Below are positions 1-64,000 of a stretch of DNA of 64,000 nucleotides, piece after piece; within the stretch, counting starts at the first letter, position 1; every line of letters starts with the position of its first letter. This stretch comes from Rhodobacter aestuarii (GTDB taxonomy: Bacteria > Pseudomonadota > Alphaproteobacteria > Rhodobacterales > Rhodobacteraceae): assembly GCF_900156655.1 (NCBI RefSeq), contig NZ_FTOG01000009.1:124001-188000 (forward strand). The letters are read 5' to 3'. The notes below the pieces were generated by a model. That model did no database searches and had not been told where the DNA came from. It was given only the letters and a program-made list of their open reading frames with translations. Position numbers and translations under genes: made by a program.

Positions 1-69
1 CTGCGCTTGGCGGCGGGCGAAATTGCGCTGACCGCTGCGGGCGGCGCGGTTCGGGTCGTCCAAGTCTGA
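1..69 (+). CDS. C-terminal end of an unidentified protein (cut by window start)
   Basis: The first 69 bases are open in frame 1 and end in TGA, giving 22 C-terminal residues rich in Ala, Gly and Val (ends AVRVVQV). The piece is too short to assign. Codon use matches the neighbouring genes, so it is probably the real end of a gene lying to the left. The next gene starts about 210 bases downstream, so the two need not be co-transcribed. Confidence 0.4.
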   Translation: MRLAAGEIALTAAGGAVRVVQV

Positions 70-283
70 GCGCCCTAAGTGGCGCGGGCGATCCGCCCGG
101 CCGCGCCAGCTCGCACAAACCCCGCATATCTTGCAGGCAAAACCGCGTTTTTGCGCGGCAGGTCTGCGCTTTTTCACGCGCACTTGGCACGGCATTCGCA
201 TTCCGCACCGGCGCGACGGTTCGCGGGCTTTACCTTGCGCCTAGATACCTTATATAAATGCTTGGATTTTGCAGGGATGACCC

Positions 284-649
284 ATGACCACCGATGCGCA
301 ACCGCTTCCCGAGGGAACGCCGCTGATTGCCCCTTCCGATCTTGACCATCCGCTTTACGATGCGGTGGTTGATGCCTGCCGCACCGTTTATGACCCGGAA
401 ATTCCGGTCAATATCTATGATCTTGGCCTGATCTATACGATCAAGATCGGCGATGATGGCGTGGTGAAGATCATCATGACGCTGACCGCACCGGGCTGCC
501 CGGTGGCGGGCGAGATGCCGCAATGGGTGGTGGATGCGGTCGAGGCGCTTGATGGCGTGCAGCGCTGCGAGATTGACATGACCTTCGATCCGGCTTGGGG
601 CATGGATATGATGTCCGAAGAAGCCCGGCTGGAACTCGGCTTCATGTAA
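284..649 (+). CDS. SufT-like Fe-S assembly protein (DUF59/MIP18 family)
   Basis: This 121-aa protein is a full-length DUF59/MIP18-type protein of the kind found at the end of alphaproteobacterial suf operons. Family hallmarks are visible: VYDPEIPVNIYDLGLIY near residues 35-51, the conserved LTAPGCP with its single Cys at about residues 68-74, and the terminal FDPAWGMDMMSEEAR block. The family helps mature or transfer Fe-S clusters in the cytosol. An A-type carrier gene follows at 1880 with an ene-reductase between them, an arrangement I recall from other Rhodobacteraceae. The start at 284 follows a purine stretch (CAGGGATGACCC). The upstream TATATAAAT near 251-259 may be part of its promoter. 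The family call is strong; the exact role (SufT versus another MIP18 protein) is inferred. Confidence 0.9.
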   Translation: MTTDAQPLPEGTPLIAPSDLDHPLYDAVVDACRTVYDPEIPVNIYDLGLIYTIKIGDDGVVKIIMTLTAPGCPVAGEMPQWVVDAVEALDGVQRCEIDMTFDPAWGMDMMSEEARLELGFM

Positions 650-721
650 GCTTTGCCCTTGTCGCAGCGGCCCGCGCGCCTACCCTAGGGTCCAAAGATA
701 CCGCTGTCTGACGAGGGTTTC

Positions 722-1795
722 ATGACCGACACGCTGTTTTCGCCCGGGCAATTGGGCGAAATTTCCATTGCCAACCGCCTTGTGATGGCGCCGCTCACCC
801 GCAACCGCGCGCCGAACCGTGTGCCCACCGATTTGATGGTGGAGTATTACCGCCAGCGCGCGACGGCGGGGTTGATTGTGACCGAGGGCGCGCAAATTTC
901 GCCCGTGGCGCAAGGCTATGCTTGGACGCCGGGCATTCACACCGAAGAACAGGCCGAGGGCTGGGCCAAGGTCACATCGGCGGTGCATGCGGCGGGCGGC
1001 AAAATCGTCATACAGCTGTGGCATGTGGGCCGCGTCTCGCACCCAAGCATTATTGACGGCGCAACGCCCGTGGCCCCCTCGGCGCTTTCCGCCGCGGCCA
1101 AAACCTTTGACGGCACAGGCTTTGTGGAAACCGCCCTGCCCCGCGAAATGAGCGCGGAAGACATTGAGCGCACCTTCCTTGATTACGCCCATGCCGGTCA
1201 ATTGGCCAAGCAAGCGGGCTTTGACGGGGTCGAGTTGCATGCCGCCAATGGCTATCTGATCGACCAATTCCTGCGCGATAGCTCCAACACCCGCACCGAT
1301 GATTGGGGCGGTTCGATCGCCAACCGCTGCCGCTTTTTGCTGGGCGCGGTGGATGCGCTGACGGGCGTTTGGGGGCCGGGGCGCGTTGGCGTGCGGCTTT
1401 CGCCCTATTCCAACGCCAATAACGTGGGGCTCGACAGCCATACGTTGGAGCTTTTCGGCCATGCGATTGGGCAACTTAACGCCCGCCCGCTTGCTTTCGT
1501 GCATATGGTCGAGGGCCAAACCGGCGGCGCGCGTGATTGGCCCGCAGGCGAATTGGAAAAGCTGCGCGCAATGGTGGCGGCCCCCTATATCGCCAACAAT
1601 GGCTACAGCCGGGATATGGCGCTGGATGCGGTGCGCAGCGGTGCGGCGACCGCGGTAGCCTTTGGCAAGGCCTTCATCTCCAACCCCGATCTGCCTGCAC
1701 GGCTGCAGCGCGACGCGCCGCTGACCCCGCCGAAGGTAGAGCTCTTCTACGGCGGCGGGGCCGAGGGCTATACCGACTACCCAACGCTTCGCTAA
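722..1795 (+). CDS. Old yellow enzyme-type alkene reductase (NemA-like)
   Basis: This 357-aa protein is an FMN-dependent ene-reductase of the old yellow enzyme family, which reduces activated C=C bonds (and often nitro or nitrate-ester compounds) with NAD(P)H. Visible features are the N-terminal MAPLTRNRA, the HVGRVSH segment, the substrate-binding His-x-x-Asn pair in VELHAANGYL, the family segment FLRDSSNTRTDDWGGS, and a C-terminal phosphate-binding part with IANNGY and AFGKAFISNPDLP. Length matches the family. The start lies 3 bases after a GAGGG ribosome-binding site with TTTC spacing. The gene sits between two Fe-S assembly genes, but nothing in the sequence ties it to that pathway. The physiological substrate is unknown. 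Confidence 0.93.
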   Translation: MTDTLFSPGQLGEISIANRLVMAPLTRNRAPNRVPTDLMVEYYRQRATAGLIVTEGAQISPVAQGYAWTPGIHTEEQAEGWAKVTSAVHAAGGKIVIQLWHVGRVSHPSIIDGATPVAPSALSAAAKTFDGTGFVETALPREMSAEDIERTFLDYAHAGQLAKQAGFDGVELHAANGYLIDQFLRDSSNTRTDDWGGSIANRCRFLLGAVDALTGVWGPGRVGVRLSPYSNANNVGLDSHTLELFGHAIGQLNARPLAFVHMVEGQTGGARDWPAGELEKLRAMVAAPYIANNGYSRDMALDAVRSGAATAVAFGKAFISNPDLPARLQRDAPLTPPKVELFYGGGAEGYTDYPTLR

Positions 1796-1806
1796 AGCCA
1801 AACCAC

Positions 1807-1833
1807 GCGGGGCGCCTTGCGAGCGCGCCCCGC
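1807..1833 (+). terminator. GC-rich intergenic hairpin
   Basis: A perfect 9-bp stem (GCGGGGCGC / GCGCCCCGC) with a 9-base loop lies between the ene-reductase and the A-type carrier gene. It is followed by AAAACC rather than a T-run on the plus strand, so it may act as a weak terminator or as an mRNA-stabilising stem. Confidence 0.4.
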
Positions 1834-1879
1834 AAAACCTATATTTGTAAAAACAGCTTTCGCTCTAAGGAGCCGCCCC

Positions 1880-2239
1880 ATGTTCGCCATTCCCGGCCAA
1901 GCCCCCGTTACCCTCACCCCTGCTGCCGTCACCCAAATCGCCGCCCTGATGGCGCGCGAGGGCGCGGCAGGCTTTCGCATTGGTGTAAAAAAGGGCGGCT
2001 GCGCGGGGATGGAATACACGATGGAGGTCGCGGCTGAAGCCGACCCGATGGATATTGTGGTTGAAGAAGGCGCGGCGCGGGTGCTGATTGCGCCGCTGGC
2101 GCAAATGTTCTTGCTCGGCACCGAGATCGACTATGAAGAAAGCCTGCTGGAGGCGGGTTTTAAGTTCCGTAACCCCAATGTGGTCGATAGCTGCGGCTGC
2201 GGCGAATCCGTCAAATTCCGCGACACGGCCGAGGGCTGA
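1880..2239 (+). CDS. A-type Fe-S cluster carrier (IscA/SufA family)
   Basis: The 119-aa product is an HesB/IscA-type scaffold that passes [2Fe-2S] or [4Fe-4S] clusters to apoproteins. The three ligand cysteines are present: one in KGGCAGMEY and two in the C-terminal CGCGE motif (DSCGCGES). I chose the ATG at 1880 because it follows TAAGGAGCCGCCCC, a clear ribosome-binding site; a longer reading from 1817 runs through the intergenic hairpin region and looks non-coding. With the SufT-like gene it forms the end of a Fe-S assembly locus. Whether it is the SufA or IscA orthologue cannot be decided here. Confidence 0.93.
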   Translation: MFAIPGQAPVTLTPAAVTQIAALMAREGAAGFRIGVKKGGCAGMEYTMEVAAEADPMDIVVEEGAARVLIAPLAQMFLLGTEIDYEESLLEAGFKFRNPNVVDSCGCGESVKFRDTAEG

Positions 2240-2329
2240 GCCCAACGCAAGCCCGGGTCGCGCGTTTTACGGCTTGCGCGCGCCCGTGAGCGGCCTAATC
2301 TGCCCCGGAATTGATTAACGGAGGGGCGC

Positions 2330-3073
2330 ATGCGCAAGAAACTGGCCGCAGGCAATTGGAAGATGAATGGCACCAAGGCGAGCCTTGGCGAGGTCACGGC
2401 GCTGATTGCGGCCCATCCCGATCCGAAATCCGAAGTTCTGCTCTGCCCGCCTGCCACCTTGGTGGAAGCGATGGCGCAAACCGCTGGCGGTAAAATCGCG
2501 GTCGGCGGGCAAGATTGCCATATGAAGCAATCGGGCGCGCATACCGGTGATGTGGCGGCGGAAATGCTCAAAGATTGCGGCGCCACTTACGTGATTTTGG
2601 GCCATTCGGAGCGCCGTGCGGACCATGATGAAAGCAGCGCAATGGTCTGCGCCAAGGCCGAAGCGGCGAAAGCGGCGGGTCTTGTGGCGGTGATTTGCGT
2701 GGGCGAGACCGAAGCGCAACGCGATGCAGGCGACACGCTTGAGGTGGTGGGCAAGCAGCTCCATACCTCGGTGCCCGAAGGAGCAAATGACGAAAACACC
2801 GTGATCGCCTATGAGCCCGTTTGGGCGATTGGCACCGGGCGCACGCCAACGCTTGAGCAAATTGCCGAAGTGCATGATTTCATGCGTGCCGAACTGGTGG
2901 CTCGTTTTGGTGAAGCCGCCGAGGGCATCCGTCTGCTTTACGGCGGCTCGGTCAAACCCTCGAACGCGACCGAAATCTTTGCCACCTCGAATGTGGATGG
3001 CGCTTTGGTCGGCGGTGCGAGCCTGAAAGCCGCCGATTTCGGCGCGATCATCGCAGCACTTGACGCGGCCTAG
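2330..3073 (+). CDS. tpiA: Triosephosphate isomerase
   Basis: This 247-aa TIM-barrel enzyme interconverts dihydroxyacetone phosphate and glyceraldehyde-3-phosphate. Catalytic residues are all visible: Lys in GNWKMNG, His in LGHSERR, and Glu in [11 protein letters not shown], followed by the phosphate-binding YGGSV and a final GGASL segment. Length is normal for bacteria. The start follows AACGGAGGGG. It stands as a single gene, ending just before a repeat element and a terminator-like hairpin. Confidence 0.97.
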
Positions 3074-3078
3074 GGGAA

Positions 3079-3222
3079 AAATAGGGGCTCCGCCCCCAAA
3101 CCCCCGAGATATTTCGACAAAGTCGAAGCCAAAGGGCGCTCAGAGAGGTGCCCTTTTTCCTACCAAGCCTTTTCAACTTGGGGCAAATATCCCGCAGGAT
3201 GGGGGCAGCTTCGCCCCCCCCC
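3079..3222. repeat. Two facing copies of a dispersed intergenic repeat
   Basis: Two related segments face each other between tpiA and the Lrp gene. The left one (about 3080-3128, read on the minus strand) runs from a TTCGACTTTGTCGAAATATC end through CTCGGGGG to a GGGGGCGGAGCCCC hairpin. The right one (about 3181-3217, plus strand) has GGGGCAAATATCCCG and a GGGGGCAGCTTCGCCCCC hairpin. The core AAATATCCCG (AAATATCTCG in the left copy) plus a G/C hairpin recurs at 19352-19400. Similar elements occur downstream of many Rhodobacteraceae genes, as I recall. Confidence 0.6.
3131..3158 (+). terminator. Rho-independent terminator after tpiA
   Basis: AAAGGGC pairs with GCCCTTT around a 12-base loop and is followed by TTCC, giving T5 on the plus strand. 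The stem also reads on the minus strand with an A-rich start, so it may serve the convergent Lrp gene too. Confidence 0.6.
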
Positions 3223-3223
3223 T

Positions 3224-3685
3224 TCACACCGGCAAGATTGTGGTCGATTTGATCTCTTCCATGCTCAAAAGCGCGGTGACGTTGTAAATCCGCACCTCTG
3301 AGATCAGCGCCTGATAGAAAGTGTCATAGGCGCGGGCGTTTTTGACCCGCACTTTCAAGATATAGTCGATCTCTCCCGCAAGCCGATGCGCCTCCAACAC
3401 TTCGGGCCGGGCGCGCAGGGTGGCGAGGAATTTGTTTTGCCAATCCGCCTCATGTTCCGAGGTGCGGATCAGTACGAAGAAACAGGCCTCCAGCCCCAAA
3501 GCCTCGGCATCCAGCAGCACCGTCTGCCGCCCGATCACACCGAGATCCTTCATCTTGCGAATCCGGTTCCAGACCGGGGTCTTCGAAGAGCCCACCTTGC
3601 GCGCAATTTCATCGAGCGATTGGCTCGCATCTTCCTGAAGCTGAAACAAAATCTTCCGATCCATCTCGTCTAGCCGGACCGCCAT
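3224..3685 (-). CDS. Lrp/AsnC family transcriptional regulator
   Basis: The 153-aa protein has an N-terminal winged helix-turn-helix (LDEMDRKILFQLQEDASQS then KVGSSKTPVWNRIRKMKDLGVI, about residues 5-50) and a C-terminal RAM ligand-binding domain (about 65-145, including AGEIDYILKVRV). I chose the ATG at 3685, which follows ACGGGAG; an upstream extension from 3823 would run through the promoter region of cobA. The gene is divergent from the sulfur operon with a 131-bp AT-rich gap. Control of that operon is therefore likely, with an amino acid such as cysteine or its precursor as effector, but that is inference. Confidence 0.92.
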   Translation of the reverse strand: MAVRLDEMDRKILFQLQEDASQSLDEIARKVGSSKTPVWNRIRKMKDLGVIGRQTVLLDAEALGLEACFFVLIRTSEHEADWQNKFLATLRARPEVLEAHRLAGEIDYILKVRVKNARAYDTFYQALISEVRIYNVTALLSMEEIKSTTILPV

Positions 3686-3816
3686 TCGCGAAAACTCCCG
3701 TTCCTTGGGAAACTGCTTCCCTCGGCGCAAGGATATGAAACAAAATTCCTTATTCGCAAGGGATACTGGCGATTTGGGGGAATATTTTTCTATATTGCCC
3801 ATCAAAGGAGACCGCC
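3686..3816. promoter_or_regulatory. Divergent promoter region of lrp and the cys operon
   Basis: This AT-rich gap contains a short inverted repeat TTCC-TTG-GGAA near 3702-3712 and A/T runs (GAATATTTTTCTATATTG near 3780-3797) that suit an Lrp-type regulator and a -10 region reading toward cobA. AAAGGAG at 3804-3810 is the cobA ribosome-binding site. Confidence 0.5.
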
Positions 3817-4572
3817 ATGACACATCCCCTCCCCTTCGGACATGTCACCCTTGCGGGCGCCGGCCCCGGCGCTGTGGGGCATTTGACGCTGGCTGTCGCG
3901 CGCGCTTTGGAAGGCGCCGATATCGTGCTGCATGATAAGCTGGTTTCGGCCGAGGTTCTGGCGCTCGCTGGCCCGCAAGCGACGCTCGTGGAAACCGGCA
4001 AAGAGGGGTTTGGCCCCTCGATGGCGCAATCGCATATTGAAACGCTGATGGTCGGCTTTGCGCAGGCGGGCCGCAATGTGCTGCGGCTGAAATCGGGAGA
4101 TCCGGGGCTTTTCGGGCGTTTGGGCGAAGAGTTGGACGCGCTGGATGCGGCGGGCATTGCCTACACCGTGCTGCCCGGCATCACCGCTGCTGCGGCCGCT
4201 GCCGCAAGCCTGAACCAAAGCCTGACCGAGCGGGGCCGCAACCGTGAGTTTCGCCTGCTCACCGGGCATGGCGCCGATGGTTTTGCCGAGGCCGATTGGG
4301 CAAGCCTTGCCCGCCCCGGCACGGTCGCTGCGATTTACATGGGTAAGAAGGCCGCGCGCTTCATTCAGGGCCGCCTGATGATGCATGGCGGCTGTCCCAC
4401 CACCCCGGTGACGCTGGTTGAAAACGCCTCCCGCGCCGAAGAACGCCGCCTTTCGGGCACGCTGGCCGATCTGCCCGCGCTTGCCGCCCAACTGGATGGC
4501 CCCGCCGTGATTTTGTGGGGGCTTGCCCCCCGCGCCGCCGAAACTGCTGAAATTCTGGAAGCCGCCCAATGA
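3817..4572 (+). CDS. cobA: Uroporphyrinogen-III C-methyltransferase (SUMT)
   Basis: The 251-aa enzyme methylates uroporphyrinogen III at C2 and C7 using SAM to make precorrin-2, precursor of siroheme and cobalamin. It has the N-terminal glycine-rich GAGPGAVGHLTL, the second family block RLKSGDPGLFGRLGEE, and the YMGKKAA segment. It is a stand-alone SUMT: the N-terminal dehydrogenase/ferrochelatase half of CysG-type fusions is absent, so those steps are encoded elsewhere. It is first in the cys operon and overlaps the DUF2849 gene by 4 bases (ATGA), which fits supply of siroheme to the sulfite reductase two genes downstream. Confidence 0.95.
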   Translation: MTHPLPFGHVTLAGAGPGAVGHLTLAVARALEGADIVLHDKLVSAEVLALAGPQATLVETGKEGFGPSMAQSHIETLMVGFAQAGRNVLRLKSGDPGLFGRLGEELDALDAAGIAYTVLPGITAAAAAAASLNQSLTERGRNREFRLLTGHGADGFAEADWASLARPGTVAAIYMGKKAARFIQGRLMMHGGCPTTPVTLVENASRAEERRLSGTLADLPALAAQLDGPAVILWGLAPRAAETAEILEAAQ

Positions 4573-4886
4573 GCCGCACCCATGCAAAAGTCGTCTCCGC
4601 CAATGATCTGCGCGCGGGACATACGGTCTATCTGACCTCCAATGGCGGCTGGAGCCGTTATATCACCCAAGCCGAAGTGATCACCGATGAAGCCGAGGCG
4701 CAATTGCGCCTGCTTGACGCGATTGGTCATGCCACTGTCGTGGTGGGTGCCTATCTCGTCGATGTGGAGCCGGGTTCTGATGGCCCGAAGCCGGTGGCAT
4801 TGCGCGAACGCTTCCGCGCGCAAGGCCCCTCGATCCACCCCAGCAAGCAAACCGCCCGCGCGGAGGCCCGCCATGTATCAGCATAA
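4569..4886 (+). CDS. DUF2849 domain protein of the sulfite reductase operon
   Basis: The 105-aa soluble protein matches the DUF2849 family, found between cobA and cysI in alphaproteobacteria. It begins SRTHAKVVSANDLRAG and carries GWSRYITQAEVI and VVGAYLVDVE. There are no Cys residues and no signal peptide. It overlaps cobA by 4 bases and cysI by 14 bases, so translation is tightly coupled. No biochemical role is established; a part in siroheme delivery or sulfite reductase assembly is inferred from position alone. Confidence 0.88.
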   Translation: MSRTHAKVVSANDLRAGHTVYLTSNGGWSRYITQAEVITDEAEAQLRLLDAIGHATVVVGAYLVDVEPGSDGPKPVALRERFRAQGPSIHPSKQTARAEARHVSA

Positions 4887-6543
4887 TGACTTTGACCAAG
4901 CCTTCTTGCGCAACCGCAATGCGCAATTCCGGTCTCAGGTAGAGCGCCGCCTCTCGGGCAGCCTGACGGAAGACGAGTTCAAGCCGCTGCGGCTGATGAA
5001 TGGCGTCTATCTGCAACTGCACGCCTATATGCTGCGCGTCGCCATTCCCTATGGCACGCTGTCTGCCGATCAAATGCGCGTTCTGGCCGAAGTGGCCGAG
5101 CGGTGGGACCGGGGCTACGGCCATTTCACCACGCGCCAAAACATCCAGTTCAACTGGGTCGCGCTGACCGATATCCCGGACATTCTCGACCGTATGGCCG
5201 AGGTGGGGATGCATGCGATCCAAAGCTCGGGCAACTGCATTCGCAACACCACCGCAGATGCTTTGGCGGGCGCAAGTGCCGATGAATTGGCCGATCCGCG
5301 CCCCTATGCGGAACTGATCCGGCAATGGTCCACCGATCACGCCGAATTCCAGTTCCTGCCGCGCAAGTTCAAGATTGCCGTCACCGGCTCGCCCGAGGAT
5401 CGTGCCGCAATTGCCGCGCATGATGTGGGGCTGCAACTGGTCGAACAAGGCGGTGAAATCGGGTTTCGGGTGTTGGTGGGGGGCGGCCTTGGCCGCACGC
5501 CGATGCTCGCGCAGGAGCTTCGCGCCTTCCTCCCCTCAGCGGAGCTCCTGCCTTATTTGGAGGCCATTTTGTCGGCCTATAACCTGATCGGGCGGCGCGA
5601 CAATAAATATAAGGCGCGCATCAAGATCACCGTGTTCGAGCACGGGATCGACACGTTCCGCGCGGCGGTTGAGGAACAATTCGCCAAGATCCGCCCCGCC
5701 TATACGGGCGAGGATCAAGCGCTTCTGGCCGAGATCGCTGCGCAATTCGCGCTGCCCGATCTGCGCGAGAACTTGGCCGAGTTTGACGCCACCACCCGCG
5801 CGGTGGACCCGCTTTATGCGGCTTGGGCGGCGCGCGCAGTGACGGACCACAAGCGCGCCGATCATGCCAGCGTCACCGTGGCGCTGAAAGTCGCGGGCGA
5901 AGAGCCGGGCGATGCCTCTGCCGCGCAGATGCGCGCGCTGGCCGATATTGCCGAGCGTTATGGCTATAACGAGCTGCGCATCACCCACAGCCAAAACGTG
6001 GTGCTGCCGCATGTGGCGCGTGAAGACCTGCCCACCGTTCATGCCGCGCTTTTGCGCGCCGGTTTGGCTGCGGCAAATATGGGCAGGCTTGGCGACATCA
6101 TCGCCTGCCCCGGCATGGATTACTGCGCGCTGGCAACGGCCCGGTCTATCCCGCTTGCGCAAGAAATCGCGCAACATTTCCAGACCCTTGGGCTGGAAGA
6201 GGAGATCGGCGCGCTGAATTTGAAAATTTCGGGCTGCATCAATGCCTGTGGGCACCATCACTTGGGGCATATTGGCATCCTCGGGCTTGACCGTGCAGGC
6301 GCAGAAAACTACCAGATCACCATTGGCGGGCACGAGGGTGACAAAAAGCACCCCGCCGCGATTGGCGAGAAAATGGGGCCGGGCTTTGCCTATGAGGCAG
6401 TGGTTCCGGCGCTGGAACGGCTGTTGCGCACCTATTTGGATCTGCGCAACGGGGCAGAGGAAACCTTTCTGGATGCCGTGAAGCGGCTGGGCCTCGCGCC
6501 CTTCCGGGCGGCACTTTACGCAGAGGTACGCGATGCGGCTTGA
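4873..6543 (+). CDS. cysI: Assimilatory sulfite (nitrite/sulfite) reductase hemoprotein
   Basis: The 556-aa siroheme/[4Fe-4S] enzyme reduces sulfite to sulfide with six electrons. Two ferredoxin-like half domains and the siroheme domains are recognisable. The cluster ligands appear as ACPGMDYC (Cys-x5-Cys) and SGCINACGHH (Cys-x3-Cys) in the C-terminal half, and RQNIQFNW is in the N-terminal repeat. I chose ATG 4873 after CGGAGGCCCGCC. A longer reading from 4687 would overlap DUF2849 extensively and begins with unrelated sequence. No separate CysJ flavoprotein is nearby; ferredoxin, reduced via the FPR encoded downstream, is a plausible donor. Confidence 0.95.
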   Translation: MYQHNDFDQAFLRNRNAQFRSQVERRLSGSLTEDEFKPLRLMNGVYLQLHAYMLRVAIPYGTLSADQMRVLAEVAERWDRGYGHFTTRQNIQFNWVALTDIPDILDRMAEVGMHAIQSSGNCIRNTTADALAGASADELADPRPYAELIRQWSTDHAEFQFLPRKFKIAVTGSPEDRAAIAAHDVGLQLVEQGGEIGFRVLVGGGLGRTPMLAQELRAFLPSAELLPYLEAILSAYNLIGRRDNKYKARIKITVFEHGIDTFRAAVEEQFAKIRPAYTGEDQALLAEIAAQFALPDLRENLAEFDATTRAVDPLYAAWAARAVTDHKRADHASVTVALKVAGEEPGDASAAQMRALADIAERYGYNELRITHSQNVVLPHVAREDLPTVHAALLRAGLAAANMGRLGDIIACPGMDYCALATARSIPLAQEIAQHFQTLGLEEEIGALNLKISGCINACGHHHLGHIGILGLDRAGAENYQITIGGHEGDKKHPAAIGEKMGPGFAYEAVVPALERLLRTYLDLRNGAEETFLDAVKRLGLAPFRAALYAEVRDAA

Positions 6544-7285
6544 GCTTTCCCGACGTGTGGCGGGGTTGAACCACCGCTACCGCAGCCATGACCCGGCGGC
6601 GCTGGTTGCCGCGACGCTGAATGACCCAGATACCGGGCGCGTGGCGCTTGTGTCGTCCTTTGGGGCGGAATCCGTTGTGCTTCTGCATATGGTCGCCACC
6701 CGTGCGCCAGAAACGCCGGTGCTGTTTGTCGATACGCTGATGCTGTTTGAAGAAACGCTCGCCTATCAGCGCGAAGTGGCCGAAACCCTTGGCTTGAAAG
6801 ACCTGCGGGTGATCCGTGCCTCTGAGGCGGATCTGGCGGCGCAGGACCCCGAAAACAAGCTGCACAAAACCGACACCGATGCCTGCTGCGCCTTGCGCAA
6901 AACCGCGCCGCTAGAGGCTGCTTTGGCGGAGTTTGACGGCTGGATGACCGGGCGCAAGCGCTACCAAGGCCAGACGCGTGCCGATATTGACCATTTCGAG
7001 GTGGAAACGCCCACCCGGATGAAGATCAACCCGCTCGCCCATTGGGGCCGGACCGAGATTGCCGATTATATGGACCGCTATGACCTGCCGCGGCATCCGC
7101 TGGTGGCGCGCGGTTACCCCTCGATTGGCTGCGCACCCTGCACCTCGCCCGTCGCGGCGGGCGAAGACCCGCGTGCGGGCCGCTGGCGCGGTCAAGAAAA
7201 GACCGAATGCGGCATCCATTTCGTCAATGGGCGCATCGTGCGGCCGGGCAGCCTTGAAGCAGAGAAGTCGGAGAAAGTGGCATGA
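6533..7285 (+). CDS. cysH: Adenylyl-sulfate (APS/PAPS) reductase
   Basis: The 250-aa enzyme reduces activated sulfate to sulfite with thioredoxin or glutathione. It has the SSFGAESVVLLH PP-loop region, FVDT, and the four cysteines of the [4Fe-4S] type: Cys-Cys in DACCALRK and Cys-x2-Cys in GCAPCTSP. The C-terminal catalytic ECGIH motif is also present. The extra Cys pairs point to the APS-reducing bacterial/plant class rather than the cluster-free PAPS enzyme of enteric bacteria. It overlaps cysI by 11 bases and the DUF934 gene by 4. Confidence 0.95.
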   Translation: MRLELSRRVAGLNHRYRSHDPAALVAATLNDPDTGRVALVSSFGAESVVLLHMVATRAPETPVLFVDTLMLFEETLAYQREVAETLGLKDLRVIRASEADLAAQDPENKLHKTDTDACCALRKTAPLEAALAEFDGWMTGRKRYQGQTRADIDHFEVETPTRMKINPLAHWGRTEIADYMDRYDLPRHPLVARGYPSIGCAPCTSPVAAGEDPRAGRWRGQEKTECGIHFVNGRIVRPGSLEAEKSEKVA

Positions 7286-7677
7286 GTGTTTTGGTCCGCG
7301 ATGACGGCTTTCACACGGAGGATTTTGACGGGCTGGCGGTCGAGCTTGCCCCCACCACAAAGCCCGACGAAATTGCCACGCTGATCGCCAATGCCGGTCT
7401 GGTGGTGGTGCGGTTTGACAGCTTCGCCGATGGCCGGGGCTTCACGCTGGGCCGCCTTGTGCGAGCGGCAGGCTACACCGGGCGGTTGCGCGCGCGCGGC
7501 CCTTTGATTGCCGATCAATATGCGATGGCACGCCGCGCTGGCTTTGACGAGGTGGAGATTCCGCCCGAGATCGCGGCGCGGCAAAGCGAAGCAGATTGGC
7601 TTTCCAGAGCCGATTGGCAAGCCCATGACTACCGTAAACGCCTTGGTTTTAAGGGTTGCGACAGCCTGCTCGCTTGA
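7282..7677 (+). CDS. DUF934 domain protein of the sulfate assimilation operon
   Basis: This 131-aa protein belongs to DUF934, almost always encoded after cysH in alpha- and betaproteobacteria. Recognisable parts are the FDSFADGRGFTLGRLVR block (about residues 45-61), the RGPLIADQYAMARRAGFDEV block and the terminal DYRKRLGF. It overlaps cysH by the ATGA, so it is the last gene of the operon. Its function is unknown; genetic linkage suggests help for sulfite reduction or electron supply. Confidence 0.9.
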   Translation: MSVLVRDDGFHTEDFDGLAVELAPTTKPDEIATLIANAGLVVVRFDSFADGRGFTLGRLVRAAGYTGRLRARGPLIADQYAMARRAGFDEVEIPPEIAARQSEADWLSRADWQAHDYRKRLGFKGCDSLLA

Positions 7678-7688
7678 CTCGCAGCCTC

Positions 7689-7740
7689 CCGCGGGCCATT
7701 GCCGGAAAGATGGCATGACCCGCGGAATTATGATATCCGC
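7689..7740 (+). promoter_or_regulatory. Pair of competing hairpins between the cys operon and fpr
   Basis: CCGCGGG (7689-7695) pairs with CCCGCGG (7719-7725), and the inner TGCC/GGCA strengthens this first hairpin. GCGGA (7722-7726) can instead pair with TCCGC (7736-7740). The two stems share bases and exclude each other. No T-run follows either, so a simple terminator is unlikely. Confidence 0.35.
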
Positions 7741-7838
7741 AAGACATGTTTCTTTCCGACCCGTGGCCCGCAGCAGCCCTGCCCGCCGCCCGTCGGTGAC
7801 TGTTCACTGGCCCTTGGGCCCCGAAAGACGAGACGACC

Positions 7839-8651
7839 GTGAACGTGACTTCCCCCATTGCGCCCGCCAAAATCCTGCCCGATGCCCAGACCGTGACCGA
7901 GGTCAAGCACTGGACCGATACGCTGTTTTCCTTCCGGGTGAGCCGCCCGCAAACCCTGCGTTTCCGCTCGGGTGAGTTTGTGATGATTGGCCTGCTGGAC
8001 GACAATGGCAAGCCGATCATGCGCGCCTATTCGATTGCCTCGCCCGCGTGGGATGAAGAGCTCGAATTCTACTCGATCAAAGTGCAAGACGGCCCGCTGA
8101 CCTCGCGGCTGCAACACATTCAGCCCGGTGATCAAATCATTCTGCGCCCCAAACCCGTGGGCACGCTGGTGATTGATGCGCTGCTGCCGGGCAAACGGCT
8201 GTGGTTCCTGGCCACCGGCACCGGGATTGCGCCTTTTGCTTCGCTGATGCGTGAGCCCGAAGCCTACGAGAAGTTTGACGAAGTCATCATGATGCACACC
8301 TGCCGCACCGTGGCCGAGCTGGAATACGGCCGCCAACTGGTTGAGGCGCTGCAAGATGACCCGCTGATCGGCGAAATGGTCGAGGGCAAGCTGAAATACT
8401 ACCCGACCACCACCCGTGAAGAATTCCATCACATGGGCCGGATCACCGACAACCTTGCCTCGGGCAAAGTGTTTGAAGACCTTGGCATTGAACCGATGTG
8501 CCCCGAGACCGACCGCGCAATGGTCTGCGGCTCGCTCGCGTTCAACGTTGACGTGATGAAAGTGCTCGAAAGCTACGGGCTGCGCGAGGGGGCAAACTCT
8601 GAGCCGCGCGAATTCGTGGTGGAAAAGGCCTTCGTCGGCGAAGGTATCTAA
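7839..8651 (+). CDS. fpr: Ferredoxin(flavodoxin)-NADP+ reductase
   Basis: The 270-aa FAD enzyme moves electrons between NADPH and ferredoxin or flavodoxin. It shows the FAD-binding RAYSIAS (Arg-x-Tyr-Ser), the pyridine-nucleotide block ATGTGIAPFAS and a late VCGSLAFN. The C-terminus VEKAFVGEGI is the tail I recall from Rhodobacter capsulatus FPR, where Ala replaces the usual terminal aromatic residue and is followed by a short extension. The start is GTG at 7839, after GAAAGACGAGACGACC; a second GTG lies two codons later. Likely roles are redox balance and oxidative-stress defence, plus electron supply to the nearby sulfite reductase (inference). Confidence 0.93.
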   Translation: MNVTSPIAPAKILPDAQTVTEVKHWTDTLFSFRVSRPQTLRFRSGEFVMIGLLDDNGKPIMRAYSIASPAWDEELEFYSIKVQDGPLTSRLQHIQPGDQIILRPKPVGTLVIDALLPGKRLWFLATGTGIAPFASLMREPEAYEKFDEVIMMHTCRTVAELEYGRQLVEALQDDPLIGEMVEGKLKYYPTTTREEFHHMGRITDNLASGKVFEDLGIEPMCPETDRAMVCGSLAFNVDVMKVLESYGLREGANSEPREFVVEKAFVGEGI

Positions 8652-8673
8652 GGCCGAAGGGCTTTACGGAATA

Positions 8674-8704
8674 AAGGGTCGCCTTTCGGGGCGGCCTTTT
8701 TTGT
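8674..8704 (+). terminator. Rho-independent terminator after fpr
   Basis: An imperfect stem AAAGGGTCGCC / GGGCGGCCTTT with a short TTTCG-type loop is followed by TTTTGTTG. It lies 22 bases after the fpr stop. Confidence 0.7.
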
Positions 8705-8883
8705 TGTGCTCAGGGCAGCGACTGACCGCCGGGTGGGCGTCCATCGCCGGAATGGTGCAGTTTATGGTTCAAGCACGTCCTACGCCGATCCCCGCGCGAA
8801 GGCCGCAAAGCGCCCGCCCGAGGGGGAGGGGGCGGTCGGGCGCTGCCCGGGCCGCTGAAGCGGCTATTCCGGGCCTGGTGCCC
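8705..8883. other. Non-coding gap with GC-rich stems
   Basis: No gene was recognised. The right part has GCGCCCGCCCG pairing with CGGTCGGGCGC and a second stem GCCCGG-GCCGCT with AGCGGC-CCGGGC, both just downstream of the convergent hydrolase gene. They lack T-runs and may act as mRNA 3' ends. Confidence 0.4.
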
Positions 8884-9591
8884 TCAGCGCAGCAAAAGCG
8901 GCGCGTCGAGCCAATCGCGCAGCGCGCGGCTCACTTTTACGGGCTGCTCCAGCGGGCTCAGATGCCCCGCCCCCATGATCAGCCGATATTCGGCATGGGG
9001 CATCAATTCGGCCAAAAACTCATGCCGCCTTGGCGGGCAGATCGTGTCATATTCACCGCAAATCAGCATCGCGCGCAGCCGCGTGTTGCGTAAAGCGCGC
9101 TGCTGATCGGGACGGCGCATCAAGGCGCGCGATTGCCGGGTGAAGGTCTCTGCCCCCAAAGTGCCCGCCATATCCAAGAGCATCGCTTGCACTTCGGTCC
9201 GGCCTTCGCCGGGGGCAAGCGCCGCTTCGGGCACTTCTTCGAGCATCACCTCATCAAGCCGCCCGGTGCGCGCGCGAATGATGCGCGGCTCGCGCTGCCC
9301 CGCCACTGCAGGCGGCTCGGCCAGGGGCGAGACATTCATCAACGCTATTTCGCTGACGCGTTCGGGCACGCGACGCAATATCTCCATCGCCACCAGCCCG
9401 CCAAGCCAATGGCCCACAAGCGCGAATTTGGGCGGGGCCATCGCCAAAACGGCAGACGCCATTTCCTCGATCGTCGCACCTTGCAAAGGCGCGGTGACCA
9501 CCCCGCGATCGGCCGAAAACTCTAAGATCTGGTGCCAGAAAAGACGTGCATCGCACATGAATCCCGGCAGAAAAACCAACGGAACAGACAT
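8884..9591 (-). CDS. Alpha/beta hydrolase-fold protein lacking the nucleophile Ser
   Basis: The 235-aa protein has the alpha/beta hydrolase layout: LVFLPGFMCDARLF oxyanion region near the N-terminus, the nucleophile elbow near residue 58, an Asp in CGEYDTICPP and His in GAGHLSPLEQP. At the elbow the sequence reads VGHWLGG where the family has GHSxGG, so Trp replaces the catalytic Ser (codon TGG; TCG would be Ser). Asp and His of the triad remain. Either the protein is a non-catalytic member, or the locus carries a recent inactivating change or a base-call error. ATG 9591 follows GGTGAGCGA. A second hydrolase gene lies upstream on the same strand. Substrate unknown. Confidence 0.88.
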   Translation of the reverse strand: MSVPLVFLPGFMCDARLFWHQILEFSADRGVVTAPLQGATIEEMASAVLAMAPPKFALVGHWLGGLVAMEILRRVPERVSEIALMNVSPLAEPPAVAGQREPRIIRARTGRLDEVMLEEVPEAALAPGEGRTEVQAMLLDMAGTLGAETFTRQSRALMRRPDQQRALRNTRLRAMLICGEYDTICPPRRHEFLAELMPHAEYRLIMGAGHLSPLEQPVKVSRALRDWLDAPLLLR

Positions 9592-9701
9592 TCGCTCACC
9601 TCAAACCTGCACTCTTTGGTGCATTTGGTCGCAGGGTAGCGCGATCCGCGCGAAAGGGGAATCCCCTTCCGCACAAAGGCGAGGCCAGCCTATCCGAAAG
9701 C

Positions 9702-10436
9702 TTAGGCGAGCACTTCGTCGAGCGTGGCCTTGATCAGCTCAATATTCTCGGGCGCCGAGAAGCGGTGATCCGCGCCTTTCACCATCGTCAGCCGAATATT
9801 GCGGCCATCGGCATGATGGAACAGCTTCACCGCCCAATCCGGCGGAACCGAGCGATCTTCGGAGCCTTGCAACAGCCGCACCGGCATTTTCAGCGGCAGC
9901 GGATCGCGCATGACAAAGTGATCGCGCCCATCGACGATGAATTTCTTCATGATGCGGTAGGGTTGCGGGCCATATTGCAGATCGACATAGCCCTGCTCCA
10001 TCAAGAGCGTTTTCTGCTCCTCGGTGAAAGAGGCGAAATAGCCATCTTCGGTAAAGTCGGGCGCGGCGGCGACGGTCACCAAAGCGGCGACCTTTTCGGG
10101 GAATTCGCGCGCCAAAAGCAGCGCAAGCCAGCCCCCCATCGACGAGCCCACCAGCACCTGCGGCCCCTCGGCTAGGTCATTCAGCACCGCTTTGGCATCA
10201 GCATACCAATCGGCAATCGACGTGTCAGGATAGGCTTCCGACGACTCGCCATGCCCCGAGCAATCAAAGCGCAAAAACGCCCGGCCCTTTTCTGCCGCCC
10301 AAGCATCAAGCGCTTCGGCCTTGTCGCCATTCATATCGGAATGCAGCCCATGCAAGAACAGCACCCCCGGTCCGGAGCCTGCGCGCTTTTTATAGGCGAT
10401 GCGGTGGCCTTCGGGCGTGGTGAAGACATCAGTCAT
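9702..10436 (-). CDS. Alpha/beta hydrolase (ABHD10-like serine hydrolase)
   Basis: The 244-aa enzyme has an intact triad: Ser in the elbow VGSSMGGWLAL (about residue 98), Asp in LLQGSEDRSVPPD and His in KGADHRFS. LFLHGLHSDMNG supplies the oxyanion loop. Overall similarity is to the ABHD10/small thioesterase-like group common in alphaproteobacteria. No signal peptide, so cytosolic. It starts at ATG 10436, whose upstream GCAGGAGTTCCC contains GGAG. It is divergent from the exporter gene at 10565. Substrate (short acyl thioesters or esters) is uncertain. Confidence 0.9.
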   Translation of the reverse strand: MTDVFTTPEGHRIAYKKRAGSGPGVLFLHGLHSDMNGDKAEALDAWAAEKGRAFLRFDCSGHGESSEAYPDTSIADWYADAKAVLNDLAEGPQVLVGSSMGGWLALLLAREFPEKVAALVTVAAAPDFTEDGYFASFTEEQKTLLMEQGYVDLQYGPQPYRIMKKFIVDGRDHFVMRDPLPLKMPVRLLQGSEDRSVPPDWAVKLFHHADGRNIRLTMVKGADHRFSAPENIELIKATLDEVLA

Positions 10437-10564
10437 GGGAACTCCTGCGGTTGCATGGGGCGAGCCTAGCGCCCTGCCCCGCCCACCTCAAGGCGCGCGA
10501 AACGACGCGGGCCCCGGTCGCTTTCAGGATGGACGGAAAGTTTGGGCCAAGTTACGCCAAGCGC

Positions 10565-11497
10565 ATGAGTGACCAAGACCGTATCCTGCCCGGCATCATG
10601 CTGATGCTTGGTTTTTGCACCATCGCGCCGCTGATTGATGTGGCCTCGAAGCTGGCGGCGCAAGGCGTGCCGGTGGGCACGGTCACGCTGGGGCGCTATG
10701 TGGCGCAAATGCTGTTGATGCTGCCGATCGTCGCTTTGATGGGCCAGCCGTTTGGCATGACCCGCCGCGCGCTTTGGCTGACGTTTGCCCGCGCTGCCGT
10801 TTCAATTGCCGCAACTTATACTTTTGTAGCCGCCATCCAGCACATGCCGATTGCCGATGCGCTCGCCATTGCCTTCGTTGAACCCTTCATCATCTTGCTG
10901 ATTGGCTATTTCTTTATGGGCGAAGAGGTGGGCCCGCGCCGGATTGGGGCCTCGGTCGTGGGGTTTATGGGCGTTTTGTGCGTGATCCAGCCCTCTTTCG
11001 CGCGGTTTGGGGCGGTGGCGCTTTATCCGCTGGGCTCGGCCATCAGCTTTGCGCTTTATATTCTGCTGACCCGCGCGCTGTCGCGCCATATGCACCCGAT
11101 CCCGATGCAATTGCACACCGCTTGGGCGGCGGTGGTGTTGATGCTGCCCGTGCTCGCGCTTGGCGGCACGTTTGAGATCGGCCAATTCCAGCTTGTCCCC
11201 CCCACCGGCATCTTTTGGCTTTGGTGTTTTTGTGTCGGGCTCGCCGCAACCGTCAGCCATATGTCGATGAGCTATGCGCTGAAATTTGCCCCCTCTTCAA
11301 CGCTTGCGCCGCTGCATTATTTTGAGATCCTAACCGCGACCTTGTTTGGCTATCTGGTCTTTGGCGATTTCCCCAATGCACTCACTTGGGTGGGCATTGC
11401 GATCATCACCAGTTCGGGGCTTTACCTCATTCACCGCGAGCGGCTGGCGGCCAAAGCGCGCAAAGCACCGCTGCCAGATGCGCCTTTGGGACCATAA
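10565..11497 (+). CDS. EamA/DMT family transporter
   Basis: The 310-aa inner-membrane protein has about ten hydrophobic segments arranged as two EamA repeats, typical of drug/metabolite exporters. The first repeat contains the PIADALAIAFVEPFIILL block, and the second ends with the corresponding LAPLHYFEILTATLFGYLVFGDFP. I chose ATG 10565 because it gives the usual family length; an in-frame ATG at 10529 would add 12 residues and has an AGG just before it. The 3' end overlaps the convergent thiamine pyrophosphokinase gene by 71 bases. Substrate not predictable. Confidence 0.9.
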   Translation: MSDQDRILPGIMLMLGFCTIAPLIDVASKLAAQGVPVGTVTLGRYVAQMLLMLPIVALMGQPFGMTRRALWLTFARAAVSIAATYTFVAAIQHMPIADALAIAFVEPFIILLIGYFFMGEEVGPRRIGASVVGFMGVLCVIQPSFARFGAVALYPLGSAISFALYILLTRALSRHMHPIPMQLHTAWAAVVLMLPVLALGGTFEIGQFQLVPPTGIFWLWCFCVGLAATVSHMSMSYALKFAPSSTLAPLHYFEILTATLFGYLVFGDFPNALTWVGIAIITSSGLYLIHRERLAAKARKAPLPDAPLGP

Positions 11498-12098
11498 CCA
11501 ACATTGGCCCGTTCATCTCAAGCTTAACCACGCCCGTTACTTCGTTTGAGGTGCCGACCCGGCCCGCAGGCGTGAAGGCGAGCCCCTCAATTGGCCAGCG
11601 CAGCCCTTCTGAGCGGCCCGAAGCTGCGCCCATAGGGTAAAGCGAAAACCGTGTGCCGATGGGAAGATCCAGCGTGAGGCTTGGCGGGGCGAGAAAAATC
11701 ACCTCATCTTCAGCAATCAGCAAGATTGTCTGATCGGGGCGGGCTGCAAGTTCGGTCAATGCGGCCAGCGTATGATCGAGCCGCATCCCCGTAAACCCAA
11801 GGCATAGATAGAAGTCCGCCTTCACATGGCGCAGGCACTTGCCAAAATCCGTACTGTCCTGTTCGAGAATCGGCATCAACCGGTCGGCTAAAATTCTCCG
11901 TCCATTTTGAGACAAGCTATCGAGATCGCCAATCACCGCCAAAGGTGCGCACCCAAGCGCCAAGGCTCGATCGCCCCCCCCATCGGCGGCGACCAGATCG
12001 GGGGTGATTGTCGCGCAAAGGGCAACATCTGTTGGGTCTACGGCCCCGCCTCCCAGCAACGTGACCCCGCCATGGCATTGGACAATTCTTGTGGACAT
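11427..12098 (-). CDS. thiN: Thiamine pyrophosphokinase
   Basis: The 223-aa enzyme transfers pyrophosphate from ATP to thiamine. Family marks are VAADGGGDRAL, IGDLDSLS, DSTDFGKCL and FTGMRLDHTLAAL in the N-terminal catalytic domain, and a C-terminal beta-rich thiamine-binding domain with VGTSNEVTG. I chose ATG 12098; a 14-residue longer form would need a TTG at 12140. It is divergent from the acidic 886-aa protein gene, and no TPP riboswitch is visible. Its last 71 bases overlap the exporter gene tail-to-tail. Confidence 0.92.
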   Translation of the reverse strand: MSTRIVQCHGGVTLLGGGAVDPTDVALCATITPDLVAADGGGDRALALGCAPLAVIGDLDSLSQNGRRILADRLMPILEQDSTDFGKCLRHVKADFYLCLGFTGMRLDHTLAALTELAARPDQTILLIAEDEVIFLAPPSLTLDLPIGTRFSLYPMGAASGRSEGLRWPIEGLAFTPAGRVGTSNEVTGVVKLEMNGPMLVMVPKAHLAAVLCALWPPAARGE

Positions 12099-12239
12099 GG
12101 CATGATTGGTTACGATTAAGGCAAGGAAACTCAAGCGCAATCGCTAAGATTTCACAGATTTTCCTTTTTTCGTTCACCGGAAAGAACCAGTTACGCGTTC
12201 ATGGTGAACGCCAGAAGTTTTGGTAGAAGGCGATGGTCG

Positions 12240-14900
12240 ATGGTTGGAGCGAGCAAGATTCTCACCGTGTCCTACGGGACCTTCTCGTGCACCCTTGAGG
12301 GGTTCGAGCAGCCGTTTAACACGATGAAGGCGATTGCGGAGTATTTCCGCGATCTTGCTGCTGATGACCGCTATTTCGGCGCGGAACCACCGCAGCCGGA
12401 TGCCGAGATGCTGCACAAAATCGCCGAGCGCGAGATTCAGCGCCGGGTTGAGGCGAAGATCCAGAAAAACGGCATTGTGCTGCGCCCGAGCGAGGCCGAA
12501 GCACAGCTTGAGGCCCCACAACCGCCCGTCGCGGAAGCGCCGGCCAGCGCGCCGAGCGTGCGTGTGCCCTTTGCCCAACCGGTGCCGGAAGCGCCGCAAC
12601 CACAACTGACGCAGGTGTCGATCCCGGTGCCGCGCCCCGATCCGGTGGCCGAAGACGCGATGCCGCATGATCCGGTCACGGAATCGGTTGCCGCCAAGCT
12701 GCAGCGTATCCGCGCCGCCGTGGCGCAGGCGCGTGCAAGCCAAGCGGTTGAGGAAACTGCGGAGTTTGAAGCCGAGCCGGAAGCGATTGCCGAACCCACG
12801 GGGTTTGTGGCCCCGCAAGAAGCGCCCGAGGCCGACAGCGCCGAGGGAGATTTTGGCTTTGCACTCGATATCTCTGGCCCGCTGAGCGACGAAGAAACCG
12901 CCGAGATTGGCGAGGTCGAGACGCCCGAGGCTGAGGCTGAAGTTCATTCCGAGCCCGAGGTGGCGCCAGAACCGGAATCGGCAAAGGCCCCGGAAACAGA
13001 GCCTGAACCGGAACCTGCGGAAGCACCGGAGGCAGAAATTGCGCCCGAAGCCGCACCGGAAGCCCCCGCCGAAGCGCATGATGACGCCGCGACGATCACC
13101 GAGGTAGAAGCTGCCGAAGAAGCCGCGATTGCGGCGGCAGAAGAGATGCGCCAGGTTCGTCAGCGCCGCCGTGCGGAACGCCGCGCCGCGCGCCTTGCAC
13201 AGATTGAGGCCGAAAAAGCGCAAGCCGAAGCCGCAAAAGCGGAATCGGAAGCCGACGCGCAAGAAGAAAGTGCCGCAGACGCGCCGCAAGAGCCTGAAGC
13301 CGCTGAGCTTGAGGAAGCACCGCTTGTTTCCACCGAGGCGGTTGAAGCCCCGGCAGAAGACGTGACGGAAGACGCTCCGGTTGAAACCGTTTCCGAAGAG
13401 CCGGACGCACTCATTGCCGAGGCTGCGCAAGAGCTAGAAGCGGAAGCCTCCGAGCCCGAAACCGTCGAAGCCCCGGTGGTGGAACCGGCGCGCCCGATGG
13501 TGCGCGCCCGCGTGATCAAACTGCGCCGCGCCCAGCCGGTGGAGGAAGCCGCTTCCGACATCGCGCAAGCAGTGCAAGACGCCCAACCGGAAGCGCACGA
13601 GGCACTGGCCGAAGCGGAAGCGGTTGCGGAAGACGACGCCGATGCGATGCTGGCCGCGATTGCCGCGCAACTGGATGAGGCCCCCGAAGAAACGGCACAA
13701 GATGCGGTTGAACCCGTCGAAGCCGCAGACGAGGCCGACGAGGCCCTGCTGGCGGAACTGGCCGCGCTGACCGAAGACCTGCCCGATGACGATGATTGGG
13801 GCACGCTGACCTCGCTCCAGACCAATCTGGACGCGATCGAAGCAGACGAGATCGAAGAAGACGCCGCGCCGATCGAAACCGTTGACGAGACTGTCGCGGA
13901 AGCGCCCGTGCAAGAGCAACCGGCCTTTGAACCCACCGAGATTGAGGCGGCCGAAGTCGAGCCCGCCGCCCAAGCGGAGGAAGCGGAGGAAGCGGCGCTC
14001 GAGAGCGACTATGAAGACGATCTCGAAGAAGACTTTATCGAGGAATTCGACGAAGACGAGAGCGATCTGGACGATGCGCCAGAGGCTGCGGCCCCGACGC
14101 CGGTGACGCCCGCGCCCGAACAGCCCACGAGCGAGGCCCCGCAAGCGCCGACCAACAAACGTGCCTTGCCGGAAGGGGATTTGTCGCGGCTTTTGGAAAA
14201 AGCCGATGAGCAAATGGCGGTGACGGAAAATCGTCGCCGTATCTCGGCCATTGCGCATCTGAAAGCGGCGGTCGCCGCCACGGTCGCGGATCGCAAGGCC
14301 GGGGCTGACAGCCAGCAGGGCTCAGATGAAACCGAACCCTACCGCCAAGACCTGAGCCACGCGGTGCGCCCGCGCCGCCCGGTGGCCGCCGCGAAAACCG
14401 AGCGGCCCGAAGGGATTATGGCGCAGAGCGCACGCCCTGAAGTGCGGCCCGCGCCGTTGGTTCTGGTCTCGGAACAACGTGTGGATCGCAGCACGCCCGA
14501 GGAATCGGTCACCGCGCAAGCTGTGCGCCCGCGCCGGATCACCGCAGCAAGCCTGCACCGCGAGATTGAACCGGAAAGCGCGGAAAGCAGCGCTGAACAC
14601 GAAGCCATTTCCGCCGAGGCCGCAACAAGCTTTGCCGAATTTGCCGAGAGCCGAGCCCCGCAGGGATTGGGGGAATTACTTGAAGCTGCGGCCGCTTATA
14701 CCGAGCAGGTGGAGGGACGACCGCATTTCTCGCCGCCGCAGATCATGCGCAAAGTGACCGCCATCGGAGAAGAGACCTTCAGCCGCGAAGACCGGCTGCG
14801 GGTTTTTGGCACACTGCTGCGCCAAGGAAAAATCGCCAAGGTCAAACGCGGCCAATATGCGATTACCGAGGCAAGCCGGTTCTACCAACGCCGCGCCTAA
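12240..14900 (+). CDS. Large acidic Glu/Ala/Pro-rich protein of unknown function
   Basis: The 886-aa protein has a conserved N-terminal domain (about residues 1-85: ILTVSYGTFSCTLEGF, MKAIAEYFRDLAADDRYFG, IAEREIQRRVEAKI). A long low-complexity middle (about 90-780) is dominated by Glu, Ala and Pro with short Lys/Arg islands. The conserved C-terminal region (about 800-886) ends RVFGTLLRQGKIAKVKRGQYAI, resembling a winged-helix fold. I recall homologues in Rhodobacteraceae labelled as hypothetical or wrongly as CheA; no histidine-kinase motifs are present. There is no signal peptide or membrane segment. ATG 12240 follows AGAAGG; ATG 12201 is a less likely start. A scaffold or nucleoid-associated role is possible but unsupported. 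Confidence 0.85.
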   Translation: MVGASKILTVSYGTFSCTLEGFEQPFNTMKAIAEYFRDLAADDRYFGAEPPQPDAEMLHKIAEREIQRRVEAKIQKNGIVLRPSEAEAQLEAPQPPVAEAPASAPSVRVPFAQPVPEAPQPQLTQVSIPVPRPDPVAEDAMPHDPVTESVAAKLQRIRAAVAQARASQAVEETAEFEAEPEAIAEPTGFVAPQEAPEADSAEGDFGFALDISGPLSDEETAEIGEVETPEAEAEVHSEPEVAPEPESAKAPETEPEPEPAEAPEAEIAPEAAPEAPAEAHDDAATITEVEAAEEAAIAAAEEMRQVRQRRRAERRAARLAQIEAEKAQAEAAKAESEADAQEESAADAPQEPEAAELEEAPLVSTEAVEAPAEDVTEDAPVETVSEEPDALIAEAAQELEAEASEPETVEAPVVEPARPMVRARVIKLRRAQPVEEAASDIAQAVQDAQPEAHEALAEAEAVAEDDADAMLAAIAAQLDEAPEETAQDAVEPVEAADEADEALLAELAALTEDLPDDDDWGTLTSLQTNLDAIEADEIEEDAAPIETVDETVAEAPVQEQPAFEPTEIEAAEVEPAAQAEEAEEAALESDYEDDLEEDFIEEFDEDESDLDDAPEAAAPTPVTPAPEQPTSEAPQAPTNKRALPEGDLSRLLEKADEQMAVTENRRRISAIAHLKAAVAATVADRKAGADSQQGSDETEPYRQDLSHAVRPRRPVAAAKTERPEGIMAQSARPEVRPAPLVLVSEQRVDRSTPEESVTAQAVRPRRITAASLHREIEPESAESSAEHEAISAEAATSFAEFAESRAPQGLGELLEAAAAYTEQVEGRPHFSPPQIMRKVTAIGEETFSREDRLRVFGTLLRQGKIAKVKRGQYAITEASRFYQRRA

Positions 14901-14930
14901 AGCACGGCAGAACCCACATGATCTTAAAGA

Positions 14931-14960
14931 AAAACGCGGGAGCCTTGGCCCCCGCGTTTT
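14931..14960. terminator. Bidirectional terminator
   Basis: AACGCGGG pairs with CCCGCGTT around AGCCTTGGCC. Flanking AAAA on the left and TTTT on the right let it work for both the acidic protein gene and the convergent DUF2842 gene. Confidence 0.8.
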
Positions 14961-14965
14961 CAATT

Positions 14966-15205
14966 TCAGTCTTGGGTTTCCGCGTCCGGGTCGGGCTTGC
15001 CCACGCCAATGAAAATTGGCTTGAGCGGCACGATCCACAGCACCCCCAGCACCAAATAGGTGAGCACCGAGCCCCACCACGGCAGCATGCCCCAGCGCGC
15101 TTCGGCCCATGCCACCGCCGAAACCGCCACCACGATATAGGCGGGCAGCCCCAGAACGAGGACCAAAAGCGACAAACGCCGGCGGGTGCGATACGACAGC
15201 GCCAT
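14966..15205 (-). CDS. DUF2842 small membrane protein
   Basis: The 79-aa protein starts [10 protein letters not shown] and has two hydrophobic segments (about residues 11-30 and 44-64) with WWGSVLTYLVLGVLWIVP and a charged C-terminal tail. This matches DUF2842, which lies next to purA in many Rhodobacterales. Its ATG overlaps the purA stop by one base (TGATG), so it is translated after purA. Function unknown. Confidence 0.88.
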   Translation of the reverse strand: MALSYRTRRRLSLLVLVLGLPAYIVVAVSAVAWAEARWGMLPWWGSVLTYLVLGVLWIVPLKPIFIGVGKPDPDAETQD

Positions 15206-16503
15206 CAGTCTTCGAACGGGTCGGTGACAAGGATGGTGTCGTCGCGCTCCGGCGAGGTCGAGAGCATGGCGACCGGGCAACCGATCAGCTCTTCGATGCG
15301 GCGGACATATTTCACCGCCGCGCCCGGCAGGTCATTCCACGACCGCGCGCCTTGGGTGCTTTCCGACCAGCCCTGCATCTCTTCGTAGATCGGCATGGCT
15401 TTGGCTTGGAGCGCGGCTTGCGTCGGCAGATAGTCGTAACGCTGGCCATCGACCTCATAGCCGACGCAGATTTTCAACGTCTCGAACCCATCGAGCACGT
15501 CAAGCTTGGTCAGTGCGATGCCGTTCATGCCGGAGATGGCACAGGTTTGACGCACCAAAACCGCGTCGAACCAACCGCAGCGGCGCTTGCGCCCGGTCAC
15601 GGTGCCAAATTCATGACCGCGCGTGCCAAGCCGCTCGCCATCATCGTCTTTCAACTCGGTCGGGAACGGACCTTCGCCCACGCGGGTGGTATAGGCTTTC
15701 ACGATCCCAAGCGAATATTCGACCGCATTCGGCCCAAGGCCCACACCGGTCGCCGCCTGCCCCGCGGTCACGTTCGACGAGGTGACAAACGGATAGGTGC
15801 CAAAGTCGATGTCGAGAAGCGAGCCTTGTGCGCCTTCGAACAAGATTCGTTTGCCCGCCTTGCGCAGTTCATTGAGCACTTTCCAGACCGGTTTGGCGTA
15901 TTGCAGGATTTCCGGCGCAATCGCACGCAGTTCGGCCAAAAGCGCGTCCCGGTCGATCGGCTCAAGGCCCAGACCTTCGCGCAAAGCGTTGTGGTGGATC
16001 AGCGCGCGATCCACGCGGGTTTCGAGCGTCGCATCATCGGAAAGGTCCGCCACGCGGATCACACGACGGCCCACTTTATCTTCATAGGTCGGGCCAATGC
16101 CGCGCCCGGTGGTGCCGATTTTCGCGTTCGAGCCGGTCGCCTGCGCCTCGCGCGCACGGTCAAGTTCACCGTGGAAGGGCATGATCATCGGGGTATTTTC
16201 CGCGATCATCAGGTTTTCGGGGGTGATTTCCACGCCCTGTTCGCGGATCGTGGCGATCTCTTTGATCAGGTGCCACGGGTCCAGCACAACACCGTTGCCG
16301 ATCACCGACAGTTTGCCGCCGCGCACCACGCCCGAGGGCAGCGCATTCAGCTTATAGACCTTGCCGCCGATCACCAGCGTATGGCCCGCATTATGGCCGC
16401 CCTGGAACCGCGCGATCACGTCGGCGCGCTCAGAAAGCCAGTCGACGATCTTGCCCTTGCCCTCGTCGCCCCATTGGGCGCCGACAACCACCACGTTGGC
16501 CAT
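15205..16503 (-). CDS. purA: Adenylosuccinate synthetase
   Basis: The 432-aa enzyme joins IMP and aspartate with GTP in the first committed step to AMP. The GTP-binding [14 protein letters not shown] at residues 7-20, QGGHNAGHT, and the [11 protein letters not shown] and [10 protein letters not shown] blocks are all present, and length is standard. It is divergent from secG with a 176-bp gap holding its promoter. Confidence 0.97.
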
Positions 16504-16679
16504 GTATTTCTCTCCGCTGGTGTGAAACCGAGCGACATATAGCTGTCACGCGGCGCGGGGGAAACCGCTTTTTCACCGCCCAACTGCCGCAGTGGCCCCC
16601 TGCGGTGGAAAACCGGGTTGCACGAAGGCAGTCATACGCCTAGATAGGCGCGTCGAATGAACAAAGGCGCGGCCACCTC

Positions 16680-17258
16680 ATGGAAAACGTCCAAAACGTC
16701 ATCCTCGTCATCCACCTCGTGCTGGCGCTTTTGCTGATCGGGGTTGTGCTGCTGCAACGCTCTGAGGGCGGTGGCCTTGGCATGGGCGGCGGTGGTGGCG
16801 GCGGTGGCAACGGTGTGATGACCGGTCGCCAAGCGGCCAATGCGCTTTCCAAAGTGACGTGGGTCTTTGCGGCCGCGTTCTTTGCCACCTCGGTCACGCT
16901 GACTGTTTTTGCCGCGCGCGCCGCGAAAGAGGGGTCCGTGCTGGACACCGTGACCATCGAAACCCCGGCTGAGGCCGATGCGCCCGCGCTGCCCACCGGC
17001 ACCGCGCAACCTTTTGCCCCGCCGCCGCCCGCCGCTGATGAACCGGTGCTGCCGCCGGTGCCCGCCGCCGAAACGCCGGTCGTGGAAGAACCTGCGCCCG
17101 AAGCGCCTGCTGCCGAAGAAACCCCGGTTGAAGAAGCCCCTGCTGCGGAAGAGCCCGCTGCCGAGGCCCCGGTGGACGATGCTGCCCCTGAAGCGCCCGC
17201 CATGCCGGAGCTGCCGCTGGGCGTTTCGCCCTACGCTGACGCGCCTGCCTCGAACTGA
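16680..17258 (+). CDS. secG: SecG preprotein translocase subunit with long acidic tail
   Basis: The first 80 residues are a normal SecG: helix one VILVIHLVLALLLIGVVLLQ, the glycine-rich loop GGGLGMGGGGGGGGNG, and helix two WVFAAAFFATSVTLTVFA. It belongs to the SecYEG channel that exports unfolded proteins. The remaining roughly 110 residues are an unusual Pro/Ala/Glu-rich extension (PAADEPVLPPVPAAE and like repeats), ending LPLGVSPYADAPASN. Longer tails are known in Rhodobacterales SecG, but this one is more than half the protein. It precedes pyrG with a hairpin between. Confidence 0.93.
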   Translation: MENVQNVILVIHLVLALLLIGVVLLQRSEGGGLGMGGGGGGGGNGVMTGRQAANALSKVTWVFAAAFFATSVTLTVFAARAAKEGSVLDTVTIETPAEADAPALPTGTAQPFAPPPPAADEPVLPPVPAAETPVVEEPAPEAPAAEETPVEEAPAAEEPAAEAPVDDAAPEAPAMPELPLGVSPYADAPASN

Positions 17259-17279
17259 GTCGCAAGCGCCCTTACGCAT

Positions 17280-17308
17280 AGCGGTCCCCATCTTTTGGGG
17301 CCGCTTTG
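17280..17308 (+). terminator. Hairpin after secG
   Basis: AGCGG-t-CCCCA pairs with TGGGG-CCGCT around TCTTT and is followed by TTG. The weak T-run suggests partial termination before pyrG. Confidence 0.5.
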
Positions 17309-17432
17309 ACAAGTTTCCTCTAGGTCTTGCGGTCCGGTTGCGGGCAGACCGCGAATCGTGTAACACCTAAGTCCCGTGATGCTGGTGGTTCTGCTGCCGG
17401 TCCAAGCTTACTTTTGCTGCTCGCGGGGTCTC

Positions 17433-19076
17433 ATGGCACGATATGTCTTCATTACCGGTGGCGTGGTTTCCTCGCTCGGCAAAGGTCTGGCGTCGGCGGC
17501 GCTTGGTTCGCTTTTGCAAGCCCGTGGGTTTTCGGTGCGGCTACGCAAGCTTGACCCCTATCTGAACGTCGACCCCGGCACCATGAGCCCGTTTGAGCAT
17601 GGCGAAGTGTTCGTCACCGATGACGGCGCGGAAACCGACCTCGACCTTGGCCACTATGAACGCTTCACCGGCGTGAGCGCGCGCAAGACCGACTCTGTTT
17701 CCTCGGGCCGGATCTATTCCAACGTGCTCGAAAAAGAGCGTCGCGGTGCCTACCTTGGCAAGACAATCCAAGTGATCCCGCATGTGACCAACGAAATCAA
17801 AGACTTCATCGGCGTTGGCGATGATGAGGTGGATTTCATGCTGTGCGAGATCGGCGGCACGGTCGGCGATATTGAGGGCCTGCCCTTCTTCGAAGCGATC
17901 CGCCAATTTGCGCAAGACAAGCCGCGTGGGCAGTGCATCTTCATGCACCTGACGCTGCTGCCTTACCTTGCCGCGTCGGGCGAACTCAAAACCAAACCGA
18001 CCCAGCACTCGGTGAAAGAGCTGCGCTCCATTGGCTTGCAGCCGGATGTGCTTGTGTGCCGTTCGGAACATCCGATCCCGGATAAGGAACGCGCCAAGAT
18101 CGCGCTCTTCTGTAACGTGCGGCCCGAGGCAGTGATCCCGGCCTATGATCTGCGCTCGATCTACGAAGCTCCCTTGGCCTACCACCGTGTGGGCCTTGAC
18201 CAAGCCGTGCTCGATGCCTTTGGCATTTCTCCCGCGCCGCGCCCGGATATGACGCGTTGGGAAGATGTGATGGACCGCCTGACCCATGCCGAGGGCGAGG
18301 TGCGTGTGGCCATCGTGGGCAAATATGTTCAGTTGGAAGACGCCTATAAATCCATTGCCGAGGCGCTGACGCATGGCGGCATGGCGAACCGGGTGAAGGT
18401 GAAGGCCGAATGGATCGACGCCGAGATCTTTGAAAACGAAGATCCGGCCCCGCATCTGGAGCGCTTCCACGCGATTTTGGTGCCCGGCGGCTTTGGCGAG
18501 CGCGGCACCGAAGGCAAGATCCGCGCCGCGCAATTTGCCCGTGAAAAGGGCGTGCCCTATCTTGGCATCTGCCTTGGTATGCAAATGGCGGTGATTGAAG
18601 CCGCGCGCAACCTCGCCGGTGTGAGTGATGCAGGCTCGGAAGAGTTTGACCATGAAGCGGGCGAAAAGCGTTTCACCCCCGTGGTCTATCACCTCAAGGA
18701 ATGGGTGCAGGGCAACCACCGGGTCGAGCGCAAAGTGACCGATGACAAAGGCGGCACCATGCGCCTTGGCGCCTATTCGGCGGCGCTCAAAGCGGGGTCG
18801 CGCGTGGCCGAGGTGTATGGCACCACCGAGATCGAGGAACGCCACCGCCACCGCTATGAGGTGGATGTGAAATATCGCGAGGCGCTGGAAGGCTGCGGGC
18901 TGGTGTTTTCGGGTATGAGCCCCGATGGCCGCCTGCCCGAGATCGTTGAGCACAAAGACCATCCGTGGTTCATCGGCGTGCAGTTCCACCCGGAACTGAA
19001 ATCCAAACCCTTCGCACCGCATCCGCTTTTCGCGGGCTTTGTGAAAGCGGCGCTCGCGCAAAGCCGTTTGGTCTGA
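17433..19076 (+). CDS. pyrG: CTP synthase
   Basis: The 547-aa enzyme amidates UTP to CTP using glutamine. The N-terminal synthetase half begins [18 protein letters not shown] and has [11 protein letters not shown]. The C-terminal class I glutamine amidotransferase half has the nucleophile in LGICLGMQ and the His-Glu pair in GVQFHPE. ATG 17433 gives the family start; an extension back to 17376 is not conserved sequence. Confidence 0.97.
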
Positions 19077-19203
19077 CCGCGTTGCGCCCGCTTTGGCGGG
19101 CGCTCCAATTGGGGCCTTTGGGGCTATGCGGCCCGAATAGGGCCGCGGTCCCCCTTGCCCCTTTGGCCATCCCGCCCCGGATAGCTCTAAAAAGGCTGGG
19201 CCC

Positions 19204-19220
19204 TTAAGGTTTCATTAACC
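19204..19220 (+). promoter_or_regulatory. Full gapped CtrA recognition site
   Basis: The sequence TTAA-N7-TTAACC matches the CtrA consensus TTAA-N7-TTAAC exactly. It lies about 40 bases before the predicted 5' end of the candidate small RNA. From base composition I estimate about 0.1 such TTAA-N7-TTAA sites by chance in this window. Confidence 0.55.
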
Positions 19221-19249
19221 AGACTCAGCCAGCCTTAAGCCACGGTACA

Positions 19250-19330
19250 GGCGGGGACGCCGATGACCGTCAAAGTCGAAGGCGCTTCGCTTACCCTCCC
19301 CTCTGAGGCCCGAGTGAAGCGCCTTTTCTC
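19250..19330 (+). ncRNA. Candidate small RNA with CU-rich loop
   Basis: A 10-bp perfect stem AAGGCGCTTC (19279-19288) / GAAGCGCCTT (19316-19325) encloses a 27-base loop containing CCCTCCCCTCT, an anti-Shine-Dalgarno-like run. TTTTCTCATTT follows as a terminator tail. A CtrA box lies just upstream. The 5' end is inferred from the distance to that box. The stretch could instead encode a 39-residue ORF from ATG 19263, with no good ribosome-binding site. It may also simply be the pyrG terminator. Confidence 0.35.
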
Positions 19331-19351
19331 ATTTCTGAGACTCTGCTGCCC

Positions 19352-19400
19352 CTTCGACTTTGTCCAAATATCCCGGGGGTGAAGGCTCCGGAGGAGCCGA
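19352..19400 (+). repeat. Third copy of the dispersed intergenic repeat
   Basis: CTTCGACTTTGTCCAAATAT followed by CCCGGGGG matches, with two differences, the reverse complement of the segment near 3100-3128. A GGCTCCGGAGGAGCC stem follows. It lies downstream of pyrG and of the convergent LysR gene. Confidence 0.65.
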
Positions 19401-19432
19401 GGGAGCAGCGCCCCCTGCCCAGCCCAATCCCC

Positions 19433-20368
19433 CTAGCCTTCCACGCGCAGCGCGCCCGCAAGCCAAGGGGCCTCCTCTAGCATCGGCGCAACGATCCGTT
19501 CGGCCAAAAGCCCCCGCAAGCGCGCCGCGACCGCGCCGGGCAGCTCGCCCATCACGCCCGCCCGGGCGGTGAGTTGAATGCGGCGCGCCAGCCCATCGCC
19601 GGGCAGCGCGGCCAATGTCACCCCCGCGCGTTTGCCGTGGCGCACGCCCGAGGGCGTCAGGATCGACCAGCCCTGCCCCGCAGCCACCAGTGCCAAAATC
19701 GCCGGATAGCTATCAATTTCAAAGCGATGCGTGGGTTGCGCCCCGGTCCGCGCCAAATGCGCCGCAATTTGCCGCCCCATCACCGTGCGCGGGCTGTAAT
19801 GCAACAGCGGCAAATCCGCGCCCACCTGCCCCTCTGGCCAAACCGCAATGAACGGCTCGGTCAAAAGCGCGTGCCGCTCAAGCCCCTCGGTCGGACCATC
19901 GCTTTCGGCGGCCACCACCATATCGAGCGCGCGCGCCTCAAGCTGCGCGGCCAAGCGGTGACTGGGGCCGGTTTCGAGCAAGAACCGACAGGCGGTGAGC
20001 TCCGCCCCCATCCCGGCGAGCAAAAGCGGCGTCACCTCGGCCTCGAAATCCTCGATCATGCCGAGCCGGAAGCTGCGCAGCCCCGCAGGATCGGCAAGGC
20101 CCACCCCGGCGCGGCCCTTAGCCAGTTCATCGAGCATCGCTTCGGCATGGGGCAAAAACGCCTGACCGGCAGCGGTCAGCCCGAAAGGGCGCGCGGTTCG
20201 GTCTACCAATTCTGCACCAAGCGCGGCTTCAAGCGCGGCGATCTGCTGGCTGACCGATGAAGGCGAGACCCCAAGCCTGCGCGCGGCGGCGGTGATCGCG
20301 CGTTCTTCGGCGGTGGCCACCAGCATCTCTACGGCCCAAAGGCTGATCTTGTCACCGCGTCCGCTCAT
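19433..20368 (-). CDS. LysR family transcriptional regulator
   Basis: The 311-aa regulator has an N-terminal helix-turn-helix (ITAAARRLGVSPSSVSQQIA, about residues 24-43, then LVDRTARPFGLTAAG) and a periplasmic-binding-like effector domain. ATG 20368 follows AGGGGACCAG. It is divergent from the class III aminotransferase gene, 165 bp away, so it probably controls that gene. The inducer is unknown. Confidence 0.92.
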   Translation of the reverse strand: MSGRGDKISLWAVEMLVATAEERAITAAARRLGVSPSSVSQQIAALEAALGAELVDRTARPFGLTAAGQAFLPHAEAMLDELAKGRAGVGLADPAGLRSFRLGMIEDFEAEVTPLLLAGMGAELTACRFLLETGPSHRLAAQLEARALDMVVAAESDGPTEGLERHALLTEPFIAVWPEGQVGADLPLLHYSPRTVMGRQIAAHLARTGAQPTHRFEIDSYPAILALVAAGQGWSILTPSGVRHGKRAGVTLAALPGDGLARRIQLTARAGVMGELPGAVAARLRGLLAERIVAPMLEEAPWLAGALRVEG

Positions 20369-20533
20369 CTGGTCCCCTGCCCGCCGCTTGTCAGCACAAT
20401 GCGCGGCCCCTGCCCGTTTTGGCAAGGCCGAAGGCCCCGCGCCTTACCAAAGCACCCAAGCGTGATGCGCGCCCCATTGACGCCGCCGCGCCACCCGTTA
20501 GCCTGTCGCCAAACCGCTACAGGAGCCCCCGCC

Positions 20534-21892
20534 ATGACCGACCTTTCCTGGGAACAAAAAGCCGATGATTTCAGCCTTTACGGCTTCACCGATCTGCCCT
20601 CGGTCCATGACCGCGGCGCGGTGGTCGTCACGCATGGTGAGGGGCCTTACATTTTTGACACCAAGGGGCGCAAATACCTTGATGCGAACTCGGGCCTTTG
20701 GAACATGGTCGCGGGTTTTGATCATAAGGGCCTGATTGAGGCTGCGCAGGCGCAATATGCGCGTTTTCCGGGCTATCACGCCTTCTTTGGCCGGATGTCA
20801 GACCAAACCGTTTTGCTCAGCGAAAAGCTGATCGAGGTTTCGCCCTATGACCGGGGCCGGGTGTTTTACACCAACTCCGGCTCCGAGGCGAATGACACGA
20901 TGGTCAAGACCCTGTGGTTCCTGCACGCCGCCGAAGGCAAACCGCAGCGCCGCAAAATTTTGACCCGCGTGAACGCTTATCATGGCGTGACCGCCGTTTC
21001 CGCCTCAATGACCGGGAAGCCTTATAACTCGGTCTTTGGCCTACCGCTGCCGGGCTTCATCCACCTGACCTGCCCGCATTACTGGCGCTTTGGCCAAGAC
21101 GGCGAAACCGAGGAACAATTCACCGCGCGGCTCGCCGCGGAGCTTGAGGCCACGATCATCAAGGAAGGCCCCGACACGATCGCGGCCTTCTTTGCCGAGC
21201 CGGTGATGGGCGCGGGCGGGGTTATTCCGCCGTCAAAAGGCTATTTCCAAGCCATCGCGCCGATTTTGAAGAAATACGACATCCCGCTCATTTCGGATGA
21301 GGTGATCTGTGGCTTTGGCCGCACCGGCAACACTTGGGGCTGTGAAACCTATGATTTCATGCCCGATGCGATCATTTCCTCGAAAAACCTGACGGCGGGC
21401 TTCTTCCCGATGGGGGCGGTTATCTTGGGGCCGGAACTTGCGGACCGCGTGCAAGCCGCCGCCGAAGCGATTGAAGAATTCCCGCATGGGTTCACCGCCT
21501 CGGGCCACCCGGTCGGCTGTGCGATTGCGCTCAAAGCCATTGATGTGGTGATGAACGAGGGGCTGGCTGACAACGTCAACCGGCTCTCGCCGCGGCTGGA
21601 GGCGGGCTTGGCGCAGATCGCGCAGAACCCGAACATCGGCGAGTTGCGCGGCGTGGGCTATATGTGGGCGCTTGAAGCGGTGAAAGACCGTGCCACGAAA
21701 ACGCCCTTTGATGGCAGCCTGAGCGTATCGGAGCGGATCGCCAATACTTGCACCGATATGGGGCTGATCTGCCGTCCGCTGGGGCAATCCATTGTGCTCT
21801 GCCCGCCCTTCATCCTGACCGAGCCGCAGATGGATGAGATGTTTGAAAAGCTTGAAAAGGCGCTGAAGAAAGTCTTCGCCGAAGTGGCTTGA
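20534..21892 (+). CDS. Class III PLP-dependent aminotransferase (omega-transaminase type)
   Basis: The 452-aa enzyme transfers an amino group from an omega-amino compound or amine to a keto acid such as pyruvate. It has NSGLWNMVAGF near the N-terminus, the phosphate-binding NSGSEAND, the YHG segment, Asp in ISDEVICGFGRTG, and the PLP Lys in SSKNLTAGFFPMGAV. Length and the N-terminal layout fit the taurine/beta-alanine/putrescine-pyruvate group. ATG 20534 follows AGGAGCCCCC. The divergent LysR gene suggests substrate induction. The exact substrate cannot be read from sequence. Confidence 0.92.
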   Translation: MTDLSWEQKADDFSLYGFTDLPSVHDRGAVVVTHGEGPYIFDTKGRKYLDANSGLWNMVAGFDHKGLIEAAQAQYARFPGYHAFFGRMSDQTVLLSEKLIEVSPYDRGRVFYTNSGSEANDTMVKTLWFLHAAEGKPQRRKILTRVNAYHGVTAVSASMTGKPYNSVFGLPLPGFIHLTCPHYWRFGQDGETEEQFTARLAAELEATIIKEGPDTIAAFFAEPVMGAGGVIPPSKGYFQAIAPILKKYDIPLISDEVICGFGRTGNTWGCETYDFMPDAIISSKNLTAGFFPMGAVILGPELADRVQAAAEAIEEFPHGFTASGHPVGCAIALKAIDVVMNEGLADNVNRLSPRLEAGLAQIAQNPNIGELRGVGYMWALEAVKDRATKTPFDGSLSVSERIANTCTDMGLICRPLGQSIVLCPPFILTEPQMDEMFEKLEKALKKVFAEVA

Positions 21893-21930
21893 GGCGTGGC
21901 GCGCAAGCGCCCGCCCCTGCCATGCCCATG

Positions 21931-21966
21931 AAAAAACGCGCCACCCGAAAGTGGCGCGTTTCTTTA
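21931..21966. terminator. Bidirectional terminator
   Basis: AACGCGCCAC pairs perfectly with GTGGCGCGTT around CCGAAA. AAAA precedes and TTCTTTATT follows, so it can end both the aminotransferase and the convergent aldolase gene. Confidence 0.85.
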
Positions 21967-21985
21967 TTCTCGCGATGAGGCCAGA

Positions 21986-22873
21986 TCAGCCCGCGATGGA
22001 CGCGCGGTAGATGCTGTCGATCGCTTCGGCCAGCGCGGCGTCGAATTCGTCATCCGACATTTGCGCGGTCAGCCCTTCGCTCAGCGCGCGGCTGAACGAG
22101 GCGATGATGCCTTTGTTGCGAGCAAGGATTTCGTTCGCTTCGGCGCGGACATGGCCGCCCGACAGCGCCACAACCTTGATCACATTCGGATGCTCGACCA
22201 GCGGCAGGTAGAAGTTATCGATGGTCGGCAGGCTGAGTTTCAGCATCACCGGGGCCGAGACGGTTTCAAGGCCAGCCAGCAGCGCGTCGCGCAGCATCGC
22301 CTCGGCATCGATTTTGTCCGAGATCGAGATCGTCACTTCCGGCTCAAGGATCGGCACCATACCTGCGGCGAGAACCTTTTCGCCGAGTTCGAATTGCTGC
22401 GCGACCACAGAGGCAATGCCCATCGGATCCGCTGCCGAAATCACCGAACGCTCTTTGGTGCCGAAAATGCCTTGCTCGGCGGCACGTTCCAACAGCGCTT
22501 CAAGACCCGGAATGGGTTTCATCATTTGGCAGCCGTCTTTTTCTTCCTCAAGACCTTTGTCGATTTTGAGGAACGGCACCACGCCGCGTTTTTCCCACAG
22601 ATAGGTCGCGGTCGGGATCCCCTCGACATCACGGTCCATGGTTTGTTCAAACAAGATCGCGCCGACCACTTTCTCGCCGGTGAAGGCCGAGGAACGGATG
22701 ATGCGCGCACGCATCTCGTGGATCAGGTCGAACATTTCGGTTTCGTTCGAATAGGCGTCTTCGGTGATGCCATAGAGGCCGAGCGCCTTCGGCGTCGAGC
22801 CACCCGATTGGTCGAGCGCGGCAATGAAGCCCTCGCCCTTCATCATGTGTTCCATCATCGTTTTCGCCATCAT
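21986..22873 (-). CDS. Class I fructose-bisphosphate aldolase
   Basis: The 295-aa Schiff-base aldolase cleaves fructose-1,6-bisphosphate to the triose phosphates. It opens with FIAALDQSGGSTPKAL and has ILFEQTMDR, VPFLKIDKGL, PILEPEV and the lysine-bearing VMLKLSLP block characteristic of class I enzymes. Length fits the short bacterial type. The double ATG start follows GGGGGTCG. It uses the triose-phosphate pool also handled by tpiA at 2330. Confidence 0.92.
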   Translation of the reverse strand: MMAKTMMEHMMKGEGFIAALDQSGGSTPKALGLYGITEDAYSNETEMFDLIHEMRARIIRSSAFTGEKVVGAILFEQTMDRDVEGIPTATYLWEKRGVVPFLKIDKGLEEEKDGCQMMKPIPGLEALLERAAEQGIFGTKERSVISAADPMGIASVVAQQFELGEKVLAAGMVPILEPEVTISISDKIDAEAMLRDALLAGLETVSAPVMLKLSLPTIDNFYLPLVEHPNVIKVVALSGGHVRAEANEILARNKGIIASFSRALSEGLTAQMSDDEFDAALAEAIDSIYRASIAG

Positions 22874-23198
22874 CGACCCCCGATTTCGGGCCCGGCTTCC
22901 CCCGGGCGGCTCTTTGCAGTTGCAGCACCGGGTTAACGGTTCACGGGGCTAAAGGCAATTCTGGTTTCGCTAACGCGCGCGTAAGGGAGCCCTTTTTACG
23001 CTGCTTATGCACAGAAAATTATGCTGCGCCGCAGGGCGCGCTTTTGTCGCTGGCACCCGTGCCTATGGTGTCACAAGAAGCGTGGTATCTTTACCCAAGG
23101 TCGCCGTTTCTCGTGCAGATGGCGGAGCAGGCAAAAGCGGCGCGGATGACGCGGCTTTGCTACCGGATTCCGCCAGTGCAAATGGAAAGTATCTGCAA
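22874..23198. other. Divergent promoter gap
   Basis: This 325-base gap separates the aldolase gene from a small secreted-protein gene. It contains GGTTAACGGTT near 22931 and one CTGCGCCGCAG (23024-23034), which fits the CTGC-N3-GCAG pattern of PhaR sites. A single match of that kind is expected by chance in a window this size. No gene was recognised. Confidence 0.45.
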
Positions 23199-23672
23199 AT
23201 GATCCGTGTCGCGATGATCCTTGCCATGCTCGCCACCCCCGTTTTGGGGGACACGCCGAAGACCGCCTGCGATTGGCTGGCGCGGGCGGAACTTGAGGCA
23301 ACGTTGGGCGCGCCGGTCACGCTTACCCCCGGATTTTCGCGCACAAATGCGGCGGTCCGCGTGTCTTTGTGCACCGCCACGACAGAGGACGGCGATTCGC
23401 TTGCGCTCCTTTACCGCGACACCTCGGACGAGACGCGCAGCCCCGCCGATCTGGTCGCCGCCTATCGTGACGAACTGGCCTCTGTCATGAACCCACCACC
23501 CAATTTTGAAGAACTCGATTTGGGCCTTGCCGCGCTTTGGGAAGCGACGATGCACCAGCTTACCGTTTGGAGCCATGAGGGTAAGGTCATGATGGTCTTT
23601 ACACTTTTTGGCCCACATGCGCGCGAACGCTGCATTGCCGTGGCGCGCAGCATTTTGGAAGCGGGCGGCTGA
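23199..23672 (+). CDS. Small exported protein of unknown function
   Basis: The 157-aa protein starts with a short signal peptide (MIRVAMILAMLATPVLG, cleavage probably after LGD or VLG). The mature part has three Cys residues, one in TACDWL, one in VSLCTATT and one near the C-terminus (RERCIAVA). I recognise no family. ATG 23199 follows GGAAAG; a longer reading from 23007 would put the signal peptide internally. It is between the aldolase and phasin genes, with no evident functional link. Confidence 0.7.
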   Translation: MIRVAMILAMLATPVLGDTPKTACDWLARAELEATLGAPVTLTPGFSRTNAAVRVSLCTATTEDGDSLALLYRDTSDETRSPADLVAAYRDELASVMNPPPNFEELDLGLAALWEATMHQLTVWSHEGKVMMVFTLFGPHARERCIAVARSILEAGG

Positions 23673-23706
23673 GCCCCTTTTCACACAACCTCCGAATGTA
23701 AAATTT

Positions 23707-23717
23707 CTGCGACGCAG
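23707..23717. promoter_or_regulatory. PhaR operator 1 upstream of phaP
   Basis: CTGC-GAC-GCAG matches the CTGC-N3/4-GCAG site I recall for PhaR in Paracoccus. Its centre lies 29 bp from that of operator 2, close to three DNA turns. Confidence 0.65.
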
Positions 23718-23727
23718 CAAATTCCTG

Positions 23728-23756
23728 TTGAAATGCTGCACTGCAGCATGTATAAA
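23728..23756 (+). promoter_or_regulatory. phaP promoter with PhaR operator 2 in the spacer
   Basis: TTGAAA (23728-23733) and TATAAA (23751-23756) are separated by exactly 17 bp, a near-consensus housekeeping promoter. The spacer holds the perfect 15-base palindrome TGCTGCACTGCAGCA (23734-23748), which includes CTGC-ACT-GCAG. A repressor bound there would directly block RNA polymerase. Confidence 0.75.
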
Positions 23757-23816
23757 ATAGGACAAGAAACGGGCCCCGCCGTGAACACCCGGGCCCCTCA
23801 AACCGGAGCAAGACCC

Positions 23817-24278
23817 ATGGCGAAGACGCAAGATTTCACGAAAATGATGCAAGACATGATGGCTTCGATGCCGATGGACATGTCGAAAATGCAAGACGCC
23901 TTCAAAGCGCAAACCGCGCTTGGCGAGAAAATGGCGAAAGTGGCGCTTGAAGCCGCTGAGAAATCGACCGACATCTCGTCGAAATGGACCAAAGACACGC
24001 TGGGCAAATTCGGCGCGCTGACCACCTCGAAAACCGAGCCGGCCGACTATGCCAAAGCGATGAGCGATTTCGCTTCGGCTTCGGCTGAGATGGCGGCTGA
24101 GAACCTCGCCGCTTTCGCTGAAGTGGCGAAGAAAGTTCAAATGGAAACGGTCGAACTGATGCTCTCGGCGGGCAAAGAGATGACCGAAGAAACCACTGCG
24201 GTGATGAAAAAGGCCACCGAAGAGGTGACCACGGCAGCGAAAAAAGCCACCGCTGCGGCTTCTGCGGCTGCGAAATAA
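23817..24278 (+). CDS. phaP: Phasin (polyhydroxyalkanoate granule protein)
   Basis: The 153-aa helical protein coats PHA granules. It is Met-, Ala- and Lys-rich, with long amphipathic helices and a terminal Ala/Lys tract (TTAAKKATAAASAAAK), typical of alphaproteobacterial phasins. ATG 23817 follows GGAGCAAGACCC. An in-frame ATG at 23733 lies inside the operator and promoter and is not a start. Its own promoter, operators and terminator surround it, and its repressor gene phaR follows. Confidence 0.92.
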   Translation: MAKTQDFTKMMQDMMASMPMDMSKMQDAFKAQTALGEKMAKVALEAAEKSTDISSKWTKDTLGKFGALTTSKTEPADYAKAMSDFASASAEMAAENLAAFAEVAKKVQMETVELMLSAGKEMTEETTAVMKKATEEVTTAAKKATAAASAAAK

Positions 24279-24324
24279 TCGTCTCGACGGATCCGGCTTC
24301 CTCCTCCCTGCCGGACCGTATTTG

Positions 24325-24355
24325 AAGGGCGCACTTCGGTGCGCCCTTTTCTTTT
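24325..24355 (+). terminator. Terminator after phaP
   Basis: A perfect 10-bp stem AAGGGCGCAC / GTGCGCCCTT with the TTCG tetraloop is followed by TTCTTTTG. It separates the highly expressed phaP from phaR. Confidence 0.9.
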
Positions 24356-24434
24356 GTTGCTTTTGCGGCGCTGCGGCTTAAACATTGCTGCGTCGCCAAA
24401 ATGCGGGCAGGATTAGTCCGGGGAGGAAAACAAC

Positions 24435-24986
24435 ATGGCCGAAGAGACCAAGCCCTTGCTGATCAAGCGTTATGCCAGCCGGCGGCTCTACAACACCGAA
24501 ACCAGTGACTATGTGACGCTGGAAGACATCGCTTCCTTCATCCGGCAAGGCCGGGAGGTGCAGATTGTCGATCTGAAATCGGGCGATGATCTGACGCGGC
24601 AATATCTGCTGCAAATCATCGCCGAACATGAAAGCCGGGGCGAAAATGTTCTGCCCGTGGATGTGCTGACCGATCTGGTGCGCAGCTACACCACGCAGGC
24701 GCAATCTGTCGTGCCGCAATTCTTGGCGGCAAGCTTTGAGATGCTGCGCGAAGGCCAGTCGAAAATGATGGAGAATTTCTCCACCATGCCCAACCCGATG
24801 GCGACGATGCCGGGGTTTGAAGCGCTGCAACGCCAGCAAGAGGCGTTTTTGAAATCCATGATGGCGGGCTGGGGCGCTGCGGTTGGCGAGGGAGACGCCA
24901 GTGCCGACGGCTCCGGTGGGCGCGAGGAATTGGATGCGATAAAGAAGCAATTGGCGGATCTGCAATCCAAGCTCTCGAAGCTCTGA
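24435..24986 (+). CDS. phaR: Polyhydroxyalkanoate synthesis repressor
   Basis: The 183-aa regulator has the family-defining N-terminal DNA-binding domain (LLIKRYASRRLYNTETSDYV, about residues 8-27, then LEDIASFIRQG) and a following PHB-accumulation regulatory domain, with a C-terminal coiled region rich in Leu and Lys. PhaR binds both PHA polymer and phaP-type promoters and leaves DNA when granules form. It follows GGGGAGGAAAACAAC and lies between two strong terminators. Two palindromes upstream of phaP fit its binding sites. The usual phaC and phaZ neighbours are absent here. Confidence 0.95.
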   Translation: MAEETKPLLIKRYASRRLYNTETSDYVTLEDIASFIRQGREVQIVDLKSGDDLTRQYLLQIIAEHESRGENVLPVDVLTDLVRSYTTQAQSVVPQFLAASFEMLREGQSKMMENFSTMPNPMATMPGFEALQRQQEAFLKSMMAGWGAAVGEGDASADGSGGREELDAIKKQLADLQSKLSKL

Positions 24987-25369
24987 CACCACGCTTTGCA
25001 AGATCATCTTATGAAGGGGCACCGCGTCAGGTGCCCTTTTTCTTTTGGTGCAGTGCGCCCCCCCCCCTGCTGCAAACCCGCGCCTCAGCTTATCTTCTTA
25101 TCTTCGCCTCGGTCTTGGCTCTGCCCGCGCTTTGGCTGTCGGGGCAATTTGAGGCTGATGGCGTTTTCGACGCCCCTTGCAGGCGGGCGCCGGATCTTGG
25201 CTTATTTTTGAGCGAAACGCCCGCCGAACCCCATCGAAACCCGCGAAAGAAACGCTCTTTTAACCATGCCCGCAAAGATACCTTTGGGCGCGCGGAAACG
25301 TCGCAGATAAATAGCATTTAATTAAGAGCCTAAGTGCAAAGCAGGGACGCTTGTCTGGAGTGTCCCCTG
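24987..25369. other. Gap with promoter elements of the giant surface protein
   Basis: Apart from the phaR terminator, the 383 bases contain a C10 run (25058-25067), a TTAACCATG CtrA half-site (25260-25268), and an AT-rich stretch (AAATAGCATTTAATTAAG, about 25310-25328) that probably carries the promoter. One frame is open across 25031-25321, but it begins inside the terminator and lacks coding character. Confidence 0.5.
25014..25044 (+). terminator. Terminator after phaR
   Basis: GGGCACC pairs with GGTGCCC around GCGTCA and is followed by TTTTTCTTTT. Confidence 0.85.
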
Positions 25370-28300
25370 ATGAAAAACACGATTCTGCTGCGCTGGCTGT
25401 CGCAGCTTTGTTTTGCAGCCGCCTTGGTTATCAGTTTTGCAGGATCGGCACGGGCCGCTTCCTTTGATCTGTTGGAGCTATATGCAGCGACCAGCGCGAC
25501 CGGCAATATCTCAATCAGCCAGCCACTCAGCGTATTTGCACCGGGGCAGAAGGCACGCTTTGTTTCGAACCCTGACAATGACACTTTCCTCAACTCGCTC
25601 ACCTCAAACGAGTTGTTCGGTGTGATCACCTGCGCCGACACGAACATCTGCGGTGCGGGCGGCAGTTCAGGCTACTTTGCGCGCCGCGCCCCAACAGGCA
25701 GCACCACGATCTCGGCGGTGACCTTTGTGCTCGATCCGGGCACCGCCCTTTACGGGCATTACGGTGATTTCGTGCTTGTGGTGATTGGCGACGCAGCAAG
25801 CTACACCTCGGGCGGGAGTGTCTCGACCTCGGCGAACGCCGATGGCGCCGCCATTGCGGGCCAGTTGGACAGCTTCTTCGCTTTCGTTGTGTCCGTCTCT
25901 GATGCGAGCGCGACAGAAGGCGGCAATATCGTGCATACCGTCACGCTTTCCGGTGCCACGACGGCCGTCGAGCAGATCGTCTTTTCGCGCAGCCACGTCG
26001 GCACCTCCGATGCCGATCTCGGCACGCCGACCTTCTCAAACGGTGTGACGCTCTCGAATGGCGTGCTTTCGGTGCCGACGGGAGTGTCGAGCTTCACGAT
26101 CACCTACCCCACGGTTGATGATGCCGATGATGAAGGCAACGAGACATACACGCTAACGCTGCGCGAAACGCAGGGCACCGGCACGATCGTCGACAATGAC
26201 GGGGTGCCCAGCATCACCATCGGCTCGGTCGGAAATGCGACCGAAGCTGAGGGCACCGATCTGGCCCATTTGGTGACGCTCTCGGGCACCACCGTTGTGC
26301 CGCAAACCTTTACCCTCACGCTGAGCGATGGCACGACCTCTGCCGCCGATTACGGCAGCTTCAGCTTTTCCGATGGGGTGACGCTGTCGGGCTCCACCCT
26401 CACCGTTCCGGCGGGCGTTTCGAGCTTCACCATCACCTTGGCCGGGGCCGAAGACGCGCTGATCGAAGGCGATGAGGGCTATACGCTCGACATTGATGGC
26501 ACGCAGGGCACGGGCACCATCACCGACAATGACACCGCCACGATGAAGGCGGTGAAAACCTCGGTGTTGAATGATCTGGACACGATTACCGGGCCAAGCA
26601 TCGGTGATACCGTGACATGGACCGTCACCGTCACCAATACCGGCAGCCTGCCGCTGAGCGATGTGACGGTGAGCGCGGATACAATGACCCGCGCCGATAG
26701 CACGCCGATTGCGGGCTTTGGGGCGGGCGATTTCAGCCCCGCCAGCGTGGCAAGCCTTGCCGCGGGGGATTCCACAAGCTTCACCGCCACTTACACGCTG
26801 ACCGCAGGAGATGTGGATGCGGGCGGAATTTCCAACACCGCAACAGCTGCGGCCACCCATTCGGGCGGCACGCCGATCACCGATGTGACCGATGACGGGG
26901 ATGATGGCGATGGCAACACCGATGATGATGAAAGCGATTACAGCTTCACCGGCGTCGCCAGCATCGCTTTGGAAAAATCCGCGAGCCTGAACGATGATGA
27001 TGGTACACCGGGCGTGAGCGCGGGCGACACGATCGACTATACGTTCACGGTGACAAACACCGGGGCCGTGACGCTGACGGCGATCACCGTCAGCGACGCC
27101 AAAGTGACGGTTTCGGGCGGCCCGCTCGCCACTTTGGCTTCTGGCGCAAGCGATAGCAGCACCTTCACCGCGACCTACACCATCACCCAAGCCGATATCG
27201 ACGCGGGGAGTGTCTCGAACACGGCGACCGTTTCCGGCTCTCCGCCGAGCGGCGGCCCGGTCGGAGATACCTCGGGCACCGCGCCCGACAATGACGATGA
27301 CACCATCACGGACCTTGCGGCGAGCCCGGGCATTGCACTGGTGAAATCGGCCACGCTGAACGATGACGATGGCACGCCGGGCGTGAGCGCGGGCGATACC
27401 ATCGACTATGCGTTCACCGTGACCAACACCGGTAACGTGACGCTGACGGCGATCACCGTCAGCGACGCCAAAGTGACGGTTTCGGGTGGTCCGCTGGCAA
27501 GCCTTGCTGTCGGCGCAAGCGATACCAGCACCTTCACCGCAACTTACACCATCACCCAAGCCGATATTGACGCGGGTGGGGTGTCGAACACCGCGACCGT
27601 TTCGGGCCAGCCGCCGAGCGGCGGCCCGGTCGGAGACACTTCGGGCACCGCGCCTGACAATGACGATGACACCGTCACGCCGCTGAGCGCGACACCGGGC
27701 ATTGCGCTGGTGAAATCGGCCACGTTCAACGACAGCGACGGCACGTCGGGCGTGAGCGTGGGCGACACCATCGACTACACGTTCACGGTGATCAACACCG
27801 GGGCCACGACGCTGACAAATATCACCATCGTCGACGACAAAGTGACGGTTTCGGGCGGCCCGCTGGCAAGCCTCGCCGTGGGCATAAGCGACACCACGAC
27901 CTTCACCGCGACCTACACCATCACCCAAGCCGATATCGACGCGGGTGGGGTGACGAACACGGCCACCGTTTCGGGCCAACCGCCGAGTGGCAGCCCTGTC
28001 AGTGACCTCTCAGGCACTGCGCCCGAGAATGATGACGCGACGGTCACGCCTTTGGTGGCGCCTGCGGGCGTTGCGCTTGTCAAAGTCGGCACCCTCAACG
28101 ACGACGATGGCACCAAGGGGGTGAGCGCGGGGGACACGATTGAGTATGTGTTCACCGTCACCAACACCGGCTCTGTCACCCTGCGCGACATCACCGTCAC
28201 CGATCCGATGCTGGGGGGGGCGGTTGCCACAACGCTGCCCACGCTCGCACCGGGGACCGATAGCGGCACGCATTTCACCGCGCAATACACGGTGACGGCG

Positions 28301-30685
28301 GCGGATGTGCTGGCAGGCTATGTCACCAACCAAGCTACGGCCACGGCCACGCATGGCACCAGCAGCTCGGTCAGCGACCTCTCGGGCGTGACCCGCGATG
28401 ACGACACCCAAACCATCACCTTCCTTGGCTCGATTGCGGGCAAGGTGGCCGATGTTTCGGGCGCGCGCAGCGGTGCGCGCGTGCAATTGACCGACCCGAT
28501 CACGAAAGCTGTCGTGGCCGAGGTGACGACCGACGCGCAGGGCAACTATGCCTTCATCGGACTTGATGCAGGCTCTTTCTGCATCAGCTTCGTGCATGAT
28601 GAAGAAGAAGCCGTCGTTTCAACCACTGGTTCGGCCGAAAATGGCCGCTCCAATGGCGCCGAAGTCTGCGGGCTCGACATCGTTTTGGGGTCTGGCCGCA
28701 CGATCACCGGCGTCGATGCCGTCATGGTCGACCCGAGCGGGGTGGTTTATGACGCGGTCACGCGTGCGCCGCTCGCAGGCGCGACGGTCACGCTGCTCCA
28801 CAATGGCACCCCCGTGCCGAACAGCTGGCTTTCGAACACCGGCGACAGCAACAACAAAGTGACCGGCTCGGATGGGCGCTATTCGTTCTTGCTGCAAGAT
28901 CCGGCGCAAACCGGCACCTATACGTTGCAGGTCACCGCGCCGGGCTATGATGCCTCGACCCTGATCCCGGCCCAAGCCGGGGCCTTGACCCCGGGCATCG
29001 GTCTTGGCGTGGAAGAGGTTGTGACCTCGGCCAATGCGCCTGTCGTGGGCGGGGACACCACCCACTATCTTGCCTTCAACATGAGCTTCCCCGATTGGGG
29101 TGATGCAACAACGCTCTCTAAGGGTGTGATCCACAACCACATCCCGATGGACCCGTCAGGCTTGGCCACGCAACTCACGCTGACCAAAGTTGCCGATACC
29201 TCGGGGCTGTCTACCCCCCCGCAGGTGGGCGATGTGATCAGCTATACGATCACCGCGCATAATGGTGGCGTGTTGCCGCTGACCGGCGCGAGTTTGGATG
29301 ACCCGCTCACCACGAATGAAACGCTGGACACGACCAATACCGAAACCGCGAACGGCGACCTTGATCCGGGCGAAACTTGGGTCTGGACCGCGTCGATCAC
29401 GCTTGACGCAACCAGTGTGAACCTCACCCAGATCGAAAACCTTGCGACGCTGAGCGGCACCGATGCTTGGGGCCAACCGGCGGTGCTGGAAAGCAGCGCC
29501 CTTGGCAACGGAACCTTCGGCACCGGCAATGGCACGCCCACCGTGGTTACGCTGCAAGGTCTGATCGACGTGATCCGCCCCGAGTTGGAAGAGATTTTGC
29601 GGGATGATCTGTCGCGCACGCTCGATCGGCTTGGCCGCAGCTTCTCGGGTTTTGCCCGCGATGCGGCACGGCGGTTGCGTGCAGGTGCGCCGGAGGGCTG
29701 CCTGAACAACGAAACGCCTGACAATGACTTCACGCTGACGCTGAACGACACCGGCCTGCGCGCCGATGGCAGCCTTGGCAAAGAAGTCTATGACTGCGCG
29801 AAACGTGAATGGCGGATCGACAGTGTCGAAGTCTCCACCATGCAAGATGACCTCTCGGGCAACCAAACGCTGCTGAGCTACACCCACCGTGTGGAACGGC
29901 TCAAAGGCGATGACCGGATTGCCGGGAAGTTCTGGGGCGCCTATGCCAGCCATAGCGATATTTCCACCGGCACCGCCGATGGCAGCATCGACGGGCTGGG
30001 GATCTATGGCGGCCTTTACGGCGCGCGCAAGCTCGGTGGCGAGGGGATGCTGGACTACTACCTCGCCGGTGCGATGGGGCGGCACAGCTTCACCTTTGAC
30101 TTCCCGCATACGGTGACGATCACCGCCGATGGCTCCTACACCTACGCCGCACTTTTGGCAGGAGCGGGGCTTTCGCGCAGCTATGCGTGGCAAGATCTGA
30201 TCGTCACGCCGCGTGTGGGCTTTGATCTGGCCTACGCCCCCGGCGCGCAGGTTTCGGTGACCGCCACGCAAGGCGCGCTCAGCGAAACCGGCGATTTTGA
30301 TCTTGGGTCTGTGGGCAGCTGGCGGCTGTTCGTGGAAAGCGAGTTCCGCAACGACTTGTCGCTTGCGGGGGATGGCAAAGGGCTGCTTGATGGGCTGGCC
30401 TCGGAAATCACCCTGACGCCCTCGCTTCTGTGCAGCGGCAATTTCGACGGAGACAATGAATGCGGCATCGGGCTTGCCTTCGGGCTTGCGGGCCTAAGTG
30501 AGGATGGCATCGAAAGCTGGACCATTGATGTTGATGGCAGCGCCACCCGCCACACCCGCCGTCTTGCCCTGCAGCTTGCCTATACGCGCCGGATCGAGGC
30601 TTTGAACGCGACGCTGCGCGCGGGCATAAGCACCGGCACGGAAGACAAAATCGCCGCCTCGGTGACCGTGCAATCGCAGTTCTAA
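25370..30685 (+). CDS. Giant Calx-beta/DUF11 surface protein with outer-membrane barrel
   Basis: The 1771-aa protein has a signal peptide (cleavage after GSARA, about residue 29), two Calx-beta repeats (about 170-390, ending GTGTIVDNDG and GTGTITDNDT), and a divergent DUF11 unit (about 390-535). Four tandem DUF11/DUF7507-type units of 123 aa follow (about 537-1022), then a carboxypeptidase-regulatory/SdrD-like beta region with GKVADVSGARSGARV (about 1022-1230). A last DUF11-like unit (about 1264-1390), an amphipathic helix (LIDVIRPELEEILRDDLSR) and a beta-barrel of about 280 residues ending in VQSQF complete it. The order resembles a type V autotransporter adhesin: passenger, linker helix, barrel with terminal Phe. 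ATG 25370 follows CTGGAG. It probably acts in adhesion or biofilm formation at the cell surface (inference). Confidence 0.88.
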   Translation: MKNTILLRWLSQLCFAAALVISFAGSARAASFDLLELYAATSATGNISISQPLSVFAPGQKARFVSNPDNDTFLNSLTSNELFGVITCADTNICGAGGSSGYFARRAPTGSTTISAVTFVLDPGTALYGHYGDFVLVVIGDAASYTSGGSVSTSANADGAAIAGQLDSFFAFVVSVSDASATEGGNIVHTVTLSGATTAVEQIVFSRSHVGTSDADLGTPTFSNGVTLSNGVLSVPTGVSSFTITYPTVDDADDEGNETYTLTLRETQGTGTIVDNDGVPSITIGSVGNATEAEGTDLAHLVTLSGTTVVPQTFTLTLSDGTTSAADYGSFSFSDGVTLSGSTLTVPAGVSSFTITLAGAEDALIEGDEGYTLDIDGTQGTGTITDNDTATMKAVKTSVLNDLDTITGPSIGDTVTWTVTVTNTGSLPLSDVTVSADTMTRADSTPIAGFGAGDFSPASVASLAAGDSTSFTATYTLTAGDVDAGGISNTATAAATHSGGTPITDVTDDGDDGDGNTDDDESDYSFTGVASIALEKSASLNDDDGTPGVSAGDTIDYTFTVTNTGAVTLTAITVSDAKVTVSGGPLATLASGASDSSTFTATYTITQADIDAGSVSNTATVSGSPPSGGPVGDTSGTAPDNDDDTITDLAASPGIALVKSATLNDDDGTPGVSAGDTIDYAFTVTNTGNVTLTAITVSDAKVTVSGGPLASLAVGASDTSTFTATYTITQADIDAGGVSNTATVSGQPPSGGPVGDTSGTAPDNDDDTVTPLSATPGIALVKSATFNDSDGTSGVSVGDTIDYTFTVINTGATTLTNITIVDDKVTVSGGPLASLAVGISDTTTFTATYTITQADIDAGGVTNTATVSGQPPSGSPVSDLSGTAPENDDATVTPLVAPAGVALVKVGTLNDDDGTKGVSAGDTIEYVFTVTNTGSVTLRDITVTDPMLGGAVATTLPTLAPGTDSGTHFTAQYTVTAADVLAGYVTNQATATATHGTSSSVSDLSGVTRDDDTQTITFLGSIAGKVADVSGARSGARVQLTDPITKAVVAEVTTDAQGNYAFIGLDAGSFCISFVHDEEEAVVSTTGSAENGRSNGAEVCGLDIVLGSGRTITGVDAVMVDPSGVVYDAVTRAPLAGATVTLLHNGTPVPNSWLSNTGDSNNKVTGSDGRYSFLLQDPAQTGTYTLQVTAPGYDASTLIPAQAGALTPGIGLGVEEVVTSANAPVVGGDTTHYLAFNMSFPDWGDATTLSKGVIHNHIPMDPSGLATQLTLTKVADTSGLSTPPQVGDVISYTITAHNGGVLPLTGASLDDPLTTNETLDTTNTETANGDLDPGETWVWTASITLDATSVNLTQIENLATLSGTDAWGQPAVLESSALGNGTFGTGNGTPTVVTLQGLIDVIRPELEEILRDDLSRTLDRLGRSFSGFARDAARRLRAGAPEGCLNNETPDNDFTLTLNDTGLRADGSLGKEVYDCAKREWRIDSVEVSTMQDDLSGNQTLLSYTHRVERLKGDDRIAGKFWGAYASHSDISTGTADGSIDGLGIYGGLYGARKLGGEGMLDYYLAGAMGRHSFTFDFPHTVTITADGSYTYAALLAGAGLSRSYAWQDLIVTPRVGFDLAYAPGAQVSVTATQGALSETGDFDLGSVGSWRLFVESEFRNDLSLAGDGKGLLDGLASEITLTPSLLCSGNFDGDNECGIGLAFGLAGLSEDGIESWTIDVDGSATRHTRRLALQLAYTRRIEALNATLRAGISTGTEDKIAASVTVQSQF
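26981..28438 (+). repeat. Four tandem 369-bp units inside the surface protein gene
   Basis: Units begin at 26981, 27350, 27719 and 28088, exactly 369 bp apart. The first three are very similar in DNA and the fourth is diverged. Each encodes one 123-aa domain starting near LNDDDGTPGVSAGDTIDY. Confidence 0.92.
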
Positions 30686-30703
30686 GATCCGCCGATACAA
30701 AAG

Positions 30704-30740
30704 AAAAAAAGCCGGTCGCCCTTGCGCGACCGGCTTTTTC
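30704..30740. terminator. Bidirectional terminator
   Basis: GCCGGTCGC pairs with GCGACCGGC around CCTTGC. It is preceded by A7 and followed by TTTTTC, so it ends the surface protein gene and the convergent SH3 gene. Confidence 0.9.
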
Positions 30741-30784
30741 TTAAAAGGGATCAAGAACTTGCGGTGATGGCCCCGGGGCGCCCC

Positions 30785-31462
30785 TCAGGGTTCGCCCAAT
30801 GTGTCTACCTCCTCATAAGCCTCCACCAGCACCCTGCCCTGCCAATCGGCCGGATCGCCCAACTCTATGCCCTCGGGCAAAGGCGCGCTGCGCCAATCCA
30901 TGTCTTCGACGAAATCCGCGGTGCGAATATCCTGCATCCCGGTGGTGCAAAACGCGGTTGGGGGAATACGATCCTCTGCCTTCCATTGCGCCATGACCGT
31001 CTCAGCATCCTCAACCGGCAGGTTGGTGACGGAGATGTCATATTTGTCTTCTTCGGTGCGGAAAACCGAAGTGAACTGGGTGTCGGTGATGCTTTCGATC
31101 ACTTGCTTGGCGCCCTCCAGCGTATGCCGCCAGGCTACCACAACTTCGCAACTGCCCTCCTCGACCAGAATGTCATCGAAATCGAAAGCGATCAGCGGCA
31201 AATATACCCAGCCGCTCGCACCGGCACTGCTTTGCACCCAAGCCCAATCTTTGCGAAGCTCCAACAGCTGAACGACATCGCCGCGCGCAATAGCGCCGAC
31301 GACCGTTGCCTCACGCCCCGGACCGGAACGAATGTCGAGCACATCTTTCTCGGGAATGGCAAAGCCATAATCACCAACCGCTTGCGAAAAGGCAGGCGTG
31401 GAAAGTGTGACAGCCAAACAAGCGGCCAGCGCAAAGCCAAGCGGTTTGGGGACAGCAAGCAT
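30785..31462 (-). CDS. Exported SH3b-domain protein
   Basis: The 225-aa protein has a signal peptide (FALAACLAVTLSTPAFS, cleavage near residue 26). A bacterial SH3 domain follows at about residues 35-95, with VLDIRSGPGREATVVGAI, DWAWVQS and GWVYLPLIA. The acidic C-terminal region (about 95-225) contains Cys residues in EEGSCEVVV and AFCTTGM and is not recognised. SH3b domains often bind cell wall, so a periplasmic wall-associated role is possible. ATG 31462 follows AAGAGACCCC; a longer form to 31591 would bury the signal peptide. Confidence 0.85.
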   Translation of the reverse strand: MLAVPKPLGFALAACLAVTLSTPAFSQAVGDYGFAIPEKDVLDIRSGPGREATVVGAIARGDVVQLLELRKDWAWVQSSAGASGWVYLPLIAFDFDDILVEEGSCEVVVAWRHTLEGAKQVIESITDTQFTSVFRTEEDKYDISVTNLPVEDAETVMAQWKAEDRIPPTAFCTTGMQDIRTADFVEDMDWRSAPLPEGIELGDPADWQGRVLVEAYEEVDTLGEP

Positions 31463-31778
31463 GGGGTCTCTTTCAATCGGGCGCCACGGCCGTAAGACGG
31501 ACCGCCGTCGCCAAGGAGAAGAACAAGGGAACCGGACGAAGGACAAAAACACCAATATTTCAGCGCGATAAGACGCCTGAAAGGAAAGCAACGCAAGGGC
31601 AGCATGACAAGAAGACTAGTGCTCTGCCTGCACTATTTACAAAGTAAGACGCGCCCCCAAAGCTGGCGGCGCGTTCTGATAGTCTCTCGAGCCTCGCGCA
31701 GATTGGGCAGCGGCAGAGGAAAACTGATGAGCCCTCCCGTCAGCCCTTCCGCCGTTCATCTCCCCGTCCCGAAAGGCC
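31463..31778. other. Gap between two secreted-protein genes
   Basis: The 316 bases carry no recognised gene. A stem ACGCGCC (31649-31655) / GGCGCGT (31668-31674), followed on the minus strand by CTTACTTTGT, probably terminates the gene at 31779-32285. The rest should hold the promoter of the SH3b gene. Confidence 0.5.
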
Positions 31779-32285
31779 TTAACTGCATTCAGGCACGCCC
31801 AAACGGATAAGCTGCGCCCCGGAGATCATCTTCAAGTTGACGCTGTAACGCCCCTCGCGCAAATACCAGCTTTTCAGCGCTGGCGGGTAATGTGCCGCGA
31901 TCAGCTGCGACCAGAACTCAAATTTCTTCGGCGGCAGCGCGGCTCCATAAAAGCTCGGCCGATGAAAGCCGAAGCTGCTGTTACGGGTCACACAACTGCC
32001 CGGCAGCCCCAGATACATGGTGCAAGAAGAGTAGCAGGCCCCTTTGATTGCAACGGTCTGCCCGGCCGCCGCCATCGCTTGGATCTTATTGGCACGCGCC
32101 CCGACATCCCCGCCCAAATCGCCGCGAACAACGATGGCTTGTCGACCATAGGCCGCCGGAATAGCCTGTGCAGCCGCTTCAGACACCGTCAAAACGGGCG
32201 CACCCACAAGCCCCGTGATCACGGCAGACGCAAAGACAAGCGGCCTCAGCCGCCGCGCCCGAAGGCGTGCGAAGAAGATTTTCAT
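31779..32285 (-). CDS. Exported ClpP-fold-like (COG3904-type) protein
   Basis: The 168-aa protein has a signal peptide (FASAVITGLVGAPVLTVSEA, cleavage near AAA-Q around residue 40). The mature part reads VVRGDLGG, KGACYSSCTMYLGLPGSC and SFGFHRPSFYG. It resembles small periplasmic COG3904 proteins with a ClpP/crotonase-like fold, where a Ser in the Cys-rich loop and the His of GFH are conserved. Whether it is a protease is not shown. No partner is evident. Confidence 0.7.
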   Translation of the reverse strand: MKIFFARLRARRLRPLVFASAVITGLVGAPVLTVSEAAAQAIPAAYGRQAIVVRGDLGGDVGARANKIQAMAAAGQTVAIKGACYSSCTMYLGLPGSCVTRNSSFGFHRPSFYGAALPPKKFEFWSQLIAAHYPPALKSWYLREGRYSVNLKMISGAQLIRLGVPECS

Positions 32286-32566
32286 ATGTTTTCACCCCAT
32301 AGTCGGTCACGCATCCGCGCGACGCGACGGCGCTCCACCAGCACCATCGGGATCAGTAGATCAGCCGGGACTTAAGAAAGGTTTACGTCTGCCCCTGCGC
32401 CTTTGCGGGACATAGCGACAGTTTTTCAAGACTTTGCTCAGTCATGCATCACTCAGAACTTTCTTGCCGCAGAACATCACGCTGCCCCGCAGAAAGCGCT
32501 GTGCAGGGCGCGGCAGGCATGGTAGTTTTAGCCATCGTTTTCCTGACTAAGTGCGAGGCGGTCATA

Positions 32567-32902
32567 ATGCGTTCTCTTTTCCTTCTTTCGCTTGCCTTCA
32601 CCTTGGCCAGCGCATCGGCTTATGCTGAGATTCCCCAATGCCCTAAGGGCCAGTCGCTAAAAGACAACCAATGCGAGTGCGACGACCCCAACACCGAGAA
32701 AAAAGATGATGGCACCTGCGGTGTCATGCTTCTACCGAATGGCAAAGTGGCGGTGGGCGAGGCAACCAACGTGGTGGGCCTCGTACCGCTCATTGCTGGT
32801 GCTGGCGTAAGCGCGGCAGCGGCGCTTGCAGGCGGTGGCGGCGGTGGCGGCGGGGCAAACGCCACCGGTGCGACGGGTGCGACCTCGGGCACCGGAAACT
32901 AA
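32567..32902 (+). CDS. Small exported Cys/Gly-rich protein
   Basis: The 111-aa product has a signal peptide (FLLSLAFTLASASAYA). A short Cys-containing section follows (PQCPKGQSLKDNQCECDD, then DGTCG), next a hydrophobic stretch (VVGLVPLIAGAGVSAAAAL), and finally a tail of glycines and GAT repeats. The layout suggests an envelope-anchored or secreted peptide; I recognise no family. ATG 32567 is preferred since the signal peptide begins there. A terminator-like stem lies 110 bases downstream. Confidence 0.65.
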   Translation: MRSLFLLSLAFTLASASAYAEIPQCPKGQSLKDNQCECDDPNTEKKDDGTCGVMLLPNGKVAVGEATNVVGLVPLIAGAGVSAAAALAGGGGGGGGANATGATGATSGTGN

Positions 32903-33008
32903 GATCACCGTTGCGGGAGAAATTTCCTGCGAAAACCGAAGCAGATTTGAAGGCGGTGGCACATATGCCCATCGCCTTTTTCTTTAGCATCTGACACGGG
33001 CCATATAT

Positions 33009-33042
33009 TTAAAGCCGGCCTCTCGAAGAGACCGGCTTTAAA
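33009..33042. terminator. Bidirectional terminator
   Basis: TAAAGCCGG pairs with CCGGCTTTA, with inner CTCT/AGAG, and lies between the small exported protein and the convergent tyrosine kinase gene. Confidence 0.75.
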
Positions 33043-33079
33043 GCGACGTTACGATGCGTTGATGGCGCGCCAAGTCACC

Positions 33080-35179
33080 TTATTCGGTGTAATATTTCGC
33101 GCCGTAAACACCATAACTGCCGTGTTTTCCAGCGTATCCATAGCGCTTCATTTCTTCATTATCGATCTGGCTCAGAACGAGCCCGCTAATCCGCCGGTTC
33201 ACCGTTTCAAACATTTGAACGGCTTCTTGCACCTGCCCCCGGCTCGTTTGGTTCCAACGGACCGTGAAGAGCACCGCATCGGTAGATTGCGCAATGATCC
33301 GGGCGTCGGGAACCACCAGAACCGGCGGCGCGTCGATGATGACGTAGTCAAAAAGCTCCCGCATCTGCGCGACGAAGTTTTGGAAAGCCTCCGACATAAA
33401 CAAGTCCGCCGCGTTGATGTTTGAGCTTTCCCCCATGATACGAGAGAAGCCCAGTTCTTCGTCGCGCGTAATCACATCCTCAAGCGAGGCCTGACCGGAG
33501 AGAAGCGATACCAGCCCTTTGGGCTTACTTTTGCCCGGGAAGTACTCGGCAAGAACATTGCGCCGGATATCCCCCTCGACCAAAAGCACCGATTTCCCAA
33601 CACCCACGAAATTGAGCGCGAGCGCCAGCGCGTTGGTGGTTTTACCCTCTTCAGGAATAGAAGATGTCATCAAAATCACTTGCGGCGGCTTGTCGACATT
33701 CGACAGCAGCACCGAAGTCCGCAGGTTCCGGATCGACTCCATCACCGCTGAGGTGGGCTTATCGAGCAAGTACCGCAGGATATCCGGACGGTTTTTCGCC
33801 GGGATCAAGGGGATTTGCCCCATCACGACAACGCCCGCTTCTTCTTCCAGCTGGCGTGCCGTGCGGTAGCCATTGTGCATCGCTTCACGCAGCAACACGA
33901 TCCCGACACCCGCCATCAAACCAAGAATACCACACATCGCCAAGACGAGGCTCTTGCGTGGCGCGGTCGGCGAAGTTGGGACAACGGCCGCAGACAGCAA
34001 CCGACTGTCCGCTTGCTGAATGCCCTGCTGCGCGGAGGTCTCTTTCAGGCGGGACAGAAAATACTCATAGAGCGTCCGGCTTGCTTCGGCTTCGCGGGTC
34101 AATTGCTGCAAGGTGATCATATCATCGCCCTGCCGCGCGATCTGCGCCGTCATATTTTCAAGAGACCGTTCGAGCGCCGTCTTTTGATCGGAGGCGCGCG
34201 CCAAGTCCAATTCGGCACGGGCCAGAACTTGACTATAACGGCTGTCAAACGCGGCGGAATCCTCTTCCGCAATCTGATCGAGTAACGTGTCACGCGCGGC
34301 AAGCCGCTTTTCTTGCGGCGACTGTGCGGCTTTCAGCGCGTCAACCCGCGCCTGTGCAGATGTGACCTGCGCCCCCGATTGCTCCACACGCTCGCGCAAA
34401 TCTTTGAGCTGAATTTCCATCGCCGCGAGAGCCTCGGAAGAAATCAGCGTCGTTTGCGCATTGAAGGTTTTGACCTTCTCTTCGGCGACTTCCAACTCGG
34501 TCTTCAGTTCTCCGACGCGGTTCGCGAGCCAAGCCGTTGCCTGCTCCATCGAGGCGAACTTCGTCTCGATCTGGCTGAGGGTGTAGAGTTCGGCAATTTT
34601 GTCCGCGATGCGCGCCGCCTTCTCAGCACTTTCGGACTGCACTGAGATTTCAAAGACATAGCTAGACGGAACGTTTCGCACAGAAACATGCTCAAGGAGC
34701 GCGCTGACCACATTTGCTTCGATTTCGTCGGCGCTCGGTTCCGTCTGCTCCCCTGCGGATAGAACACCGCGGATGCGGCCAATGATGGAAGGCGGCACCA
34801 AAGCGCCATTGAATTCGGGATCGTTGATCAACTCCAGCTCAGCGACCGCTTTTTTCGCAAGACCACGCGAGCGCAGAACCTCAACCTCGGTATTCAATTC
34901 ACTTGAATCGCCGGTGAGCCCGCCGATCATCCCTTCGAGGTCGATCACCTGCGGCTTACGCGTATCAAGCACCACCACAGACTTCGCCGTATAGATCGGC
35001 GTTGCAACAAAAAGAACGTAGATGAACCCGAGGCTTACAGCGACGAGGAAAGAAATGGCGATACTCTTCCAACCCGCCCGTAGCGACATCAGAATCTGCC
35101 CGAGGTCGATGACATCATCTTGTTCGTTCAGATTACTTTTTTGCACCGGAGTACTCATCTGCATCCGCATTCCATCCAT
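33080..35179 (-). CDS. Wzz-type chain-length protein fused to tyrosine autokinase
   Basis: The 699-aa inner-membrane protein controls polysaccharide export and chain length. It has a first membrane helix (IAISFLVAVSLGFIYVLFVA, about residues 39-58), a long periplasmic coiled-coil region, a second helix (VLAMCGILGLMAGVGIVLL, about 415-433) and a cytosolic BY-kinase. Kinase motifs are Walker A SSIPEEGKTTNA, Walker A' VLLVEGDIRR and Walker B DYVIIDAPP. The C-terminal Tyr cluster (KRYGYAGKHGSYGVYGAKYY) holds the autophosphorylation sites. Walker A' has Glu-Gly-Asp where Asp-x-Asp is usual. Several ATG codons crowd the start; MSTPVQ (35158) is an alternative. A phosphatase gene lies upstream on the same strand. 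Confidence 0.93.
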   Translation of the reverse strand: MDGMRMQMSTPVQKSNLNEQDDVIDLGQILMSLRAGWKSIAISFLVAVSLGFIYVLFVATPIYTAKSVVVLDTRKPQVIDLEGMIGGLTGDSSELNTEVEVLRSRGLAKKAVAELELINDPEFNGALVPPSIIGRIRGVLSAGEQTEPSADEIEANVVSALLEHVSVRNVPSSYVFEISVQSESAEKAARIADKIAELYTLSQIETKFASMEQATAWLANRVGELKTELEVAEEKVKTFNAQTTLISSEALAAMEIQLKDLRERVEQSGAQVTSAQARVDALKAAQSPQEKRLAARDTLLDQIAEEDSAAFDSRYSQVLARAELDLARASDQKTALERSLENMTAQIARQGDDMITLQQLTREAEASRTLYEYFLSRLKETSAQQGIQQADSRLLSAAVVPTSPTAPRKSLVLAMCGILGLMAGVGIVLLREAMHNGYRTARQLEEEAGVVVMGQIPLIPAKNRPDILRYLLDKPTSAVMESIRNLRTSVLLSNVDKPPQVILMTSSIPEEGKTTNALALALNFVGVGKSVLLVEGDIRRNVLAEYFPGKSKPKGLVSLLSGQASLEDVITRDEELGFSRIMGESSNINAADLFMSEAFQNFVAQMRELFDYVIIDAPPVLVVPDARIIAQSTDAVLFTVRWNQTSRGQVQEAVQMFETVNRRISGLVLSQIDNEEMKRYGYAGKHGSYGVYGAKYYTE

Positions 35180-35291
35180 TCATTCCAATACACGAAACCA
35201 ATCCGGTTATTCGATCCGAAACGGCCCGAAGACGTCATCGCATCAAAACATGAAACTACGATGCCACTCTTCAACCAATCCCGCACCACAC

Positions 35292-36074
35292 TCACACCCT
35301 TAAAAACCGCACCCCCTCGACCGAGATCAGCGCAGCCGTAAGCCCATTCCCCGCATAGGCTCCAGTATCTACCGAAATTTGCCCTCGGTCACAAACGGGT
35401 TCTGGAACAATCGTGTGACCGTGTACAATCCAAAGACCATCTGTCCGGGGCCTTTGGCCGAAATCTCGATGCCCCCATGTCAAAACATGATCGCTTTGCT
35501 GCGAAATCGGACGCCATGGGTCTGCGCCTGCATGTGTAACGACGATGTTCCCGCTTTGAACCATCCGGGGCAAACCTCGCAACCAGCGCTCAAGCTCATC
35601 GCCCATCTTTTCACGCAGTTCATCTGCCGCCGCTACGAGACGCGCAGCCGATGACGATTCGCTCACGCCCCCAACCCCGAAGCTCGCAAGGGTTTGTAAG
35701 CCGCCATTGCGCAGCCATCGCGGCCCTTCACGCGTCGGCGCATCGAGAAAACTGAGAAGCATCTCCTCGTGATTGCCCAATAATACGGTCAGCATCTCAC
35801 TGCAGGCCCAAGCGCGCCTCAAGACGTCGGCGCTGTTCTCGCCCCGATCCACCAAATCGCCGACACAAAGAACCGAAGCCTCAGGCGCTTCACACGCCAA
35901 TTTTTCAAGCATGCGCTCAAAAAGAGTGCTCACGCCATGCACGTCGCCAATCACTGCAAGGGGGCGCTCCGGCGCCGGTGGGCAGAACGAAATCACCTCC
36001 GGAGAACGCGACTTGACCGTCGTCACCTGACGACGCCTCGACCGGGACAGCACCTGCGCCAATAAACTCTTCAT
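35292..36074 (-). CDS. PPP-family Ser/Thr-type metallophosphatase
   Basis: The 260-aa enzyme has the bacterial PPP motifs in order: GDVHG, GDLVDRG, GNHEEM, a His in VVTHAGADPW and a final His in IVHGHTIVPEP, all binding two metals. It removes phosphate from phosphoproteins or small phosphates. It lies 112 bp upstream of the tyrosine kinase gene, same direction, and is divergent from a sugar transferase gene, so it probably counteracts phosphorylation in exopolysaccharide control. ATG 36074 is preferred; 36116 is possible. Confidence 0.9.
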   Translation of the reverse strand: MKSLLAQVLSRSRRRQVTTVKSRSPEVISFCPPAPERPLAVIGDVHGVSTLFERMLEKLACEAPEASVLCVGDLVDRGENSADVLRRAWACSEMLTVLLGNHEEMLLSFLDAPTREGPRWLRNGGLQTLASFGVGGVSESSSAARLVAAADELREKMGDELERWLRGLPRMVQSGNIVVTHAGADPWRPISQQSDHVLTWGHRDFGQRPRTDGLWIVHGHTIVPEPVCDRGQISVDTGAYAGNGLTAALISVEGVRFLRV

Positions 36075-36446
36075 TCTCAACCGCCTCACACGATGCTCTC
36101 CAAGCATACTCTGCATAGCGGACGCAAGACCGATTCGGCTGCGGCAGATCCCGGTTCATCACCGTCTCATCTCGAAACGGCACCGAAGACTTCGGTGCAC
36201 TGACGCGAAGAACGCGCAAACCGTGTCCATTAACGATAATATCTGCCGACAAATTACGCATACGCACATTCAGGTGGCTATCTTAAGCTTGCGAGTCTCA
36301 CGCATTGGGTGATAGGCGTTACCAAGTTGTTAACGGCAGTCGATACACTGTCTCTGATCGCACCCATTGTAGGGCGCGTTTAGGCAGTCTGGCCGTTAAG
36401 GCAGAATGCCTTTCATTTACTTGTTTGCCGGAAGCTGGGGGCTGAG
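36075..36446. promoter_or_regulatory. Divergent control region of the polysaccharide genes
   Basis: No gene of its own. It contains TTAC-N7-TTAAC (36319-36334), one base from a CtrA site, and a 15-base palindrome AAGGCA-GAA-TGCCTT (36398-36412) about 35 bases before the sugar transferase start, well placed as an operator. Confidence 0.5.
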
Positions 36447-37142
36447 ATGGCGTTTAATGAAGTAGACTTTGTGGGGCAACCTGTCTCAACCAATTGGAAT
36501 TTGCGCGAAAAAGCGCCGCGACTTGGATCTTTGATCTATCGTCGCGTTGGCAAGCGCATTTTTGACATTGTCTTCTCGGCCACCGCGCTGATTTTGCTCA
36601 TGCCGGCGCTTTTGATCCTAGCGTTCATTGTCAAACGCGATGGCGGGCCAGCGTTCTTTGGGCACAAACGGATCGGTCGCGACGGCAAGCCGTTCACCTG
36701 CTGGAAAATCCGGACCATGGTGGTCGATGCCGAGAAGCGCTTGAACGATCTTCTCGAACGTGATCCCGTGGCGCGCGAGCAATGGCAGCGTGAGTTCAAA
36801 CTCGACAATGATCCGCGTATTACAGCGCTTGGCCAATTTCTGCGCCGCTCAAGCCTGGACGAACTTCCGCAGTTCTGGAACGTGCTCTTGGGCGACATGT
36901 CCGTCGTTGGTCCGCGCCCCGTCACCAAAAAAGAAGTCGAACTTTACGGAAAGCATGCCCGCACGGTGCAGTCTGTGCGCCCTGGGGTGACCGGCCTTTG
37001 GCAGGTATCCGGTCGCAACGCGATCAGCTACTCGAGCCGTGTGCGTCTGGACGTTCACTATGCGAGAAACGCAAGCTTCGTTGGGGACCTCGCCATCGTC
37101 TTGTGGACGGTGACAACGATGCTGAAACGCACCGGAAAATAG
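36447..37142 (+). CDS. Exopolysaccharide priming sugar transferase (ExoY-like)
   Basis: The 231-aa polyisoprenyl-phosphate hexose-1-phosphate transferase starts polysaccharide repeat synthesis on undecaprenyl phosphate. It has a membrane hairpin (FDIVFSATALILLMPALLI), GPAFFGHKRIGRDGKPF, CWKIRTM, RRSSLDELPQFWNVL, MSVVGPRP and RPGVTGLWQVSGR, all family hallmarks. It is the short monotopic form without extra N-terminal membrane helices. The divergent phosphatase/kinase pair suggests joint control. Nearby glycosyltransferases are absent, so the rest of the pathway is elsewhere. Confidence 0.94.
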   Translation: MAFNEVDFVGQPVSTNWNLREKAPRLGSLIYRRVGKRIFDIVFSATALILLMPALLILAFIVKRDGGPAFFGHKRIGRDGKPFTCWKIRTMVVDAEKRLNDLLERDPVAREQWQREFKLDNDPRITALGQFLRRSSLDELPQFWNVLLGDMSVVGPRPVTKKEVELYGKHARTVQSVRPGVTGLWQVSGRNAISYSSRVRLDVHYARNASFVGDLAIVLWTVTTMLKRTGK

Positions 37143-37180
37143 GTTACCGGATACCCCCAGCATATCCACTAAATTACAAC

Positions 37181-37217
37181 GAGGCGCCGGTGCCGAACAC
37201 CGACGCCTCTACATTTT
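37181..37217 (+). terminator. Terminator after the sugar transferase gene
   Basis: GAGGCG-c-CGGTG pairs with CACCG-a-CGCCTC around CCGAA, followed by TACATTTTT. Confidence 0.8.
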
Positions 37218-37252
37218 TCCGGGAGTCGGGGCCCTCTCGAAAAAACGTATGC

Positions 37253-37645
37253 TCAGCGGAAATGCACCGCGAATTCTGCGGCTGTCAGGCTACCTGAGTG
37301 ATCCGTATCGAGCGCCTCAAACCGCGCTTCTTTGGCCTCTTGCATCGTGGCCACACGCGCGGCGTTCCAGCCCGCACCCGCTCCATTGCGCACAGCCATA
37401 TATTCTTGGGCCGTGACGAGCCCGTCGCTATTGGCATCCATCGCGGCAAAAACGGCTGAAATGTCGGCCTGCGTGCGGGTGAGCCGTTGTGCCTTGAGCC
37501 CGGAGCCTGCGCCCATACCAGCCCCAGCGCCAGCGCGATTGCCCTGGCCGTTCCCTTGCCCATTGCCGGGACCATTTCCATTTCCCGCCAAGGCCATACC
37601 GGATGCCGCCACACAAACGATGGCCGCCAAGATCAGCTTACGCAT
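37253..37645 (-). CDS. Exported EF-hand calcium-binding protein
   Basis: The 130-aa protein has a signal peptide (LILAAIVCVAASGMALA, cleavage near residue 20) and a GNGxGNGQ-rich stretch. Two EF-hand loops follow: DANSDGLVTAQE and DTDHSGSLTAAE, both with the expected acidic positions and central Gly. It should bind Ca2+ in the periplasm or outside. ATG 37645 follows AAGGAGTTCCTGAAG. It is the last of three small secreted-protein genes on this strand. Confidence 0.9.
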   Translation of the reverse strand: MRKLILAAIVCVAASGMALAGNGNGPGNGQGNGQGNRAGAGAGMGAGSGLKAQRLTRTQADISAVFAAMDANSDGLVTAQEYMAVRNGAGAGWNAARVATMQEAKEARFEALDTDHSGSLTAAEFAVHFR

Positions 37646-37717
37646 CTTCAGGAACTCCTTTGCTCTTGATGGTCCGGGCACCCATTTGTGCCCGGACCCT
37701 TCGCGCCGACCCTTTGC

Positions 37718-37879
37718 TTACCCGCTGATGCAATCGCCGGTTTTATCGCGCTTTTGATCTTTGGTCGGGCTGTCGATTTGGCTTTTGTCACGGGCCCGGG
37801 TTTGATCCCCTGCGCTCACTGGCCCCGCAACAAAGGCAAGGGCAGCAAGGGCGGCCAAAGCCATAGCAAAATGTTTCAT
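37718..37879 (-). CDS. Tiny exported peptide (53 aa)
   Basis: A continuous 53-codon frame begins with a signal peptide (MKHFAMALAALAALAFVAG, then PVSAG) and leaves about 30 very polar residues rich in Asp, Lys, Arg and Gln, with one Cys near the end (GDCISG). AAGGAAACGACC gives a ribosome-binding site. It sits between the Gly-rich and EF-hand protein genes on the same strand, so all three are probably co-transcribed. No family recognised. Confidence 0.65.
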   Translation of the reverse strand: MKHFAMALAALAALAFVAGPVSAGDQTRARDKSQIDSPTKDQKRDKTGDCISG

Positions 37880-37925
37880 GGTCGTTTCCTTTCCTGTTCA
37901 CCAATGGCCGATCGGAGGGCCGGGG

Positions 37926-38210
37926 TTAGTTGCCCCGGCCACTCCCATTGCCATGTCCGCCCTCACCGCCCCCCCCGGTGCCGGAACCGACTCCTCCCGA
38001 CTGTGCCCCCTTGCCCGCGCCATAGCGTGACCCGTATCCGGTCCCGTAAGGAACGGATGGGTCGGCTGGCGGCGCCGTGAGTAGTAGCCACAGCCAATGT
38101 GGCCGTGGTTTCGGCTCGGTTGCAGGCACCTGTCCCGGTCCGGCTTGCGCTTCCCCCGCCCCGAGACACAGCGCGAGGAAAAGGGCGCCAAGGCGGCATG
38201 CGGCATTCAT
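37926..38210 (-). CDS. Small exported Gly-rich protein
   Basis: The 94-aa product has a signal peptide (LGALFLALCLGAGEAQA), a short hydrophobic HWLWLLLTAPP stretch, and a tail of YGTGYGSRYGAGKG and Gly/Ser/Gly-Asn repeats. A run of eight G (C8 at 37969-37976 on the plus strand) lies in the glycine tail, so slippage would change the C-terminus. ATG 38210 follows GAAAGGACC. It is first of the three-gene secreted cluster and divergent from a two-component system. Function unknown. Confidence 0.7.
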   Translation of the reverse strand: MNAACRLGALFLALCLGAGEAQAGPGQVPATEPKPRPHWLWLLLTAPPADPSVPYGTGYGSRYGAGKGAQSGGVGSGTGGGGEGGHGNGSGRGN

Positions 38211-38313
38211 AGCGATGGTCCTTTCGACGTGTTCAGGTTAGATTATATGTGTAACCGCCTGATCCCAGCTGTGTCGCAGTTTGTCGCAAAAGGGTGTGTG
38301 AGGCGGGTCGGAG

Positions 38314-39051
38314 ATGCGCATGAGCATGACCCGAAAACCCGCCGTGTTGGTGGTGGATGACGACCCAGAACTGCGCGCGCTTTTGTGCGACTATCTGCAT
38401 GAAAACGGGCTGGCGCCCACCCCTGCCGCCGATGGCGCAGCGCTTTGGCGCGCGCTTGGGGCATTGCCAGAACCGCCCGCGGCTTTGGTGTTAGACCTGA
38501 TGCTGCCGGGCGAAGACGGGTTGAGCCTCTTGCGGCGGTTGCGGGTGCAAACGGACCTTCCGGTGCTGATGCTCTCTGCGCGCGGCGATGAGATGGACCG
38601 GATCATTGGCCTTGAAGTCGGGGCGGATGACTATATGGCCAAGCCCTTCAATCCGCGTGAGTTGTTGGCGCGGTTGCGGGCCTTGATGCGTAGACGCGCC
38701 CCAGCCGCGCCCGAAAGTGCCGTGCAATTTACTTTTGGCCCGTTTCGGCTTGATTGCGGCGCACGGGTTTTGTGGCGCGACGGCGAAGAAATCACGCTGA
38801 CCACCGCCGAATATGATCTGCTGGAAGCCTTCTTGGCACATCCCCGTCGGGGGCTAAGCCGGGATCAGTTGATCGAATTGATCCGCGGCGGCGCGCGCGA
38901 TCCGTTTGATCGCAGCATCGACAATCGGGTGACGCGGTTGCGGCGTAAGATCGAGGAAGATCCGACCCATCCGCGCTTCATCCGCACCCTGCGTGGCGCG
39001 GGGTATCTTTTTGATCCAGAACCGGGCTCTGGCGGGTCAAGCGCACCATGA
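38314..39051 (+). CDS. OmpR-family response regulator
   Basis: The 245-aa regulator has a receiver domain with acidic pocket VVDDDPE, phospho-acceptor Asp in LVLDLMLPGEDG, and the Lys of AKPFNPRELL. A winged-helix DNA-binding domain follows (about residues 140-235, with TTAEYDLLEAFL and DNRVTRLRRKIE). Three ATG codons lie at 38314, 38320 and 38326; GGAG sits directly before the first, so the second may be the true start. Its stop overlaps the kinase start (ATGA). The secreted cluster on the other strand begins about 100 bp away and is a likely target. Confidence 0.93.
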   Translation: MRMSMTRKPAVLVVDDDPELRALLCDYLHENGLAPTPAADGAALWRALGALPEPPAALVLDLMLPGEDGLSLLRRLRVQTDLPVLMLSARGDEMDRIIGLEVGADDYMAKPFNPRELLARLRALMRRRAPAAPESAVQFTFGPFRLDCGARVLWRDGEEITLTTAEYDLLEAFLAHPRRGLSRDQLIELIRGGARDPFDRSIDNRVTRLRRKIEEDPTHPRFIRTLRGAGYLFDPEPGSGGSSAP

Positions 39052-40352
39052 GCGACGCCCCAAGCCTCATCCGCTGGCATATGGCGCGTTTGGCGAGCGT
39101 TTTTGTGGCCTATGCATTTGTTCTGGCAATCCTCTTCACGCTGTTTATGGCGCTGCCGATGTCGCGCCGTTCGGCCGATGATTTGGCCGGATTGATGGTG
39201 CTATCGGCGCAAACATGGGCCGAACTGCCGCCCGAAACGCGCCCCGCGTTGATCAAGGAATTGCGCACCGGGCACGGGCTGATTTTGGCGCCGCGCGTCG
39301 ATTACACGCCGGTGGATGAATTGCATCGGCCTTTCGCCTATCTGTTGGAAGCTGCGTTGACACGACGCCTTGGGCATACGGTTCATCTCCATGCCGAAAC
39401 CGTCGAGGGGGAGGCATGGTTTTGGGTCAACCTGCCTGCCGGGGCCGAAGAGGTGGCCATTGGCTTGCCGCATCGCCGGTATAACGGGCAACCGCTCGTA
39501 GCGATTGGTGGAGGCTTGACGATTGGTCTGGTGCTGGCTTTGGTGCTTTCTGCTTGGCTCGCTGGGCGGCTTTCGCGCCCGATCCGGCATATTGAAGCGG
39601 CCATGGATGCCTTTGGGCGCGATGCAACCGCGCCCCCCGTGCCCGAAACGGGCCCGCGCGAGATCGCCTCTTTGGGGCGCCATTTCAATGCGATGACACG
39701 GCAGGTCCGTGATTTGGTGGCGGCGCGAACCCTCCTTTTGGCGGGCATTTCGCACGATCTGCGCACCCCTTTGGCGCGGATGCGGCTTGGGCTTGAACTT
39801 GCGCGTTCAAAGGAGAATGCGGGCCGCATTGATGGGTTAGAGCGGGATATCGCGCGCATGGATGCACTCATCGGGCAAAGCCTTGATCTGGCGCGCGGTT
39901 TAGATCCGGCGCCAACAGAACAGGTCAAGATCGCGTCATTTCTTGCAAGCTTCGTGGCGGAGGCACCCGAGTTAAAGGTAGAAATTGGAGCCCCCACGCA
40001 GGGTCTCTTTGCCCCGCAAGCGCTGCGGCGTGCTTTGACGAACCTTATTGAAAACGCGCAGCGACATGCCACGGGCGGTGAAATTGTGCTCAGGGCTGAA
40101 CAGGCCGGCGAAAGGCTAAGATTTGGCGTGCTGGACCAAGGCCCCGGGATCCCAGAAGATCGCATTTCCCTGATGTGCGAACCGTTTGAGCGGCTTGAAC
40201 CATCGCGCAGCCCGAAAACGGGCGGCTCTGGGTTAGGGCTGGCAATCGTGCGGGAACTTGCGCGCGCCAATGGCTGGGCGCTCAAGATCGCCAATCGTAC
40301 CGAAGGTGGGCTGGCGGTTTGGATCACGTTGCCATCAGGTCACGAAAGCTGA
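39048..40352 (+). CDS. EnvZ-like sensor histidine kinase
   Basis: The 434-aa membrane kinase has a first helix (VFVAYAFVLAILFTLFMAL, about residues 18-36), a periplasmic sensor of roughly 115 residues, a second helix (about 158-178) and a HAMP domain. The phospho-acceptor H-box is LAGISHDLRTPLARMRLG and the ATPase boxes are NLIENAQRHA, DQGPGIP and GGSGLGLAIVRELA. It forms one operon with the response regulator. The signal is unknown. Confidence 0.94.
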   Translation: MSDAPSLIRWHMARLASVFVAYAFVLAILFTLFMALPMSRRSADDLAGLMVLSAQTWAELPPETRPALIKELRTGHGLILAPRVDYTPVDELHRPFAYLLEAALTRRLGHTVHLHAETVEGEAWFWVNLPAGAEEVAIGLPHRRYNGQPLVAIGGGLTIGLVLALVLSAWLAGRLSRPIRHIEAAMDAFGRDATAPPVPETGPREIASLGRHFNAMTRQVRDLVAARTLLLAGISHDLRTPLARMRLGLELARSKENAGRIDGLERDIARMDALIGQSLDLARGLDPAPTEQVKIASFLASFVAEAPELKVEIGAPTQGLFAPQALRRALTNLIENAQRHATGGEIVLRAEQAGERLRFGVLDQGPGIPEDRISLMCEPFERLEPSRSPKTGGSGLGLAIVRELARANGWALKIANRTEGGLAVWITLPSGHES

Positions 40353-40444
40353 ACCGTCGCCCAAGCGAGCACGAGATAGCGCCCGCCTTTTGCCAAAGTC
40401 ACCACGGCCAAAAAACGCCACAGCGGCTCGCGCGCGCCATGGCC
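40340..40444 (-). pseudogene. Remnant of a YqaA-like membrane protein gene
   Basis: On the minus strand a frame of about 33 residues ending at a stop at 40342 reads PLWRFLAVVTLAKGG, then RYLVLAWATVQ. This matches the C-terminus of the YqaA/DedA-like family (Gly-Lys-x2-Arg-Tyr ... Ala-Thr-Val-Gln in E. coli YqaA as I recall it). Upstream in the same frame the similarity is lost, and the AEC transporter gene begins to overlap, so only the 3' end survives. It overlaps the last 13 bases of the kinase gene. Confidence 0.5.
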
Positions 40445-40473
40445 CTCACAGCTCACACCCTTTGGGGAAAAGG

Positions 40474-41424
40474 CTACGGCAAAATGGCGAGCCAGACCCA
40501 GACGCTCAGGATCGACAGCGCGGTGGCGACCAGTACCGAGGAGGCCGCCACGCGTTTGGCCGCGCCATACATATTGGCAAAGAGATAGGCGTTCACCCCC
40601 GGCGCCATCGCCGCAGTGAGCGTGGCCGAGCGCAGCGCGGGCGTGCCAAGGTCAAAGACGAAATGGCCCAGCCCATAGGCAATGGCCGGGTGCAGCAGCA
40701 GCGACAGCCCCGTCACCATCGCAATCGCGCGGCCATCGCCCTCTGGCCGGTAGCGCACCAGCACGCCGCCAAGGCCAAAGAGCGCCGCAGGCAGGGCCGC
40801 GCCCGCGATCATATCCATGGCTGACCAAACCGGCGCAGGCAGCGCCATCCCGGTCAGATGTTGGCCCGCCTGAATGGCAAAACCCGTCAAAATGCCAATC
40901 ACCAAAGGCGTGCGCAAAACGCCGATGAGTGCATTCAGCCCCACGCGGCTGAGCCCCGCGCCCGTGCCTTTGCTGCGCACCCATTCCATCGCTACGATGC
41001 CGATCGTGTAAAGAAACGGCGAATGCACCGAGATGATCGCGAAGTTGCCCGCAAGCGCGTCGTGCCCATAGGCACGTTCGGTGATCGGCACGCCCAAAAG
41101 GAGCGAGTTGGAGAACAGGCAGGCAAAGCCAATCGCCACCGCATCCGGCCCGGTGCGGCGCAGCACCCCGCGTGCAAGCGTGGCGCCAATGGCAAAGGAA
41201 ATCAGCGCGCCCGCGTAAAAGCTGACCATCAGCCCAAGGTCATAGCTCGCGTCAAGATCGAGCCGCGCGATGGAGCGGGCGAGCAGCACCGGCACGGCGA
41301 AGTTCTGCGCAAAGCGCATCAACCCCTCAACCGCCGTTTCAGAGAAAAGCCCCTTCCACGCAACGATATAGCCAAAGCCGATGACCAAAAAGACGGGCAG
41401 GATGACGTCGATCAGCGCGCTCAT
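40474..41424 (-). CDS. AEC family transporter
   Basis: The 316-aa inner-membrane protein has about ten hydrophobic segments and the auxin-efflux-carrier pattern: VFLVIGFGYIVAWKG at the N-terminus, FSNSLLLGVPI in the middle, and a C-terminal half ending in AMAPGVNAYLFANMYG. Members export or import small organic acids such as malate or malonate. Its ATG overlaps the stop of the MBL hydrolase gene by ATGA, so it is the tail of that operon. Substrate unknown. Confidence 0.9.
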   Translation of the reverse strand: MSALIDVILPVFLVIGFGYIVAWKGLFSETAVEGLMRFAQNFAVPVLLARSIARLDLDASYDLGLMVSFYAGALISFAIGATLARGVLRRTGPDAVAIGFACLFSNSLLLGVPITERAYGHDALAGNFAIISVHSPFLYTIGIVAMEWVRSKGTGAGLSRVGLNALIGVLRTPLVIGILTGFAIQAGQHLTGMALPAPVWSAMDMIAGAALPAALFGLGGVLVRYRPEGDGRAIAMVTGLSLLLHPAIAYGLGHFVFDLGTPALRSATLTAAMAPGVNAYLFANMYGAAKRVAASSVLVATALSILSVWVWLAILP

Positions 41425-42224
41425 GGGGCGGGCAGGTCCAGCACCATACCGTCATAAGCGCCGCGAATATGGTCGGGCGTTTCCGCCTCCACCCGCGCGT
41501 GATCAAGGTCGATATGCATATTGGTCAGCACGGCGGTTTTGGCCTGCGCCTGCGCGATCCATGCGAGCGCTTGCGCCAAATGCGCGTGGCTCGGGTGGGG
41601 TTTGTAGCGCAAAGCATCGAGCACCCAACACTCAAGCCCCTGCAAATGCGCCCAAGCCGCTTCGGGAATGGCCGAGACATCGGGCAGATAGGCCAAGCCC
41701 CCAATGCGGAAGCCAAGCGCAGGAATGTTGCCATGCTCCACCGTGAAGGGTGTAAAGCAGATCGGCCCGCCCGCGCCGGTGATGGTGAAGGGGCCGTCGA
41801 TCTCGTGCAGATCGCAAATCGGCGGGTAGTTGCTGCCCTTGGGCTGCACGAAGGCATAGTCAAACCGGCTCAGCAGCGCTTCACGCGTGGGCGCATCCGC
41901 CCAAACCGGCAGGCGGGCATGCATGTTGAAGGTGATCTGGCGGATGTCATCGAGCCCATGCATGTGATCGGCATGCGGGTGGGTGAAGGCCACAGCATCC
42001 AGCACCGCCACCTCGGCGCGCAAAAGTTGTTCGCGCAAATCGGGCGAAGTGTCGATCAACACCCGCGTGGTGCCCGCCGTGCTGACCCGTTCCACCAGCA
42101 TCGAACAGCGCGAGCGGCGGTTTTTCGGGTTTTGCGGGTCGCAATCCCCCCAATGCCCCCCAATCCGCGGCACGCCCCCCGAGGAGCCACAGCCCAGAAT
42201 GGTGAAGCGCAACCGGTCAGCCAT
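41421..42224 (-). CDS. MBL-fold metallo-hydrolase (PhnP-like)
   Basis: The 267-aa enzyme starts LRFTILGCGSSGGVPRIGG and has the metal motif THPHADHMHGLDD (His-x-His-x-Asp-His), with later ligands in FTVEHG and at the C-terminus (NMHIDLDH). It resembles the PhnP cyclic phosphodiesterase group usually encoded after tatD in alphaproteobacteria. It overlaps tatD by 8 bases. ATG 42224 is chosen for fit to the family start. The substrate is probably a cyclic phosphodiester, but that is inferred. Confidence 0.9.
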   Translation of the reverse strand: MADRLRFTILGCGSSGGVPRIGGHWGDCDPQNPKNRRSRCSMLVERVSTAGTTRVLIDTSPDLREQLLRAEVAVLDAVAFTHPHADHMHGLDDIRQITFNMHARLPVWADAPTREALLSRFDYAFVQPKGSNYPPICDLHEIDGPFTITGAGGPICFTPFTVEHGNIPALGFRIGGLAYLPDVSAIPEAAWAHLQGLECWVLDALRYKPHPSHAHLAQALAWIAQAQAKTAVLTNMHIDLDHARVEAETPDHIRGAYDGMVLDLPAP

Positions 42225-43014
42225 GGCACGCCTTCGCAAACAACCGATCAAAATTGGCCGTCGTGGCGGCGGCAAACTCTTCAAGGCTCAGCCCAAAGAC
42301 ATCTGCCCCCACTAGCGCGGTATGCACCGTATAGGCGGGCTCATTGCGGCGGCCGCGATGCGGCGGCGGGGCAAGATAGGGGCTGTCGGTTTCCACCAAA
42401 ATCCGATCCAGCGGCGCTTGCGCGAAAATATCACGGATCTCGCCGCTTTTGGGGAAGGTGGCGACGCCCGACATGGAAAGATAACAGCCCAGTTCGAGCG
42501 TTTGGCGTGCGAGCTCCGGCCCAGACGAGAAGCAATGCATCACGCAACCAAAGGGCTTGCGTTTCATACCCTCGGTCAGGATTTCGGCCATGTCTTCATC
42601 GGCGGCACGCGAATGGATGATCAGCGGCAGCCCAGTTTCTTGCGCGGCCTCGATGTGCAGGCGAAGCGAGACCTTTTGCACCTCGGCACTCTCGGCGGTG
42701 TAGTGATAATCTAGCCCCGTTTCACCAATGCCCACGAATTTGGGGTGGCTCGCCAGCGCTACCAGTTCCGCGACCGTGGCCATCGGTTCCTCGGCGGCGC
42801 TCATCGGATGCGTGCCAGCAGCCCAGTAAACGCCCTCATGCGCCTCAGAAATCGCTTTCACCTGATCGACATTGCGCAGCTTTGTGCAGATCGTGACCAT
42901 GCGGGTCACGCCTGCCGCTTTCGCGCGGGCCACAACCTCGGGCAGTTCCTCGGCGAAATCCGGGAAATCAAGGTGGCAATGGCTGTCGACGATCTGGGGA
43001 AGAGGCTTGGTCAC
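42217..43014 (-). CDS. TatD family metal-dependent deoxyribonuclease
   Basis: The 265-aa TIM-barrel hydrolase has the metal ligands in DSHCHLDF, ETGLDYHY, HSRAADED and HCFSSG, and the final ETDSPYLAPPPHRGRRNEP block. TatD enzymes are 3'-5' nucleases linked to DNA repair and RNA quality control. It follows holB by 15 bases and overlaps the MBL gene, as in many alphaproteobacteria. Confidence 0.94.
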   Translation of the reverse strand: MTKPLPQIVDSHCHLDFPDFAEELPEVVARAKAAGVTRMVTICTKLRNVDQVKAISEAHEGVYWAAGTHPMSAAEEPMATVAELVALASHPKFVGIGETGLDYHYTAESAEVQKVSLRLHIEAAQETGLPLIIHSRAADEDMAEILTEGMKRKPFGCVMHCFSSGPELARQTLELGCYLSMSGVATFPKSGEIRDIFAQAPLDRILVETDSPYLAPPPHRGRRNEPAYTVHTALVGADVFGLSLEEFAAATTANFDRLFAKACHG

Positions 43015-43029
43015 GCTGTCTCCTGCCGT

Positions 43030-44142
43030 TTAGGCGGCGGTATTGATTGCCAGAACCATATCCATGACCAAGGCCGCCGGGTCAAGGTTGACGGCCTTGC
43101 CGTGACGCGCGCGTGCGCCCAACTCTTGATGCAGCCCGGCCCATTTCATCGCCGCCGCGCCATCGGGGGAAAGCCGCGCCATCAGCTGTGCCTCGCCCTT
43201 CGCCGCCTCCGGCTCTGGCGGGCCAGTGAGCCCCGCGCGCGCAAGGCGTGAGAGGAACAAATCCATCAGCCGCAGCATCAAATCAAACCGCGCCGCATTG
43301 GCCTTGCCCGCAGCACTTTCTGCAAGGGCCCAAGCCTTGATCCGGTCAAGCCGGGGCAAGGTCGCGAAAAGCCCCACGAGCGTGGCGTAACTTTCCAGCC
43401 CCTCAAGGTTCAAAAGCCGGATCGCCTCGCCCACCGAGCCACCAGCAAGGGCAGAGAGGGCCAGCGTTTCGCCCTCCGCATCGGCCTCTGCCGCCGCAAG
43501 CGCAAGGGCAAGATCATCAGGGGCCAAGGTCGTAAGCCGCAATTCGCGGCAGCGCGAGCGGATCGTCGGCAAAAGCCGCGCGGGTTGGTGCGTGACCAAA
43601 AGAAAGGTCACCAAAGGCGGCGGTTCTTCCAGCAGTTTCAAAAGCGCATTGGCGCCCGCTGTGGCCAATTCATCGGCACAATCCACCACCACCACACGCC
43701 GCCCGCCGTCAGCCGCCGACAGGTGAAGGAACGAGGTCAGCTTGCGCACCTCTTCCACCCGAATGTCATCCGAGATCGCGGTTTTCTTGTCATTGAGCCC
43801 GCGCTTGAGGTGAAAGACGCGTGGCTCGGCTTCCGCCAAAAGGCGACGGCAGACGGGATGCTCTGGGTCCGTCTCTAGGGTGCGGGGCGGTTCAGGCGCA
43901 CCAAAGAGCCCGCCGCCCTGCTCCAAAGGCTGTGTCAGCAAAAACCGCGCAATCCGCCACGCAAATGTCGCCTTACCGACACCGCGCGGACCGGTCAGCA
44001 TCCAAGCATGATGCAGACGGCCCGAGTTAAACGCATCCAAGAACGCCTGTTCGGCATGCTCTTGGCCGTAGAGATGCGCGGTTTGGCGCGGATGGGGCGC
44101 ACCTTCCACCTGTGTTGGGTCTGGAAACTCCGCTTCGCTCAT
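43030..44142 (-). CDS. holB: DNA polymerase III subunit delta prime
   Basis: The 370-aa clamp-loader subunit has the AAA+ core: Walker-A-like LTGPRGVGKATFAWRIA, VVVDCADEL, and sensor 1 region LLVTHQPARLLPTIRSRC. The N-terminal part LYGQEHAEQAF is typical for alphaproteobacteria. It overlaps tmk by ATGA and precedes tatD, the conserved order. Confidence 0.95.
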   Translation of the reverse strand: MSEAEFPDPTQVEGAPHPRQTAHLYGQEHAEQAFLDAFNSGRLHHAWMLTGPRGVGKATFAWRIARFLLTQPLEQGGGLFGAPEPPRTLETDPEHPVCRRLLAEAEPRVFHLKRGLNDKKTAISDDIRVEEVRKLTSFLHLSAADGGRRVVVVDCADELATAGANALLKLLEEPPPLVTFLLVTHQPARLLPTIRSRCRELRLTTLAPDDLALALAAAEADAEGETLALSALAGGSVGEAIRLLNLEGLESYATLVGLFATLPRLDRIKAWALAESAAGKANAARFDLMLRLMDLFLSRLARAGLTGPPEPEAAKGEAQLMARLSPDGAAAMKWAGLHQELGARARHGKAVNLDPAALVMDMVLAINTAA

Positions 44143-44759
44143 GCCCGCCCCGCAAGCGCGGCTTGGGTTTGCGCAAGTACATCGGCGGCCACAGCCTCGG
44201 GCGCGCGGGCGCCATCAATCACCCGAAACCGGGGCGCAAATTCGCGGGCGAGTTCCAAGAACCCCGCGCGCATCCGCGCCTGCATCGCCACGCCCATATC
44301 TTCAAACCGTTCTTCATGGCCCTGCCGCCCCTTGGCGCGCGCAAGCCCCACGGCAGGGTCAATGTCGATCAGAAAGGTCAGATCCGGTTCGCGCCCGATC
44401 ATCAGCCGGTGCAAATCATCTACCTGCGCGCGCAGATCGCCGCGCGACAGCCCCTGATACATCCGCGTGCTATCGGCAAAGCGATCACAGAGCACCACCT
44501 TGCCCGCCGCCAAAGCCGGGGTGATGGTACGCTCCAAATGGTCGCGCCGCGCGGCGGTGAAAAGCAAAATCTCGGTCTCGGGCGACCACCGCTCCGGGTC
44601 GCCTTGCAAGACAAGGGCGCGAATTTCTTCGGCCCCGGGGCTGCCGCCGGGTTCGCGGGTGCGGATCACATCATGGCCCGCTGCCTCAAGCGCCTCGGCC
44701 AACAGCCGCACTTGGGTGGATTTGCCCGAACCGTCGATGCCCTCAAAAGTAATGAACAT
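44139..44759 (-). CDS. tmk: Thymidylate kinase
   Basis: The 206-aa kinase phosphorylates dTMP to dTDP. It has the P-loop FEGIDGSGKST, TREPGGSPGAEEIR (the DRx-like dTMP-binding region), CDRFADSTRMYQG and the LID RAKGRQGHEERFE. The order dacC-tmk-holB is conserved. It starts 3 bases after the dacC stop. Confidence 0.96.
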   Translation of the reverse strand: MFITFEGIDGSGKSTQVRLLAEALEAAGHDVIRTREPGGSPGAEEIRALVLQGDPERWSPETEILLFTAARRDHLERTITPALAAGKVVLCDRFADSTRMYQGLSRGDLRAQVDDLHRLMIGREPDLTFLIDIDPAVGLARAKGRQGHEERFEDMGVAMQARMRAGFLELAREFAPRFRVIDGARAPEAVAADVLAQTQAALAGRA

Positions 44760-44762
44760 CGC

Positions 44763-45971
44763 TTAGCTGCTGGCCGTCATCGCCATTGCGCGTTCAAAAA
44801 GGCGCAGCGCGGACGAGGTGAACCGGGTCACGAAGCCGCCTGCGGGCACTTCAGCCTCGGCGACAAGCGGCACCGAACGCGGCGCGTCAAACCCCGGCAC
44901 GGTAATCTCCAACCGCCCGATTTGCGCCCCCGCTGCGACCGGTGCGGTCAGCGGCGCATCAAAGACGGCCTCGGCGGTCACACCGGCGGCTGCGCCTGCA
45001 GGCAACAGAAGCGAGACATCCTCGGCCGGCACCAGCCCCACGGTTTTGCTTTCGCCAAGCCACACCGGGGCCTCGGCCAGCCGCGTGCCCTTTTCCGCCA
45101 CGGTTTTCAGAACAAATTGGCGAAACGCCCAGTTCGCAACGGCTTCCGCCTCGCGCGCACGATCGGCCTCAGAACCCAGCCCCGAAATCACAAAGACAAT
45201 ACGCCGATCGCCCATCACCGCAGAACCAACAAGCCCATAGCCCGCCTCTTCGGTATGGCCGGTTTTCAGCCCATCGGCGTGCCAATCGGCGGCAGAAATT
45301 TTCAAAAGCGGGTTGCGGTTATGCGCATTCGCCGGGGCGCGGTTTTTGTAGTTGAACTCGGTCTCCGAGAAGAGCGGGTAATATTCGGGGAATTGTGTGA
45401 TCAGGCGCACTGCCAAAATCCCCAGATCATGCATCGACATGCGCTGATTGGGGTGCGGCCAGCCCGAGGCATTGGCAAAGGTCGAATGCGCCATACCAAG
45501 TTGGTGGGCGCGTTCGGTCATGCGTTGGGCAAAGGCATCTTCGGTGCCCGCAAGCCCTTCGGCCACCACCACACAGGCATCATTGCCCGAATTGATCACA
45601 ATGCCCTGCATCAGATCGCGCACCGTGGGGCGGTCCATCTCATTGAGGAACATCGTCGAACCGCCCATCTGCTTGGCGCGGGTCGACACGGCAAAGGTCG
45701 TGTCCATCGACACGCGCCCCTCGCGCAACGCCTCAAACAGAAGGTTCAGCGTCATCAGTTTCGACATCGAGGCGGGCGGCAGTGCGACATCAGCCTCTTT
45801 TTCCAAGAGCACGGTCTGGGTCGTCAGATCATACACCCAAGCGGCGCGCGCGCGCGTGTCAAACGCACTTGCCGGCAGCGCGAGGCAAAACGAAAGGGCC
45901 GCCGCACAGAAGATCGCAAAAGGGCGGGCAAAAAGCATGGCACGGTTTGTCATGGGGAATGGGAACCTCAT
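44763..45971 (-). CDS. dacC: D-alanyl-D-alanine carboxypeptidase (PBP5/6 type)
   Basis: The 402-aa exported enzyme trims the terminal D-Ala of peptidoglycan stem peptides. It has a signal peptide (FAIFCAAALSFCLALPASA), the active-site Ser-x-x-Lys in SMSKLM, Ser-Gly-Asn in VINSGNDAC and KTG in LKTGHTEEAG. The C-terminal PBP5 beta domain ends in an amphipathic helix (RLFERAMAMT) that would anchor it to the membrane. Its start overlaps the stop of the SPOR gene (ATGA). The gene symbol could equally be dacA or dacF. Confidence 0.92.
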   Translation of the reverse strand: MRFPFPMTNRAMLFARPFAIFCAAALSFCLALPASAFDTRARAAWVYDLTTQTVLLEKEADVALPPASMSKLMTLNLLFEALREGRVSMDTTFAVSTRAKQMGGSTMFLNEMDRPTVRDLMQGIVINSGNDACVVVAEGLAGTEDAFAQRMTERAHQLGMAHSTFANASGWPHPNQRMSMHDLGILAVRLITQFPEYYPLFSETEFNYKNRAPANAHNRNPLLKISAADWHADGLKTGHTEEAGYGLVGSAVMGDRRIVFVISGLGSEADRAREAEAVANWAFRQFVLKTVAEKGTRLAEAPVWLGESKTVGLVPAEDVSLLLPAGAAAGVTAEAVFDAPLTAPVAAGAQIGRLEITVPGFDAPRSVPLVAEAEVPAGGFVTRFTSSALRLFERAMAMTASS

Positions 45972-46876
45972 TTCGAAACGGCATAGGCGTCAGTATAGCC
46001 AACGCCTTTGCTCTTTTTGAGCATAGCGTCGCGTTCCGCCACCGAGGCCGCGGGGCCTGCGACCACGCTCCAGAAGGTCTTGCCTTGGGTTTTCTCGGTG
46101 CGGATCGTGGCGGTGACGCCAGCTTGGGCGAGCTGGGCGGTGGCCCGTTTGGCATTTGCCTCGGTCGAGAAGATGCCGATTTGCAAGAACATCTTGCCCG
46201 AGGGGGCGGGTTTGGGGGCCGCCGGTTTAGGCGGCACGGGTTTCGCGGGCGCGGCCTCGGCAGCGGCAATCGCCGCCCCAGCGGTGGCGGTTACGTCTGC
46301 CACGGGTTTCGGCGCAGGGCGGGCACCCGTTTTGCCCGGCGGCTCCAGCGGGGCGGCGGCAATCGTTTCCGCTGCGGGCATGGCGCCGGTTTCCGTTTCT
46401 TGCGCCGCCACGGGTGCCGGTTCGGGGGCTTCTTCGCGGCGAAGCGCGACGACCGAAAGCTTCGTTGGCGCACCGGCAAGCACGTCGAGCGCCGCCGCCG
46501 CATCAGAAGACACCTGCAACCGCGGCCCGGGGTTTTCCCGTTCGCGCCGGAACAAGGCGCCAATCACGAATTTGCCGTTTGCCGGGTTGCGGATGATCAC
46601 GCGCTCAGGGTCTTTGACCCCCGGATGCGCGACCCAAACACCGCCCAGCGACGGCCGCCCATCCCAAAGCCCGTCTTCATTGGCGCTAAATACCTCGGGC
46701 GTCTCGACATCCCGCTCAACAATGCGCGCAGAGGTGGCGGGGGCGCTGGCCGCCTCGGGCGCACCATCTTCTTTGGGCGCGCCCTCCAGGAAGCCAAAAG
46801 GTTGGCTACCTTCGGCGCAGCCGCTGAGCGCCGCCACCGCAGCCAGCGTCCAGATCCAATGGATCGATTTCGACAT
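45968..46876 (-). CDS. SPOR-domain lipoprotein
   Basis: The 302-aa protein has a lipobox (AALSGC, Cys at about residue 20), a conserved middle with PSLGGVWVAHPGVKDPERVIIRNP, and a Pro/Ala-rich linker. A C-terminal SPOR domain (about residues 228-302, MFLQIGIFSTEANAKRA to SVVAGPA) binds denuded septal peptidoglycan. RlpA-like or cell-division roles are likely. It is translationally coupled to dacC, fitting peptidoglycan remodelling. ATG 46876 follows AAGGGGCAAAGGGC. Confidence 0.9.
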   Translation of the reverse strand: MSKSIHWIWTLAAVAALSGCAEGSQPFGFLEGAPKEDGAPEAASAPATSARIVERDVETPEVFSANEDGLWDGRPSLGGVWVAHPGVKDPERVIIRNPANGKFVIGALFRRERENPGPRLQVSSDAAAALDVLAGAPTKLSVVALRREEAPEPAPVAAQETETGAMPAAETIAAAPLEPPGKTGARPAPKPVADVTATAGAAIAAAEAAPAKPVPPKPAAPKPAPSGKMFLQIGIFSTEANAKRATAQLAQAGVTATIRTEKTQGKTFWSVVAGPAASVAERDAMLKKSKGVGYTDAYAVSK

Positions 46877-47102
46877 GCCCTTTGCCCCTTCTTGCGCCTG
46901 TGAGGCGGCTTTGCCCCGCACAGCTTGCGCCTGTTGCCTGCGCCGTTTTGCCGCCGCGCACCAGGTTCGGGCCGGGTTCGGGCGCTTTGGCGAAACTGTA
47001 GCGGCTTCGCTGCGCCAAGAAAAGCGCAGCCAGAACGTTCAGGCGGTTTTCGGCACGCAGGTGCTTTCAGAATCGCGTGAGAGCGGTTAGGGCATGCGTC
47101 AC

Positions 47103-47192
47103 GGAAGTGTGGCCGAGTGGTTTAAGGCTCTGGTCTTGAAAACCAGCGTGGGGGAGACTCCACCGTGGGTTCGAATCCCACCGCTTCCGCCA
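47103..47192 (+). tRNA. tRNA-Ser (anticodon UGA)
   Basis: A full class II tRNA with acceptor stem GGAAGTG / CGCTTCC, an anticodon stem CTGGT/ACCAG with loop CTTGAAA (anticodon TGA), a long variable arm (GTGGGGGAGACTCCAC), the T-loop GGGTTCGAATCCC, and an encoded CCA. Confidence 0.95.
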
Positions 47193-47744
47193 GATTTCCG
47201 AAATCCGAAATACTTTATGGAAATCAATATCTTGCGCGGATGGCTCATTCTTCTCCCACACATGTTTTCCACACATGTCTCCCACACATGCTGCCCGCTG
47301 CTTTTTTAGCTGAGACTGTGTGATTCTGGTTCTAAAACGAAGGTGGCGCGGTGTCAGACGGGGGGGAGAGCACTCTGGGATCGGTGCGTAGCGGCTCATC
47401 TTGGATATTGGCTTAGGGTGGTGACGTTCCGTAGGGTTGAAATTGAGGGGTGGGCCTAACTTATCTTCTCGCAGGGAATTGAATTGTGGAGTTTGAGGCT
47501 ATTGGGGGCAGGAAAAAGGTGCAGCTTGAGTGAACGATGTCGTCCCAGAGCCGACCTTGATGTCGGGCGCAGCAGATGACCGGAGCCAGCCCAATCGCGA
47601 CCTTCGAGCTAGGCGAAGCGAAGGCTCCGGATCAGGCAAAACTGCGAGCTATAGTCAACTTTGGTGACTTGGCCGCCCCAAAAGCAGACTGTCGTTGATA
47701 TAAGCGCTGTTTTGCAGTGCTCATAAAGCTGAAGGTGGTGGATG
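47193..47744. other. Gene-poor scar downstream of tRNA-Ser
   Basis: The 552 bases contain no convincing gene and look less GC-rich than the flanks. Three copies of CACACATG lie close together at about 47258-47290. The segment runs up to the broken end of the DUF6880-like gene. It may be the remains of an element once inserted at the tRNA, but no integrase, attachment repeat or inverted terminal repeat was found. Confidence 0.45.
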
Positions 47745-48542
47745 CTACTGTGTTTGGGGACTGAATCGATGGGTCAAAGCGGCAACCAATGTCAATTGCT
47801 CGGGCGTGTATTTCGCCATCCAGCCATCAACATCGCCTTGCTGGTCGGCCACGTCCTGCAAGATGTGCTCCAACGTGTTATTGCGATGCGCACGGGCGCG
47901 GCTTTCGCGCTCAGATTGGCGGACATAGTCGTGCTGGGCGAGGTCCGCGGCAGAGATCGGCGCATCGAAAGCCGCAGTCGCCTTCTCCTTCAGCGCGGCA
48001 AGCCCGTCCGGGCCAAGCGCCGGCGCAAGAACGTCAATCGCGTGGTCGAACGCGCCGTAACCATCTGCGACCGTGGCCTCAAGGATTTGCTCAGCCAAGG
48101 TCTCTGCGCTGAGCGTCAGGTGCGGAGCGATCTCGCCAATGGCCTCCATTGCGGCGCGCATCGTGTCACCAATGCTGCCCCAGCTGTCATCGGTGCGCGC
48201 ATGGATCCCTTCGGCGAGATGCAACTGCGCCCAGAGCAGATCGAAGGCCAAAGACGGCGCAGTGGGCGCGATGCGGGTTGTGATCAGCTCGATAACCCCG
48301 GTCAACTCCTGCGCGAGCTTTTTCTGTGCGGGACGATTGAGGAAGCTTTGGGCCCGCCGGATCGCGGCAAAGCGCTTGCGGATATCGGCGGCCACGGCCT
48401 CGGGCCCATCATCGGCGGCCAACGCCATGCGCACCCGACGTTGCCGCGCGGCATCCCCCTTCACTGTCTCAAGGAGAAGATCGGCCAGAGCCTCGGCGCC
48501 GAGTGCCATCAGATTGGTTTTGTTGAGCGGTTTTCCGGCCAT
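47745..48542 (-). pseudogene. DUF6880-like protein, probably truncated at the C-terminus
   Basis: The 265-aa reading frame starts MAGKPLNKTNLMALGAEALA and has RKRFAAIRRAQSFL, APTAPSLAFDLLWAQL and DQQGDVDGWMAKYTPEQLT. These match DUF6880 proteins of Rhodobacteraceae, which as I recall are considerably longer. The frame ends abruptly at THRFSPQTQ where the gene-poor scar begins, and the missing part is not visible in other frames. It is probably a truncated, non-functional gene, though a short version cannot be excluded. Confidence 0.55.
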
Positions 48543-48692
48543 GGCGCTGCCTTTGTATCTCCGAGGTCATCCTAGCATAACGAACGCCCCCGCAAGTCAA
48601 CATATAGAAAAGGCGCCCATCGGGCGCCCTATATATAGACCTCGGGAAAAACTTAGCCTTCGTTGGGAAAAACTCAGGTTAGTTCTACACCC

Positions 48693-49004
48693 TCAATGGG
48701 TCCAGTTCGCCCGGCGGTTAGGCTGGAAGTTTTCACCGTATCCCATCGGGCGGATGTTCACCGCGCGTTTGTGGGCGGTGGTCACGGTGTAATCAAGGCC
48801 GTGGCTCTTGGCATAGTGCTCGGCCGCCTCGCGGCTGTCGAACTTCAGCCGTACTTGGCTTTGCGTATCGGCCGAGCCGGTCCAGCCCATCAGCGGATCA
48901 ATGTCGCGCGCCTCGGCGGGCAGAAAATCCAGATACCAGAGTTTGGTCTTCGCCTGACCAGACTGCATGGCGTTGCGGGCAGGTTGATAGATACGTGCGC
49001 GCAT
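48693..49004 (-). CDS. NDUFS4-like NADH dehydrogenase accessory subunit
   Basis: The 103-aa protein matches the ETC complex I subunit family (bacterial counterpart of NDUFS4/AQDQ). Visible blocks are [48 protein letters not shown] and the C-terminal [15 protein letters not shown]. It is an accessory complex I subunit found in alphaproteobacteria, the mitochondrial sister group. ATG 49004 follows AGAGAGGATTCCC. It stands alone. Confidence 0.9.
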
Positions 49005-49354
49005 GGGAATCCTCTCTGCTGACAGGCTTGGTTTTAGCGTTTTGGGCGAAAAGCGCAAGCCTTGCATACCAATGTGTGCCGAAATCGACCTAGTCGACAC
49101 CTTTGATGAGGGAGGGATGCTACCGGCCGGGTCTGGGGAGCGAGGGGTGGGGTGGTGCCCCGGCCGGTAGCCAATGCTGCTTGCTTGAATAGGATGCGAA
49201 ATATGACCTCGAATCGCAAGCGCTTCCCGCCCGCAAGCCACTGATATGCATAGAAAATTTTAGCATTTACCTTAACCTTTTCGCAACACTTTCCACAAGA
49301 CCTTGAAAGAGAACGAAAAGGGACCGACATTGAGGCCTGTCCAAGGATGCCGCG
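49005..49354. other. Gap with a long hairpin and the uvrB promoter
   Basis: No gene was recognised. A perfect 13-bp stem GCTACCGGCCGGG (49119-49131) / CCCGGCCGGTAGC (49159-49171) encloses a G-rich 27-base loop. An AT-rich part (about 49250-49285) and a degenerate LexA-like site precede uvrB. Confidence 0.5.
49311..49325 (+). promoter_or_regulatory. Degenerate LexA (SOS) box before uvrB
   Basis: GAAC-N7-GACC is one base from the alphaproteobacterial LexA site GAAC-N7-GAAC (GTTC-N7-GTTC). Placement 30 bases before an SOS gene supports it; the mismatch in a half-site weakens it. Confidence 0.35.
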
Positions 49355-51538
<2,184 letters not shown>

Positions 51539-51633
51539 CCAAAGCACAACCAAGGGCTGTTTCGAATTCAAAATCGCGTGATTTGGGTGTATCCTTCTCC
51601 GCATTGTAAGTGTGTTGAGGAAGGAGTTACCCC

Positions 51634-52002
51634 ATGAAACATCCGACCCCTACGGACAACCGCGCTTGGTTCCGCGAAATGCTTGAAAAAGCCAGACGGA
51701 ACGAAATTGAGCGCTGGCGCGATGCAATGGTCAAAAAGCTGGAAATTCTAGAACTTGCCTCACCCGAAGGCCTGCATCTGCCAGAGCCGGTTCCGCAAGG
51801 CTATGATGATCCATTGTTTTATGATGATCCGCTATTCTTCGATGACCCGATTTTCAACCGAATGCTTGCCAAAGATCCGAAGCGGGCAGATTGGTTCGAG
51901 CGGATGAAAATCGCTCGCCAAATCAAGGCGGCCAACGAGTTGCGCGACATGTTGGACGAAGTTCTCAAGCTGAAAGAACGCGACCTGACCCCGCATCGCT
52001 GA
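51634..52002 (+). CDS. Small acidic protein with DDPLF repeats
   Basis: The 122-aa soluble protein has an N-terminal helix rich in charged residues (MLEKARRNEIERWRD), a central triple repeat YDDPLF-YDDPLF-FDDPIF (about residues 59-76) and a C-terminal helical segment (AANELRDMLDEVLKLKERD). GAGGAAGGAGTTACCCC provides a strong ribosome-binding site. I recognise no family. The repeat may be a short linear binding motif. Neighbours are uvrB and a putative metallopeptidase. Confidence 0.75.
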   Translation: MKHPTPTDNRAWFREMLEKARRNEIERWRDAMVKKLEILELASPEGLHLPEPVPQGYDDPLFYDDPLFFDDPIFNRMLAKDPKRADWFERMKIARQIKAANELRDMLDEVLKLKERDLTPHR

Positions 52003-52019
52003 ATCTTACGCCAAGCATT

Positions 52020-52041
52020 GGGGCGGCATTTCCCGCCCCTT
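52020..52041 (+). terminator. Possible terminator after the DDPLF protein gene
   Basis: GGGGCGG pairs with CCGCCCC around CATTTC; only TT follows, so it is weak. Confidence 0.45.
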
Positions 52042-52201
52042 ACCCGCGCGCACATGCGTGCCGCAATTTAAAACTCGCCCGCAGCTCTCCCAAGATCGGT
52101 CCAAAGCTGCGGAAAACCGTTTTAATCACGTTGTTTAAGTTACGCGTTTCCGGGCTGCGCCCCCAAAACATGCAGTCGCCCGTCTGGCACATGAGGTTGA
52201 T

Positions 52202-53176
52202 ATGACTGTTGCAACACTCACCCCCAAAGATATGGCGAAAAAGGCTTTCGCCGCCATGAGCATGCTGAGCGCGCCCCCCGCCGAATGTATGCGTGCTGTC
52301 ACGCTTGGAGATAGCTCAAAATTCGAAGCCGCTGCGGGATTTCCGGCCAAGATTGTCACGGGAAAAGACGGCGAAGCGTTTTGCAAAAAGCGCAATCCGA
52401 AAAATCCGCCAAACGCATGCTATGACTGGAGCACGAAAAAGCTTTATGTGCGGTTTGACCCGGCCAAGATGGATGGTGGCGGGGCCGCGACCTTTGTGCA
52501 TGAGCTCATTCACGCCTGTGAACAGCACTCCAACTCGTATCCTACCCCGATCATTGATGCCATCACCGCGCTGCTCCCGAACAACACGCCGGAGCGGGCG
52601 ATGCTGGAGCGCAACGCGACCTATTTCGACCGCGCACTGAACCAACTCAAAGCACTGCCAGCCTATGAAAAGCCCCTTCCTGCCGGGGCGGATATCTTTG
52701 ACACCACGCGCCGAATTCTGGACATCATCGCAGCCTTTCAAGCCTATGATCTTGCCGAGCAAGGCTTTTTGATCGACAAAGCCCCGCCATACCCGCCCAA
52801 CCATAAGGATCTAAAAGACTTTCTGGGCATAGATATCGCCTTTGAGCGGGTGCTACAGCATTACGCAACAGGCGCGGCAGGGGAACGGTTGGCGATCCTT
52901 GCGGGCCACTGGAAAGAAATCGCGCCAATCGCTCCTGCCCTCGAAGGGCTTTATGAAAAAACCGAGCGCGCCTACATGAAAACCGTCGATGCGTGGCTTG
53001 CCGCACAAGGTCCGGGCCTGAGCGCTGCGGAGAAAAAAGAACACCGCAACGCCAAGGAAGAGGAAGCGATTTTGGCCGCGGCCGCGCAGGTTGCCGAATA
53101 CTTGGAAATGGTGATCGGTCCCGAGGCGGCGAAGCTTTATCCGGGCGGCCAACTCCCGCGCAAACCCGGCTTTTAA
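52202..53176 (+). CDS. Putative zinc metallopeptidase (HELIH) of unknown family
   Basis: The 324-aa protein has no signal peptide or membrane segment. A zincin motif FVHELIHACEQH lies at about residues 99-110, preceded by KLYVRFDP, which could be the strand edging the active site. A following helix with ERNATYFDRALNQL may bring the third metal ligand (Glu). The C-terminal half is helical, with two Lys/Glu-rich stretches (AAEKKEHRNAKEEEAIL). It fits no peptidase family I can name. The start follows GAGGTTGAT. It may form a unit with the small acidic protein upstream, about 200 bp away. Confidence 0.75.
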   Translation: MTVATLTPKDMAKKAFAAMSMLSAPPAECMRAVTLGDSSKFEAAAGFPAKIVTGKDGEAFCKKRNPKNPPNACYDWSTKKLYVRFDPAKMDGGGAATFVHELIHACEQHSNSYPTPIIDAITALLPNNTPERAMLERNATYFDRALNQLKALPAYEKPLPAGADIFDTTRRILDIIAAFQAYDLAEQGFLIDKAPPYPPNHKDLKDFLGIDIAFERVLQHYATGAAGERLAILAGHWKEIAPIAPALEGLYEKTERAYMKTVDAWLAAQGPGLSAAEKKEHRNAKEEEAILAAAAQVAEYLEMVIGPEAAKLYPGGQLPRKPGF

Positions 53177-53197
53177 CGCCTTGAGGATGGGGCGGAT

Positions 53198-53515
53198 TTA
53201 ATAATCCGCCGCCACCTCATACATCACGGGCTCAAAACTCCGGCACAGGGTGGCGATCACCTTGTTGCGCGCGATCATTTCCGGGCTGCGGAGCATGGCT
53301 TGGTAATCGCCACGCTTTTCCCATTTCGAATAGGTGGCGATCCGGGTCTGGGCGTCATTCATATGCAGCCCAGCGCCCAGAAAGCCCGCCGCTTGGCTGA
53401 TGCACTCGGTATAGGCTTTTTGCAGATGCTCCATCAGTTCGGACGCTGTGGCCGGTGTCATCTCGAAGGTGCAGATCACCGTCTGGCCATCAAAATCGGC
53501 TTTGATCTCTGGCAT
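53198..53515 (-). CDS. Antibiotic biosynthesis monooxygenase-like (ABM) protein
   Basis: The 105-aa protein resembles the dimeric ferredoxin-like ABM fold: VICTFEMTPATASEL strand-helix, GLHMNDAQTRIATYSKWE strand pair and YQAMLRSPEMI helix. Members are small oxygenases, isomerases or heme-binding proteins. ATG 53515 follows GGAGGAGAGAGC. A longer reading to 53686 lacks coding character. It ends 21 bases from the convergent metallopeptidase gene. Activity unknown. Confidence 0.78.
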   Translation of the reverse strand: MPEIKADFDGQTVICTFEMTPATASELMEHLQKAYTECISQAAGFLGAGLHMNDAQTRIATYSKWEKRGDYQAMLRSPEMIARNKVIATLCRSFEPVMYEVAADY

Positions 53516-53793
53516 GCTCTCTCCTCCTGTCTCCCTTGCGTCAGGATGACACAGGTCCGCACAAAATCCAGCCTTTTCGCCCGTGCCGCAGCGTTCCGCC
53601 CCTGCTCCGAACCCCACGCATGACGGGGGCGTAACAGAATTGTTGCAACGCGGCGCATTTCGCGCAAATCTTTCCCGGTCGGTCAAAACCGACCATTGAA
53701 GGGGGGCGCACGTCGCAAGACTGTCACAGAACGCGCCTAGGTGCTGGCTGGTGCCCGTTGTGGGCCCAACCTTCCGAAAACGGGGAGAAAAGA

Positions 53794-54891
53794 ATGAAAC
53801 CGATCCACGTCCTCGCCGGGGCTGCTGCGCTTCTGGCCTCGACCGCGCTCGTCCATGCCGATGATATGGCCGCGCTGGAAGCTGCCGCGAAAGAAGAAGG
53901 CATGCTGACCACCATCGCGCTGCCGCACAGCTGGTGTGGCTATGGCGATGTGATCGCTGGCTTCAAAGCGAAATATCCGGACATTGAAGTCAACGAGTTG
54001 AACCCCGATGCGGGCTCGGCCGATGAGCTGGAAGCGATCCGTGCGAACGTCGGCAACACCGGCCCGCAAGCCCCCGACGTGATCGACGTGGGTCTGTCCT
54101 TTGGCCCGCAAGCCAAAGAAGAAGGCCTGATCCAACCCTATAAAGTGTCCACCTGGGACGATATCCCGGATGCCGTGAAAGACGCTGATGGCTATTGGTA
54201 TGGCGACTATTATGGCGTCATGTCCTTCATGGTGAACAAAGACCTCGTGATGGATACCCCCAAAGATTGGGGCGATCTGCTCAAATCCGATTACGTGGGC
54301 CAAGTGGCGCTGGCCGGTGACCCGCGTGCCTCGAACCAAGCGATCTTGGCGGTGCTCGCCGCGGGCATGGCCAATGGCGGTGCGGCTGGCCAAGAAGCCG
54401 GTGAGAAAGGCCTTGAATACTTCAAGGAAATGAATGCGAACGGCAACTTCGTTCCGGTCATCGGCAAAGCGGGCACGCTCGCCCAAGGCGCGACGCCGAT
54501 CGTCGTGATGTGGGACTATAACGCCTTGGCCGCGCGCGACACGCTGGCGGGCAACCCGCCGGTTGAGGTCGTTGTGCCGGAAACCGGCGTTTTGGCGGGC
54601 GTTTATGTGCAGGCGATTTCCGCCCATGCGCCGCACCCGAATGCCGCGAAACTCTGGATGGAATACATCTATTCGGATGAAGGCCAAAACCTCTGGCTCA
54701 AAGGCTACTGCCACCCGGCGCGCTTCAACGCGATGGCCGAAGCGGGCGTTGTGCCGCAAGAGCTGATCGACGCGCTGCCCCCGGCAGAAGCCTATGCCAA
54801 GGCCTATTTCCCGTCTCTTGACGAGCAAGGCGCGAACAAAGAAGCCGTGACCGCTGGCTGGGATGCGGTCGTGGGCGCCAACGTCCAATAA
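53794..54891 (+). CDS. ABC transporter periplasmic substrate-binding protein
   Basis: The 365-aa protein has a signal peptide (HVLAGAAALLASTALVHA) and a periplasmic-binding fold of the Fe3+/polyamine/2-aminoethylphosphonate class: PHSWCGYGDVIAGFKAKYP, PDVIDVGLSFGP, YWYGDYYGVMSFMVNKD and YVGQVALAGDPR. ATG 53794 follows GGGGAGAAAAGA. It is the first gene of a four-gene importer operon. The ligand cannot be read from sequence; a phosphonate, polyamine or iron chelate is possible. Confidence 0.92.
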   Translation: MKPIHVLAGAAALLASTALVHADDMAALEAAAKEEGMLTTIALPHSWCGYGDVIAGFKAKYPDIEVNELNPDAGSADELEAIRANVGNTGPQAPDVIDVGLSFGPQAKEEGLIQPYKVSTWDDIPDAVKDADGYWYGDYYGVMSFMVNKDLVMDTPKDWGDLLKSDYVGQVALAGDPRASNQAILAVLAAGMANGGAAGQEAGEKGLEYFKEMNANGNFVPVIGKAGTLAQGATPIVVMWDYNALAARDTLAGNPPVEVVVPETGVLAGVYVQAISAHAPHPNAAKLWMEYIYSDEGQNLWLKGYCHPARFNAMAEAGVVPQELIDALPPAEAYAKAYFPSLDEQGANKEAVTAGWDAVVGANVQ

Positions 54892-54950
54892 ACCGGGGCC
54901 CCTGCCCCTTCGCCGCCTCCGGCCCCGCGCCGGGGGCGGCTTTTGACCGA

Positions 54951-55838
54951 ATGGACCCACGCGTGACAGAGCATCCCCCGCCGCCCCCGCGCCGCAGGCT
55001 CAACCTTGCCTGGATCGGCATTTTGCCTTTCGCCGCCTTTGTCGCGCTGTTTTTGATTGCGCCAACGATGAAGATCGTGATCGGCGCCTTTCAGCGGGCC
55101 GATGGCAGCTTCACGCTTGAAAACATCTTTGGGCTGTTCACGCCGACGATCCTCTCAAGCTATTGGGTTTCTATCAAAATTTCGCTCGCCTCTTCGGCTT
55201 TGGGGTCGTTGATCGGCTTTTTGATGGCGGCAGCGATGGTGCTGGGCGGGTTGCCGCGCTTCATCCGCTCCCCTTTGCTCACCTTTTCGGGCGTGGCGTC
55301 AAACTTTGCGGGCGTGCCGCTCGCCTTTGCGTTTTTGGCGACCCTTGGCCCGCTGGGGCTGGTGACCATGTGGCTGCGCACCGAATTTGGCATCAACCTG
55401 CGCGCTATGGGGTTCAACATCCTCAGTTTCTGGGGTCTGACGATCACCTATATCTTCTTTCAGATCCCCTTGATGATCTTGATCATCACCCCCGCCCTTG
55501 ATGGGCTGAAACGCGAATGGCGCGAGGCGGCGCAATCGCTTGGCGCCTCTGCCACGCAATATTGGACCCAAGTCGCGCTGCCGATTTTGGCCCCCAACAT
55601 TTTGGGCACTTTCGCGCTGCTGTTTGCTAATGCTTTCGGGGCTGTGGCCACGGCGATTGCGCTGACGGGTTCTAGCCTCAACATCGTGCCGATCATGCTC
55701 TTTGCGCAAATTCGCGGCGACGTGCTGGGCAACCCGCATTTGGGCTATGCGATGGCCTTTGGCATGATCTTGGTCACAGCGCTGGCCAATGTGCTTTATA
55801 TCGTGCTGCGGATGCGCTCAGAAAGGTGGCTCAAATGA
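54951..55838 (+). CDS. ABC transporter permease 1
   Basis: The 295-aa inner-membrane protein has a Pro-rich cytosolic N-terminus (TEHPPPPPRRR), about six helices and the EAA loop WREAAQSLGASATQYWTQVALPIL. Family is the PotB/AfuB-type permease. ATG 54951 is used; GTG 54963 is possible. Its stop overlaps the start of the second permease. Confidence 0.92.
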   Translation: MDPRVTEHPPPPPRRRLNLAWIGILPFAAFVALFLIAPTMKIVIGAFQRADGSFTLENIFGLFTPTILSSYWVSIKISLASSALGSLIGFLMAAAMVLGGLPRFIRSPLLTFSGVASNFAGVPLAFAFLATLGPLGLVTMWLRTEFGINLRAMGFNILSFWGLTITYIFFQIPLMILIITPALDGLKREWREAAQSLGASATQYWTQVALPILAPNILGTFALLFANAFGAVATAIALTGSSLNIVPIMLFAQIRGDVLGNPHLGYAMAFGMILVTALANVLYIVLRMRSERWLK

Positions 55839-56617
55839 AACGTGCTGCCGCTTGGTCGATCCTGCTTGTTGGGATGCTTTACTTCATCTTGCCGCTCGTC
55901 GGCATGGTGGAGTTCTCGCTCTCGATGAAGCGCGGGGTTTATAGTTTTGAGGCGTATCGCGTTGTTTTTGCCGATCCGCAGTTTCGCCAGACCTTCTCCT
56001 ACTCGGTCTTGATGGCAGTGCTGACGATCCTGTTTGGCGTGCTTTTGGTGGTGCCCACGGCGTTTTGGGTGCGTCTTAAGCTGCCGGGTCTGCGGCCCTA
56101 TGTAGAATTCGTCACGCTGTTGCCGCTCGTGATCCCGGCGATTGTCGTCGTTTTTGGCTATATACGGCTCTATAACACCTCAAGCTGGTTGCCGATGACC
56201 GGCTCTGTCACCGGCACGAACCTGTTGTTGCTCTTTGGCTATTCGATGCTGAGCCTGCCTTACATGTATCGCGCTATCGACACGGGGCTGCGCACGATTG
56301 ATGTCGCCACGCTGACCGAGGCCGCGCAATCGCTTGGCGCGGGCTGGTTTACGATCTTGGCGAAGATCATCATGCCAAATGTGTTGGTGGCGGTGCTCTC
56401 TGGCGCGTTCGTCACCTTTGCCATCGTGATGGGGGAATTCACGCTCGCCGCGCTTTTGGACCGGCCCGCCTTTGGCCCCTATCTGCAGCTTATGGGCGCC
56501 AACAAAGCCTATGAGCCGTTTGCGCTTTCCACCATCGCTTTCATCATCACTTGGGCCTGCATGGGGCTGATCCAGCTCGTGACCCGGCTCACCAAACACG
56601 ACAAGGCCGCCCGATGA
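55835..56617 (+). CDS. ABC transporter permease 2
   Basis: The 260-aa inner-membrane protein has six helices and the EAA loop LTEAAQSLGAGWFTILAKIIMP, the PotC-type partner. Its ATG overlaps the first permease stop (ATGA) and its stop overlaps the ATPase start. Confidence 0.92.
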   Translation: MKRAAAWSILLVGMLYFILPLVGMVEFSLSMKRGVYSFEAYRVVFADPQFRQTFSYSVLMAVLTILFGVLLVVPTAFWVRLKLPGLRPYVEFVTLLPLVIPAIVVVFGYIRLYNTSSWLPMTGSVTGTNLLLLFGYSMLSLPYMYRAIDTGLRTIDVATLTEAAQSLGAGWFTILAKIIMPNVLVAVLSGAFVTFAIVMGEFTLAALLDRPAFGPYLQLMGANKAYEPFALSTIAFIITWACMGLIQLVTRLTKHDKAAR

Positions 56618-57657
56618 GCTATCTCACGCTATCGCATCTGGAAAAAAGCTTCGGCCCGGCGCGGGTGGTGAAGGATTTCAACCTCACCGTGGAACAGGGT
56701 GAGTTCATCTCGCTTTTGGGCCCCTCGGGCTGCGGCAAGACCACGGTCTTGCGCATGGTGGCAGGGTTTGAACTGCCCACCTCGGGCGGCATCACGATTG
56801 AAGGGCAAGACGTCACGCACCTCCGCCCGAACCAACGCAATATCGGCATGGTGTTTCAGGCCTATGCGCTTTTCCCAAACCTGACGGTGGCGCAAAACGT
56901 GGGCTTTGGGCTGAAGGTCAAAGGCACCCCCAAGGCCGAGATCAAGGGCCGGGTGGAAGAGATGCTGTCGCTCATTGGCCTCTCGGACCTTGGCAACCGC
57001 TATCCGTTCCAGCTTTCGGGCGGGCAGCAGCAGCGGGTGGCCCTTGCGCGCGCGCTCGCACCCAAACCTTCGGTGCTGTTGCTTGATGAGCCGCTTTCCG
57101 CGCTTGATGCCAAGGTGCGGGTCAGCCTGCGCAATGAAATTCGCCAGATTCAGCGCGAATTGGGCATCACCACGATCTTTGTGACCCATGACCAAGAAGA
57201 GGCGCTGTCGATGTCGGACCGGGTGGTGGTGATGCATGAAGGCATTGCCGATCAGGTCGGCACGCCGTTTGACATTTATAACCGCCCCGCCACGCGGTTT
57301 GTGGCAGGCTTTGTCGGCACGTTGAACACGCTGGAAGCGAAGGTGCTGGATGCCGCTGCGGGTAAAGTGGCGCTTGGCGGGGCAGAGATCACCCTGCCCG
57401 GCCCGCTGCCTGCAGGGTCGGTCACGCTGGGGCTGCGCCCCGAGGCGGTGCGTCTCGGCAATGGCACTGGCCCACAACTGCAAGCGACGATCAAAGACGT
57501 TGATTTCTTGGGCTCGGTGATCCGACTGCGGGCCGATTTGGCCGGTCAGTCGATTGCCTTTGACACATTCAACACCACCAAAACCACCCCGCCCAAAGTG
57601 GGGGAAACGGTCGCGCTCGGGCTCGACCCGGCGGATCTTTTGGTGATCGGCGGCTAA
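56614..57657 (+). CDS. ABC transporter ATP-binding protein
   Basis: The 347-aa ATPase drives the importer. Motifs: Walker A GPSGCGKTT, Q-loop VFQAYALFPN, signature LSGGQQQRVALARAL, Walker B VLLLDEPLSALD and switch His VTHDQEEA. A C-terminal TOBE domain (about residues 270-347) fits PotA/FbpC-type proteins. No gene for a substrate-processing enzyme follows. Confidence 0.95.
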   Translation: MSYLTLSHLEKSFGPARVVKDFNLTVEQGEFISLLGPSGCGKTTVLRMVAGFELPTSGGITIEGQDVTHLRPNQRNIGMVFQAYALFPNLTVAQNVGFGLKVKGTPKAEIKGRVEEMLSLIGLSDLGNRYPFQLSGGQQQRVALARALAPKPSVLLLDEPLSALDAKVRVSLRNEIRQIQRELGITTIFVTHDQEEALSMSDRVVVMHEGIADQVGTPFDIYNRPATRFVAGFVGTLNTLEAKVLDAAAGKVALGGAEITLPGPLPAGSVTLGLRPEAVRLGNGTGPQLQATIKDVDFLGSVIRLRADLAGQSIAFDTFNTTKTTPPKVGETVALGLDPADLLVIGG

Positions 57658-57675
57658 CCCGCCGATCACGTCCGT

Positions 57676-58469
57676 TCACTCGCGCGAATAGGCGAAATGT
57701 GCTGTTTGCTCTGCCTGCGCATCGCAGGGCACAGCATTGACCGGCCAAGGAAAGCTCATTGACGGGTCGCGGGTCTCTTGCAAGATCGTCCAGCAGGTGC
57801 CGTCCCCGCCGCGCCGCACCAGGCCTTCGAACGCGAATTGGCCCTGTTGCACCCAATACCAATCGGCCGTGACCTCGTCGCAAGGCTGGAGCACCAATTC
57901 GGCGGGTTTCATCATCCCCGGCGCCTCAAGCCCAATGCACAGATCCGGGTGCTTGTTCACCGTAATCCGCCCGCCCGGCATAATATCGAACAAACGATCC
58001 TGCCCGAGCCGACAATTGTGCAACTCGAGCGGCTGCCCCGCCATCAATGGCCCGCCGCGCCAATACAGGCCGAACTGGCCGAGATCGGCGAGAGCATCAC
58101 CCCATCGGGCTGGGCGGCCAAGGCCGCCTGCGTTTCCGCCGCAGGCAAGGCCCAAGCACAAATCCGCGTGCCTGGTGCGACCCAGCACGCCCCCTCTTGG
58201 CGCAGCGCCCCAAGCGGGGCCTGCGCATGGGTGGAGAGCGGATCGGCGTTCCAGTGCCCATCGGCCTGCCCCGGGGTATTCACGGAAACATCGGCAAAAT
58301 AGCTGTCATTGCCAACCTGAAACGAGCCGCCGCTACGGGGCGAAAAATAACACCGGCCAGTGACATGACGCACCCCGCCCACGGTGATTTCACAATTCAC
58401 CGGGCGGGTATCGGCAAGTGCAAAGCTGGGCAGCAGCACGGCCCAAAGGGCCAAAATAAGAAAACGCAT
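57676..58469 (-). pseudogene. Frameshifted exported protein with lectin-like C-terminus
   Basis: Reading starts at ATG 58469 after GGAGCTTCTTTG with a signal peptide (FLILALWAVLLPSFALA). A module follows with CEITVGGVRHVTGRC, GHWNADPLSTHAQAPLG and GACWVAPGTRIC, closely like the C-terminus of the neighbour at 58524. After QPDGVMLSPISAS the frame runs to a stop at 58044. The other frame continues from about 58080 with GLYWRGGPLMAGQPLELHNC, DLCIGLEAP and ELVLQPCDE to a stop at 57676, resembling a ricin-B-type lectin fold. Adding one T near 58073 joins them. This is a frameshifted gene, a sequencing error, or (less likely) two coupled genes, since TGATG lies at 58046-58042. Confidence 0.7.
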
Positions 58470-58495
58470 CAAAGAAGCTCCGCAAAGAAAAATGA

Positions 58496-58514
58496 GGCCG
58501 CCCTTGCGGCGGCC
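58496..58514 (-). terminator. Terminator of the secreted protein gene at 58524
   Basis: GGCCGCC pairs with GGCGGCC around CTTGC; on the minus strand TCATTTTTCTTTG follows. Confidence 0.85.
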
Positions 58515-58523
58515 CCAAAACCG

Positions 58524-59591
58524 TTAGCGCGCGGCGCAAACCGTGGCGCGGGCATTCACCCAGCACCCGCCACCGACTTGGCGGAAATCCTCGCCCAGCG
58601 GGGCTTGCGCATGGGTGGCCCCGGCTTGCGCGTTCCAGTGACCCGAGGCGAAACCATTGCCCGAGGGCACGATCTCGGCAAAGAAATCGCCCAAATAGGT
58701 GTCGCGGTTGGTGTTGATCCAGAAGCTGCCGGTGCCGTCATTGGCCATCCAGATCGGGCAGTTGCCGTTCATATCGACATAGGTCCACCCATCCACGATC
58801 AGCTTGCAGGTGCCGTTGAGGACATAGGGCTGCGCGGCGGGCGCAGGCTGCGCCATGCCTGCACATTGCAGCATTGTGTCGATCGCCGCCGAAGAGCCCG
58901 AAAGCGCGTATTCCGGCCCGTCGGGGTCAAAGTTCAGGTTCAGCCGGTTGCCTCGCTGCACCGCCGCCAAAAAGCTGCGATCAATCGGCGAGGTGGTCAC
59001 TTCGCCAATTTGGCTCAGCACCATCGGGTAAAATTGCCCGTCAATCAAAGCCGCTGCGGGCGAAGTATCAGACCATTGATCCGACACAACCATGAAGCCC
59101 TCTGGCCCGGCATCAAAGCGCAGCAACCGGCCTGCGCCCTCGGGCTTTGACCAATCCATCAAAAGCGCGCTGCACGAGCCCGGCGCCCATTGCAAAATCT
59201 CCCAAGCGCCAAGTTGCGCATAGGTCTGGGTTGGCCCCACGGGCGCGCTTTGTTGCGGCTGCCATGCGGGGGCTGCTGGCATCGGCGGCGCGAAGGGGGT
59301 GGTACATTCCGCCGCCAGATTGCGGATATGATCGGCGGCCCCCCAGACCTCGTCACGGGTGTTTTGCATGCACCAGTCGTAATGCATCTGATAGACGCCA
59401 TGCACACCACGGCTGAAGTCGAGGCAGTTCGGGTTTTGATCAATCGCTTCTTGCGCCACAGCCGCGGTGGTCGAGGCATATTGCTGGCAGAAACGATCGT
59501 CGGTGCGTTGAAAATCTTGTGCCTGCGCGGCCCCACACGAAAGGGCTACCAAGGCGAACGTCGTCAAGGCATGCGGAAAGAGAGCGGTCAT
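58524..59591 (-). CDS. Exported multi-module protein of unknown function
   Basis: The 355-aa protein has a signal peptide (TFALVALSCGAAQA) and a Cys-containing N-terminal domain (DDRFCQQYASTTAAV, PNCLDF, YDWCMQNTRDEVWG). A Pro-rich linker near residue 110, a beta-rich middle (YAQLGAWEILQWAPGSCSAL to GNRLNLNFDPDGPEYAL) and a C-terminal module follow. That module has CKLIVDGWTYVDMNG, GHWNAQAGATHAQAPLG and GGCWVNARATVC, and is shared with the frameshifted gene downstream. The final disulfide-like Cys pair is conserved in both copies. No known family recognised. Confidence 0.8.
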   Translation of the reverse strand: MTALFPHALTTFALVALSCGAAQAQDFQRTDDRFCQQYASTTAAVAQEAIDQNPNCLDFSRGVHGVYQMHYDWCMQNTRDEVWGAADHIRNLAAECTTPFAPPMPAAPAWQPQQSAPVGPTQTYAQLGAWEILQWAPGSCSALLMDWSKPEGAGRLLRFDAGPEGFMVVSDQWSDTSPAAALIDGQFYPMVLSQIGEVTTSPIDRSFLAAVQRGNRLNLNFDPDGPEYALSGSSAAIDTMLQCAGMAQPAPAAQPYVLNGTCKLIVDGWTYVDMNGNCPIWMANDGTGSFWINTNRDTYLGDFFAEIVPSGNGFASGHWNAQAGATHAQAPLGEDFRQVGGGCWVNARATVCAAR

Positions 59592-59662
59592 CTGAATCCA
59601 TCTTTAAGAGCAAGGAAAGGCGGGCTAACGGCAAGATCGCGCTTGCGATGCCTGCATCACGA

Positions 59663-59683
59663 AAGATGAATCCAAATCATCTT
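59663..59683. promoter_or_regulatory. Inverted repeat upstream of the secreted protein gene
   Basis: AAGATGA-N7-TCATCTT is a perfect 7-bp inverted repeat about 70 bases before the start at 59591, flanked by TCAC and GTGA. It is a plausible operator. Confidence 0.45.
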
Positions 59684-59697
59684 ATTCTGTGACGAAA

Positions 59698-59750
59698 ATA
59701 AAGAAAAAAGAGCGCCGGGCACCGAAAATCCGGGGGCCGCCCCGGTGCGC
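59698..59750 (-). terminator. Terminator of the RpiR regulator gene
   Basis: Read on the minus strand, a GCGC/GCACCG...CGGTGC hairpin is followed by CTCTTTTTTCTTTATTTT. Confidence 0.65.
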
Positions 59751-59780
59751 GTGCCCCTTGCCCAGCGCCTCTCGCCCCGC

Positions 59781-60662
59781 CTATTTCTTGCCGCGAAAGA
59801 ACCTTGCGCGCTCGTAGAGTTCTTCAAGCCGCTGCATCCGGGCGGCAGTTGTGTCCCATGTCAGCGCTTGCACGGCGGCCATCAGCGTTTCGACAATCAG
59901 CTGAATGGCAACTGTGCTGTCCCAGGCGCTTGGCACCTCCACTTGCGCCGAAAGCCGAATACGCGCATGCGCCGCCGCCGGGCTCACCCATGGGTCGGTG
60001 ATCAACACGATCTCCGCGCCCTGCTCAGAGGCCATTTCCACCAGTTGCAACACCGCGTTTTCATAGCGGCGAATGTCGAAGACCAAGAGCACATCGCCCC
60101 GCTCAATCTCCAAAAGCGCGGGCGGCCAAGCATTGGACAGCGGGATCAGCAGCTCCACATCGGGGCGGATCACTTTCATATGGGTGGCGAAATATTCCGC
60201 CATCGCCAGCGTGATCCGGCCCCCGGTGGCAAAGATCTTACGGGTCGGGTCCGCCAGCAGCGCGGCAACCGCATCGAAATCCGCCTGATCAATCTGTGAC
60301 AATGTGGCATGCAGATTGGCCATCACCGCATCGGCAAATCGGTTCAGCATATGCCCTTCGGGCGCGCGCGCGGCCCAAAGATCGTGCTTCGCCAAAGGGC
60401 CAACAAGGCGCGATTCGATTTCTTCACGTAGCGCGGCTTGCAGCCCCGGATAGCCGCCATAGCCCATTTTTTGCGCAAGCCGCACCACGGTGGGCGAGCT
60501 AACATCCGCGGCTTTAGCGAGTTGCGTCACCGACCCCAAGAGCGAAACGGGGTAATTGCGCAAGATATGACTGGCCAATTGCCGTTCTGCGCGGGTCATC
60601 GTTGCAATGGATGCGCGCAGCTCGTCCTCGATCGTACCTTTCACTGCCACCAAAACAGGCAC
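59781..60662 (-). CDS. MurR/RpiR family transcriptional regulator
   Basis: The 293-aa regulator has an N-terminal helix-turn-helix of the RpiR type (MTRAERQLASHILRNY, then TQLAKAADVSSPTVVRLAQKMGYGGYP). A SIS sugar-isomerase-like domain follows at about residues 125-260 (KIFATGGRITLAMAEYFATH, ELLIPLSNAWPPALLEIERGDVLLVF). It is divergent from the amidohydrolase-TRAP operon, which it probably controls. The SIS domain suggests a phosphorylated or sugar-like effector. Confidence 0.92.
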   Translation of the reverse strand: MPVLVAVKGTIEDELRASIATMTRAERQLASHILRNYPVSLLGSVTQLAKAADVSSPTVVRLAQKMGYGGYPGLQAALREEIESRLVGPLAKHDLWAARAPEGHMLNRFADAVMANLHATLSQIDQADFDAVAALLADPTRKIFATGGRITLAMAEYFATHMKVIRPDVELLIPLSNAWPPALLEIERGDVLLVFDIRRYENAVLQLVEMASEQGAEIVLITDPWVSPAAAHARIRLSAQVEVPSAWDSTVAIQLIVETLMAAVQALTWDTTAARMQRLEELYERARFFRGKK

Positions 60663-60803
60663 TCCTTGCTGCGGACGCTTTGCCGCACCGCCGAACAGAT
60701 TGTAACAAGATTATCTCTCCTGAAATAATGTTGACAGCTTCACCGCTCCGGTCAAGCCTGTGGAACGAAGCTTGCAGAATCGACGAAACGCTCGGGGGAG
60801 ACT
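60663..60803. promoter_or_regulatory. Divergent promoter region of the RpiR/TRAP locus
   Basis: TTGACA near 60730 could be a -35 for the operon, and GATAATC (minus strand, near 60712) a -10 for the regulator gene. CGGGGGAG precedes the GTG start at 60804. Confidence 0.45.
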
Positions 60804-61574
60804 GTGGAAGACGAGACTGAAGGCGCGGTCGTCCTTGAGAGACGCGCGGCCAAAGGCCCGTTCGTTTTCGTATGCGAACATGCGGTCAATGCCTTTCCGG
60901 CGCGCTGGGGCGATTTGGGCCTCACGGCATCGCAACGCCACGCGCATGTGGCTTGGGACCCGGGCGCATTGGGGCTTGCCCGCGCGCTGTCTGTGCAACT
61001 TGAAAGCCCGCTGGTGCGCGCCACCACCTCGCGGCTGATTTATGACCTCAACCGCCCGCCACAATCTGCGAGCGCGATGCCCGCGCGTTCAGAACTGCAT
61101 GACATTCCCGGAAATGCCGATCTGAGCGCGAAAGAGCGGTTAGACCGCACGCAGGCGCTTTACCTGCCCTTCCATGCCGAATTGCGCATGCTTTTGGCCG
61201 AAAAGCTGGCGCTGGGGCAGCGCCCGATCTTGGTGACCGTGCATTCGTTCACGCCCGTTTATTATGGCCGCCCGCGGGATGTGGAATTGGGCATCATTCA
61301 TGATGCGGACCCTGCCCTTGCCTGCGCCGTTCTGGAAGAGGCGCGCGCCCAGACAAGGCTCGATTCTCGGCTGAACGAGCCCTATAGTGCCGCCGATGAG
61401 GTGACCCATACGCTGGCTCTTCAGGCCACACCGCTGGGTCTGATGAATGTGATGCTGGAACTGCGCAACGATCTGCTTCCAGACGCGGCCGCGCAAAAGG
61501 CGATGGCCTCTTTGCTCGCCCCGGTGCTGCAAGCGGCGCTGGCGCGGATCCAAAAACCGCTGGAGGTCGTGTGA
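60804..61574 (+). CDS. N-formylglutamate amidohydrolase family protein
   Basis: The 256-aa metal-dependent enzyme has the family block GPFVFVCEHAVNAFPARWGDLG, then HVAWDPGALGLARAL, SRLIYDLNRPP, VTVHSFTPVYYG and the late NEPYSAADEVTHTL. Members hydrolyse N-formyl-L-glutamate or related N-acyl amino acids. No hut genes are near; a TRAP transporter follows at once, so the enzyme probably acts on the imported solute. Start is GTG 60804 behind GGGGGAG. Its stop overlaps the small permease start. Confidence 0.92.
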   Translation: MEDETEGAVVLERRAAKGPFVFVCEHAVNAFPARWGDLGLTASQRHAHVAWDPGALGLARALSVQLESPLVRATTSRLIYDLNRPPQSASAMPARSELHDIPGNADLSAKERLDRTQALYLPFHAELRMLLAEKLALGQRPILVTVHSFTPVYYGRPRDVELGIIHDADPALACAVLEEARAQTRLDSRLNEPYSAADEVTHTLALQATPLGLMNVMLELRNDLLPDAAAQKAMASLLAPVLQAALARIQKPLEVV

Positions 61575-62080
61575 TGCCGCGGTTCCTTGTGCGCTATGTC
61601 CAGATTGTAGAAACGATCAACCGCACATTTGGCCGGGTGGCCATGTATCTGCTGTTTGTGATGATGGGCATTATGGTTTGGTCGATGATCACCAAATTCG
61701 CCCATATCCCCGCGCTTTGGACGCTGGAAATGGCGCAATTCACGCTGGTCGCCTATTACATGCTTGGCGCACCTTGGACCATGCAATCCGAAGTGAATGT
61801 GCGGATGGACCTGATCTACGCAAGGTTTTCGCACAAGGGCAGAGCACTAACCGATGCGCTGACCGTCTTCTTTTTGATGACCTATCTCGGCATCATGCTT
61901 TACGGCGCTTTTGACAGCACCGTCTATTCCTACACCTATAACGAACGCAATCCGACCGCATGGCGGCCCGTGCTGTGGCCGCTCAAGTCGATCATCACCT
62001 TCAGTTTCGCGCTGATGCTGTTGCAGGCAACGGCCCTTCTGATCCGCGACATTGCCACTTTGCGCGGGGAGAAGATTTGA
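61574..62080 (+). CDS. TRAP transporter small permease (DctQ type)
   Basis: The 168-aa membrane protein has four hydrophobic segments (VAMYLLFVMMGIMVWSMI, MAQFTLVAYYMLGAPW, ALTVFFLMTYLGIMLYGAF, IITFSFALMLLQATALLI) and the usual layout. It pairs with the large permease. ATG 61574 overlaps the upstream stop (TGATG); GTG 61571 is an alternative. Its stop overlaps the next start. Confidence 0.93.
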   Translation: MPRFLVRYVQIVETINRTFGRVAMYLLFVMMGIMVWSMITKFAHIPALWTLEMAQFTLVAYYMLGAPWTMQSEVNVRMDLIYARFSHKGRALTDALTVFFLMTYLGIMLYGAFDSTVYSYTYNERNPTAWRPVLWPLKSIITFSFALMLLQATALLIRDIATLRGEKI

Positions 62081-63405
62081 TGGATCACAACACCATCGCG
62101 CTTTTGATGTTTTCATCGCTGCTGTTGATGATGCTCACCGGGCAGCGGGTCTTTGGCGCCATTGGCTTTGTGGCGGTGATTGCGGCGCTCACGCTTTGGG
62201 GGCCGGGCGGCACCGATATGGGCTTTTCCGCCGTGATGAAGCTGATGAAATGGACGCCGCTGCTAACGCTGCCGATGTTCGTTTTCATGGGCTATGTCAT
62301 GTCAGAAAGCCGCTTGGCCGAAGACCTGTATCGGATGTTCCACGTCTGGTTCGGGCCATTGCCGGGAGGCTTGGCGATTGGCACGATCCTGTTGATGGTG
62401 CTGATTTCGGCGATGAACGGGCTTTCGGTCGCGGGCATGGCGATTGGGGCGACCATTGCGCTGCCCGAACTCGTGCGGCGTAACTATGACAAGCTGATGA
62501 TTTCGGGCGTCATTCAGGCGGGCTCAAGCCTTGGCATTTTGATCCCGCCTTCGGTGGTGTTGGTGCTTTTTGCACTGATTGCGCGCCAGCCGGTGTCCAA
62601 CCTCTGGCTTGCGGGCATTGGGCCGGGGCTTTTGATGGCGGTGATGTTCATCGCCTATATCACCATCCGCACTTGGCTGAACCCACAGCTTGCCCCGCGC
62701 ATGAGCGCCGCGGAACGCGCCAGCATTCCGCGCGCCGAGAAATACAAACTTCTGCGCGCGGGGCTTTTGCCGATCTTCATCTTTGCGGCGATGATGGTGC
62801 CCTTCATCAACGGCTGGGCGAGCCTGACCGAGGCCTCGGTCGTGGGCGTTGCCGCGACTGTGCTCGTGGCCGCGATCAAACGCCGTCTAAGCTGGCGCGT
62901 CTTTGAAACCGCCACCAAGCAAACGCTGCATATCACGGTGATGTTCATGCTGATCATCACCGCCGCGCTGTCGTTTGGCGCGGTGTTCGATGGCTTGGGC
63001 GCGGGCCGCGCGATCCAAAACTTTTTCACCTCGGATCTGGGGCTCGCGCCTTGGATGATCTTGGTGCTGATGCAGTTGAGCTTTTTGTTCCTTGGCATGT
63101 TCTTGGACGACACCGCGATGCTGGTGATCGTTGCCCCCGTTTTTGTGGGGCTGGCGAAAGCGCTTGGCTTTGATCTGATCTGGTATGGCGTGCTCTACAC
63201 CATCACCTGTCAAATCGCTTACCTGACGCCTCCCTTTGGCTACAATCTGTTCTTGATGAAGGCGCTCGCCCCGCCCGAGTTCACCTTGCCGGTGATCTAC
63301 CGTTCGGTGCTGCCCTTCGTGCTCGTGATGGTGCTGACCTTGGTTCTGATCATGGTGTTTCCCCAAATTGCGCTTTGGCTGCCGCAAACGGTGCTGGGGC
63401 GCTGA
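62080..63405 (+). CDS. TRAP transporter large permease (DctM type)
   Basis: The 441-aa protein has about twelve membrane segments with family blocks TLPMFVFMGYVMSES, SAMNGLSVAGMAIGATIALPEL, GIQAGSSLGILIPPS-like GVIQAGSSLGILIPPS, and the C-terminal FLDDTAMLVIVAPVF and AYLTPPFGYNLF. It imports solute with sodium ions, using the periplasmic protein encoded next. Its start overlaps the small permease stop (TGATG). Confidence 0.94.
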   Translation: MDHNTIALLMFSSLLLMMLTGQRVFGAIGFVAVIAALTLWGPGGTDMGFSAVMKLMKWTPLLTLPMFVFMGYVMSESRLAEDLYRMFHVWFGPLPGGLAIGTILLMVLISAMNGLSVAGMAIGATIALPELVRRNYDKLMISGVIQAGSSLGILIPPSVVLVLFALIARQPVSNLWLAGIGPGLLMAVMFIAYITIRTWLNPQLAPRMSAAERASIPRAEKYKLLRAGLLPIFIFAAMMVPFINGWASLTEASVVGVAATVLVAAIKRRLSWRVFETATKQTLHITVMFMLIITAALSFGAVFDGLGAGRAIQNFFTSDLGLAPWMILVLMQLSFLFLGMFLDDTAMLVIVAPVFVGLAKALGFDLIWYGVLYTITCQIAYLTPPFGYNLFLMKALAPPEFTLPVIYRSVLPFVLVMVLTLVLIMVFPQIALWLPQTVLGR

Positions 63406-63449
63406 GAAAAATGACCCCGAACGGGGCACCCCACAACAAGGAGAGAGAA

Positions 63450-64000
63450 ATGACGACGACGAGACGGAAGTTTCTAACCACTGGTGCCGTGGGCGCCGCA
63501 GCCGCCGCAGGGCTTGCCGCCCCGGCCCGCGCGCAAGAAACCATCAAATGGCGTTTGCAAACCTATGCGGGCCCGGCGCTCGCCGAAGAGGTGGTCAAAC
63601 CCGCGATCGAGGCGTTCAACACCATCGCCAATGGGCAAATGGAGATCGAGCTTTACACCTCGGACCAGTTGGTGCCGACGGGCGAACTTTTCCGCGCGAT
63701 GCAAAACGGCACCATCGATGCCGTGCAATCGGATGATGACTCTATGGCCTCGCCCACCGAAGTCACCGTCTTCGGCGGCTATTTCCCCTTTGCTTTGCGC
63801 TATTCGCTTGATGTGCCCGCGCTCTTCAACTCTTGGGGTCTGAAGGAAATCTGGGAAGAGGAATATGCCAAGGTGGGCATCAAGCACATCTCGGCAGGCT
63901 CGTGGGATCCGTGCAACTTCAACATGAAAGAGCCGGTGAACTCGCTGGAAGATCTGCGCGGCAAGCGCGTCTTCACCTTCCCGACCGCAGGGCGCTTCCT
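63450..64000 (+). CDS. TRAP transporter periplasmic binding protein (cut by window end)
   Basis: The first 183 residues of a DctP-type protein are present. It begins with a twin-arginine signal (TTRRKFLTTG, then VGAAAAAGLAAPARA), followed by IKWRLQTYAGPALAEEVVK, GQMEIELYTSDQLVP and GIKHISAGSWDPCNFNMKE. The start follows AAGGAGAGAGAA. The Tat signal suggests folding or dimerisation before export. The rest lies outside the window. Confidence 0.92.
   Translation, partial: MTTTRRKFLTTGAVGAAAAAGLAAPARAQETIKWRLQTYAGPALAEEVVKPAIEAFNTIANGQMEIELYTSDQLVPTGELFRAMQNGTIDAVQSDDDSMASPTEVTVFGGYFPFALRYSLDVPALFNSWGLKEIWEEEYAKVGIKHISAGSWDPCNFNMKEPVNSLEDLRGKRVFTFPTAGRF

What the first reader, a model, noticed from the sequence alone, without database searches (positions are those of the whole stretch)
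19204..19330. CtrA-linked candidate small RNA in the pyrG 3' gap
An exact TTAA-N7-TTAACC site (19204-19220) lies about 45 bases before a 10-bp perfect hairpin with trailing Ts. The hairpin's 27-base loop holds CCCTCCCCTCT, which could bind Shine-Dalgarno sequences. About 0.1 such CtrA sites are expected by chance here. CtrA is the established motility, gene-transfer-agent and cell-cycle regulator of Rhodobacterales. A CtrA-controlled regulatory RNA at this position would be new to me.
Basis: partly seen in the sequence, partly recalled or inferred. Interest (0 to 1): 0.72.

Follow-up and report, generated by a model that had tools for sequence, protein, structure and literature searches.

The report
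Guide-like small RNA with matching repeats
Behind the pyrG gene lies one member of an apparently undescribed family of small RNAs whose 10-letter segment matches repeat sites beside the RNA gene and at tens of other places in the same genome, the RNA segment and the sites changing together from species to species, which suggests an RNA-guided system with an unknown partner.

Summary
The CtrA-like box and hairpin are real, and comparison shows the box is a conserved part of a small-RNA promoter. It is a 27-nt structured head (19243-19269), found as near-exact copies in 134 of 296 sampled genomes of the family and on plasmids of Rhizobiales, Methylocystis, Legionella and others. The head is followed at once by a variable 10-mer, then a terminator-like hairpin. 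Across 207 copies the 10-mer matches sites of the form GGGATATTT-NNN-10mer that flank the RNA gene. Departures are almost only A in the site to G in the RNA, which keeps a G-U pair with the opposite strand. The same sites occur genome-wide and are species-specific: 16 for this genome's 10-mer, 69 in G011, and 93 in G001 with 0 in 17 congeners (predicted beforehand). At one gene pair carrying 39 copies, RNA and sites co-vary. Rfam, papers and phage records gave no match. Type I-E Cascade is patchy; RAYT and TnpB are absent from the genus. Best reading: a CtrA-boxed guide RNA for a repeat family, effector unknown. Transcription and mechanism are inferred; co-variation and conservation are shown by computation.

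The parts
19179..19199 (+). degenerate left repeat site (GGATAGC... in place of GGATATTT-NNN-10mer)
   Evidence: intact at the same place in G011
19204..19220 (+). CtrA-type box TTAA-N7-TTAACC, at the consensus positions -39 and -28 from the head
19230..19235 (+). -10-like element CAGCCT (consensus CANNCT)
19242..19330 (+). predicted small RNA, about 85-90 nt, start at A19242 (inferred)
19243..19269 (+). conserved 27-nt structured head CGGTACAGGCGGGGACGCCGATGACCG
19271..19280 (+). 10-nt guide CAAAGTCGAA (after one pyrimidine at 19270)
19278..19326 (+). terminator-like hairpin with Ts (variable sequence in relatives)
19353..19372 (-). right repeat site GATATTT-GGA-CAAAGTCGAA, cognate to the guide
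3108..3127 (+). a trans cognate site GATATTT-CGA-CAAAGTCGAA in the same window, with a diverged inverted partner at 3172-3191

Best explanation
The locus is a gene for a guide-like small RNA of about 85-90 nt. A CtrA-boxed promoter starts transcription at about 19242. The RNA consists of a conserved hairpin head (27 nt), one pyrimidine, a 10-nt guide and a terminator-like hairpin. The guide recognises by base pairing (G-U allowed) the strand opposite the 10-mer in repeat sites CCCCCGGGATATTT-NNN-10mer. These flank the RNA gene and recur, in a species-specific form, at tens of intergenic sites. I think it most likely acts on DNA: an RNA-protein complex reads GATATTT as a PAM-like motif and the guide reads the 10-mer, in a REP/REPIN-like repeat system in which the RNA gene bracketed by two inverted sites is the master copy. 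Shown by computation: anatomy, conservation, head structure, guide-site matching, genome-wide cognate sites, co-variation. Inferred: transcription, CtrA control, base pairing in the cell, DNA rather than RNA as target, any effector, and the outcome (mobility, regulation or insulation).
For: Own guide matches own sites far better than others' guides do. In 207 copies guide positions 1-5 and 7-10 match both flanking sites (92% or more at each, except position 5 at 71-73%), position 0 almost never, beyond 11 random; site A to guide G is 198 of 208 mismatches at position 6, and guide A never faces site G there. Plasmid guides find sites behind the same motif up to 1.9 kb away. Genome-wide sites: CAAAGTCGAA 16 in G000, 29 in G017, 7 in G004, 0 in 15 congeners; CCAAGGTGAA 69 in G011, 98 in G014; TCAGGTTGAA 93 in G001, 0 in 17 others; reversed controls 0. 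All but one of the 35 elements read in the genus have a matching site nearby, with three head types. At one gene pair 39 copies carry many different guides, both sites matching in 36. Promoter. Head structure.
Against: No transcript was seen and no effector found: Y1 transposase and TnpB/Cas12f are absent from all 18 congeners, and Cas7e is in 9 of 37 genomes and does not track the element. A diffusible guide with up to 98 sites should resist change, yet guides turn over between species. The NNN and outer flanks differ between sites, so the sites are not recent copies of one unit. The guide could pair instead with RNA of the opposite strand, or only with its own C site. Gene calling around the sites was rough. 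G017 has 29 sites but its guide was not located.
Confidence: 0.55

Rival explanations
1. A local RNA switch or extended bidirectional terminator: site A, guide B and site C are arms of one transcript, A pairing with C in read-through RNA from the neighbouring genes and B with C in RNA started at the internal promoter. Nothing acts in trans.
For: A and C are complementary and B is complementary to C with G-U pairs; hairpin and U-rich C lie together; the unit often sits between convergent genes.
Against: Site C is missing in many copies while A and B still match; sites up to 1.9 kb away on plasmids; tens of guide-less cognate sites genome-wide in the same species only; the NNN between motif and 10-mer are not complementary in A and C.
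Confidence: 0.18
2. DNA-only mobile or gene-converting palindromic repeats (REPIN/MITE type): the 10-mers are alike within a genome because the repeats copy or convert each other, and B is a captured third copy without an RNA role.
For: Inverted pairs bracketing the unit, species-specific families, gain and loss of sites, spread on plasmids, both orientations at one locus.
Against: B lacks the GATATTT motif yet keeps exactly the 10 positions; one-way A to G differences keep G-U pairing; head structure and promoter are conserved; no Y1 transposase; NNN and flanks are not shared between sites.
Confidence: 0.15
3. A CreA-like guide used by a type I Cascade: the head is a solitary CRISPR-like repeat with a short spacer.
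For: Head of repeat length with a handle-like GATGACCG, guide followed by a hairpin, motif 5' of the target; a type I-E cas7 is in the own genome.
Against: Cas7e is missing from many carriers; position 6 is wobble-paired, not free; head conserved across classes while cas genes vary; motif is 3 nt away from the target.
Confidence: 0.05
4. One reading: a CtrA-controlled trans small RNA acting through its C-rich loop on Shine-Dalgarno sequences.
For: CtrA box and loop sequence are present.
Against: The loop is not conserved outside close relatives, while head and guide are.
Confidence: 0.04

Closest known systems
REPIN / RAYT systems (REP sequences with REP-associated tyrosine transposase)
   Same: Short palindromic, species-specific intergenic repeats, often in inverted pairs, with a master locus bracketed by two of them
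   Different: The bracketed gene is a small RNA carrying the variable 10-mer of the repeats; no Y1 transposase in any of 18 congeners
CreA guide RNAs of CreTA (type I CRISPR; PMC8501985, PMC9458426)
   Same: Solitary repeat-like hairpin head, short spacer-like guide matching a nearby DNA site behind a motif; on some plasmids close to toxin-antitoxin genes
   Different: Does not track Cas7e, head conserved rather than degenerate, dozens of cognate sites, wobble at position 6, not found beside cas genes in the annotated plasmid regions read here
TldR / TnpB omega RNAs
   Same: Short guide 3' of a scaffold and a T-rich motif 5' of the target
   Different: 27-nt scaffold only, motif separated by NNN, no TnpB/Cas12f domain in the genus
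Alphaproteobacterial Hfq-type trans small RNAs and CCUCC-loop (CcsR/cuckoo) RNAs
   Same: Own promoter, terminator-like hairpin, C-rich loop in this copy
   Different: No Rfam match; the variable 10-mer is tied to flanking DNA repeats; the C-rich loop is not conserved

Membership tests
CtrA-activated promoter | TTAA-N7-TTAA near -35 with a -10 element | tested here: met
   layout as in PMC6180460
CtrA-activated promoter | CtrA binding and CtrA-dependent transcription | not testable with these tools
   needs ChIP or a ctrA mutant
Any Rfam family | score at or above gathering threshold | tested here: not met
REPIN/RAYT | RAYT (Y1_Tnp) in the genome | tested here: not met
   0 of 18 congeners, controls positive
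REPIN/RAYT | species-specific inverted pairs of a short palindromic repeat | tested here: met
CreA / type I Cascade guide | co-occurrence with type I cas genes | tested here: not met
   Cas7e in 9 of 37 genomes, many element carriers without it, (only Cas7e of type I-E was tested)
CreA / type I Cascade guide | every sixth guide base unpaired | tested here: not met
   position 6 keeps Watson-Crick or G-U pairing in nearly all copies
TnpB/TldR guide RNA | TnpB-type nuclease in the genome | tested here: not met
   0 of 18 congeners, controls positive
IS110-type bridge RNA, prokaryotic Argonaute or reverse-transcriptase guide | cognate protein in carriers | not tested
Transcribed small RNA | a transcript of 80-90 nt | not testable with these tools
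   no transcriptome available

The most novel reading that the evidence does not exclude
A new RNA-guided system in Proteobacteria, unrelated to CRISPR, TnpB and RAYT: a small hairpin-headed RNA whose 10-nt guide, with a GATATTT motif, addresses a genome-wide family of repeat sites, and whose guide and sites evolve in concert. It may spread, rewrite, invert or regulate those sites.
Probability: 0.45. Interest if true: 0.95.

Novelty: categorically new. Interest (0 to 1): 0.86.

Why it matters
If the guide acts on its sites, this is an RNA-guided system without any of the three candidate effector families tested, common in a well-studied bacterial family and present on plasmids of several classes. 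The co-change of one 10-mer in an RNA gene with up to about 100 genomic sites is hard to explain by known processes and makes a clear question testable: what reads, and what rewrites, the sites. It also links such a system to CtrA, the regulator of cell cycle and gene transfer in Rhodobacterales, and could explain many of the short palindromic intergenic repeats of these genomes.

Tried and rejected
Rfam at gathering and permissive thresholds: nothing meaningful. Small ORF from the ATG in the head: not pursued as coding, because the frame has early stops in some copies (TGA at codon 4 in L016, codon 9 in L042) and the conservation is of stems and the 10-mer. Cascade flipped-base idea: position 6 mismatches first looked like it, but the joint table showed G-U wobble instead. 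Effector candidates Cas7e, Y1 transposase and TnpB: rejected. Phage records: no match; one viral contig carries the head. Literature text search for the head sequence: 0 papers (open-access PMC only). Direct synteny of G000 C16 with G011 C4: too little shared order; only pyrG and one other site could be compared. Automatic gene calling around the sites was too rough to settle orientation relative to genes. A broad phylum pattern scan of whole genomes found the head, in the form searched, only in the own family.

Full report
The observation. The CtrA-like site TTAAGGTTTCATTAACC is at 19204-19220 and is the only TTAA-N7-TTAA in the window. The hairpin with its 27-base loop is as described. A DNA search of 61 genomes with the pyrG-lysR gap gave matches piling up on 19240-19285. 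The 19-mer ACAGGCGGGGACGCCGATG (one mismatch or fewer) is in 134 of 296 sampled genomes of the family, nearly all different genera, with almost no reversed-control hits. It is also on small plasmids of Rhodobacterales, Rhizobiales, Methylocystis, Legionella and others.

Anatomy. Reading many copies side by side gives one unit: GC-rich palindrome, GGGATATTT, NNN, 10-mer (site A), promoter, 27-nt head, one pyrimidine, the same 10-mer (guide B), a hairpin of variable sequence often followed by Ts, and often the reverse complement of the 10-mer, NNN and AAATATCCC (site C). The head folds as CGGT-ACA-GGCG-GGGA-CGCC-GATG-ACCG. On 22 distinct heads the inner stem is 100% paired with compensatory changes in three of four pairs, and the covariation score exceeds all 500 shuffles and every slid control. 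A stem of 8 bp or more follows the guide in 202 of 206 copies against 102 of 206 shuffled ones.

Promoter. In 197 Rhodobacterales copies aligned on the head, TTAA halves fall at -39 and -28, an A at -12 and a T at -8 (CANNCT), and the base at -1 is always a purine. TTAAC lies in -36..-18 in 84 of 197 copies and in 0 of 1634 upstream control windows. Taking -1 as the start, the A is at -11, the invariant position of R. sphaeroides CtrA promoters, and the box lies near -35 as in activated promoters (PMC6180460). In the window this gives box 19204-19220, -10 at 19230-19235 and start at A19242. Rhizobial plasmid copies read seem instead, by eye, to have an ordinary -35 (TTGNCN), so CtrA control looks like a Rhodobacterales trait of the element. 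Transcription itself is inferred.

Guide and sites. Each copy's guide matches its own flanking sites much better than other copies' guides do. Over 207 copies, guide positions 1-5 and 7-10 match site A (n=167) and site C (n=144), position 0 almost never does, and from 12 on the match is random. A and C agree with each other over the same 10 positions and the motif but not over the NNN, so they behave as two addressed sites rather than as a simple stem. The differences between guide and site are one-way. At position 6, site A faces guide G 198 times, guide A never faces site G, and site T and site G always face the identical guide base. This keeps Watson-Crick or G-U pairing between the guide and the strand opposite the site 10-mer, and indicates that this particular strand acts as RNA.

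Beyond the locus. On plasmids whose left site is not adjacent, the guide finds a match farther off behind the same motif: Mesorhizobium at -926, Shinella at -1885 with an inverted copy at +174, Rhizobium at -885, Ancylobacter at -1323, Methylocystis at -275, Methylomagnum at -332. In three of these, toxin-antitoxin genes (parDE, hicAB, fic) lie between site and RNA. In the window's own genome GATATTTNNNCAAAGTCGAA occurs 16 times. It occurs 29 times in G017, 7 in G004 and 0 in 15 other congeners. The 10-mer of G011's pyrG element occurs 69 times in G011 and 98 in G014 but once in G000. The prediction that G001's guide TCAGGTTGAA would mark G001 alone was then tested: 93 sites there, 0 in 17 others, 0 controls. 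The flanks and NNN of sites are not shared, and at one orthologous gene end G011 has a pair where G000 has none.

Concerted change at fixed places. The pyrG-lysR gap of G000 and G011 is orthologous (both neighbours conserved) but carries different guides with matching C sites, and several other congeners have only sites there, with further 10-mers. A second place, between an acyl-CoA dehydrogenase gene and a CoA-ligase-type gene, carries the element in 39 copies. These have many different guides, both sites matching in 36, and the element stands in either orientation relative to the gene pair, 16 against 23. In the genus there are three head types, each with its own guides and sites.

Mechanism. 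The anatomy is that of a guide RNA: fixed scaffold, short variable guide, and a fixed motif beside the addressed sequence. For sites lying after a gene in the same direction, the gene's own RNA has the same sense as the guide and cannot pair with it, so I favour DNA, or opposite-strand RNA, as the target; the orientation data behind this are rough. I commit to a guide RNA for a REP-like repeat family with an unknown effector, at 0.55. Rivals are a purely local RNA switch, DNA-only repeats, and a Cascade guide.

What is known. Nothing in Rfam 15 matches, the head sequence is in no paper of the library searched, and phage records lack it. Candidate effectors were tested: Y1 transposase and TnpB/Cas12f are absent from all 18 congeners although controls were positive, and Cas7e is present in only 9 of 37 genomes. 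CreA guides of CreTA (PMC8501985, PMC9458426) are the closest in layout but fail on co-occurrence and on the geometry of position 6.

Limits. All evidence is sequence comparison. In the window the left site is degenerate, so this copy has one intact flanking site plus the trans sites. The literature search covers open-access papers only.

Noticed in passing
window 3108-3191: A guide-less pair of repeat sites with a T-tailed hairpin between them; the second site has a diverged 10-mer (CCAAGTTGAA).
   Followed up: partly
L032 (G000:C19:337243), about 1470-1620: Second guide element of the own genome with another head (GGGA/TCCC) and guide CCAAGGAGAA; a cobalamin riboswitch lies in the same locus and also near the L030 copy of G009, which sits by cobO- and cobB-type genes.
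   Followed up: partly
L104, L050, L052 and 36 other loci: The element stands in both orientations at the same acyl-CoA dehydrogenase / CoA-ligase gene pair, as if inverted between its two inverted sites.
   Followed up: partly
L267, L268, L299: Toxin-antitoxin genes (parDE, hicAB, fic) lie between the distant left site and the guide RNA on Rhizobiales plasmids, roughly 500 bp from the end of repA.
   Followed up: partly
L263 (viral contig) and L020: In these copies outside Rhodobacterales a sequence complementary rather than identical to the guide lies close upstream.
   Followed up: no
G000:C18:102846-103838: Type I-E cas7 (PF09344) in the own genome, absent from many congeners.
   Followed up: no
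guide positions 5 and 6, all loci: Almost only A (site) to G (guide) differences, never the reverse; why a G-U pair is preferred there is unexplained.
   Followed up: partly
L289 5001-5032: In one plasmid record the head overlaps the end of an annotated 'hypothetical protein' gene (AYD05312.1), which may be a spurious gene call.
   Followed up: no
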